From IMG/VR virus record IMGVR_UViG_3300022929_000098, positions 1-34,249 of that record: a stretch of 34,249 nucleotides of DNA; one strand, written 5' to 3'. The position numbers were made by a program, and so were the translations under genes. Shown one piece after another: positions 1-34,249 of the stretch. Source of the stretch: a virus. Position 1 is the first letter of the stretch. Each line of letters starts with the position of its first letter. The notes below the pieces were generated by a model. It searched no databases, was not told where the DNA came from, and worked only from the letters and a program-made list of their open reading frames with translations.

Positions 1-2684
1 TCTTGGGCTTTAACTGAATCAGCTACTGCTTTTGGATCGCCACCTGTATACTCTTCACCAAAGATAGCACCTCGGAATCCTGCATAAATTTCTTTCCCTA
101 AATCTTGAAAAGCCGATCTTATTTCAGGATCTGAAAATACATTTATAATAGCCCCTCCAAGACCTGCAGCAAGTAACACAATGGGGTGTTTTACTCCAGC
201 TGTCATAGCAGTAGCTAATCCACCAAGAGCTCCAATTGCTGCTGAATTTAATGCTTTTCCTACATTACTTTCTACTGCCTCAGGGTCTAATCCAAGACTT
301 ATTTCTATATTTTCAAGACCTTTTTCTAATTCATCTTTAAAAGAAAGAAATATTCCTCCAACAAACATTGCTCCTATAAGTTTTGAACCTATAGCCCGCA
401 TTTGCTTCTTAGATTTATCAGTTACAATAGCAGTTGGGTCTGCTAATCCAAGGGTTAACCCCCTAATAAGGCCATCTCTAATTATATTATTTTTAAATAT
501 TTTGCCTACTAAATGTAGACCAAGCCCTGCCATAGCCCCTAATCCACGACCTGAAAGAATAAATAAAGGAACAGCTATTGCTAAAGCGCCAGCAAAAGCA
601 TTAATAAAATTATTATTAAACTCTGTACCTTCAAACAAACCAGAAATAATACCTTTCCCAACTGACGAAAGAAAAGCACCAATATTATCAACTATTTTTG
701 AAGATCCTTCTTGATCTACGCCTAAAAAAGCTTCTTGAAGGCTATCTACAATGCCTTTAGAAAGTTCTTCTATTTCTTTTTGTCTTTCAGGATCATCTGC
801 AACGCCTTTCATAAAAGCTTGATAACTTCCAAAAGTTAAAAGAACAGGAAGACCTCTACTAAATGCGCCTTGTATAAGACTAACAAAAGCAAGACCTGCA
901 CCAATAGCAGCAAGTTGTAAAGCTGCAGCAGTAGTTTCTGGAAATACTATTGCAAGACCGCCTCCAACAGCTGCAGCTGCAAGAAGTCCTTTGTTTTGAT
1001 CTAAGAATTTAAAGGCATTTTCTAAAGAACCACCTATTCTTTTAGTTCGGCCTTCTTCGTATGGATTAACAAGTACTTCCTCACCTAAAAGAGCATCTTG
1101 TATTTTCTTACTTTGTTCACGTATTCTTTTAGTAAGATCTGTGTTATCTTCTGGAATAAGATTAAGCATACTTTCTTTTAAGTTTCCAGCTTTTACATCA
1201 AGTCCTACTATATCATTTAATCTGTCATAATAAGTTTTAAGAGCATTTGAATTTTTCTCTAAAATACCATCATAGCCACCTAAACCGTCTATAGTAGTTT
1301 TAATTGTGCTAGAAACGCTACGTATACCGTCTCCAATACTTTCAAACAAAGGTCTAAGCGTTTCTGTTAAATTTAAGATTCTTCCTATTGCTTCTCCACT
1401 AAACTCAGTTAGTTTATCTAAAAACTTTTGAAATAAATTAACGTCTTCTTCTAAAACTTCAGTGTCAAGAGAAGCTGGAATAATTTTTTCTTGAAATCCT
1501 GGAACTTTTTGGACTATATTTTTACCAAATAATGTGTTATATAATCTTTTAATATTTACTATAAAGTTATCAATGCCTTTTGCGGCTTTATTAAAATTTT
1601 CTTCAAAACTAGGAGGTAAAGTAAATTGTCCAAAGAAAGCAGAAAAATCAAATTGTTTTGTATTTTCATCGTAAAAGCCTTCAAAGGTTATTATGTTTTT
1701 AGCTTGATTTAAAAATTTATTAAAATTACTCTTAAGATTTTCTGCTGCTGCAGCAGGGTCAAATTCTACAGTAAAAATATTTGTTAATGGCTCAAATGTT
1801 TTTTTAATATCACTAATAAATACTGCTGCTCTTAGCTTATATAACATAAAAGTTATTTCAGCATTGTCTGTAAAATACTTTAAGCCTTTAGTAAGATTTT
1901 CAATTCCTGTAATAACTGCATTAGACCATCCGGTACTTCTTGCAATTACATTTAACGCCCCTAATAATTGAAACCTTAAAGCATTACTTACTGAGTCTAC
2001 TGTTTTCTCAATTAAAGTAAATTCTTGAGCAATTTCTGGAGCAGCTTTTTGAATAGCTTTTAATACAGCCTCAGTTGTTAGTTTGCCTTCTGCAGCTGCA
2101 TCTCTAAGCTGACCAAAAGGAATACCAATACCATCAGCAATAGCTCTAGCAATTCTAGGTGTTTGTTCTAAAACAGAGTTAAGTTCTTGCCCTCTGAGCT
2201 GCCCTGACGCTAAACCTTGGCCAAATTGAACAATAGCTGCTCTAGCAGATTCAGAGGAAGCACCAGAAATAGTAACAGCTTGGTTAATTGTTCTAGTAAC
2301 ATTTAAAAGCTCTTTTGCGCTAGTTCCACTGCCTTGTAAGGCTAACCCAAATCTATTAAAAGTTTCTGCTGTAGTGCTAAAAGAAACTCGTGTTTGAGAT
2401 GATACTCTTGCTAAAGATTGCATAGTAGAGTTTAATTCTCTACCCCTGCCAGTAACAAGAGCAATTTTATTTTCCATGTTAGTAATAGAGTCAGATGCTC
2501 TTGTAATGCCTTTCGTAAAAGATGCAATACTTAAAAAAGCTGCACCTCCAATGGCTATTTTATTAAAAGCACTTTGTAATCTTTTAGTAGACTGCTCGAT
2601 ATTACCAACTGATTTTTGTAACTTACCTAGATCTTGTCTAGCTTGAGTACTATTACTACGTACTCTAATTTCTACTCCACTCAT
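1..2684 (-). CDS. Tape measure protein, partial (C-terminus beyond left edge)
   Basis: The reading frame starts at ATG 2684-2682 behind a very strong Shine-Dalgarno (AAGGAGGT, 2696-2689). I checked the two ends of the frame, about 190 codons at the start and 35 at the left edge, and found no stop; about 894 codons are visible. The start (MSGVEIRVRSNSTQARQDLG) and the following Ser/Thr/Gln-rich helical stretch with GRELNSTMQSL, QGLASGQLRGQELNSVLEQ and AAAEGKLTTEAVLKAIQ are typical of the TMP_3 tape-measure N-terminal family. The protein sets tail length and is ejected during DNA delivery. Its place directly after the G/GT chaperones and its size support the call. The coding strand near the left edge carries hydrophobic, glycine/alanine-rich segments, as in other tape measures. 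The full length cannot be judged because the C-terminus lies outside the window. Confidence 0.9.
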   Translation of the reverse strand, partial: MSGVEIRVRSNSTQARQDLGKLQKSVGNIEQSTKRLQSAFNKIAIGGAAFLSIASFTKGITRASDSITNMENKIALVTGRGRELNSTMQSLARVSSQTRVSFSTTAETFNRFGLALQGSGTSAKELLNVTRTINQAVTISGASSESARAAIVQFGQGLASGQLRGQELNSVLEQTPRIARAIADGIGIPFGQLRDAAAEGKLTTEAVLKAIQKAAPEIAQEFTLIEKTVDSVSNALRFQLLGALNVIARSTGWSNAVITGIENLTKGLKYFTDNAEITFMLYKLRAAVFISDIKKTFEPLTNIFTVEFDPAAAAENLKSNFNKFLNQAKNIITFEGFYDENTKQFDFSAFFGQFTLPPSFEENFNKAAKGIDNFIVNIKRLYNTLFGKNIVQKVPGFQEKIIPASLDTEVLEEDVNLFQKFLDKLTEFSGEAIGRILNLTETLRPLFESIGDGIRSVSSTIKTTIDGLGGYDGILEKNSNALKTYYDRLNDIVGLDVKAGNLKESMLNLIPEDNTDLTKRIREQSKKIQDALLGEEVLVNPYEEGRTKRIGGSLENAFKFLDQNKGLLAAAAVGGGLAIVFPETTAAALQLAAIGAGLAFVSLIQGAFSRGLPVLLTFGSYQAFMKGVADDPERQKEIEELSKGIVDSLQEAFLGVDQEGSSKIVDNIGAFLSSVGKGIISGLFEGTEFNNNFINAFAGALAIAVPLFILSGRGLGAMAGLGLHLVGKIFKNNIIRDGLIRGLTLGLADPTAIVTDKSKKQMRAIGSKLIGAMFVGGIFLSFKDELEKGLENIEISLGLDPEAVESNVGKALNSAAIGALGGLATAMTAGVKHPIVLLAAGLGGAIINVFSDPEIRSAFQDLGKEIYAGFRGAIFGEEYTGGDPKAVADSVKAQ

Positions 2685-2688
2685 ATGG

Positions 2689-2696
2689 ACCTCCTT
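2689..2696 (-). promoter_or_regulatory. Strong ribosome binding site of the tape measure gene
   Basis: AAGGAGGT lies four bases before the ATG at 2684 and fixes the start. It is the closest match to the anti-Shine-Dalgarno consensus that I saw in the window. Confidence 0.85.
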
Positions 2697-2703
2697 AATA
2701 AAA

Positions 2704-2749
2704 TTGCCCCCTAACGATTCTCTTATATTAGAGAGCCATCAGAGGGCAA
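2704..2749 (-). terminator. Branched hairpin, possible terminator or attenuator before the tape measure gene
   Basis: Read on the minus strand, TTGCCCTCT (2749-2741) pairs with AGGGGGCAA (2712-2704), nine pairs with one G-T. An inner stem AGAGA/TCTCT (2734-2730 with 2723-2719) sits inside, and the structure is followed by TTTTATT. That fits an intrinsic terminator or attenuator in the gap between the gp10-like gene and the tape measure. It could lower expression of the long tape measure relative to the upstream genes, or act as an mRNA 3'-end stabiliser. Pairing was done by eye, with no folding energy. Confidence 0.55.
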
Positions 2750-2756
2750 AGTATTC

Positions 2757-3176
2757 TTAATCAGGGGTTGGTATGCCAATTTTAACTAGCACTTGTTCAA
2801 TAAAATATTTTGGTGCTTGTTTACTATGGCCATTATTTAGTACACTAATATAGTCTACATTATTAAATATTCTTCCTTCTTGCTTTGCATTAGGATTTAA
2901 TCCTAAAGCAAGTGCTACTAGTGTTTTTTTATTACCAATTCCTAGTGCTTCTTTAATAAGCAAACCAGTATCTAAAGTTGGTCCTGACATAGTTTTTTCA
3001 TTTTCCCAACCTTGTCTAGCTTTACCAGTATCAACAGGAGTAACTATTTTAAGTTGTTCAGTAGCATAATCTATTTTTTCATGTATATCTGCAGTAGCAA
3101 GGCTTGAAACTTCTTGTTCAATTCTTTTCATTTCTTTTTGAAAATCAGCTACATCAATATTTACTTTGATAGACAT
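2757..3176 (-). CDS. HK97 gp10-like neck/tail completion protein
   Basis: 139 residues. The mid-protein TPVDTGKARQGW and the C-terminal sequence IFNNVDYISVLNNGHSKQAP are the two hallmarks of the HK97-gp10-like family: a TPvdTG..r.sW motif and a (N).v.Y...ln.G.s.qap..f motif. The start MSIKVNIDVADFQKEMKRIE with an amphipathic helix also fits. Family members join head and tail or complete the tail. The usual position is between the head-closure and tail-terminator genes. Here the gene lies between the tail assembly chaperone and the tape measure, so either the gene moved or this member has another tail-assembly role. Its start at 3176 touches the stop of the upstream T frame. Confidence 0.75.
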   Translation of the reverse strand: MSIKVNIDVADFQKEMKRIEQEVSSLATADIHEKIDYATEQLKIVTPVDTGKARQGWENEKTMSGPTLDTGLLIKEALGIGNKKTLVALALGLNPNAKQEGRIFNNVDYISVLNNGHSKQAPKYFIEQVLVKIGIPTPD

Positions 3177-3819
3177 TATTTTTGTCTCCAGTTTAAATTA
3201 TCACCGTCTCTAGCAGCTAACATCTTTTTAAGAAATTCGCCTTTAGGCACTGCTCTATCAGGTTCTTGTAATAGCTTTTTGTTTGTATTTTCTTTTATAG
3301 CTTTTAAAGAAGGAAATAAATTTTCTCCGGATTCTTTAACACCTTGTGCTTTTAAAAGTAAATATGTGCGTTGGTCTTCTTGCCAACCGATTGGTCTTTT
3401 ATGAAAAAATTCTATCCATCTAAGGAGTTCATTATAAGGCATTTCTTCTTTTAAAACATACACAGGCATTTTTAAATGATATGCAATTTCAAAAAGAGTT
3501 TCATCCTCTTGAGTTAGTTTCCCTGAGAAGTTCCACCAGATAATCCAGAGAATTCAAGAATATTTTCTGATAATTCGTTTAATGCGGCAATAGGAAAAGT
3601 GCTAAATTCTTCATTACTTAGATCTTCAGCGCCTACTACAGCAATTTTAATTACACCACGAAGGAGTTCTGTTTGAGAGTCTTCAGCTTTGCTCTTAGAA
3701 GTTTTTTTAATCATGTCTTGAACTTTAAGAACTTCACCAACTGACAATTGACGAACTTCAACTTCGTCTCCCATAAAAGGAAATTTTTTAGTAATTACTT
3801 TTCCAACTAAATGTTTCAT
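3176..3819 (-). CDS. Tail assembly chaperone GT fusion, made by -1 ribosomal frameshift
   Basis: The upstream frame (3819-3514) ends TSQGN-stop. At that point the message reads CAG GGA AAC TAA, which contains the slippery heptamer G GGA AAC (3523-3517) in the right phase. A -1 slip continues as LTQEDETLFEIAYHLK and runs without a stop into MPVYVLKEEMPYNELL of the downstream frame, giving about 214 residues (101 + 16 + 97). The downstream part contains ELLRWIEFFHKRPIGWQED, typical of lambda gpT-like chaperone domains. In siphophages the G and GT products, made at a fixed ratio, bind the tape measure and recruit tail-tube subunits. Position between tail tube and tape measure agrees. Confidence 0.9.
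3514..3819 (-). CDS. Tail assembly chaperone G (unshifted product)
   Basis: 101 residues, starting MKHLVGKVITKKFPFMGDEV, with a K/E-rich centre and a C-terminal EFSGLSGGTSQGN. Its stop (3516-3514) directly follows the slippery site. This short form is made when ribosomes do not slip and should be the major product. It presumably coats the tape measure before tube polymerisation, as lambda gpG does. No catalytic motif is expected or seen. The call rests mainly on the frameshift architecture and position; the sequence alone is poorly conserved in this family. Confidence 0.85.
   Translation of the reverse strand: MKHLVGKVITKKFPFMGDEVEVRQLSVGEVLKVQDMIKKTSKSKAEDSQTELLRGVIKIAVVGAEDLSNEEFSTFPIAALNELSENILEFSGLSGGTSQGN
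3517..3523 (-). promoter_or_regulatory. Programmed -1 frameshift slippery site GGGAAAC
   Basis: G GGA AAC is in the X XXY YYZ phase of the G frame and is immediately followed by TAA. Lambda uses GGGAAAG in the same place. After a -1 shift the frame stays open into the T coding region. No SD precedes the internal ATG at 3469, which supports access to T only by shifting. Confidence 0.9.
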
Positions 3820-3827
3820 ATTTTTTC

Positions 3828-4067
3828 CTAACTAATCTTATCTTTTTCTGTAAATAAATTTGGATTGTTTGCTTGAAAGTCATCAAGCATTTTTCTGCAC
3901 GTATGTAATACTGATAGTGTTTCCATAATTTCTTTTCCAATATCTGAGTCACTATCAAAGTCTTGAAAGCGCTCAAAGCTTTTACGAATACTAATATCTA
4001 CACTTCGGCGCATATGCCTAAAGGTAGTTCGCATTACAAACGTTTTACTAAACGGTTTGTCTGTCAT
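3828..4067 (-). CDS. Small conserved phage protein between tail tube and tail chaperone
   Basis: I place the start at 4067 (MTDKPFSKTFVMRTTFRHMRR, 79 residues) because AGAAAG lies just before it. The longer frame back to 4151 would run into the tail-tube gene without an SD. The protein is rich in Arg, Lys, Ser and Phe in its first half (RHMRRSVDISIRKSFERFQDF) and Asp-rich later. It looks helical and soluble. The motif FSKTF.MR.TFRHMRRSVDI is familiar to me as a recurring small protein of marine siphophages, but I know no function. Its position directly before the chaperone pair suggests a role in tail assembly; this is an inference. Confidence 0.65.
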   Translation of the reverse strand: MTDKPFSKTFVMRTTFRHMRRSVDISIRKSFERFQDFDSDSDIGKEIMETLSVLHTCRKMLDDFQANNPNLFTEKDKIS

Positions 4068-4091
4068 ACTAAGTCTTTCTAATAGGATTAA

Positions 4092-4115
4092 GGAAGCCCC
4101 AATTAAGGGACTCCC
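4092..4115 (-). terminator. Hairpin after the tail-tube gene, possible attenuator
   Basis: On the minus strand GGGAGTCCC (4115-4107), loop TTAATT, then GGGGCTTCC (4100-4092) form nine pairs including two G-T. It begins about 14 bases after the tail-tube stop. The following TTAATCCTATT is only a weak T-run. Such hairpins after the abundant tail-tube message often protect it or partly stop readthrough into less abundant proteins. Confidence 0.5.
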
Positions 4116-4128
4116 AAAGTATTTTAAT

Positions 4129-4659
4129 TTATGGTAGTGTAACTGGTCCAAAGAAATCAGACTGAGTTGACATAGTAACCGTAGCGGTTGTAGCGTCTGT
4201 CAACGCAGGATTTACTAGGATAGCTTCGATTTTACCTGTAAAGTAAAATTCTGTATTACCATAAGCCAACGCTGTATTTGCAGTGTCAAGACTTGCTGCA
4301 AGTGTAGTTGCTTGTGAACACATCATAAAGCGGAATGCACCTTGTGTACCAATAAGAGCATGGAAATCATCCATGTCATCAGGAATATAGTTAACAGTAA
4401 CTTCAAGTGTTGGTGCGTCAGACTGACCTTGCACCTGAGAAGAAGTTGCTTGTCCATAAACAGGTACGTTTACGATGTTAGCAGGAGTACCAATTGAAGG
4501 GAATTCACGTACTGATGGAATTCGTGAAATAGCACTAGCGTTTGCTGTTACAAACAAACCTGCGTATTCAGCAGCAGTGTCTACAGAAGCTGCAGGTGCT
4601 GCTGCATGAAAGTCTAGGTATGTAAAAATACCTGAACTCAAAGATGAAATATGAGCCAT
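4129..4659 (-). CDS. Major tail protein (tail tube)
   Basis: 176 residues, Ala/Thr-rich, with no Lys-rich helices and alternating hydrophobic strands, as expected for a beta-rich tube subunit. It starts MAHISSLSSGIFTYLDFHAA; the centre has TLEVTVNYIPDDMDDFHALI and the end has EFYFTGKIEAILVNPALTD and TVTMSTQSDFFGPVTLP, all typical of siphophage tube proteins of the lambda gpV/HK97 gp6 type. It follows the tail terminator and precedes the chaperones, the standard order. It starts behind GGAGAATAACAA in the end of the upstream gene, only three bases after its stop. A hairpin follows it. The call is by composition, length and order, not by a named domain. Confidence 0.8.
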   Translation of the reverse strand: MAHISSLSSGIFTYLDFHAAAPAASVDTAAEYAGLFVTANASAISRIPSVREFPSIGTPANIVNVPVYGQATSSQVQGQSDAPTLEVTVNYIPDDMDDFHALIGTQGAFRFMMCSQATTLAASLDTANTALAYGNTEFYFTGKIEAILVNPALTDATTATVTMSTQSDFFGPVTLP

Positions 4660-4662
4660 TTG

Positions 4663-5064
4663 TTATTCTCCGTATATTTTAAATGGTATTATGTATTGTG
4701 CGCGATAAAGCGACTGATTAGCTGGGTCTAGCCCTTCTACATTCAAATAAGATTTTCCAAACTCTGTCTTATTAGTTAAAATTTTATTTTCAAATGAGTT
4801 GTCTAGTATATCTGAAATTTGCATAATGCGAGTTTGTCCCTCGCCAGCTTTAACAAATATTCTAACAATTAATAAACCTGAAAGGCTTTTATCACCGCCA
4901 TAAGCTAAATGATCAGAAGCACTAGGAAGAATATTAAAACGACAAAATTCATTACTGTTTGAAATTGAACCCTGATAATTTTCAGGATACATTGCTATGT
5001 TATTACTTGTCCAAGCTGATGAGGCAAAAACACTATTAACATCCGCTAAGATATTGTGAAACAT
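4663..5064 (-). CDS. Tail terminator protein
   Basis: 133 residues. The pattern fits gpU-like/DUF4128-type tail terminators: an N-terminal helix (FHNILADVNSVFASS), a central strand carrying LSGLLIVRIFVKAGEGQTR, a helix with QISDILDNSFENK, and a final strand pair ending QYIIPFKIYGE. The terminator caps the assembled tail tube and forms the interface with the head. It is placed between head closure and tail tube, exactly where this gene is expected. It begins one base after the stop of the upstream gene, suggesting translational coupling. Confidence 0.75.
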   Translation of the reverse strand: MFHNILADVNSVFASSAWTSNNIAMYPENYQGSISNSNEFCRFNILPSASDHLAYGGDKSLSGLLIVRIFVKAGEGQTRIMQISDILDNSFENKILTNKTEFGKSYLNVEGLDPANQSLYRAQYIIPFKIYGE

Positions 5065-5065
5065 T

Positions 5066-5401
5066 TTAAGGTTCCTTTGTCAAAGTGGCTTCAATAGTAA
5101 AGTCGTTATCAGTATGATCTGTTATATTATAAACTACTGAGCCTACAGTAAGCGTATCATAAACTGATAAGTCAACGCCTGATTTTAAAATAGCTTTATA
5201 ATTAAAACCATCTCCAGCAGGTCTTTCTGAAGACTCAATTATAACCGATACTGTAGCGGAAGTAATAGTACTAACAGTATTATCAGTAGCAAAATCATAG
5301 CTTGTAACTGCTTTAGTTGATAGTGTAGCAGTCTTAACAAGATCTCCTGCTCTATTAAAAGCTTTATTAACGGCAGCTGTTACTTTTGCTGATAAAGACA
5401 T
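5066..5401 (-). CDS. Head closure / head-tail joining protein
   Basis: 111 residues, mostly beta: KTATLSTKAVTSYDFATD, TVSVIIESSERPAG and DTLTVGSVVYNITDHTDND resemble the compact beta-barrel of SPP1 gp16-like head-closure (stopper) proteins, where the phrase 'D.l.v.g..Y.I....' recurs. It follows the adaptor and precedes the tail terminator, the usual position. Its ATG overlaps the TAA of the adaptor gene by one base (TAATG at 5401), so the two are translationally coupled. The family link is by fold-like pattern and position, so the exact role is inferred. Confidence 0.65.
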   Translation of the reverse strand: MSLSAKVTAAVNKAFNRAGDLVKTATLSTKAVTSYDFATDNTVSTITSATVSVIIESSERPAGDGFNYKAILKSGVDLSVYDTLTVGSVVYNITDHTDNDFTIEATLTKEP

Positions 5402-5907
5402 TAGTTAGCCCTCCACCAAGAAGAACCCATACCTTCTACACCTCTTCGAATAAGGTGACGTAAAGGTTTAATTACAATACTAGGTGTAATTGAAGTTCTT
5501 GTAACGTCTCCATTAGTATCAGATAAACTAATACTTCCAATAGAAATGCTTTCAAAGGTTTGAGTTGTTTGTGCTAACAAATCTTCATTGTTTAACAAAT
5601 GCAATGCCTGTTCATAAACAGCAATTTTAACTTCATTAGGAATTTCTGACTCTGTAAATTTAACTTCTAAATTTAATCTAGGATTATAATGAGAAGTGTT
5701 TTTACGAGGCCATGCAAGAGCTTGGGAAGAACTAACAGCAGAACCAATCCAAGAACGATTGTCTATAAGCTGTGTAGCTGTTACTAGTGCATCTTCTTTT
5801 AACAAAGCAGAAGCAGCATCCCAAGACGCTGCATCAATTCTAGTTTCAAAGTAAGTTTCTGCATCAGCAACTGCAACATAACTATTAGTATTTAGAACTA
5901 AAGCCAT
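5401..5907 (-). CDS. Head-tail adaptor (DnaT-like family)
   Basis: 168 residues. The start LNTNSYVAVADAETYFETRI and the following ALVTATQLIDNRSWIGSAVS and ALAWPR match the phage family often labelled 'putative DnaT-like ssDNA binding protein'. Structurally these are head-tail connector adaptors: a helical N-terminal half (residues ~15-110), then a C-terminal arm with strands (SIVIKPLRHLIRRG). The label DnaT-like does not imply DNA replication here. It directly follows the major capsid gene and binds under the portal in related systems. The final GMGSSWWRAN is a conserved-looking tip. Confidence 0.8.
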   Translation of the reverse strand: MALVLNTNSYVAVADAETYFETRIDAASWDAASALLKEDALVTATQLIDNRSWIGSAVSSSQALAWPRKNTSHYNPRLNLEVKFTESEIPNEVKIAVYEQALHLLNNEDLLAQTTQTFESISIGSISLSDTNGDVTRTSITPSIVIKPLRHLIRRGVEGMGSSWWRAN

Positions 5908-5924
5908 TAGTCCCTCCTAAATTA

Positions 5925-7043
5925 TTATGAGTGGAAGATTGGCAAGATGCCCAAGTTCAGAGCATTCATTTTACGGCCCCAAGAAGCAGCAGCAGCATAA
6001 GTTGCGTTTGTTGCAAAGGCGTTTGTTGCGCCTGACCAGTCATAACCCATTGGGTGCATGATAAAGCCATAACGATACCAAATGTTAGTTGAACCACCAC
6101 CAGTGTAAGAAGCCGCATCACGGTCTACTTCAACAGGAGTTGGAACACTTACGGGTGCGTAAGTTACTGAAGCTGGTTTAATCAAGAAAGAACATTTAGT
6201 TGATTGAGCATTCAAGTCACCTGAAGCAGCACCAGAAATCATTTGGTTTGCACGAGTCATTACCAAACGGAATTTTCCACCAAATACGGTTTGGAATTCA
6301 AGGTTGCCATCTTGTACACGAGTTTCGTCTACTAGGTTAGCCGCACGCATTTCTGCCATAACTTCTGGTGAAGTTACAAGATACATAAAGTCTGGTTCAT
6401 AGTCTTTGAAGCCCATACCTAATGCTTTAAACAAACGCTCACCACGAGCAGCGCCTGTAGCAGTAGAGTCAAACAATGGGCGAGCATCTGAAGAACCTGT
6501 TGCAGCTGCACCAAATTCACCAAGAGCGTTAACGTCTACAAAGTGACCAGTTGCAGCAGCATCCCCATCTGTATCAAATGCAGTGTAACCACCGTTACCT
6601 GAACCACCTAGATCACCAAGAGTAACTTCGCTTAGTGCTACACCTTTAAGGCAAGACAACAAAGCATTACCCTCATCGTCACCACGTACTTGTGCAAAGT
6701 CACGAGCAATTTTAGCAAGACCATCTTGCTTTGAAATTACTTCTTGCAAGTTAACTTGTTGCGCACCAAATGTACGAACAGTCTTGATGTAATCTGAGAT
6801 ATCAGTTGTGATATCGGTGTATGTACCATCTGTTGCAGAAGACAAAGAAGCAACGTTAATGTTTGCTGCAAGTGGTTGATACCAACGGAATTGACCTGTA
6901 AAGGATTCTCCGTTAGCGTTGATGTCATCACGTTGTCCTACAATACCTGATGAGTTTAGTTTCTTTTCAGTAGTGTAAGCTTCGTCTGCATAAGCAGAAA
7001 TAGCCAATGCTACATTTTGAAAGTCTGTATTTGTAATAGCCAT
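5925..7043 (-). CDS. Major capsid protein
   Basis: 372 residues, Ala/Gly/Thr-rich, with a good SD (AAGGAAATATAAG) before ATG 7043. It follows the scaffold gene and precedes the adaptor, the fixed place of the capsid gene. Segments that fit a HK97-fold capsid protein are an N-terminal helical arm (ITNTDFQNVALAISAYADEA), a beta/E-loop region with FTGQFRWYQPLAANINVA, a long central helix region (SKQDGLAKIARDFAQVRGDD) and a late strand FMYLVTSPEVMAEMRAANL. That last pattern is typical of capsid P-domains. It should be the most abundant virion protein. No prohead protease gene lies next to it, so maturation may not need cleavage or the protease may be elsewhere. Confidence 0.85.
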   Translation of the reverse strand: MAITNTDFQNVALAISAYADEAYTTEKKLNSSGIVGQRDDINANGESFTGQFRWYQPLAANINVASLSSATDGTYTDITTDISDYIKTVRTFGAQQVNLQEVISKQDGLAKIARDFAQVRGDDEGNALLSCLKGVALSEVTLGDLGGSGNGGYTAFDTDGDAAATGHFVDVNALGEFGAAATGSSDARPLFDSTATGAARGERLFKALGMGFKDYEPDFMYLVTSPEVMAEMRAANLVDETRVQDGNLEFQTVFGGKFRLVMTRANQMISGAASGDLNAQSTKCSFLIKPASVTYAPVSVPTPVEVDRDAASYTGGGSTNIWYRYGFIMHPMGYDWSGATNAFATNATYAAAASWGRKMNALNLGILPIFHS

Positions 7044-7074
7044 CTTATATTTCCTTGTATATAACTATTTATAT

Positions 7075-7749
7075 TTAATAATTGAAACTACCTAGTTGTC
7101 CTTTTGCAGCAAGATTTAATACTTCCTGTGTTGACATTTCACTAAGTGCTTTCTTTTCATTAGTATTAGAAACACCTGCTGGTGTTGCCGTTCCTGCTCC
7201 TGAGTTAGCTTTAACTCGAAACAAGAAAGAATTATCTTCATTACTTGAGTAAGAGGTAATAAAGTCTTGAATAGTAGTTCCTGACTTATGAACCCAACTA
7301 CCGTTTTCATTCTGAACAAGTTGCTCAACAATATCACGGTAAGCTAGTTGACGACTACGATCATTTCGGAAATCTAAACCACTAAGCAATGAATTAACAA
7401 CGCTATCTCGATTTAACTTAGTATTTTCTTCTTCGTAGACTTTTAGTTTAGCTTCAAGATCAGCAATTTTCATTTCTGATAACTCTTGAAGTTTTCCTTC
7501 TTCTTCTAGCCGCTTCATCGTTTCTTGTTTTTGTTGTTGTTCGATTTCAGCAGCTTTCTTAAGAGCTTCGTCTCGCTCTTTAGCCATGCGGTCAACATTA
7601 GACTTCATTTTAGCAAGTCTATTGGCAACCTCTTGTTCAATTGGATCAACACTGTCAGATGTTTCCTCTTGAACAGTTTCTTGTTCATTAGTCTCATTGG
7701 ACTCTTTTTCAGTTACTTCTTCTTCAATTACTGTATTTTCTTCACTCAT
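7075..7749 (-). CDS. Capsid scaffold protein
   Basis: 224 residues. The first ~35 residues are strongly acidic (EENTVIEEEVTEKESNETNE). Residues ~35-110 form a charged heptad-like coiled coil (RLAKMKSNVDRMAKERDEAL, MKIADLEAKLKVYEEENTKL). The C-terminal third is less structured and ends AKGQLGSFNY, a small basic/aromatic tail as used by scaffolds to contact capsid protein. Composition, length and position immediately before the major capsid gene are classic for a phage scaffold (often annotated DUF4355-like). It should be removed from the head during maturation. The ATG at 7749 follows AAAGGAAAATATT. Confidence 0.8.
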   Translation of the reverse strand: MSEENTVIEEEVTEKESNETNEQETVQEETSDSVDPIEQEVANRLAKMKSNVDRMAKERDEALKKAAEIEQQQKQETMKRLEEEGKLQELSEMKIADLEAKLKVYEEENTKLNRDSVVNSLLSGLDFRNDRSRQLAYRDIVEQLVQNENGSWVHKSGTTIQDFITSYSSNEDNSFLFRVKANSGAGTATPAGVSNTNEKKALSEMSTQEVLNLAAKGQLGSFNY

Positions 7750-7833
7750 AATATTTTCCTTTCAAGCACAGCTTGAGGTTAATGTTTAATTTTGATTCAC
7801 AGAATCTAAAAAGGCATAGGCTATTACAAATAA
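7750..7833 (-). promoter_or_regulatory. Leader between RNA polymerase fusion and scaffold with two triloop hairpins
   Basis: This 84-base gap holds two small hairpins, each with the loop TGT on the minus strand. One is GATTC/GAATC (7806-7794, extended by A/T pairs with one bulge). The other is TCAAGC/GCTTGA (7776-7762), ending just before the SD of the scaffold gene. They could buffer expression between the rare fusion protein and the abundant scaffold and capsid proteins. No promoter motif is recognisable. Confidence 0.4.
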
Positions 7834-10800
7834 CTATGGCCCGATACCATACCAGTCCTGCCCGTCTTTAAGCGGGGCTAGTATGTCTTTTCTTGTTATT
7901 TTATTAGGAGGGTCAATAAGACCCTGATCTTTAGCTTCTTTAAGAAGCCTTTGGTAAGTTCTATAAGACATTCCTTGTCTGCGCATTTCTTTAAGGGTTT
8001 TTCTTATAGTATCGCCTTCTAGGGCATCTGCATAGATGGTCCTTAAAGCATCTTTTGCACGTCTTGCTTCCCCTATATTAGTAAAGAAAGCATCGTGAAT
8101 TGTTCCACTGTCTACGTTATTTTTACGCGCCCATAAATGAAAGCGCCTAACTATAACAGCATCGTTACTGTGGTTTCCATTAACACCTAACCCAATTCTA
8201 GCATCATTAAGAGAGCCTTTACCTAAAAGCTTTCCATCTTCAGCACTAGATTCGTATATGTTAGATATTTTTCTGTTTGTAACCGGATCTCTAAATTCAA
8301 TACGCTCTTGAATTTTAGGACGGTATCTTTGTGTCATTATTTTGCCATCAAATGTAACCCACGGAATATCAACTTTTTGAGTTTCTTCAACGTAGGCTTT
8401 AGCAACTTGTTTCCAATAGTTAATAAAGTTATCAGTAACAGGCGCTCTATCAGCAAGATTTTTAGACATAATTCTAGATATTTCTGAGAACTCTTTTGGT
8501 CCAATAATGCCTCTACGAGCATTAGTAAGCTTGTTAACAAAATCACCAACATCAGGATGTATGTCTTGAGCTTGTTTTAATAAGGTACGACCAACAGGTT
8601 CGTTTTTATTAATTAATTCTACAAGTTCATTTCTAAAGCTTTTAAGTTCTTCTACTGTACCTGTAGCACCTAGCCGTTCAGCTACTTTAATTTTACCATC
8701 AACAACTCTAAGATTAGCCCCTAAGTTATCTTTAGTAACTGTTATAAAGCCTTTTTCGTCAAGTACTTTAGACAGTTTATTAGCCACGTTAGCGGTTTTC
8801 GTAGCAGCTCCAGCACCATAAAATGATACCATGTTTTGAGCTTTGGCTGCTTTAGCAAGATCTTCCCATGTAAGATTAGCATCTCTGAGTGCAGGTATTT
8901 TAAGAAATTCTGGGTCATTAACTGTATCCATTGCAACTAAGTCATAAAGACGATTTTTTTGAGTTGTAGCTAAAACATTTGAAGCTTGAGAAACTGCTCT
9001 GTCTCCCGTAGAAAGCCCTATGATTTGAGCTCCACTAGATGAAGCATCATTTTCAATCATAAGTTTTGTTTTATAGCTAGTTATAGGTTTACCCTGTTTA
9101 AGGTGTTTATCAATTCGAGCATATTCAATTGCCATTCTACCCATTTTAGGTACTTCTGGACCTTCTAGACCTCTTATTAATGGATGCTCAAGAAACTCTC
9201 TAAGACGTCTGTCTCTTTGAGTTTTAGACATCATAATATTACCTAACTCAATAATTTTAGCTTCATTGCGATTAAATATAGCATTACGCCCTGCCTGAGT
9301 AAGAGCCTCAGTTCCTGGACCGATTAATGCCCCTATTTGAATTCTAAGCTCATCTAAAGCTTCAGTACTCATATTAACAGCTTTTCCTGAATTAAGAAAA
9401 GGTCTAACTAATTCACCGCCCGTAGGTGTAAGATATCCTCTGTGATAAACTCGACCTCTAGAATCAATAAACGCTTGAGTCCTAAAATTTTTCCCTCTCT
9501 GAGCATGATACTTAGCAGTAGACATAAGTCCATAGCCTTGTTCTCCTCGATTTAAAATTTCATGACGAAACTCATTAATACTGTCATAGTATTTAGATTG
9601 CCCTCTTGGATCCCTGAATCTAGCAATATCATCCATAAACCCGAAGAACTCGTTATCAACTCCATATTCAACATCCATTACATGATTAAGCATTTGTGCC
9701 ATTTCACGATCAATTTGTTTTTTATCGTAATCCGGAAATTTATCTCTAGAAATTAAAGGTATTCCTGTTTCATTACCTCTAGCATCTACATATGTCTTTT
9801 TGTTAGCTTTTACATAAAGCCGATCTCTATCGTAGACAGTTCCAAGCCTTCTAGCAATAGTAACTTTACGCTCTGCTTCTTGAAGTTTAAGTAATGTTTT
9901 ATCTACAACAATTACTTCTCTAGAAATACTGTCTGCCCAACCACCAGAAGCCCTGCCTGTGTCTAAGTCTAAAACACCTCTACGAGTTTTACCTCTAAAT
10001 TGAACTTTAATAAGACCTTGATCTACCATAAAGTCGAGTATTCTAGATCCTTCTTTATGAAAGTCTTTTAAAGTATGCTTAGTAAAAGGTATAATATTTT
10101 CAAAGTCTTTAGAAAATCTTTTTCCTATATTAATAGCTAAAGTATCATAATCAGTAGACTGGCCTGATGCAACTAACTTAGTAATATTAGTTAAACTATC
10201 TAAAGCTTTTTCATCAAACAACTTAGAAGTAGGTTTTTTATTTATAATTAAAAACTCAGCATCTAAAAGCCTACGTATAGTTTCTCTATTACGGGCAGCT
10301 AGTTTAGTAATCAAAGAATCAGAAGGTTCAGTTACTAACTTTTGTAATTTTAAAAGTTTAGCAAAACCAGAGTCTTTTTTTAATTGTTTAATAAGTCGTT
10401 TTTTAGTAGGATACTTATCAGTAAATTTTTTAAAATAAATTCTTAATGGCGCTCGTCCTTTAAAAAACATTTTAGTAGCTAATTTTTTACCTTCAGTTCT
10501 ACGCCATGCGTCAATATATCGTTGATCTTTTAATTGGCTATCAATTAAATTTTCGAAAGTATAGTACTTCCCCATGATTTGAACTTGAGGTTTATCTTGA
10601 GACAAATAACTAACAAACATTTCAGAACGTTTACGTGATCGTGTATCTAATAGCCTAGAAACGTTTTGTACAGCAAATCTATTTTCTGCTCTTAACACTG
10701 CAGCAACATCATTCCAAGGTTTTTTATCTTTTGCATAACGTTCAAATACGACTCTTAAGTTTTCAATTACAACAGTTTGTTGATTAACTGAAATCTTATC

Positions 10801-12189
10801 GTCTAATCCTGCTGCAATGCTTTCAATAAAATCTTTTTCATCTTGTTTGAGAAGCTTAGAGTTACGCATAAAATCAATACGTTCTTGATACAAATTAAAG
10901 TCAGGATCATAAATGTTATTGTTTTTAATTTCACCTGTTAGTGGATCAGCACTAAAATTACGTTCATCAAACTCATTACCCACCCTACGCCTAGAAGCAG
11001 TTTTTCCTGCAAGGCTAGTACCTTTATAGTCTGTTAAAGACATGGTTTTAGAGTAGTCATCAGCATCAAGTAAAAACATTTGCCTTACTAAAGCTTTTTG
11101 TTCTGGTGAACGTATCATAGAACTAGGGCGTTTAGCTTGAATATCTACTGCTTGCTCTCTAAGCTTTTGCTTAGGTGCAAATATAGCAGTAGCATTAGTA
11201 GCTTTATTTCTTAAAGCTTGAATAGACAGTGCTTTACCTTTAGGTGTAACATATTGCTCCGCTTTTAGTTTGCCTTGCCTAAATAAATTAGCTTGATCCA
11301 TGCCCCCAAGAAGTTTAGATTGAATATCAAACGCTTGACGTTTTAACCATGCTCCGTAAGATTCTACTTTAGGTGCAACACCTGAAAGCGATTCTTCTTT
11401 CTTTTTTGCAAGGTTTGTTTTATTAAGCCTACTTGTAGTTTCTTTCTGAAGTTCTTCTTTAGACTTTAAGACAGGCACCAAAGAACTACGGCAATTCCAA
11501 TGCAAAGGGGGAGTAAAGCGTCTATCACTAACATCATAAATCTTTCCATTATGATAAGAACAAATAGGGCTAGTACGACTATCAAGCACAGCAGTAAAAA
11601 CATAGCCTTTTACTACATGAGAGTTTGCTTTTACAACTTTGTTTAAGGCTGCAGTTTGAGTGCTTGTTATAGAGGTTCTAGTTAAAGTTTTAGCTTGATG
11701 CTCCGTAAGCTTAGTAGTTTTAAGAACGTTATTAATAATATCTTTAGGCGCTTCGCCTTTAGCAAGTCCTGCTTTTACTTTAGATTGTATTCTAACAAGT
11801 TCACCTGCTGAAATGTTTTTAATGTTTTGAGTAACTGTTTTAACACCTTTAATGTTTTGTCCAGTTATTTCAGCAAGTAATTCTTTACTACGTGGCTTTG
11901 ATACCTTATAGAATTTATTAAGTTCTTTGTTTAGATTGTCCGAATGAAAGTCCAGTTGAGACGTTGAAAATTCTTTTAGAGAGCTAGTCTGATGAGTTAA
12001 CATTTCTCGACCAAAACGATTTATTTCAGGAGTAACATCATTAGTTAATCTTTCTGACAATATATCTCTAAGCCTTTTTCTATGCCTACGCATAATACGT
12101 TTATTTTGTAACTGAACACCCTCTTCGTATAGTCTTACGTCAGTCATGTGATCGACAATACGATCATAAAGTTTTAAATTGATATCCAT
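7834..12189 (-). CDS. MuF domain - single-subunit RNA polymerase fusion, putative virion RNA polymerase
   Basis: 1451 residues; ATG 12189 follows GGAGTACTAG. Residues ~150-240 match Mu F / SPP1 gp7 head proteins: RTSITSTQTAALN, FTAVLDSRTSPICSYHNGK, then PPLHWNCRSSLVPV (Cys210, His213, Cys233). Residues ~240-440 are a linker I do not recognise. From ~440 on it is a T7/N4-type RNA polymerase: DSRGRVYHRGYLTPTGG (909-925, like T7 DWRGRVYA), motif A DASSSGAQ (Asp1048), motif B KAQNMVSFYGAG (Lys1116, Tyr1124, Gly1125, same Lys-Tyr spacing as T7 Lys631/Tyr639), GVNGNHSNDA before motif C, and IHDAFF (His1365, Asp1366). Both catalytic aspartates are present, so it should be active. The position between portal and scaffold and the MuF module suggest it is packaged in the head and injected. 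The domain calls are secure; delivery is inferred. Confidence 0.93.
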   Translation of the reverse strand: MDINLKLYDRIVDHMTDVRLYEEGVQLQNKRIMRRHRKRLRDILSERLTNDVTPEINRFGREMLTHQTSSLKEFSTSQLDFHSDNLNKELNKFYKVSKPRSKELLAEITGQNIKGVKTVTQNIKNISAGELVRIQSKVKAGLAKGEAPKDIINNVLKTTKLTEHQAKTLTRTSITSTQTAALNKVVKANSHVVKGYVFTAVLDSRTSPICSYHNGKIYDVSDRRFTPPLHWNCRSSLVPVLKSKEELQKETTSRLNKTNLAKKKEESLSGVAPKVESYGAWLKRQAFDIQSKLLGGMDQANLFRQGKLKAEQYVTPKGKALSIQALRNKATNATAIFAPKQKLREQAVDIQAKRPSSMIRSPEQKALVRQMFLLDADDYSKTMSLTDYKGTSLAGKTASRRRVGNEFDERNFSADPLTGEIKNNNIYDPDFNLYQERIDFMRNSKLLKQDEKDFIESIAAGLDDKISVNQQTVVIENLRVVFERYAKDKKPWNDVAAVLRAENRFAVQNVSRLLDTRSRKRSEMFVSYLSQDKPQVQIMGKYYTFENLIDSQLKDQRYIDAWRRTEGKKLATKMFFKGRAPLRIYFKKFTDKYPTKKRLIKQLKKDSGFAKLLKLQKLVTEPSDSLITKLAARNRETIRRLLDAEFLIINKKPTSKLFDEKALDSLTNITKLVASGQSTDYDTLAINIGKRFSKDFENIIPFTKHTLKDFHKEGSRILDFMVDQGLIKVQFRGKTRRGVLDLDTGRASGGWADSISREVIVVDKTLLKLQEAERKVTIARRLGTVYDRDRLYVKANKKTYVDARGNETGIPLISRDKFPDYDKKQIDREMAQMLNHVMDVEYGVDNEFFGFMDDIARFRDPRGQSKYYDSINEFRHEILNRGEQGYGLMSTAKYHAQRGKNFRTQAFIDSRGRVYHRGYLTPTGGELVRPFLNSGKAVNMSTEALDELRIQIGALIGPGTEALTQAGRNAIFNRNEAKIIELGNIMMSKTQRDRRLREFLEHPLIRGLEGPEVPKMGRMAIEYARIDKHLKQGKPITSYKTKLMIENDASSSGAQIIGLSTGDRAVSQASNVLATTQKNRLYDLVAMDTVNDPEFLKIPALRDANLTWEDLAKAAKAQNMVSFYGAGAATKTANVANKLSKVLDEKGFITVTKDNLGANLRVVDGKIKVAERLGATGTVEELKSFRNELVELINKNEPVGRTLLKQAQDIHPDVGDFVNKLTNARRGIIGPKEFSEISRIMSKNLADRAPVTDNFINYWKQVAKAYVEETQKVDIPWVTFDGKIMTQRYRPKIQERIEFRDPVTNRKISNIYESSAEDGKLLGKGSLNDARIGLGVNGNHSNDAVIVRRFHLWARKNNVDSGTIHDAFFTNIGEARRAKDALRTIYADALEGDTIRKTLKEMRRQGMSYRTYQRLLKEAKDQGLIDPPNKITRKDILAPLKDGQDWYGIGP

Positions 12190-12215
12190 CTAGTACTCCA
12201 TTGAGTAGTAAAATG

Positions 12216-13787
12216 TTATTCCTCAATATCTATCTGAGGATCGGCGCTATTTTGTACTGCTAGCGGATCAGTTTGTATTTCTTCAATTGCTTCTTCGTCA
12301 CTATAATCAGCAGGTAAAAAGTCATTGTATTTAGCAATGTTAATCCAAGTTGAACGACTAATAATTCCTGACTGATACCATTCAGAAACAAGACGCATAG
12401 CACCTTCACCGCCTACAATTGGAGAGAAGTCACTAGACATTTGGAATTCAATGTCATCGCCTGTATACATAGTATTGTAATACCAGTTAAGCATAAATGC
12501 CATTACTTCACGAATAGTACCTGATACCTTAGCATTAAGTGTACCTAGCTGTGCTGTTTGAGAAGCATTACGGATTTCTAGTGCTACACCCGAAGCTGCT
12601 TGCTCTGGTGAGAGCATTCGAATACCCATCTTAGCCATTTCTTCTACTGTGCCTTGAATAGCTTTTTCCATGTCAGCTAAAGCTGAAGTAGGTGTTTCAA
12701 GTACAGTGATAGATTCATCTTTACGTACTCTTAACCAAGTACCTAACCCTGCATTTACAATGTCGTCAAATTCCTCGTCTGTCATATCTGATTGTACAAC
12801 AGGGGTATAAGTAGCAGCACCGTAAAGCAGGTGATTTCGTCTTGATACTTTATTGTAAAGAGAAACTTCTCTATCAACAAGAGGCATAAGAACAGGTTCA
12901 ACTGGTTCATACTGACCATTAAGAGGCCAAGCAGGAATACGCATTAAACGTTCACCAAACATAGTTGGATAAACTGTATTGACTTTTGTAAAGCCTATTT
13001 CACTAACTGATTCTTTGTATTCTTGTTTAATGTCACCATTAAGAACTTTAATTTCATTGTTAGTATCTGGGTGTTCATAGTAGTCTAATACTAGTCTTCC
13101 AGATTCATCAATGTAATGATCACAAACTGTATCTACATAGTCAGGATGCCAAGGATTTTCTGGTTTATATTTTTCTACTAAGTAACGAGTAACCCAACGA
13201 GTTAAAGTCTTTTGGCGTGTAATAGGATGAGTAGATAACTGAATGTTAATAACGTTTTCAGCTTCAATTACTACTGGATACGGCTTAATCATAGCACGTT
13301 CTTCAGGAGTTAAATTGTCGTACTCTTGCTCGCTAACTTGAGGTCTATCTACATAAACCCAAGCTCTTGATGTTTGAAGTTCTTCCCAGAGAGCATTATC
13401 AAGAAAGTTAAACAATGATCTACCGTCTAGAGTAAAATCATTCTTAAGCCATTCTTTAGCATCATCTGGTAGTTCTTCAGGTAACTTTAAATGAGAGTCT
13501 TTACGCAATAAAGCGCTAATAAGTACTTTACAGTATTGAGCAGTCAAGCCTGGAAGTTCTGACTCTGAACGATAAAAATCATATTGCTTTTGACTCATAC
13601 TAGGAGAAAAAGGAATAAGAAGGTTTTTATATTCTGCTTCTAAATACTCATCGTGAGCTTTAACGTTATCTTGTCCTTGTAGAACCGCCCTTGACCGTTT
13701 CCAAAGTGGTTTCAAAGAATGATAACTTGCACTTGGATCGGCAACAGACTTTTTAACACTTTTAGTTGGTTTAGTTAACTGTGCCAT
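12216..13787 (-). CDS. Portal protein (DUF4055 family)
   Basis: 523 residues. The N-terminal YHSLKPLWKRSRAVLQGQD, RSESELPGLTAQYCKVLISA and LDNALWEELQTSRAWVYVDR match the DUF4055 portal family common in marine siphophages and podophages. The later LMPLVDREVSLYNKVSRRNH and MLSPEQAASGVALEIRNASQTAQL correspond to the stem and helical wing regions. Twelve copies form the vertex through which DNA is packaged and ejected, and MuF proteins bind it from inside the head. The SD AAAGGAAAATAAATA precedes ATG 13787. It lies directly before the MuF-polymerase gene. The usual terminase large subunit gene upstream of the portal is missing here. Confidence 0.9.
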   Translation of the reverse strand: MAQLTKPTKSVKKSVADPSASYHSLKPLWKRSRAVLQGQDNVKAHDEYLEAEYKNLLIPFSPSMSQKQYDFYRSESELPGLTAQYCKVLISALLRKDSHLKLPEELPDDAKEWLKNDFTLDGRSLFNFLDNALWEELQTSRAWVYVDRPQVSEQEYDNLTPEERAMIKPYPVVIEAENVINIQLSTHPITRQKTLTRWVTRYLVEKYKPENPWHPDYVDTVCDHYIDESGRLVLDYYEHPDTNNEIKVLNGDIKQEYKESVSEIGFTKVNTVYPTMFGERLMRIPAWPLNGQYEPVEPVLMPLVDREVSLYNKVSRRNHLLYGAATYTPVVQSDMTDEEFDDIVNAGLGTWLRVRKDESITVLETPTSALADMEKAIQGTVEEMAKMGIRMLSPEQAASGVALEIRNASQTAQLGTLNAKVSGTIREVMAFMLNWYYNTMYTGDDIEFQMSSDFSPIVGGEGAMRLVSEWYQSGIISRSTWINIAKYNDFLPADYSDEEAIEEIQTDPLAVQNSADPQIDIEE

Positions 13788-13800
13788 TATTTATTTTCCT

Positions 13801-14088
13801 TTACCACTTTACTTTGTTCGCCCAATATGCGGCAGACATTTTGCCTTTGGCTATATTAGTAGCATGACGAGCTTTCCAAGCTAATCTACGTTTACGATAA
13901 GATTCTGATTCATTAGCTTTTTTAGGAGAACCTACGGCTCCTTGAGAACCAAATCTAATAGTTTTAATTTGATCACCAGACTTAGCCACAACAATATGAG
14001 ACTTAGTTGGATGATTAGGAGTACGTTTAGGCTTATTAAAGCCAGAAACTCCAGCACGAGTAAGTCGTGAGTCTTTCTTTTGAGCCAT
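13801..14088 (-). CDS. Small very basic conserved phage protein
   Basis: 95 residues, rich in Lys and Arg. The motifs AGVSGFNKPKRTPNHPTKSH, IKTIRFGSQG and the C-terminal GKMSAAYWANKVKW recur in many marine phage genomes (I recall them under a DUF6321 or DUF5872 label, not certain which). The function is unknown. The high charge and lack of a hydrophobic core suggest nucleic acid binding or a small virion component. It is the first gene after the 200-base regulatory gap with the paired repeats, and thus the leader gene of the head operon, just before the portal. Its start at 14088 has AGAAAGAAATCGTT as SD. Confidence 0.7.
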   Translation of the reverse strand: MAQKKDSRLTRAGVSGFNKPKRTPNHPTKSHIVVAKSGDQIKTIRFGSQGAVGSPKKANESESYRKRRLAWKARHATNIAKGKMSAAYWANKVKW

Positions 14089-14140
14089 AACGATTTCTTT
14101 CTATTAATAAAAACAATATACATTAAAATAAACTTTAAGG

Positions 14141-14156
14141 TATACTTTAAAGTATA
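14141..14156. repeat. 16-base perfect palindrome
   Basis: TATACTTTAAAGTATA is a perfect inverted repeat in the leader of the 95-residue basic protein. A near copy of half of it (CCTTAAAG) follows. It could be an operator for a dimeric repressor or an AT-rich RNA hairpin. It lies downstream of the candidate promoters, where a repressor would block elongation or initiation. Confidence 0.5.
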
Positions 14157-14164
14157 TTATAAAT

Positions 14165-14177
14165 AACCCCAAGGGTT
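14165..14177 (-). terminator. Short hairpin just after repeat copy 2
   Basis: AACCC-TTG-GGGTT on the minus strand is followed by ATTTATAATATA. It may be a weak intrinsic terminator. If transcription starts in repeat copy 2, it would instead be a 5' stem-loop of the message, as in T7 late mRNAs. Confidence 0.4.
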
Positions 14178-14178
14178 C

Positions 14179-14197
14179 TTCTTAAACGTCAGGTATT
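14179..14197 (-). promoter_or_regulatory. Candidate phage RNA polymerase promoter, copy 2
   Basis: AATACCTGACGTTTAAGAA, identical over 19 bases to the copy at 14271-14289 and in the same orientation, pointing at the portal operon. With the following G the core CTGACGTTTAAGAAGA matches the SP6 promoter core GTGACACTATAGAAGA at 11 of 16 positions. It also shares AATAC with the T7 promoter. Single-subunit polymerases use compact promoters of this kind. The enzyme-promoter link is an inference. Confidence 0.5.
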
Positions 14198-14202
14198 GTG
14201 AA

Positions 14203-14220
14203 GAAGCCCCGAAGGGCTTC
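14203..14220 (-). terminator. TTCG-loop hairpin, likely terminator of the lysis operon
   Basis: GAAGCCC-TTCG-GGGCTTC on the minus strand is a perfect seven-base-pair stem with the very stable UUCG tetraloop, followed by the short pyrimidine run TTC. It lies after the holin and between the two repeat copies. The T-run is weak, so efficiency is uncertain. Confidence 0.6.
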
Positions 14221-14270
14221 CTCTGAATAGAGACTGTCAGATGTTTAATCTGTCTCTTTGTTATCTTTTA

Positions 14271-14289
14271 TTCTTAAACGTCAGGTATT
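14271..14289 (-). promoter_or_regulatory. Candidate phage RNA polymerase promoter, copy 1
   Basis: Same 19 bases AATACCTGACGTTTAAGAA as at 14179-14197, 92 bases apart. Its first base is the last base of the holin stop codon. It is followed by AT-rich DNA and the hairpin at 14256-14230. Two exact copies in a 200-base gap cannot be explained by coding constraint. I found no third full copy in the window. Confidence 0.5.
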
Positions 14290-14642
14290 TATTTTTTGCC
14301 AAAAAACTTACTAACGCCTCGCATACCAATGCTAGCACTAACAATACCTCCAAGAGAGTATTGATACCACGCTGGCATAGCTTCAAGGGCTGCAAAGCCT
14401 TGAGCAACAATAACATTACCCCAGTCGCCACAAAAAGCTAAAATTAAAGGTATTGAAAATAATAAAGTTATCCACTCGTCTTTCCATGAGTTTTGAGTAG
14501 CTTTAATTGCTTCAATATCCCAATCAATTTCACCTGTAGCTTGTTTAACTTTAATTTCTGCGTTGGCTTTTTGCACAGCTACTTTACCATCTACCCACGT
14601 AGACGCTAAGCTACCTACAGCACCTATAATTTGACCTATCAT
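14289..14642 (-). CDS. Holin, GTA-type three-transmembrane-segment family
   Basis: 117 residues. The N-terminus MIGQIIGAVGSLASTWVDGK is an amphipathic or first membrane helix. A charged stretch (KANAEIKVKQATGEIDWDIE) follows, then KDEWITLLFSIPLILAFCGD (second membrane segment) and YQYSLGGIVSASIGMRGVSK (third). The 'KDEW.tl.fsiPli..f' motif is typical of the holin of three TMs first described in gene transfer agents and common in alphaproteobacterial phages. It would form inner-membrane pores that release the endolysin. Its ATG overlaps the endolysin stop by four bases (ATGA), so the two are coupled. It is the last gene of the lysis cassette. Confidence 0.85.
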   Translation of the reverse strand: MIGQIIGAVGSLASTWVDGKVAVQKANAEIKVKQATGEIDWDIEAIKATQNSWKDEWITLLFSIPLILAFCGDWGNVIVAQGFAALEAMPAWYQYSLGGIVSASIGMRGVSKFFGKK

Positions 14643-15094
14643 GAGGCTAACTCAAAGTGAGGTCCATCAATAAATGGACGTCTGTTTTGTGATCTTCGAG
14701 TATCAATGTAAGACATCATAGCAGCCTCTGCTGTACCTTTCCAATCACGAATATCAGGAATATGCCAAGCAGCTCCCCAACGTATTGGAACACCTTCTGC
14801 AATAGCAGCTTCTTTCATGGCGTCTGCAAGATCATCATAAACATTAAGTTCCCAACACCCTTTACCGTCTACATAGGCCATAAGGTCTACAGCGTTACCG
14901 TCAAGATGTTTTGATTTTAAAGTTTGAGATTTACCTGCCGCTACTAATTTCTTTTGTTCTTCAAGTGTTCTAAGTCCGTACACAACACCAAAGTCTACTT
15001 TAGTGATTTGAATAGCCTTATGCACTACGTTAACCAAGTTATGATTAACACCTTCTAACTTGTCTAATGATCTTTTTGAGAGTTTAAAAGACAT
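14639..15094 (-). CDS. Endolysin, M15-family L-Ala-D-Glu peptidase
   Basis: 151 residues. It contains the full zinc site of M15/VanY-type phage peptidases: KSKHLDGNAVDL (His63 and Asp70 in the S.H..G.A.D pattern) and the C-terminal GPHFEL (His147). The segment VVYGLRTLEEQKKLVAAGKS is the usual substrate-binding start of the domain. T5 endolysin and related enzymes cut the L-Ala-D-Glu bond of the peptidoglycan stem peptide. The length is normal for a single-domain Gram-negative phage lysin. No signal peptide is visible, so it needs the holin to reach the wall. It has a four-base overlap with the holin gene. Confidence 0.9.
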   Translation of the reverse strand: MSFKLSKRSLDKLEGVNHNLVNVVHKAIQITKVDFGVVYGLRTLEEQKKLVAAGKSQTLKSKHLDGNAVDLMAYVDGKGCWELNVYDDLADAMKEAAIAEGVPIRWGAAWHIPDIRDWKGTAEAAMMSYIDTRRSQNRRPFIDGPHFELAS

Positions 15095-15102
15095 TTTATC
15101 TC

Positions 15103-15357
15103 CTATTTTGTTCCGAACTTACGAATGTAGGAAGGATCTTCATCGTAAGCTTCAGCCCATTTGTTTTCTGTAAAAGTTGCAAAATCAATTAAGTCATTAC
15201 TGTCTATAATTAATACTTCAATTTCTTGCTGCATAACTTTTACTTGTGATCCTAAGTCTTGAATTGTGTGAGCTTGCTTAGAAACCCACCATACTCCTGC
15301 TGCTAATTGAATAGCCATTGCAAATACTAATGCAACAGGAAGTTTTAAATCATTCAT
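15103..15357 (-). CDS. Small membrane-anchored protein, spanin-like candidate
   Basis: I choose ATG 15357 (MNDLKLPVALVFAMAIQLAA, 84 residues): AGAGAAATAAT lies just before it and it starts one base after the upstream stop. A longer frame back to 15399 would overlap the upstream gene without a good SD. Residues ~5-25 form one membrane helix. The rest (KQAHTIQDLGSQVKVMQQEI, EVL) is a short periplasmic coiled coil ending in charged residues. One N-terminal anchor plus a coiled coil is the layout of an inner-membrane spanin subunit (i-spanin). No o-spanin lipoprotein was found embedded in it, so the role is only suggested by the lysis neighbourhood. Confidence 0.65.
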   Translation of the reverse strand: MNDLKLPVALVFAMAIQLAAGVWWVSKQAHTIQDLGSQVKVMQQEIEVLIIDSNDLIDFATFTENKWAEAYDEDPSYIRKFGTK

Positions 15358-15358
15358 A

Positions 15359-15571
15359 TTATTTCTCTTTATGCTTTTCATTACCAAGCCATACAGCAAA
15401 GCAGCCTGTTAGTGCGCCCATGCACACTGAAACTAAGCCACTCTGTTGTACTGTAGGATCTGGCAACGACATATACCAATGCACTGATTGATATGTTAAA
15501 ACTGTAACAGCTAGCATCATTAAGCGAGGCATAATTTGCCACTGTAAAATTCTTTCCATTGCTATTGCCAT
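15359..15571 (-). CDS. Small two-helix membrane protein in the lysis cassette
   Basis: 70 residues. Two hydrophobic segments are visible, MPRLMMLAVTVLTYQSVHWY (~14-33) and GLVSVCMGALTGCFAVWLGN (~45-64), followed by a basic tail EKHKEK. This is the layout of a class II holin, with both ends likely cytoplasmic, or of a pinholin or antiholin. The SD is AGGAG, and the stop of the upstream gene lies inside it. Because a GTA-type holin is present downstream, this protein may be a second holin or a regulator of lysis timing. Function is inferred from topology and position only. Confidence 0.65.
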   Translation of the reverse strand: MAIAMERILQWQIMPRLMMLAVTVLTYQSVHWYMSLPDPTVQQSGLVSVCMGALTGCFAVWLGNEKHKEK

Positions 15572-15580
15572 TTATTACTC

Positions 15581-16450
15581 CTATTTTTGTTTTCTTTTAT
15601 GCCAAAAAAGATTTTTGTATCTATCTTGAAAGACAGAACTTAAAAGCGAACGTATTGCTTTTATTTTAACTTGATCATGTTTTTCTACATTTAATTTTAA
15701 TTTTTCTCTTTTAAATGGAATTACTTGAACAATAGGGGTACCTTTAGGTATTATCCATTCTCCTATTTCTTCGCCTGTCCAAATATAAGGTAAATTAACT
15801 TCTTGATGATAAGTGTCGGTATCTACTGTTCCTTCAAATAAAACAAATTGATTTTCAAAATTATTAGAAGGATTTTTAAATTGAGTTGACCAACCTTTAC
15901 TAGTTTCAATAGTCCACGGATTATTAAATTTTAAAAGAACTTGTCCTAATTTAAATTTTTTTAAAGGACAAAGTTCTCCGACTTGAGCCCAGCCATGATT
16001 AGATAAATCGTAGCCTAACAATTTTTCAAATCCTTTAGGGAATTTCATCCATATAAAAAGACCATCTTTTTTGATTTCATTAACTATTTGATTATCTACT
16101 AACCGACCTTTTATTTTTGATATTGGATCTTTTAATTCTGGAACGTTCCTTATTAAATTGCCACTAGCATTATAAAGCGCATATTGTTGTGTTACTTTAA
16201 CATGAATCTCGCCCCATAGCGGGATGATATAACCCTGAGACATAGCGTCTAGCATAGGCACACATTTTTTAGCAGTTGATGGTTGGCTTTTATCAGTGTT
16301 TTCAATTTTTGGTTTTAATTGTTTAAACCAATTAGGAAGCGCTTTATTTGCTTCTACAGGGTGTGGTATTACATCTAGCAAATGCTCTGCACAACTAAAT
16401 GTAATAATTGGTTTTTCTTTTTTAAATATTCTAATAATTTTATCTAACAT
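15581..16450 (-). CDS. DUF6065-family protein of unknown function
   Basis: 289 residues. IPHPVEANKALPNWFKQLKP, AKKCVPMLDAMSQGYIIPLW, then NPWTIETSKGWSTQF, GTVDTDTYHQEVNLPYIWTG and IPKGTPIVQVIPFKRE match what I know of DUF6065: an 'ip.Pv.a..alP.W' start, a 'K.C.P..dAm..G..iPL' core and a '..PW.i.t..G.s' to 'ip.GtPi.q.iPF' end. It looks like a soluble mixed alpha/beta protein. The function is unknown. It lies between the tail-fibre chaperone and the lysis genes, so it may be a virion or late accessory protein. ATG 16450 has no clear SD within the usual distance; an upstream AAGATAAG is more distant, so translation may be weak. Confidence 0.75.
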   Translation of the reverse strand: MLDKIIRIFKKEKPIITFSCAEHLLDVIPHPVEANKALPNWFKQLKPKIENTDKSQPSTAKKCVPMLDAMSQGYIIPLWGEIHVKVTQQYALYNASGNLIRNVPELKDPISKIKGRLVDNQIVNEIKKDGLFIWMKFPKGFEKLLGYDLSNHGWAQVGELCPLKKFKLGQVLLKFNNPWTIETSKGWSTQFKNPSNNFENQFVLFEGTVDTDTYHQEVNLPYIWTGEEIGEWIIPKGTPIVQVIPFKREKLKLNVEKHDQVKIKAIRSLLSSVFQDRYKNLFWHKRKQK

Positions 16451-16467
16451 AATTTTTTATACTTATC

Positions 16468-16875
16468 TTAAAATATGGAAATATCCGCTGGCTCTTCGCT
16501 GTCTAAATTGTTAGGATAATCTAACCAAGCTTGACGCCAAACATTTAATTCTGATAACTCAGATTCGCTCATTGAATTAATCCAAAGAGGATTTAATTTG
16601 TCTAATGTTTCAGAGAATTTTTTAGTACGTTTTTCTTGCCTTAAATAAATTTCATGTTCATTTTGTTCTTGATTACTTAATAAATTAATATAAGGCTGTA
16701 CTTCATTATTTTCTAAAAATTCTCTTAACAATGCATTATTGTGCAAATTTTTAGGAAGATCTGCTTGAATAGAAGTTGTAATGTTTAAGTGTTCTTCGCC
16801 GCAATCTACATTAAAAATAATTTGGCCAAGCGAATCGTAAGATGCACTATGAATTTTAGAAATTTTTAATGTCAT
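16468..16875 (-). CDS. Tail fibre assembly chaperone-like protein
   Basis: 135 residues. The C-terminus LNPLWINSMSESELSELNVW followed by RQAWLDYPN resembles the Phage_tail_APC (PF16778) pattern, where a short 'L...D......D.l......w..YR..Lr..P' motif ends the protein. The N-terminal half is a beta-like segment (SKIHSASYDSLGQIIFNVDC) and the middle a charged helix. Such proteins fold or oligomerise fibre or tail-tip adhesins. It immediately follows the 1687-residue tail-tip gene, which supports that role. The similarity is to a short motif, so the call is moderate. Confidence 0.6.
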   Translation of the reverse strand: MTLKISKIHSASYDSLGQIIFNVDCGEEHLNITTSIQADLPKNLHNNALLREFLENNEVQPYINLLSNQEQNEHEIYLRQEKRTKKFSETLDKLNPLWINSMSESELSELNVWRQAWLDYPNNLDSEEPADISIF

Positions 16876-16925
16876 TTGTTTTTTCCTTATTAAAGCAGTT
16901 TCAAGACTTGCTTAGGTCTTTAGGT
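16876..16925 (-). other. Short gap after the tail-tip gene with a weak hairpin
   Basis: 50 bases. AAGAC-CTAAGCAA-GTCTT forms a five-pair stem on the minus strand, and the SD AAGGAAAAAAC of the next gene follows. I see nothing else in it. Confidence 0.35.
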
Positions 16926-19900
16926 TTAAAGATCAACATAATTAATACTTAAAAATCTATTATCATTACTATTAATAGAAATACTCCCTCCAGCAGCTAA
17001 ATAATATTCAACTCCTGAAACAGGTCCACTTAATCCGGAAGAAGAATAAGTTTCGCCTACTTTAACCCATGATCCTGCACCTGAAAAATTAAATGGACCT
17101 CTATTTGATTTACTACCTGTATAACTTAAGTAGCCCCAACGTCCATTAGTTCCTCCATTAAAAGAATTACCTGAAGGGTAACTTTGGTTAGTAGGATAAT
17201 TATTAGATGCTAATTTTTCAGCGCCGCTTAAATAAACAGGGTCATGTATATCTTCTAAAGTAATAGCCTTATAACCATCAAGAACTCCTGCTACAGCAAT
17301 AGCACCTGAAGCACCATCACCTCCGTCACCAGCTGTATTATTATTAAATCCAGGAGTAGCAGTGTTATTACCTCCCCCTCCAGCGCCAATTGCATTTGCT
17401 GTTAAAGTACCATCATTACTAGCATTAGTAAGATCATAAGTAATAGTTAGAGTTTGACCGTGAGATCCACCATCACCTCCGTTTTCACCGTAAGTATTTG
17501 AGTCATTAATACCGTGACCACCAGCACCCCCTGCGCCGTAAGAAGTACTAGGGGCATCACCCCCTGTATAACCCCCTGCAGGAGAGCCTCCTGGACCAAA
17601 CACAGAAGCTTCTCCAGAGTTTCCTGAGTTTGCTGAGTTACCGCCGCTTTCATCACTATTAGCTCCAGATACAAATCCGCTTAATCCACCAGTGCCTCCT
17701 GCTGCACTATAGGTCCGAGTTCCGTTAAAGCCACTAGCTCCATTTAAAGTAGCAGTAGTTGTGCCGCCGCCAGCGCCTTGTAAAGAAGAAGAAGGGGCAA
17801 AATAGTTACCTTGCGCACCATGGCCACCGCCACCGCCGCCGCCAATAATGGTAACAGTATGAATATCCCCCTTAGATAAAGTAATATCTTGATTAGTAGT
17901 GGTAATTAGACCCCCTGATGCATTAGCCGTGCCTCGTTGATAAAAAACAGGCTCGTAAACCCTTAAACCAGTTTCGTCATCATGAATAATCCCTTGAAGG
18001 GTTCCGTTAGACAATTGAGGATGCGTATTACCTGCTAAGCTTGTATGAGACAATTGAAAGCCTGTTGCAGTATTACCTGTAGTACTAGTCCTACCAATAT
18101 AAAAACCGTCAGTACCAAAGTCAGCAGTAGAAGTTCTTCCTGCAATAAATCCGGAAACAGGTCCAGAAAGTTCTAGCGTGTTGTCAATATCTACATCACC
18201 TAAGCTTGCAGTAATAACACTTAGGCTTGTTACATCAATTTTATCTGCAGTAACAGAATCAGCTGATAACGCATTTGCAGTTACTGTACCGTTGACTAGT
18301 AAATCTCCATCAATAAATTCTGCTTGTTCTGTCCAACTAGTATTAGCATTATTTCTTAAATAACTTGTTGCTTCATCATTATCGTTAGAGACAATTAATC
18401 TGTCTCCAGCTACGACAGTTAAACCTGTAGCTGTTGAAAAGTAACTATTAAGAGTAGTATTGTTTAATCCAGTAACAGAGTTAGTATTGCCTGTGTTATA
18501 TCTCCACCAACCAGCACCTCTAGCTCCGGTAGCTCCAGGATTTCCAGGATCACCTTTATTATTATTTAAAATAATATTTAAAGTTGCAGAGCCAATAGAA
18601 GTAATATTGTTATGTGAATAAGTTATAAGTATAGTGGCATTTTGATTAGATATATTTGTTGAAGCTGAAAGCCTACTCACATTTAACTCATCAGAAATAT
18701 CACCATCTCTTGTACTTAAGGTTCCCCAACTATCTCCTGATCGTGCTAATCTATATCTTCGTTTTGCAACTGTAGTAGATCCTTGTCTAAACTCAAAATC
18801 AACATCAATATGATTTGCTGAATAAGTACCTGCTTCTTGATCTTTAGTAATACTAAAAGTTGTTACCGGATCTGGATCTGCATAAATTGCATCCACACCG
18901 TCTTCAACTGTAAAAGTATTAGTAGTGTTATCATCATAAGTAACCGTTACAGTAGTTCCCGATTTAGATACTGAAGCAATTCCATTACCATCATCACCAT
19001 CAATACCATCATCAATTGTGCTAGTTGTACCATCATCATAAGTAATAGTAAGTTGATTACCAACTTTTGAAACATTACTTACTCCATTAACTGTAAAAGT
19101 ATCAGTACTACTATCATCGTAAGTAACAGTAACAGTTTGATTTGTTTTTGATACAGAGGTAATCCCTACACCATCAGCAATAATATTTAAAGGTGCAGAA
19201 GCAACAGATGTAATTCCACCATGAGAATAAGTAACAGTTAGTAAAGCAGAAGTTCCAGAAATAGAAATACTAGGGGTTAATCTACTTACATTCGTTTCAT
19301 CAGAAATATCACCGTCTCTAGAAGATATTGTGGAATTCCAAGTATTACTAGATCTAGCAACTCTATACCTTCTTTTTGCTACTACGGTTCCGGCCTGATT
19401 AAAAGTAAAATCAACATCAATATGATTTGCAGAATAGCTTCCTGATCCTGTTTTAGAAATATTTGAAACAGTAACATAATCAGGATCACCTTGAATAGAG
19501 TCTACACCATCTTCAACTGTAAAAGTATTAGTTGTACTGTCATCGTAAGTAACAGTTACAGTAGTGCCAGATTTAGTAACACTATTAATTCCATTACCAT
19601 CTGTTCCATCCGTAAGTGTACTAGTGCTTCCATCATCATAAGTAATAGTTAAAACACCGTTTACTTTACTAACAGAAGCTACTCCATTTACAATAAAAGT
19701 ATCGGTAGTTCCATCAGTATAATTAATGGTAACATCATCACCTGATTTTGATATGCTCCCAATACTTATCCCTACAAACCTAGAAAAAGTAAGACCTGAA
19801 CGAATTGGCAAAGTAGGCAAGTCACTGTCATAATTTTTAAAGGCAACAAATTCATTAGAGCCTTTAGTATAACTTTGAGTATTAGTTGCTAAGTTATCAT

Positions 19901-21989
19901 TATTAGCGTAAATAACAGCTACTTTTTCTACAGTTTTAAGTTGAATTGTTTTGTTTTCTATTAATAGTCTACTAGATAAAGAACCTAAAGAAGATCTAGA
20001 TCTAATACTAAAGTCGTAAACTCCTGTTTGTAAGCCTTGAACATCAAAGGTATTAGAAGTAGTTGTTCCTAATTCGGTCCAAGTTGTTCCGCTATTAGAC
20101 GATATTTCAATTAAATACTCAATTGCATTAATATCATTAGCAGTAACCCAGTCTAATCTTCCCGAATTTGTTCCAAGAACATTACCACCATCTAAAGTGA
20201 AAGTTCCACTTGAAGGAGGGTCTAATGTAAAATCAAAAAGAGGCTGAGTTATAAACGCAATATCATCATTTACGTTCCAAGCTAAGTCTTCATAATTAAA
20301 AGAATAAGCTTCAATTTTTACTGTAAAATCAGAATTAATCTCAATTGATTGAACTCTATAAATATAACGAGGTTGAGCCACACCATTAACATATTTAGTA
20401 ACAGTAGTATCAATATCTGATTGAGGCAAGGTTATATTTATAAAATCTCCAGGTTCTAAGCTTAATCCTTTTTTATTAACAACTAATTCAATAGTATGAA
20501 ACAATCGCTGTTGTCTTACTATTTGTTCGGCTTTAGCTAAAGCATGATAAGGATCTGTAACCCCGTCCAAATTCATTCGAGAGTGAAAAGGTTGATTTCC
20601 ATCTTGTGTTTTATAAATCTGATAAGGAGAATTAGAATCTAAACTAAAAGGAGGCCAAGTCATACTGTCTTCTTTAAAGTCTTCATGTTCGTTTAAAAAA
20701 TCTACTGTAGCTTGATTTACTCTTTCGCTAGCACTAGGCCAAGATAGTTTAACTGTATCTCTAATAATGGAATCTTCATTAAAGTAATGTTGAGAATTTA
20801 CTAATGCTGATTGTTCAGAAAGGGTTGTAGGGTACTCTAAAAGAATTTTATATTTGCCTTCTGAACTCCAAGTTAGTTCAGCTTGGCCCATAGTGCTTAA
20901 AATTCTTTCCATGTTATTACGAATAGTATCGCCTGTATCTAATGTAATATTACATTCGTATAAAGGTATAGGGCGTGTAGCGCTAAATTCTGTTTCTACC
21001 CACGTTGTTTTATTCCAGTACCAATACTGACTAGTATTAGAAGTATACCATAATATATTTTCATAAGTTCTTTCTTCTAAATCTCCAGGTCTGTCACTTA
21101 AATTAGGAACGGTAATTATTTCTTTTTGTCCGTTAACTTTTCCCCCAACAGTTCTATCAGTAGCTACTATAGTATCTGCAACATTTGTTGCGTTATAAAA
21201 AGATTCTAAATCAATTTCAGATTCAGATAATCCTCGTCCGTATTTATCATTTAATAAGTAATCTAATAAACATCTTGCAGGGTTATTAGAATATTGATAT
21301 TCAATATTTCCATTTGACTTTTTAATAGAATAAGTATAATTTCCGCTAGTACCAGATCTAACGATCCAAGGTACTTTTTGACCTTTAATTAAAAATCCAA
21401 CTTCAGGATCTCCATTATAATTATAATCATTTCTATCTAAACGATAGGTTGTTGAAGCAAAAGCTACGTTAGTAAAAAGATTATTACTAGAAATATTATT
21501 AGCAGTAGCAATATTATCCGCTACAGCTGTTATTTCATCACCTCCGTTAAAAGTTCTAATTAAATGTTTAAATTTTGCATCGCTGTCATTATAATGAATA
21601 TTATTTACTTTAGCCCATTGAACACCTTCAATTCCTGCACGACACAAAGCGTATTGAACATGAAGAAATTCATTTTTACTACCACTTTTGTTGCTGTTAG
21701 TAAAATTTTCTGCAAAAGTTTTATCAGAGTTATCTGTTGCAGAATTAAACCCATTAGTAACTTTGTGTTTTACTGCAATACCACCTAATAAATTTTTACC
21801 ATAACAAACAGGAATATCTTCTGCTTTTCCTCTAACTGTAAAAACAAAACCTTTTCGCTTATCTGCTTCAGCTTTCATTCGATTCATTTGAGCTTGCTGA
21901 TAAGCAAAAGAAGCAATAGTCATAATTGCTCTAATAGCACCCTTTGCTGCAGGGGTAGAAAGTGCTCCTATTAACGCTGATAAAGGCAT
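16926..21989 (-). CDS. Tail tip / central adhesin protein (lambda J-like)
   Basis: 1687 residues. After an alanine-rich helix the N-terminus reads GFVFTVRGKAEDIPVCYGKN (~residue 47), the strand pattern of J-like tail proteins (Phage-tail_3). A hub follows to ~660, including ITLPQSDIDTTVTKYVNGVA. Next come two copies of a ~200-residue beta unit (nt ~19765-19165 and ~19165-18560), each with VTVTYDD.TTNTFTVEDGVD and SANHIDVDF. Then come a short collagen-like KGDPGNPGATGARG, a helical spacer (VTANALSADSVTADKIDVTS), and a glycine-rich block (~17850-17340) with IIGGGGGGGHGAQG, like polyglycine sandwiches of T-even gp38 adhesins. The C-terminus (GWVKVGETYSSSGLSGPVSG region) is likely a receptor tip. 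It binds the tape-measure end and the host surface. The last gene of the distal-tail block. Confidence 0.85.
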   Translation of the reverse strand: MPLSALIGALSTPAAKGAIRAIMTIASFAYQQAQMNRMKAEADKRKGFVFTVRGKAEDIPVCYGKNLLGGIAVKHKVTNGFNSATDNSDKTFAENFTNSNKSGSKNEFLHVQYALCRAGIEGVQWAKVNNIHYNDSDAKFKHLIRTFNGGDEITAVADNIATANNISSNNLFTNVAFASTTYRLDRNDYNYNGDPEVGFLIKGQKVPWIVRSGTSGNYTYSIKKSNGNIEYQYSNNPARCLLDYLLNDKYGRGLSESEIDLESFYNATNVADTIVATDRTVGGKVNGQKEIITVPNLSDRPGDLEERTYENILWYTSNTSQYWYWNKTTWVETEFSATRPIPLYECNITLDTGDTIRNNMERILSTMGQAELTWSSEGKYKILLEYPTTLSEQSALVNSQHYFNEDSIIRDTVKLSWPSASERVNQATVDFLNEHEDFKEDSMTWPPFSLDSNSPYQIYKTQDGNQPFHSRMNLDGVTDPYHALAKAEQIVRQQRLFHTIELVVNKKGLSLEPGDFINITLPQSDIDTTVTKYVNGVAQPRYIYRVQSIEINSDFTVKIEAYSFNYEDLAWNVNDDIAFITQPLFDFTLDPPSSGTFTLDGGNVLGTNSGRLDWVTANDINAIEYLIEISSNSGTTWTELGTTTSNTFDVQGLQTGVYDFSIRSRSSLGSLSSRLLIENKTIQLKTVEKVAVIYANNDNLATNTQSYTKGSNEFVAFKNYDSDLPTLPIRSGLTFSRFVGISIGSISKSGDDVTINYTDGTTDTFIVNGVASVSKVNGVLTITYDDGSTSTLTDGTDGNGINSVTKSGTTVTVTYDDSTTNTFTVEDGVDSIQGDPDYVTVSNISKTGSGSYSANHIDVDFTFNQAGTVVAKRRYRVARSSNTWNSTISSRDGDISDETNVSRLTPSISISGTSALLTVTYSHGGITSVASAPLNIIADGVGITSVSKTNQTVTVTYDDSSTDTFTVNGVSNVSKVGNQLTITYDDGTTSTIDDGIDGDDGNGIASVSKSGTTVTVTYDDNTTNTFTVEDGVDAIYADPDPVTTFSITKDQEAGTYSANHIDVDFEFRQGSTTVAKRRYRLARSGDSWGTLSTRDGDISDELNVSRLSASTNISNQNATILITYSHNNITSIGSATLNIILNNNKGDPGNPGATGARGAGWWRYNTGNTNSVTGLNNTTLNSYFSTATGLTVVAGDRLIVSNDNDEATSYLRNNANTSWTEQAEFIDGDLLVNGTVTANALSADSVTADKIDVTSLSVITASLGDVDIDNTLELSGPVSGFIAGRTSTADFGTDGFYIGRTSTTGNTATGFQLSHTSLAGNTHPQLSNGTLQGIIHDDETGLRVYEPVFYQRGTANASGGLITTTNQDITLSKGDIHTVTIIGGGGGGGHGAQGNYFAPSSSLQGAGGGTTTATLNGASGFNGTRTYSAAGGTGGLSGFVSGANSDESGGNSANSGNSGEASVFGPGGSPAGGYTGGDAPSTSYGAGGAGGHGINDSNTYGENGGDGGSHGQTLTITYDLTNASNDGTLTANAIGAGGGGNNTATPGFNNNTAGDGGDGASGAIAVAGVLDGYKAITLEDIHDPVYLSGAEKLASNNYPTNQSYPSGNSFNGGTNGRWGYLSYTGSKSNRGPFNFSGAGSWVKVGETYSSSGLSGPVSGVEYYLAAGGSISINSNDNRFLSINYVDL

Positions 21990-21990
21990 T

Positions 21991-22557
21991 TTATATTTTC
22001 CCCCACTTTAATGTTACTTGACTATTTTCATAAACTTCGTCAAAAGAAGTATCTTGATCGTTACCTCTGTTTTGAGACATACTGTCTTTTGAAGTTAAAA
22101 AAGATCGAGTCATATCTAAATCAGACATAGGTGAAGTTCCCTCTAGTATAGCTAATTTTTCTTCAAAGCTGTTATCAATAGAGGGGCTATCTACTGTTCC
22201 AGAATAAACATCTAATACTTCACCTGAGCCTAATAAAGGTTCTTCGTTAGAATCAAGCAAAGCTACTTTAACCGTAATAGGCTTTCCAACAACATTAATT
22301 CTAAATTCTTCTATCATTTGATCAAGAATATCTGCAATAATAATTTTATAAGATTCTCTATCAACTATTGAAGAAAATTTAGGGGAATCATATTCATATA
22401 AACCACCATCAGCAAGATAAGTGTTTCCATCATAAGTTATATTTCTATTAAAGCTTGTAAGATAATACGTAGTGTTAAATTCTAATTTAATTAAAAAAGC
22501 ATATTTAATTATATCACTATTTAAAATTGTTTGAATTGAAGTCGGAAATTGTCTCAT
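21991..22557 (-). CDS. Tail hub-like protein (DUF2163/lambda L-like)
   Basis: 188 residues. YYLTSFNRNITYDGNTYLAD, then SSIVDRESYKIIIADILDQM and LGSGEVLDVYSGTVDSP, and the end EEKLAILEGTSPMSDLD with SFDEVYENSQVTLKWGK are typical of the small hub proteins (DUF2163 type, lambda gpL-like) that sit between the distal tail and the tip. The first strands contain the characteristic 'y....f...i.y.g.tY..' signature. The ATG overlaps the upstream stop by one base (22557), and the J-like gene follows two bases later, so a translationally coupled distal-tail block is likely. Confidence 0.7.
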   Translation of the reverse strand: MRQFPTSIQTILNSDIIKYAFLIKLEFNTTYYLTSFNRNITYDGNTYLADGGLYEYDSPKFSSIVDRESYKIIIADILDQMIEEFRINVVGKPITVKVALLDSNEEPLLGSGEVLDVYSGTVDSPSIDNSFEEKLAILEGTSPMSDLDMTRSFLTSKDSMSQNRGNDQDTSFDEVYENSQVTLKWGKI

Positions 22558-23162
22558 TATACTGCCTCAATTAAATCAATAGTTCCTGGATTTGATAAAA
22601 TACCGTCTGTAAAAGTTATGCCTTGTATATTATCAATACTTCTATAATAAGTTAAAATAGCACTACTTCCACAAAGAATAGAATTAGAGGTAGTAAGGCT
22701 TGTTCTTAATTTAGGGTATATCCCAATGCTAACCGCAGAACTTTGATCAAAGTTTGCGTCATTTGTAGTTATATAAATTTTATTACTGTTATTAAACTTT
22801 ATAAAACTACCTTTAGGTAATAATCCATTTGCTGAAGTATGATTTGCAGAAATAGAAGACGCTCCTGCAGCAGCTACTGTTTGTAAAGTAGGATTAGCAG
22901 TTATAGTAGTAGATTTAGACACAGCAGGTAATTGAGGCATTATCATTGTAGAAGTAACGTCCATGTTCTGAACTGTATTAACAAGAGATTCTATTTCAGT
23001 ATCTTTTGTAGTTAATATATTAAAAGAAAGTTCCCATCGTTGAACATTTTGAGACGCTCTTTGCTTTTTTAAAGAAACTGTGTCAACATCAAACATAGGT
23101 TCATTTGATCTAACTGTAAACGGCGCAAGAATTTCTGCACCGTCAAAATAATAAGTAGCCAT
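22557..23162 (-). CDS. Putative distal tail protein
   Basis: 201 residues. The N-terminus FDGAEILAPFTVRSNEPMFD followed by KKQRASQNVQRWELSFNIL is a beta-strand pattern seen in distal tail (Dit-like) proteins of marine siphophages. The middle is Ala/Thr/Ser-rich (TITANPTLQTVAAAGASSIS). The end (ITFTDGILSNPGTIDLIEAV) is a strand with the 'F.DG.l..pg.i...e' signature. It would form the ring joining tail tube and tip. It is sandwiched between the NlpC-like and hub-like genes with single-base overlaps on both sides. The identification is by pattern and context. Confidence 0.55.
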   Translation of the reverse strand: MATYYFDGAEILAPFTVRSNEPMFDVDTVSLKKQRASQNVQRWELSFNILTTKDTEIESLVNTVQNMDVTSTMIMPQLPAVSKSTTITANPTLQTVAAAGASSISANHTSANGLLPKGSFIKFNNSNKIYITTNDANFDQSSAVSIGIYPKLRTSLTTSNSILCGSSAILTYYRSIDNIQGITFTDGILSNPGTIDLIEAV

Positions 23163-23608
23163 TATACACTCCTTGGTCTAGCTAAAAGTTTTAAGTTTCT
23201 TTCTATGAAACTTACTTGACGACAATGAATTATGCCTTCATTTTTGTCAGAGGTTGTGACCCACCAACCATCTTTATTAGCTATCATGGTTGCACCATAA
23301 CTATAAGCTACATCTCCTAATATGGGTCTTCTATTAGTTACAATATCGTAACTACAATACTCTATAAGCTTTTCTAAGTCAAGATCTTTTTTAATTAATC
23401 CTCTTAAAAAACCAAATGTATTTGTATATTTAAAGTCTATATTTCTAGAAGCCTCAAGCCCTGTTTGGCGAAGCTTTTGATCGTAGATTGCGGCAAATGT
23501 CCAACAATCATTGTATCCAAAAGTAACTTTTTTTACTTTTAAAGATCTATTATTAATTTCTTTTATTGCTTTTTTTAGAGCAGTATCTTTTTCTTCCTCA
23601 CTAAACAT
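23162..23608 (-). CDS. NlpC/P60-like (DUF6950-type) tail peptidase
   Basis: 148 residues. FGYNDCWTFAAIYDQKL carries the likely catalytic Cys35 after the helix-1 start of phage NlpC/P60 proteins, and PILGDVAYSY holds the GDV that normally precedes the catalytic His. At the expected His site the sequence is ATMIANKDGWWV, with no His. The only late His is His128 (IIHCRQ). It may be a degenerate peptidase or use another residue. Tail NlpC proteins (lambda gpK type) cut cell-wall peptides or scaffold the tip. It is the first of four coupled distal-tail genes. Its leader contains overlapping hairpins that may hide the SD. Confidence 0.7.
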   Translation of the reverse strand: MFSEEEKDTALKKAIKEINNRSLKVKKVTFGYNDCWTFAAIYDQKLRQTGLEASRNIDFKYTNTFGFLRGLIKKDLDLEKLIEYCSYDIVTNRRPILGDVAYSYGATMIANKDGWWVTTSDKNEGIIHCRQVSFIERNLKLLARPRSV

Positions 23609-23709
23609 AATTGTATCTCTCTGCTACAGAGTGCCACAGAGAGCAACGATAAGACTTATTGGATAATTACCTCCATACACAAGCCTTAACGCTACTCTCT
23701 GCGTCTCTT
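23609..23709 (-). promoter_or_regulatory. Leader of the NlpC gene with mutually exclusive hairpins
   Basis: 101 bases. On the minus strand GCAGAGAG (23702-23695), CTCTCTG (23643-23637) and CAGAGAG (23623-23617) occur in order. The middle one can pair with the first or the third. The third carries the SD (AGAGAG) eight bases before ATG 23608. Pairing of the middle with the first would free the SD; with the third it would block it. This may set the ratio of PhoH to tail-tip proteins. Structure assigned by eye. Confidence 0.45.
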
Positions 23710-24393
23710 TTATAACTTCTCTTTAATAAACATTCTTACTAGATCTGCTACGATATCACTACGCACAATATCGTCTACTGTAAATTTAACTATTGGTAAC
23801 GGTATACCGTTCTTTTTAATTAAAGCACAAAACCTTAATAAGTCTTGACCTTTTCGCACATCTGACTGTGCTGGGTCTCCCATAAGTACTAACTTAGAAT
23901 TTTCCCCTAAACGAGTACTAATTGCTTTAAGCTCATCAATCGAAAGGTTTTGAGCCTCATCTACAAGTACTAAAGAGTTCTCGAAAGAACGTCCTCGTAT
24001 TGTTTCAATAGGTTGAATTTCAATGTCACCTTTATTAATCATGTACTTATACTTTTCTTTACCGAAAGCCCGTTCAAATACTTCGAGCATAGGTAAAAGC
24101 CAAGGTGTCATTTTTTCTTGGATAGTTCCAGGGAAATGCCCTATGCTTTTACCTGTAGGTACGTTAGCACGAGTAATTACAATTTTCTCATAACCGCCTT
24201 TTTGGTAAAGATGTGCGACCGTTCCTGCGCTGCAGTAGGTTTTTCCGGTTCCAGCGCAACCAATAGTAACAGTAATAGGATAGACTTTAATAGAGCGAAT
24301 GAGTTTATCTTGCTTTTCATTCTTTGGTATAACATGAAATCCTATCCTGTGTATATTATTTTTAGTAGCATAACGAGATTTTCTTTTGCTCAT
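23710..24393 (-). CDS. phoH: PhoH-like ATPase
   Basis: 227 residues. Walker A GCAGTGKT (45-52) and Walker B LVLVDEAQN (141-149) are present, together with the PhoH signatures IVITRANVPTGKSIGHFPGT, ETIRGRSFENSLVLVDEAQN and KLVLMGDPAQSD. The C-terminal FTVDDIVRSDIVADLV is the usual end of phage PhoH. It is an ATP-binding, helicase-like protein of the SF1 group, often induced by phosphate limitation in bacteria. Its phage role is unclear, possibly RNA metabolism. It is common in marine phages, where it is used as a marker gene. Position inside the tail region, between two small genes and the distal-tail block, is unusual for an enzyme gene. SD AAAGGACTCTT. Confidence 0.95.
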   Translation of the reverse strand: MSKRKSRYATKNNIHRIGFHVIPKNEKQDKLIRSIKVYPITVTIGCAGTGKTYCSAGTVAHLYQKGGYEKIVITRANVPTGKSIGHFPGTIQEKMTPWLLPMLEVFERAFGKEKYKYMINKGDIEIQPIETIRGRSFENSLVLVDEAQNLSIDELKAISTRLGENSKLVLMGDPAQSDVRKGQDLLRFCALIKKNGIPLPIVKFTVDDIVRSDIVADLVRMFIKEKL

Positions 24394-24403
24394 TAAGAGT
24401 CCT

Positions 24404-24616
24404 TTATTCTTGTGGTTCAGCCTCTACAGATGCAGCTAGCATATTAATAAATGCTTCACGACCTACATTAAGCTGATCTAAGTTAAATCTTGCGCTAGAT
24501 AGCTTACGATCTAGGTCTTGGATATGGTTAAGCATAGTCACTTGCTCTTCAGTCATATCCTCAATGTTGTATTCTTTATCGTTGATAGTGATGGGGGTCT
24601 TTTCATTTTTACCCAT
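24404..24616 (-). CDS. Small protein, DUF6447-like
   Basis: 70 residues. TPITINDKEYNIEDMTEEQV followed by a helix (LNHIQDLDRKLSSARFNLDQ) and RQ/VG-type ending EAFINMLAAS matches my memory of DUF6447: 'iti.gkeY...dl.e.ak....i..lD..i..l...l....tar..y'. The function is unknown. Its size and beta-hairpin plus helix layout resemble small phage accessory proteins next to fibre genes. SD AAAGGAGACTAGAC. It sits ten bases before PhoH. Confidence 0.6.
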   Translation of the reverse strand: MGKNEKTPITINDKEYNIEDMTEEQVTMLNHIQDLDRKLSSARFNLDQLNVGREAFINMLAASVEAEPQE

Positions 24617-24640
24617 GTCTAGTCTCCTTTAGGGGTTAAG

Positions 24641-24862
24641 TTAAGTGTTAGCTGCAATAGCTGCATTGGCAGCAGTCATATCTTCTGTAGTCCAGAAGTC
24701 TTTTGCAACCATTAGCTGTAGATGCTCTACGTTGCGAGACACAGTGTCAGCCCAATCAGCATCGTCCATGTCCTCTGGTTTCCCAGCGTTTAATAGATCA
24801 ACAGAGTGACCCATTGCTGTGTAGTGTTGTGCGATTTCTTCCGCAGTTGGTGTATCAGTCAT
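24641..24862 (-). CDS. Small acidic hypothetical protein
   Basis: 73 residues, rich in Asp, Ala and Thr, predicted mostly helical: TPTAEEIAQHYTAMGHSVDL, then PEDMDDADWADTVSRNVEHL and DMTAANAAIAANT. SD AAAAGGAGAAAGAC before ATG 24862. I know no family for it. Its placement between the S74 fibre and the DUF6447-like gene, and higher GC content like the fibres, suggest it moves with the fibre cassette. It may be a fibre chaperone or accessory factor, but nothing shows this. Confidence 0.7.
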   Translation of the reverse strand: MTDTPTAEEIAQHYTAMGHSVDLLNAGKPEDMDDADWADTVSRNVEHLQLMVAKDFWTTEDMTAANAAIAANT

Positions 24863-24886
24863 GTCTTTCTCCTTTTCTGACTAATG

Positions 24887-27800
24887 TTATGCGTTTTCTA
24901 GGGCAGTGATCCGTGCCTCTAGGGTTTCAATCCGATCCATTGCCTCTTGCAGTGCTTTGACTGCTTTCATGTAGAGGATGGAGTATTTTACCGACTTGGT
25001 TGTTGTGCCAAGATCATTGTTGTCAGCATCTACGTCTGGGGTTTCTTTGATCAACCCAGACATTCCTGCCGCTTCAATTTCTTGGGCAATTACACCAATA
25101 CGCCAATGTTCATCACTATCACCCTTTTCAAGAACATCCGACTTCATTTTATACTTACGGACATTTAGAGCTTTGATGTCATCCCATTGGCTAGAAGCGT
25201 CTATAATCTGTTCTTTTAACTTTGCGTCAGAAATTGCGCCATAGCTGTTATCCGCATTTACAACATCGCCATCGGAGTAAATAATAAGCCTTTCGGCTGA
25301 TGTATCTTGGCATTTTAAGAAGTAGTTTGAATTATTATCTGGCGCTGCGGCATTAAAATACACAAAAAGGCCATAAGGACTTGCGTTTGAGCATTCCATT
25401 CTAGCAGTTGCTGCCGCCGAATACTCAAAGACAGGACGACCTCCATTAACCCCATCAAACCACAACCTAGGATTACCATCCCCATCCGACAGCACGATGT
25501 TGTTGCTTGAGGTGCGGATGTCCAAGCCGCCTTGGTTGCCGCCGTAGCGTCCAAGGATGGTGTTGTTTTGACCTGTTGTTACATCAACACCTGAATTGTT
25601 ACCAATAAAGGTGTTACCATTTGCGGTTGTCACGTTATATCCCGCTCGTCTACCAACAAAAGTATTCGCTGCTGCCGTTGTTCCGCTATACCCAGCCTGA
25701 TACCCAACTGCCGTGTTGTTGTCTGCGGTGGTGTTTAAATGTAGTGCATTATGGCCTATGCCTGTGTTACTGGAGCCAGTGGTATTGGAAACCAGAGCAT
25801 AACCAACAGCCGTGTTGTTAGTGCCAGTAGTGTTATTGTAAAGTGCTTGTCGGCCTAATGCTGTGATAATAGTACCAGTAGTATTACTATACCCAGCTTG
25901 ATACCCTACCGCAGTGTTGTTGCTTGCTGTGGTGTTAGAAAATAAGGCACGATTACCTAAAGCGGTGTTTGCTGCACCTGTTGTGTTATAACGAAGTGCA
26001 TATGCGCCAAGGGTTGAGTTGTTATCGCCTGTCGTAACATATGCGGAATTATGTCCAACAAACGTATTTTGAACAGCGGTGGTATTGCTATATCCTGCAC
26101 GAATACCTACAGCAACCAAACCCCCAGTTGTAGTAGAATAACCCGCACTTTCTCCCAATAAAGTTACTTCACCAGTAGTGACACTATACCCAGCCTGATA
26201 CCCAACAGCAGTGTTACTGCTAGCGGAGGTGTTGTTATATAAACTCTCAAAACCAACAGCTACATTGTTACTGCCCGAAGAATTAAGGCGCAGAGCCTCT
26301 TGTCCAAGCGCAGCGTTGTTGTTGCCTGTCGAGGTGTTACGCATAGCCAGTTTACCTACAGCGGCGTTTTGGCTACCTGTTGTTAGGCTCAACATACTTT
26401 CACGACCAACGGTGGTGTTACCAATGCCTGTTGTAATATTGCGACCTGCAAGTGAACCTACAGCCGTATTCTCATAACCAGAAGTAACGTCTTCTAGTGC
26501 ATACTCACCTACAGCAACCTGACCACCAGCAGTAGTGTTGTTGTAAGCCGCACGATAGCCAATCGCTGTGTTTCCGCTGGCGGTGGTGTTGTTTAGCAGT
26601 GCTGAGTGGCCCATAGCCACGTTGTTTGCACCTGTCGTGTTTTCATACATAGCACGATAGCCAACGGCAATGTTTAGACCACCAGAAGTCGTATCATTCA
26701 TTGCCTGATAACCAACCGCAACGTTCTGACCTGAGTTTGACTTGTCTAGTGCATGGCTACCAATGGCAACGTTATAGGATGCAGTTGAGTTAGCTGTTAG
26801 TGCAGCATAACCTAAACCAACGTTATCTAGGCCTGTAGTATTCGCATCTAAAGAGTTTCTACCGACAGCTACGTTTTGATTACCTGTCGTATTGCTTAAT
26901 AATGCAGTAGCCCCAACAGCGGTGTTGCTTGTACCTGTAGTATTTTCTTGTAGTGCAGAGTTTCCTAAACCTGTGTTAGTAGAAGCTGTTGTGTTTTTAT
27001 AACCTGCACGTTGCCCCATAAAAACATTTGATCCACCAGTAGTATTAGCATACCCAGCCTGATAACCAACAGCAGTGTTGTTGCTGGCGGTGGTGTTGTT
27101 TTCAAGTGCTGATTGCCCAACCGCAACGTTATTATCTCCTGTTGTGTTGTTAAACATCGCATCACGACCCAACGCAGTGTTCAGTGTGCCTGTTGATGTG
27201 TTGTACATTGCCTCTGTACCAACAGCGGTGTTTGTACTTGTTGTAGCATTTCTAAGGGTGTTGTATCCAATCGCTACATTTTTTGGGCCTGTAGTTAGTA
27301 AATACCCCGCACGGTACCCAACGCTCGTGTTGTAAGACCCAGTATTGACAGAAAGAAGTGCTGAGTGACCTACGCCTACGTTAAACTGACCTGTAGTGTT
27401 GCTTTGTAAAGAACGGTTGCCTACAGAAACAAGATAGCTACCTGTTGTGTTTGAGTTTGACGACAAATCTCCAACTGCCACATTCTCAAAGCCTGAAGTA
27501 TTGTTTGTAAGTGACCTCGCACCTAAAGCGGTACTGTAACTGTCACTGTTGTTTGAATAAAGAGCTTGGTATCCAACTGCTGTTAGAAGCTGACCTGCCG
27601 TGTTAGCATGTAAAGACTGATGACCAACCGCAACGTTACTACCGCCTGTGGTGTTAGCTTCAAGAGCCTGTGCGCCAACAGCTACGTTATAAGTAGCGGT
27701 GGTCTGATTATACAAAGAGTTTACACCAACAGCTACGTTGTTATGCCCTGTCGTAATGTCCAACATGGCGGCATAGCCAACAGCCGTGTTGCTTGATGCG

Positions 27801-29347
27801 GTTGTAGCAGAACCTAGGGTATCCATACCCAAGGCGGTGTTATAGCTACCCGTGGTGTTAGAGAGCATTGCGGTACGACCAACAGCAACGTTTCGTACCC
27901 CAGTAGTATTGGCTTTTAAAGAACCTTCACCAACCGCCGTGTTTCTGTTACCTGTGGTATTAGCAACCATAGCTGAACGACCAACAGCAACGTTGTATGA
28001 GCTTAGGTTGGCTTTAAGCGCACCTTCACCTACTGCAACGTTCTCCAAACCAGATACGTTTGCTTCCATCGCCTGAAAACCGATAGCGGTGTTATAACCA
28101 CCTGTGGTGGTGTTTGTCATAGATAGACCGCCTACTGCGGTGTTGTAATTACCAGTGGTCAAATCGTTTAGTGCACTGCGTCCAATAGCGATAGCATCGC
28201 CGCCAGTGTATACACCCGTTTTTAGTGCATCACGACCAATAGCAACTGCATTAGTACCTGTGGTTGTTGCAGCCATTGCGCTATCACCAACCGCAATATT
28301 TCCTGAGCCGCTAAAAGACCCATCGCTCAGGGCATTATTACCTAACGCCACATTATCTGTGCCTAAAGGATAATTCCCATCCAGCTTAATCGTGCCGCCA
28401 TCGACTGACAGCCCATCGCTGGTCAAAGTACCCGTGACTACGGTGTTCCCTGCGCTGTTTATTTCTAGTCTGTCTGCCAGAACACCATTTATAAGCGTCT
28501 GGAAGTGGATAGAACCATCTTCAGATCCGTTGTTGGTCTGATCTGCGACACTGTAAATGCTTGCAAACGTGTTTGTAGAGCCAACTGTATCTTCGCCTGT
28601 AAATGTAATTTGACCAATTAAGTCGCCGTTAGTTCCTGTGCCAGAGTTTCTCCAAAGGTTTAACTGAGGGCCAACTAAAGCGTCCGTATCTGTAGAGATT
28701 AAGGTAACTTGTGCGTTATTATCAGCAGTTGTAAAAGTGCCTGTCCCATCTACAGTTAGCCCATCGCTGGTCAAAGTACCCGTGATATTGACACCGCCGC
28801 TTTCTGTGGCGAGTTTGGCTGCGTTGTCGTAATAAAGGGTTACTGCACCATTAGAAGTACCGTTTAGTATATTTTCACCAGTCGCAGTTTGAATGCGAAC
28901 ATCTGTGCCTTGAAGGTATAGAGAACCTACCCCGCCCTCTTTGACATATGAACCTGACCCATCATGGTAAATCTGTAGGTCAGACCCTGCGCCGAAGATG
29001 GCTTTGTCGCTATCGCCGAAGGATACGTTACCAGTAACACTACCACCAGTAGTCATTAAGGCTCCTGCAGCAGTTACGTTAGTTGTATCTGTTACATCTG
29101 CACTAGCTTCAATACCATCTAGCTTAGTACCATCAGCCGCTACATCACGACCATCTACTGTACCTGTAGCTGCAATATTACCATTAACAGTTAATCCTGC
29201 AGTTGTATAAGTTTCAGTTTCATCTAGCTTAGCTGCAGTTACTGCATTATCCGCTAGCTTGTCTGTAGTAACAGCAGAGTTTTCTATTTCTGCAGTTGCT
29301 ACTGTAGCATCAGAAATAAAGTCTGCTAAGTTTCTTGCTTTAGTCAT
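24887..29347 (-). CDS. Giant tail fibre with ~40 YadA-like repeats and a C-terminal S74 chaperone
   Basis: 1486 residues. The N-terminus TKARNLADFISDATVATAEI is the typical 'LADfi' start of phage fibres. From ~residue 330 to ~1265 (nt ~28370-25530) about 40 repeats of roughly 23 residues, pattern N.AVG..AL..NTTG, form a trimeric YadA-head/Hep_Hag-type beta stalk. The C-terminal 114 residues are a peptidase S74 intramolecular chaperone: YGAISDAKLKEQI with the predicted autocleavage before Ser1373, then WRIGVIAQEIEAA and a terminal coiled coil (KALQEAMDRIETLEARITAL). The chaperone trimerises the fibre and is then removed. The fibre binds the host receptor. GC content is clearly higher than in the head genes. 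Confidence 0.92.
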   Translation of the reverse strand: MTKARNLADFISDATVATAEIENSAVTTDKLADNAVTAAKLDETETYTTAGLTVNGNIAATGTVDGRDVAADGTKLDGIEASADVTDTTNVTAAGALMTTGGSVTGNVSFGDSDKAIFGAGSDLQIYHDGSGSYVKEGGVGSLYLQGTDVRIQTATGENILNGTSNGAVTLYYDNAAKLATESGGVNITGTLTSDGLTVDGTGTFTTADNNAQVTLISTDTDALVGPQLNLWRNSGTGTNGDLIGQITFTGEDTVGSTNTFASIYSVADQTNNGSEDGSIHFQTLINGVLADRLEINSAGNTVVTGTLTSDGLSVDGGTIKLDGNYPLGTDNVALGNNALSDGSFSGSGNIAVGDSAMAATTTGTNAVAIGRDALKTGVYTGGDAIAIGRSALNDLTTGNYNTAVGGLSMTNTTTGGYNTAIGFQAMEANVSGLENVAVGEGALKANLSSYNVAVGRSAMVANTTGNRNTAVGEGSLKANTTGVRNVAVGRTAMLSNTTGSYNTALGMDTLGSATTASSNTAVGYAAMLDITTGHNNVAVGVNSLYNQTTATYNVAVGAQALEANTTGGSNVAVGHQSLHANTAGQLLTAVGYQALYSNNSDSYSTALGARSLTNNTSGFENVAVGDLSSNSNTTGSYLVSVGNRSLQSNTTGQFNVGVGHSALLSVNTGSYNTSVGYRAGYLLTTGPKNVAIGYNTLRNATTSTNTAVGTEAMYNTSTGTLNTALGRDAMFNNTTGDNNVAVGQSALENNTTASNNTAVGYQAGYANTTGGSNVFMGQRAGYKNTTASTNTGLGNSALQENTTGTSNTAVGATALLSNTTGNQNVAVGRNSLDANTTGLDNVGLGYAALTANSTASYNVAIGSHALDKSNSGQNVAVGYQAMNDTTSGGLNIAVGYRAMYENTTGANNVAMGHSALLNNTTASGNTAIGYRAAYNNTTAGGQVAVGEYALEDVTSGYENTAVGSLAGRNITTGIGNTTVGRESMLSLTTGSQNAAVGKLAMRNTSTGNNNAALGQEALRLNSSGSNNVAVGFESLYNNTSASSNTAVGYQAGYSVTTGEVTLLGESAGYSTTTGGLVAVGIRAGYSNTTAVQNTFVGHNSAYVTTGDNNSTLGAYALRYNTTGAANTALGNRALFSNTTASNNTAVGYQAGYSNTTGTIITALGRQALYNNTTGTNNTAVGYALVSNTTGSSNTGIGHNALHLNTTADNNTAVGYQAGYSGTTAAANTFVGRRAGYNVTTANGNTFIGNNSGVDVTTGQNNTILGRYGGNQGGLDIRTSSNNIVLSDGDGNPRLWFDGVNGGRPVFEYSAAATARMECSNASPYGLFVYFNAAAPDNNSNYFLKCQDTSAERLIIYSDGDVVNADNSYGAISDAKLKEQIIDASSQWDDIKALNVRKYKMKSDVLEKGDSDEHWRIGVIAQEIEAAGMSGLIKETPDVDADNNDLGTTTKSVKYSILYMKAVKALQEAMDRIETLEARITALENA
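25530..28370 (-). repeat. Coding tandem repeats of the fibre stalk
   Basis: About 40 imperfect units of about 69 bases encode N.AVG..AL..NTTG-type repeats. Frequent variants are NTAVGYQAGY.NTTG. The DNA of neighbouring units is very similar (for example the CCAGCCTGATACCCAAC blocks), so length change by recombination or slippage is likely. Confidence 0.85.
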
Positions 29348-29417
29348 AATAAACCTTTCATTTTTTATTTTTAGGGGAAGCCCCTTATTCCTAAAGAGCT
29401 TCCTTTAGGTTTATATA
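29348..29417 (-). promoter_or_regulatory. Leader of the S74 fibre gene with tandem hairpins
   Basis: 70 bases. CCTAAAG/CTTTAGG (29409-29403 with 29396-29390) and AGGGG/CCCCT (29385-29373) are two hairpins on the minus strand. GGAAGC/GCTTCC would allow an alternative pairing across both. The SD GAAAGG follows. They may end the upstream message or set fibre translation. Confidence 0.4.
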
Positions 29418-29669
29418 TTAAGTTTCTTGTGCTGCTAAGTGTGCGGCATAGGCATCCTTAACAGCCTGTGTGTGAACTGCGTTACAGATAGCTTGCACCT
29501 CTGTGCTTTCACCTGTGATGTCTGCATCTGGTGCAACAACATGGCGTGAAAATGATCGGCTGATCTCTGTGCCATCACGTTTGATGACCGTAACTGTACG
29601 CACTTGCACGTGCTTGAAGTCGCCCACGATCTCTATTTTGTCTTGTACTGTTTCTTCTGTTAGTGCCAT
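29418..29669 (-). CDS. Small conserved protein between the two fibre genes
   Basis: 83 residues. MALTEETVQDKIEIVGDFKH, then VQVRTVTVIKRDGTEISRSF and RHVVAPDADITGESTEV, with a helical C-terminus (IQAICNAVHTQAVKDAYAAHLA shape). This small beta-then-helix protein recurs beside fibre genes of marine phages. I know no function. A very good SD (AAAGGAGATAAACG) precedes ATG 29669. It may assist fibre folding or be a minor tail component. Codon and base use resemble the fibres. Confidence 0.75.
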   Translation of the reverse strand: MALTEETVQDKIEIVGDFKHVQVRTVTVIKRDGTEISRSFSRHVVAPDADITGESTEVQAICNAVHTQAVKDAYAAHLAAQET

Positions 29670-29720
29670 CGTTTATCTCCTTTGATGGTTGGACTGTCCG
29701 ACCCAAAGCTATGCAGTGGG

Positions 29721-32700
29721 TTAAGCTGAATTGTAGGATACTTGGATATAAATAGGCCGTGCATTTTGCCACTCGGACATTAAAAGATAATTATCTACAG
29801 CATGGTCTGATAAAAGGTAAAATCTATCCGCACTAGGAACCACATAAACAACCCCAATTCTATCAGTTGATGTTTTATCTAACCAAAATGTACCGCCTGT
29901 TGCGGAACCTTGTGCTGCAACAGTAAAAGGCAAGTTGGTAATAGTAATAACACCTGATAAAGATGTGGCGTCATTTCTACCTACTTGAAGGGTACAATTT
30001 ACCCAGTTTCCAATCTTCTTATATTTACCAATAACATTGTTGAGCGTTAATTGATGACCGCTAGTATTTGTATCATATACAACAGGCGTCCAAGTCCCCT
30101 CCTCATAGTCATCCAGCTTATTAGCCGACCCAGTGCCGCCAAGGTAGACACCGCCAGAGAGGTAGAGGTCTTTGAAGCGGTTGTTAGTCCAACCTAGCGT
30201 TGTAAGACCGTCAGAGCCAGAGCCAGTGCCGTTAGGGTGAATTGTGTTTAAACCATTGTGGAACTTTACAGTAGTAACATCATTACCAACTGTTAAGTCA
30301 TCTCCACTAGTCCCAATACTCCCCACAGTGGAGCCGTCTTTGCGGAATAAAGCAATAACACCATCAGACGTTTCTCTATTGAAATCTGCTGGATTATCAC
30401 CGTCTGCTGTTACCAAAAGCTGACCACCTGCCCTGATTTCAGTTCCTACTACGCCAATGGCTAAAGAAGTCTTACCCACCAGCAAGTTACCGCTGCTGTC
30501 GATGCGCATGGCTTCTTCCGTAGTACCAGATTGACGTGTGTCAAACCTTATATAACCGTTAGACGCATCTGTGCGTTTACCATAGATTGCTGCATGGGCA
30601 GTTGAAGTAGACCAACCGTTTGTAGTTGAATGCCAAAACAATCCGTTGCCACTATCTGCCGATGTTGAGTTTGTCTCAATAAATATATTACCACGGTTTG
30701 TTAGGCTTTCACTAGGCGAACTCGTTCCAATGCCAACATTACCGCTGCTGTCGATGCGCATGGCTTCTGTGCCATTTGTGCCAAAAGCCATAAAACTATT
30801 TTCATAGTTCCAAATGTAAGCATCAGACCCCGCCATTTGGATTTGCAACCCATCTCCCGATCCAGCGCCAGTTGTTGCGTTCTGGAAAGCCATATAAGGT
30901 GCTGATCCATACAAAGATAACTGTCTGCTTGGCGAACTCGTCCCAATTCCAACATTACCTCTATCAAGCACAAGATTGCTAGTGTAATCTGTACCAGCAT
31001 TTCTTACGTTAAATTGATGTTTTACTAAACCAGAACTAACAACTTGTTGTAATCTAAGATCATATTCAGAACCTGCGGAAAAACTTGTGTATTCCCAGCT
31101 TTGTACATCATTGGTTCCAGCGTCACCTGCACTAGGTTTAACTACTAATCTTGAACCAGAAAAAGAACTAGGCGAACTCGCATTAATCCCAACTTGACCG
31201 TTGCTGTCGATACGCATGGCTTCTGTGTTGTTGGTGTACATTCTTAAATAACCGTTTTCACGGTTTCTAATTGCTGCATTTATGCCATTAGATTCTAACC
31301 CAATAGACAAACCATCTGTTGCTGCTGATCCACCATCAGCATGAGTTATATGTACATAAGAGTTTGAAGATGCGTCTGACTGATGAACGTGTAGCACGTT
31401 GCTAGGCGAATCTGTCCCAATACCAACGTTACCACTGCTGTTGATGGTTACTGCGTTGTTTAGCTTTAAATCTCTAAAAGCACTTGCACCTCTATCATAG
31501 GCTTGAACAAACCCAGCAGAACCCCCTGCTGACCATCCTAATTCAACACCATCGTCACCAGCTACATCACTAAAACGTGCGTCACCTACAACGTCTAGTT
31601 TGAAGCCAGATGTGACTGAACTCGTTCCAATACCAACATTGCCTGAGCCATCTATTTTTAACCTCTCAACAGGGTCAGAGCCTTCGCCACCTTCAGACCC
31701 ATCGTGGGTGAAAAACCGTAGATTTCCACCTGAACCATTTGTGCCGTGAGTGCTTCCTACGATTTTAGCCACAACATTAGGCCCATCGTTTGAACCGTCA
31801 GCATTAAAAAACTCAACCTGACCTAACTCTGCGTCTGCTGCGTTTGTTGCGCCACTTCTATGCAATCTAAGAATAGCTGAAGCTGATGTTTGAAAAATGT
31901 GCAAACTCGTTTCAGGGCTGGCTGTCCCAATGCCCAACCGCTCAGCACTTGCATCCCAGAAGAACTTTGCCGTGGTGCCTGTGTCCTCGTAAAAGCTGAT
32001 GTCGCCGTTAGTGTCAAACCTTGCCCGAATTTCTCCTGCGCCACTGTCAATAACAAGTTCATTTGTAGGCTCTTTAACAATACGCCATACATCAGAACTT
32101 GTCTCTTGAAACCTAAGCATTGAGTGTGTAGTAGCGTCAGTGTCAATCGTAATTAAGGCAGACGAACTGTCGCCAATGCGAGAGACTGTAAGGCTATCAG
32201 AAGTAACATTCCCATCCACAGTAAGCCCATCGCTAGTCACTGTGCCAGTAATATTTAAATTACCTGTACCAGTAATATTATTACTGTTAAGGTCTAAGTT
32301 ACCACCTAGTTGTGGAGTAGTATCTTCAACTACGTTATTAATGCTAACTGCTTGTGCTCTTGCATCTGTATAGTAAAGGTTTGTAGAGCCTTCTGTAATT
32401 TCATCTGTATTATCTTTAGTAAGAATAGAAGAATCAACGTAAGCTTTAATTGATTGCTGAGTTGCTAATTTAACATTGCTATTGGAGACCATATCGTCTT
32501 CATCAAGAATACCTGTTACAGTAGTAGAGCCTGACATTCCTAAGTTAGAAAGCCCTGTAATACTACCACCAGTAATAGCTACCTCTGCACCAGATTGACC
32601 AGTAAAGTTACCAAAGACTTGAATTTCAATAACATCATTAGCAGCCGCCCCACTGGTTAAAGTTACAGAATCTCCTCCAACGTTAACTGTGTAGTCTGTT

Positions 32701-34249
32701 CCTTGAATAAGTCTAATACCATTCATAAACAAACTAAGTAAGCCAGCCTTATCAATTGCTAAAATATTACTATTATTGTCACTACCGCTAAAGACTGTTT
32801 GGTTAGCTGTAGCAGTATAAATAAAATCTGTTTTAATTCCTTCAATAGAACTAGAAGCATTTTGCCAGTCTGTTCCATTGTATACTTTCATTACGTCATT
32901 AGTAGTATCAAAGTAAATAGCCCCTGTTAAAAGAGCATCTCCATCATTGTCTACGGTTGGGTCTGAAGCCTTAGCTCCTAAATATCTATCATCAAAACTA
33001 TCATAAGAGGCTGCAGCATTATTAGCTGACGTTAAAGAAGAGGCCGCTGAGTTAGCTGAAGCTGTTGCTGAGGAAGCTGAGTTAGTAGCACTTGAAGCTG
33101 CATTAGATGCGCTTGTAGCAGCTGCTGTGGCACTATTAGATGCTGCTATACTAGGCGCTTCCCAAGAAGTTCCATTATAAAACTTAATAGCATCTGTTGT
33201 ACTGTTATAGTACATAGCACCTTCTACTAAGGCATCTCCATCATTATCTACAGTTGGATCTGATGTTTTAGTGCCTAAAAACTTATCATCAAAGTTATCA
33301 AAAACTGTTTGTACAGAAGCTAACGAGGTAGCAGCCGAAGTAGCACTTGATGCTGCATTTGTTTCTGATGTGCTGGCTGCACTAGCAGAATTAGCTGCTG
33401 CAGTAGCACTTGATGCTGCATTTGTTTCAGCTGTTTGAGCACCACTTTGGTAGTTAAGTGCATTACTTTCAGAACTAGCTGCTGCTATCTTAGAACTATT
33501 TGCAGCTACTGCGTTAGCCGCTGCGTTAGCTGAATGATTACCTGCTGTTGTAGCACTAGAAGCTGCTGAAGACTCTGATGTAGCAGAATTGTTTTCTGAT
33601 ACTAAGGCTGCTGCTGCGCTTGCTGCTGCTGCATTAGCTCTATTGTTAGAATAAGTAGCATCACTAGCTGCACTAGTTGCACTATTAGCTGCATTAGTCT
33701 CTGAAGTTCCTGCATTAGTTTCTGAAGTAGCCGCATTAGCTGCACTTGTAGCTGCTGCAGACTGAGATGCTAAAGCATTAGTGGCTGCTGTACTTGCAGT
33801 AGTAGCATCAGCTGATACACTACTCTCTGAACTAGCTGCTTGAGCTGCTGAGTTAGCAGCGTTAGTAGCACTGGTTCCAGCGTTAGTAGCAGAGGTTGCT
33901 GCATTAGTTTCTGAGGTAGATGCTGCACTAGCACTAGCGGCAGCTGCTGTAGCACTGGTTTGAGCTGCTTGAAGAGGATAAATCCAAGAGCTTCCATTAT
34001 ATACGCCAAGATGCGAAATAGTACTATCAAAGTACAAAGCACCAGTTACTAAAGCATCATTATCATTGTCTAAGCCTGGAGCACTAGATTTAACTCCAAG
34101 AAATCTATCATCAAATGTGTCCAAGGCGGCTTCTGCAGCAGTCTTAGCTGCGGTAGCTTCGGCAATAATAGTAGCACCACCAAGGTTAATATCTTGTACT
34201 TGTTGTCCGGCTGCATTAGAAATGATAACATGAAAGTCACCATTACTGT
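29721..34249 (-). CDS. Giant tail fibre with coiled-coil and GIGT repeats, partial (N-terminus beyond right edge)
   Basis: The frame is open to the right edge: upstream of 34124 it reads GATIIAEATAAKTAAEAALD without a stop, so the start lies outside. At least 1508 codons are visible. Three modules of the type FDDRFLG-K..P-DNDGDAL-TGA-YF--T---K-YNG-W (nt ~34125, ~33300, ~33000) alternate with Ala/Ser/Thr-rich coiled coils (SATNAGTSATNAANSAAQAA). Then come repeats with GNVGIGTSSP and EAMRIDSSG (~31900-30450), and a C-terminal domain starting EEGTWTPVVYDTN (~30100-29721) that is likely the receptor-binding tip. No S74 chaperone ends it. The pattern is common in marine fibres. It probably attaches to the virion through its missing N-terminus. 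Confidence 0.9.
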   Translation of the reverse strand, partial: SNGDFHVIISNAAGQQVQDINLGGATIIAEATAAKTAAEAALDTFDDRFLGVKSSAPGLDNDNDALVTGALYFDSTISHLGVYNGSSWIYPLQAAQTSATAAAASASAASTSETNAATSATNAGTSATNAANSAAQAASSESSVSADATTASTAATNALASQSAAATSAANAATSETNAGTSETNAANSATSAASDATYSNNRANAAAASAAAALVSENNSATSESSAASSATTAGNHSANAAANAVAANSSKIAAASSESNALNYQSGAQTAETNAASSATAAANSASAASTSETNAASSATSAATSLASVQTVFDNFDDKFLGTKTSDPTVDNDGDALVEGAMYYNSTTDAIKFYNGTSWEAPSIAASNSATAAATSASNAASSATNSASSATASANSAASSLTSANNAAASYDSFDDRYLGAKASDPTVDNDGDALLTGAIYFDTTNDVMKVYNGTDWQNASSSIEGIKTDFIYTATANQTVFSGSDNNSNILAIDKAGLLSLFMNGIRLIQGTDYTVNVGGDSVTLTSGAAANDVIEIQVFGNFTGQSGAEVAITGGSITGLSNLGMSGSTTVTGILDEDDMVSNSNVKLATQQSIKAYVDSSILTKDNTDEITEGSTNLYYTDARAQAVSINNVVEDTTPQLGGNLDLNSNNITGTGNLNITGTVTSDGLTVDGNVTSDSLTVSRIGDSSSALITIDTDATTHSMLRFQETSSDVWRIVKEPTNELVIDSGAGEIRARFDTNGDISFYEDTGTTAKFFWDASAERLGIGTASPETSLHIFQTSASAILRLHRSGATNAADAELGQVEFFNADGSNDGPNVVAKIVGSTHGTNGSGGNLRFFTHDGSEGGEGSDPVERLKIDGSGNVGIGTSSVTSGFKLDVVGDARFSDVAGDDGVELGWSAGGSAGFVQAYDRGASAFRDLKLNNAVTINSSGNVGIGTDSPSNVLHVHQSDASSNSYVHITHADGGSAATDGLSIGLESNGINAAIRNRENGYLRMYTNNTEAMRIDSNGQVGINASSPSSFSGSRLVVKPSAGDAGTNDVQSWEYTSFSAGSEYDLRLQQVVSSGLVKHQFNVRNAGTDYTSNLVLDRGNVGIGTSSPSRQLSLYGSAPYMAFQNATTGAGSGDGLQIQMAGSDAYIWNYENSFMAFGTNGTEAMRIDSSGNVGIGTSSPSESLTNRGNIFIETNSTSADSGNGLFWHSTTNGWSTSTAHAAIYGKRTDASNGYIRFDTRQSGTTEEAMRIDSSGNLLVGKTSLAIGVVGTEIRAGGQLLVTADGDNPADFNRETSDGVIALFRKDGSTVGSIGTSGDDLTVGNDVTTVKFHNGLNTIHPNGTGSGSDGLTTLGWTNNRFKDLYLSGGVYLGGTGSANKLDDYEEGTWTPVVYDTNTSGHQLTLNNVIGKYKKIGNWVNCTLQVGRNDATSLSGVITITNLPFTVAAQGSATGGTFWLDKTSTDRIGVVYVVPSADRFYLLSDHAVDNYLLMSEWQNARPIYIQVSYNSA
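33000..34140 (-). repeat. Coding repeats: FDD modules and Ala-rich coiled coils
   Basis: Short GCTAGTGCTGCA-type repeats encode A/S/T/N heptad-like stretches, broken by three copies of a ~45-residue FDDRFLG module. They build a flexible trimeric shaft. The DNA is self-similar and prone to length change. Confidence 0.75.

Follow-up and report, generated by a model that had tools for sequence, protein, structure and literature searches.

The window, meaning the whole stretch of 34,249 nucleotides that was analysed, carries on its minus strand a single open reading frame of 1451 amino acids (7834..12189), with an ATG start and its stop codon within these coordinates, while the plus strand over the same positions holds many stops. 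The sequence-only reading had described this frame, without stating its strand, as a MuF head protein fused to an RNA polymerase (RNAP) in a siphovirus, and on all these points it was borne out. Adjoining upstream is the portal gene (12216..13787, minus strand; phrog_145, E 3.2e-52), and the scaffolding (7075..7749, minus strand; phrog_206, E 3.7e-13) and major head protein genes (5925..7043, minus strand; phrog_247, E 1.9e-28) lie on the other side; this placement between portal and scaffold/coat genes is shared with phage DSS3_VP1. The tail genes in the window are of siphovirus type, namely tape measure, tail terminator, and distal tail, and the tape measure gene (3..2684, minus strand, cut by the window end; PF20155, E 2.9e-49) is separate from the fusion and gave no RNAP match.

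Residues 134–237 form the MuF core (11479..11790, minus strand) and match PF04233 Phage_Mu_F (E 1.8e-14, 54.8 bits; curated Pfam cut-off 29.6 bits), and residues 55–334 match the PHROGs head morphogenesis family phrog_241 (E 3.8e-50); comparison of the predicted MuF model with the PDB returned helical bundles only and was uninformative. A linker region follows (residues 261–540; 10570..11409, minus strand). Relatives of the L071 type show an additional domain of about 130 amino acids near residues 249–257, and the added inserted domains of L071 and L173 had no Pfam match. From about residue 541 to residue 1451 (7837..10569, minus strand), predicted structure, PDB matches, and profile comparison reveal a T7-type single-subunit RNAP with N-terminal domain and palm, fingers, and thumb. 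Residues 1034–1415 match PF00940 RNA_pol (E 3.3e-7, 29.9 bits; cut-off 22 bits), and the protein also matches the PHROGs RNA polymerase family (E 4.6e-24). Both Pfam searches that the earlier reading had proposed were thus above their cut-offs, and a single polypeptide combines a MuF head domain with a complete T7-type RNAP.

The structure predicted for residues 430–1451, likewise proposed earlier, has the T7 RNAP fold (Foldseek E 1e-19; VIA Z 31.2, rmsd 3.5 over 523 residues), with mitochondrial RNAPs at Z 27.7. Profile comparison by hhalign gave a probability of 98.7% (E 2e-16) against the T7 set but of 0.4% against seven N4-type virion RNAPs, and the structural VIA Z against the N4 virion RNAP was 17. 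The enzyme sides with T7 and the mitochondrial RNAPs; the N4 virion RNAP is more distant, and membership in its family is ruled out on profiles. Of the earlier label “T7/N4-type”, only the T7 half stands.

All motifs quoted in the sequence-only reading were found at the quoted residues: DSRGRVYHRG at 909–918 (9436..9465, minus strand), corresponding to the T7 DWRGRVYA motif; DASSSGAQ (9025..9048, minus strand), aligned with T7 DGSCSGIQ and containing the catalytic Asp1048 (T7 Asp537); the O-helix K1116-x7-Y1124-G1125 (8815..8844, minus strand; T7 K631/Y639); and IHDAFF (8083..8100, minus strand) with the catalytic Asp1366 (T7 Asp812), the last two placed by alignment to relatives and T7. The residues that characterize the T7 family (both catalytic Asp, K-x7-YG, and the HD of motif C) are present in 100/100 sequences from two clades, and D909, R911, R913, D1048, K1116, Y1124, G1125, H1340, H1365, and D1366 are invariant among them. 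The statement that no catalytic residue is missing needs correction, since at the position of the substrate-binding T7 Arg627 the window has Ala1112, as its clade does (61/100), and the other clade has Arg (39/100). We treated this position as an accessory feature and judged PF00940 family membership without it. Around the counterpart of T7 residues 727–770, clade-2 enzymes have 83–109 additional amino acids.

A survey of related genomes, also suggested by the earlier reading, recovered the same fusion architecture in 99 complete relatives, which fall into two clades about 32% identical. This recurrence, together with the invariant key residues, shows that the fusion is not due to chance, and an assembly chimera is ruled out, as independent contigs hold 99 complete copies and two cultured phages have the fusion as well. 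Strong purifying selection acts on the polymerase core, whose dN/dS of 0.02–0.09 equals or falls below that of the MuF part. With the C-terminal alignments A3/A4 as queries in the collection searches, at least 537 members of the fusion lineage were found in IMG/VR and one MAG contig only among 84,980 genomes, so that a prophage family or cellular copies can be dismissed; the carriers form a widespread group of long-tailed bacterial viruses and are strictly viral. Exactly one MuF gene was present in each of the 13 genomes checked.

All 12 contigs of 59 kb or more encode a second, stand-alone T7-type RNAP. The window itself is a 34-kb fragment; its nearest contig, G001, whose fusion protein is 98% identical, carries both RNAPs and both of the promoter-like motifs described here. 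The first of them, the early motif, reads AAGTGAGAAAANNAANGCATCTATAATGA in the clade of the window and GCGNNAAANNNGGTATCTTATATGA in the sister clade. It was present, always on the coding strand, in 10/10 clade-1 contigs and 9/9 long clade-2 contigs covering the segment, and was absent from reversed controls. Each of 18 contigs covering the segment had one to three copies, and from all 38 copies in them the distance to the second RNAP gene, which lies downstream, is 1.7–7.5 kb. In a scan of 2.9 million IMG/VR contigs, 57/57 clade-1 and 72/80 clade-2 motif loci stood with genes of the fusion lineage, the remaining eight being mostly on short stretches; the early motif is lineage-specific across all of IMG/VR. 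In 74% of clade-1 cases it leads directly into a hairpin of 6 bp or more (9% for a control stretch, 2% after shuffling), as would be expected of a transcript 5′ end. The second motif class is T7-promoter-like, distinct from the early motif, and precedes late genes. In the window, ATACCTGACGTTTAAGA matches at 14180..14196 and a second copy lies at 14272..14288, in the gap that precedes the portal-MuF operon, and both are on the minus strand ahead of that operon; three matches with at most two mismatches were found against 0.06 expected from shuffling. Neither the second RNAP nor the early motif was found in the EBPR siphovirus 1 record (ESV1; 54 kb, titled partial).

On these grounds, we consider the fusion protein quite probably a virion RNA polymerase, for which the phage MuF protein serves as carrier and which transcribes early. 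With a T7-type RNAP built into a portal-binding head protein, a virion can probably supply the infected cell with the enzyme that begins transcription; the second RNAP and the early motif upstream of its gene lend this reading independent support. The MuF part would bind the portal oligomer, as SPP1 gp7 does, and thereby place a few copies inside the procapsid. We infer that the fusion protein is present in the particles and injected; with its approximately 160 kDa it would enter the cell alongside the DNA, through the siphovirus tail. There it would begin transcription at the early motif; the stand-alone RNAP would be among the early products and would then use the second motif to transcribe the replication and structural operons, including that of portal and MuF-RNAP. 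Only timing and conservation point to MuF-RNAP, and not to a different enzyme, as the reader of the early motif. Ala1112 in the clade of the window and the ESV1 record with neither second RNAP nor early motif speak against the reading. The data fit a fusion RNAP acting on early genes only, with the second T7-type polymerase present for the rest, so the earlier proposal that the fusion enzyme transcribes the genome without host polymerase needs narrowing, and the host enzyme may take part.

TATAAT occurs within the early motif of clade 1, which may therefore instead be a promoter of the host polymerase. If host RNAP read it with TATAAT as the −10 box, the second RNAP would come next, and MuF-RNAP, active but not a virion starter, would be made late for late transcription or packaging, which the position of its gene in a late structural operon behind late-type motifs would suit. 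Yet the conservation extends over about 30 contiguous bp including GTGAGAAAA, no −35 TTGACA box is apparent, clade 2 has TTATAT at the corresponding stretch, the motif is confined to the viral lineage of the fusion, and the point of joining the enzyme to a portal-binding head protein is hard to see if it is not packaged; we regard this course of events as unlikely. We give considerably less credence to a separation of the two parts by proteolysis or an internal start, with MuF alone in the virion and RNAP free in the cell. Some phages do process head proteins, and four contigs (L078, L097, L103, and L204) have frame breaks between or within the two parts, but these breaks are rare, lie at differing sites, and have the look of assembly errors, a head protease was not noticed in the window, and all 99 complete copies have a single frame. 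Least probable of all is a structural or relic domain, a large MuF extension without catalysis, for which only the Ala of clade 1 speaks, against ten key residues invariant across two such distant clades, the low dN/dS of the core, and the introns inside the O-helix motif of ESV1 and of five or more relatives, O-helix codons being an intron site typical of essential active sites.

As a virion RNA polymerase, the fusion is a new form of the strategy of N4 and P23-45. Coliphage N4 packages its virion RNAP for early-gene transcription and uses a second RNAP later (PMC4496689). Its gp50 (Schitoviridae) has the common single-subunit RNAP fold, but no significant alignment to the fusion RNAP in sequence profiles, and is a podovirus protein of about 3500 amino acids without MuF, whereas ours has 1451 and lies among siphovirus-type tail genes; the promoters of N4 are hairpins located ahead of the start. 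The Thermus siphovirus P23-45 joins its virion RNAP, gp96, to a structural protein, has an nvRNAP among its pre-early genes, and uses two promoter motifs (PMC10770324). It shares the two-polymerase logic with the fusion lineage, but gp96 is a two-barrel RNAP related to cellular enzymes on the tape measure, an arrangement with which the T7-type fold on MuF and the separate tape measure disagree. In SPP1 it is the portal that brings gp7 into the procapsid, and cargo delivery is thought to be the role of MuF fusions (PMC6316719; PMC5512222). Polyvalent proteins and MuF toxins likewise join a capsid-targeting MuF carrier to a C-terminal enzyme (PMC5512222; PMC6316719), but known cargoes are toxins and effectors, and virion RNAP modules have been reported only in N4-like phages, not with MuF (PMC5512222). 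No description of a MuF-RNAP fusion was found in the literature searched, subscription journals being mostly outside its coverage.

It appears likely that this is a third independent way for phages to package an RNAP: a T7-type enzyme on the portal-binding MuF protein, with a dedicated promoter class conserved in diverged form across two deep clades and a hand-over to another T7-type enzyme that uses promoters of a separate class, host RNAP being dispensable for the first step. If so, the short list of virion RNA polymerases gains both a carrier and an enzyme type that it lacked, and infection would be a two-step programme of T7-type polymerases, the first possibly without host RNAP. Such a role would explain the chief peculiarity among the head genes of a lineage that has hundreds of members in IMG/VR, suggests that MuF proteins carry replication-starting enzymes besides toxins, and names promoter sequences for testing; T7-type polymerases with new promoter specificities may also be of practical use.

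DSS3_VP1 on Ruegeria pomeroyi offers a cultured system for a direct test. The roseophages DSS3_VP1 and DSS3_PM1 (Naomviridae, Noahvirus) have a full-length homologue with 62% identity, likewise after the portal gene; they also encode a separate T7-type RNAP and show both classes of motif. In DSS3_VP1 the homologue is QGH74596.1, and the early motif stands at about 35,820 and 36,265 of the record. The structural module of the window is homologous to theirs and, with the two RNAP genes of G001, agrees with a placement in Naomviridae. Both roseophages have dU-DNA (PMC12697855). In our lineage, the HD dTMP phosphatase family occurred in only 2/16 contigs and the deaminase family exceeded its cut-off in only 4, and for this reason a link to dU-DNA was dropped; DSS3VP1_00064, present in 14/15 contigs, was rejected as a dTMP phosphatase, having no Pfam HD match. 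The roseophage homologue is annotated only as “minor head protein-like”, with RNAP function unmentioned. ESV1 (JF412302) has the same MuF-RNAP, of the second clade with about 29–32% identity, in a gene split at the O-helix by a group I intron with an HNH endonuclease, and its pieces are annotated as head protein, HNH, and hypothetical.

The MuF-polymerase fusion of the window, itself a 34,249-base fragment from IMG/VR, is an uninterrupted ORF of 1451 aa with an ATG start (7834-12189, minus strand). In Pfam, two domains scored above their curated cut-offs, Phage_Mu_F (residues 134-237) and RNA_pol (residues 1034-1415), and PHROGs agreed; the head domain and polymerase that the sequence-only reading had seen in one frame were thus both found by profile search. 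The fusion gene is flanked by the portal gene (12216-13787) on one side and by the genes for scaffold and major head protein on the other. Beyond the latter come a head-tail connector gene and tail genes (tail terminator, major tail, tape measure), an order expected of a siphovirus structural operon; the tail genes bear out the siphovirus setting proposed earlier. A PhoH-like ATPase gene lies within the structural region (23710-24393, minus strand), likewise in DSS3_VP1. A 1486-aa protein (24887-29347, minus strand) resembles a tail fibre, with dozens of GNxAVG..A(L/M)..NTTG repeats and, at its C-terminus, an apparent intramolecular chaperone domain (SDAKLKEQI...).

Judged by profiles and predicted structure, the fused polymerase is complete and T7-type. 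The structure predicted for residues 430-1451 (mean pLDDT 79) matches T7 RNAP in the N-terminal domain as well as in palm, fingers and thumb (Foldseek E 1e-19; VIA Z 31, with an rmsd of 3.5 across 523 residues). The score was lower for mitochondrial RNAPs (Z 27.7) and lower again for N4 virion RNAP (Z 17). Profile comparison gave 98.7% probability against T7-type RNAPs versus 0.4% against N4-type virion RNAPs. The complete single-subunit enzyme claimed before stands; its label "T7/N4-type" keeps only the first half. All T7 motifs are in register in the alignment, and Asp1048 and Asp1366 (catalytic), Lys1116, Tyr1124, Gly1125, His1340, His1365 and the DxRxR motif are the same in the window and all 99 complete relatives. 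That no catalytic residue is missing, true of these listed residues, was slightly overstated, since at the position of T7 Arg627 the 61 sequences of the window's clade have Ala, and the 39 of the other clade have Arg. dN/dS was 0.02-0.09 in the polymerase core and about 0.09-0.11 in MuF.

Surveying related genomes revealed the fusion in those 99 complete relatives, and IMG/VR holds at least 537 homologues. The roseophages DSS3_VP1 and DSS3_PM1 encode full-length homologues (62%), as does EBPR siphovirus 1 (ESV1; 29%). The proteins form two clades of about 1450 aa (clade 1, including the window and the roseophages) and 1540-1570 aa (clade 2, including ESV1), with ~32% identity between them over the whole length. 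A search of 84,980 genomes of bacteria and archaea found the fusion in one contig only, and the group therefore looks strictly viral rather than a prophage family.

In 12/12 contigs of at least 59 kb, a second gene encodes a free-standing canonical T7-type RNAP (about 720-770 aa, with insertions in some); the 54-kb ESV1 record showed neither this gene nor an early motif. A conserved protein (DSS3VP1_00064, MN602266.1:46619-47248, and homologues) without a Pfam match is encoded near it in 14/15 contigs. HD/YfbR-like proteins, the family to which the dTMP phosphatase of DSS3_VP1 belongs, were seen at G017:C1:56880-57341, in a relative's contig, and at MN602266.1:40070-40624, the DSS3_VP1 gene lying between early motif and second RNAP; a link of the lineage to dU-DNA was tested and rejected, as this family is absent from most other contigs.

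Two classes of repeated motif, late and early, occupy DSS3_VP1 intergenic regions. The late motif, ATASSTKACGTTWAAGA, resembles the T7 promoter and was present in 15/15 of the clade-1 contigs searched, on the coding strand in nearly every case; two window copies (14180-14196 and 14272-14288) lie ahead of the portal-MuF operon. The clade-1 early motif, AAGTGAGAAAANNAANGCATCTATAATGA, has 2-3 copies in each of 10 contigs covering the segment and none in reversed controls, and clade 2 has GCGNNAAANNNGGTATCTTATATGA in the same place (9/9 long contigs); both consensus sequences agree at about 17 of 27 positions in our gapless alignment. All 38 counted copies, in 18 contigs, share the strand of the second RNAP gene and lie upstream of it by 1.7-7.5 kb; a few extra copies elsewhere in clade-2 genomes are outside this count. 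Motif counts are partly circular near the defining positions, but not for the flanks (AAAAAA before, TGATA after) or the positional bias. Across all 2.9 million IMG/VR contigs, the exact clade-1 motif was found in 57 stretches, and 57/57 carry genes of this lineage. Of the 80 stretches with the clade-2 motif, 72 have such genes, the remaining eight being mostly short. A hairpin of varying stem sequence directly abuts the clade-1 motif (stem of at least 6 bp in 74% versus 9% in a control stretch), as would be expected of a transcript's 5' end; the clade-2 signal is weak (22% versus 13%).

Early genes, the second RNAP among them, need a transcribing enzyme before that RNAP exists. Host RNAP may recognise the clade-1 early motif, which contains TATAAT; against this, the element is long and lineage-specific with no apparent -35 box, which points to an enzyme of the phage's own that is there from the outset. 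Besides the second RNAP, these genomes encode no phage RNAP but the fusion. In SPP1, the portal brings the MuF prototype, gp7, into the procapsid, and fusions to MuF are believed to deliver cargo to cells (PMC6316719, PMC5512222). In P23-45, a virion RNAP scheme was confirmed at the bench; the logic is the same, but polymerase and carrier both differ (PMC10770324). On these grounds the fusion is quite probably a virion RNA polymerase starting infection, which would be packaged in the particle, injected, and recognise the early promoter.

Where fusion genes are split, an intron is the cause in most, and joining the exons restores an intact enzyme. In ESV1, the O-helix active-site motif is interrupted, at KAQNMV|TFYGAG, by an intron of group I (Rfam E 1.4e-8) that carries an HNH endonuclease. 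The break recurs in at least five relatives (contigs L139, L140, L163, L192 and L203, at the site homologous to L002:23179-24042); three others (L171, L180, L182) are broken elsewhere, before YDEIA. Frame breaks in four contigs, each at a different place, may be assembly errors. Five relatives (L071, L057, L106, L114, L127) have an additional ~130-aa domain between MuF and RNAP (residues ~249-385, NVTIFGESHTRKN...), without a Pfam match and possibly a second cargo. Three (L173, L177, L196) have a ~150-aa insert (GELFHISTVPLT...), also without a Pfam match, directly before catalytic Asp motif A near window residue 1033; this insert keeps the reading frame, which the intron sites do not. Clade-2 proteins carry an 83-109-aa insert after window residue 1272, directly ahead of the segment that aligns to W727 of T7 and the specificity loop, and this insert is a candidate cause of that clade's different early motif. 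A group I intron (L001:3960-4176; Rfam 93.9 bits) also lies in the DSS3_VP1 gene for the large terminase subunit, where it separates two ORFs, each annotated as terminase.
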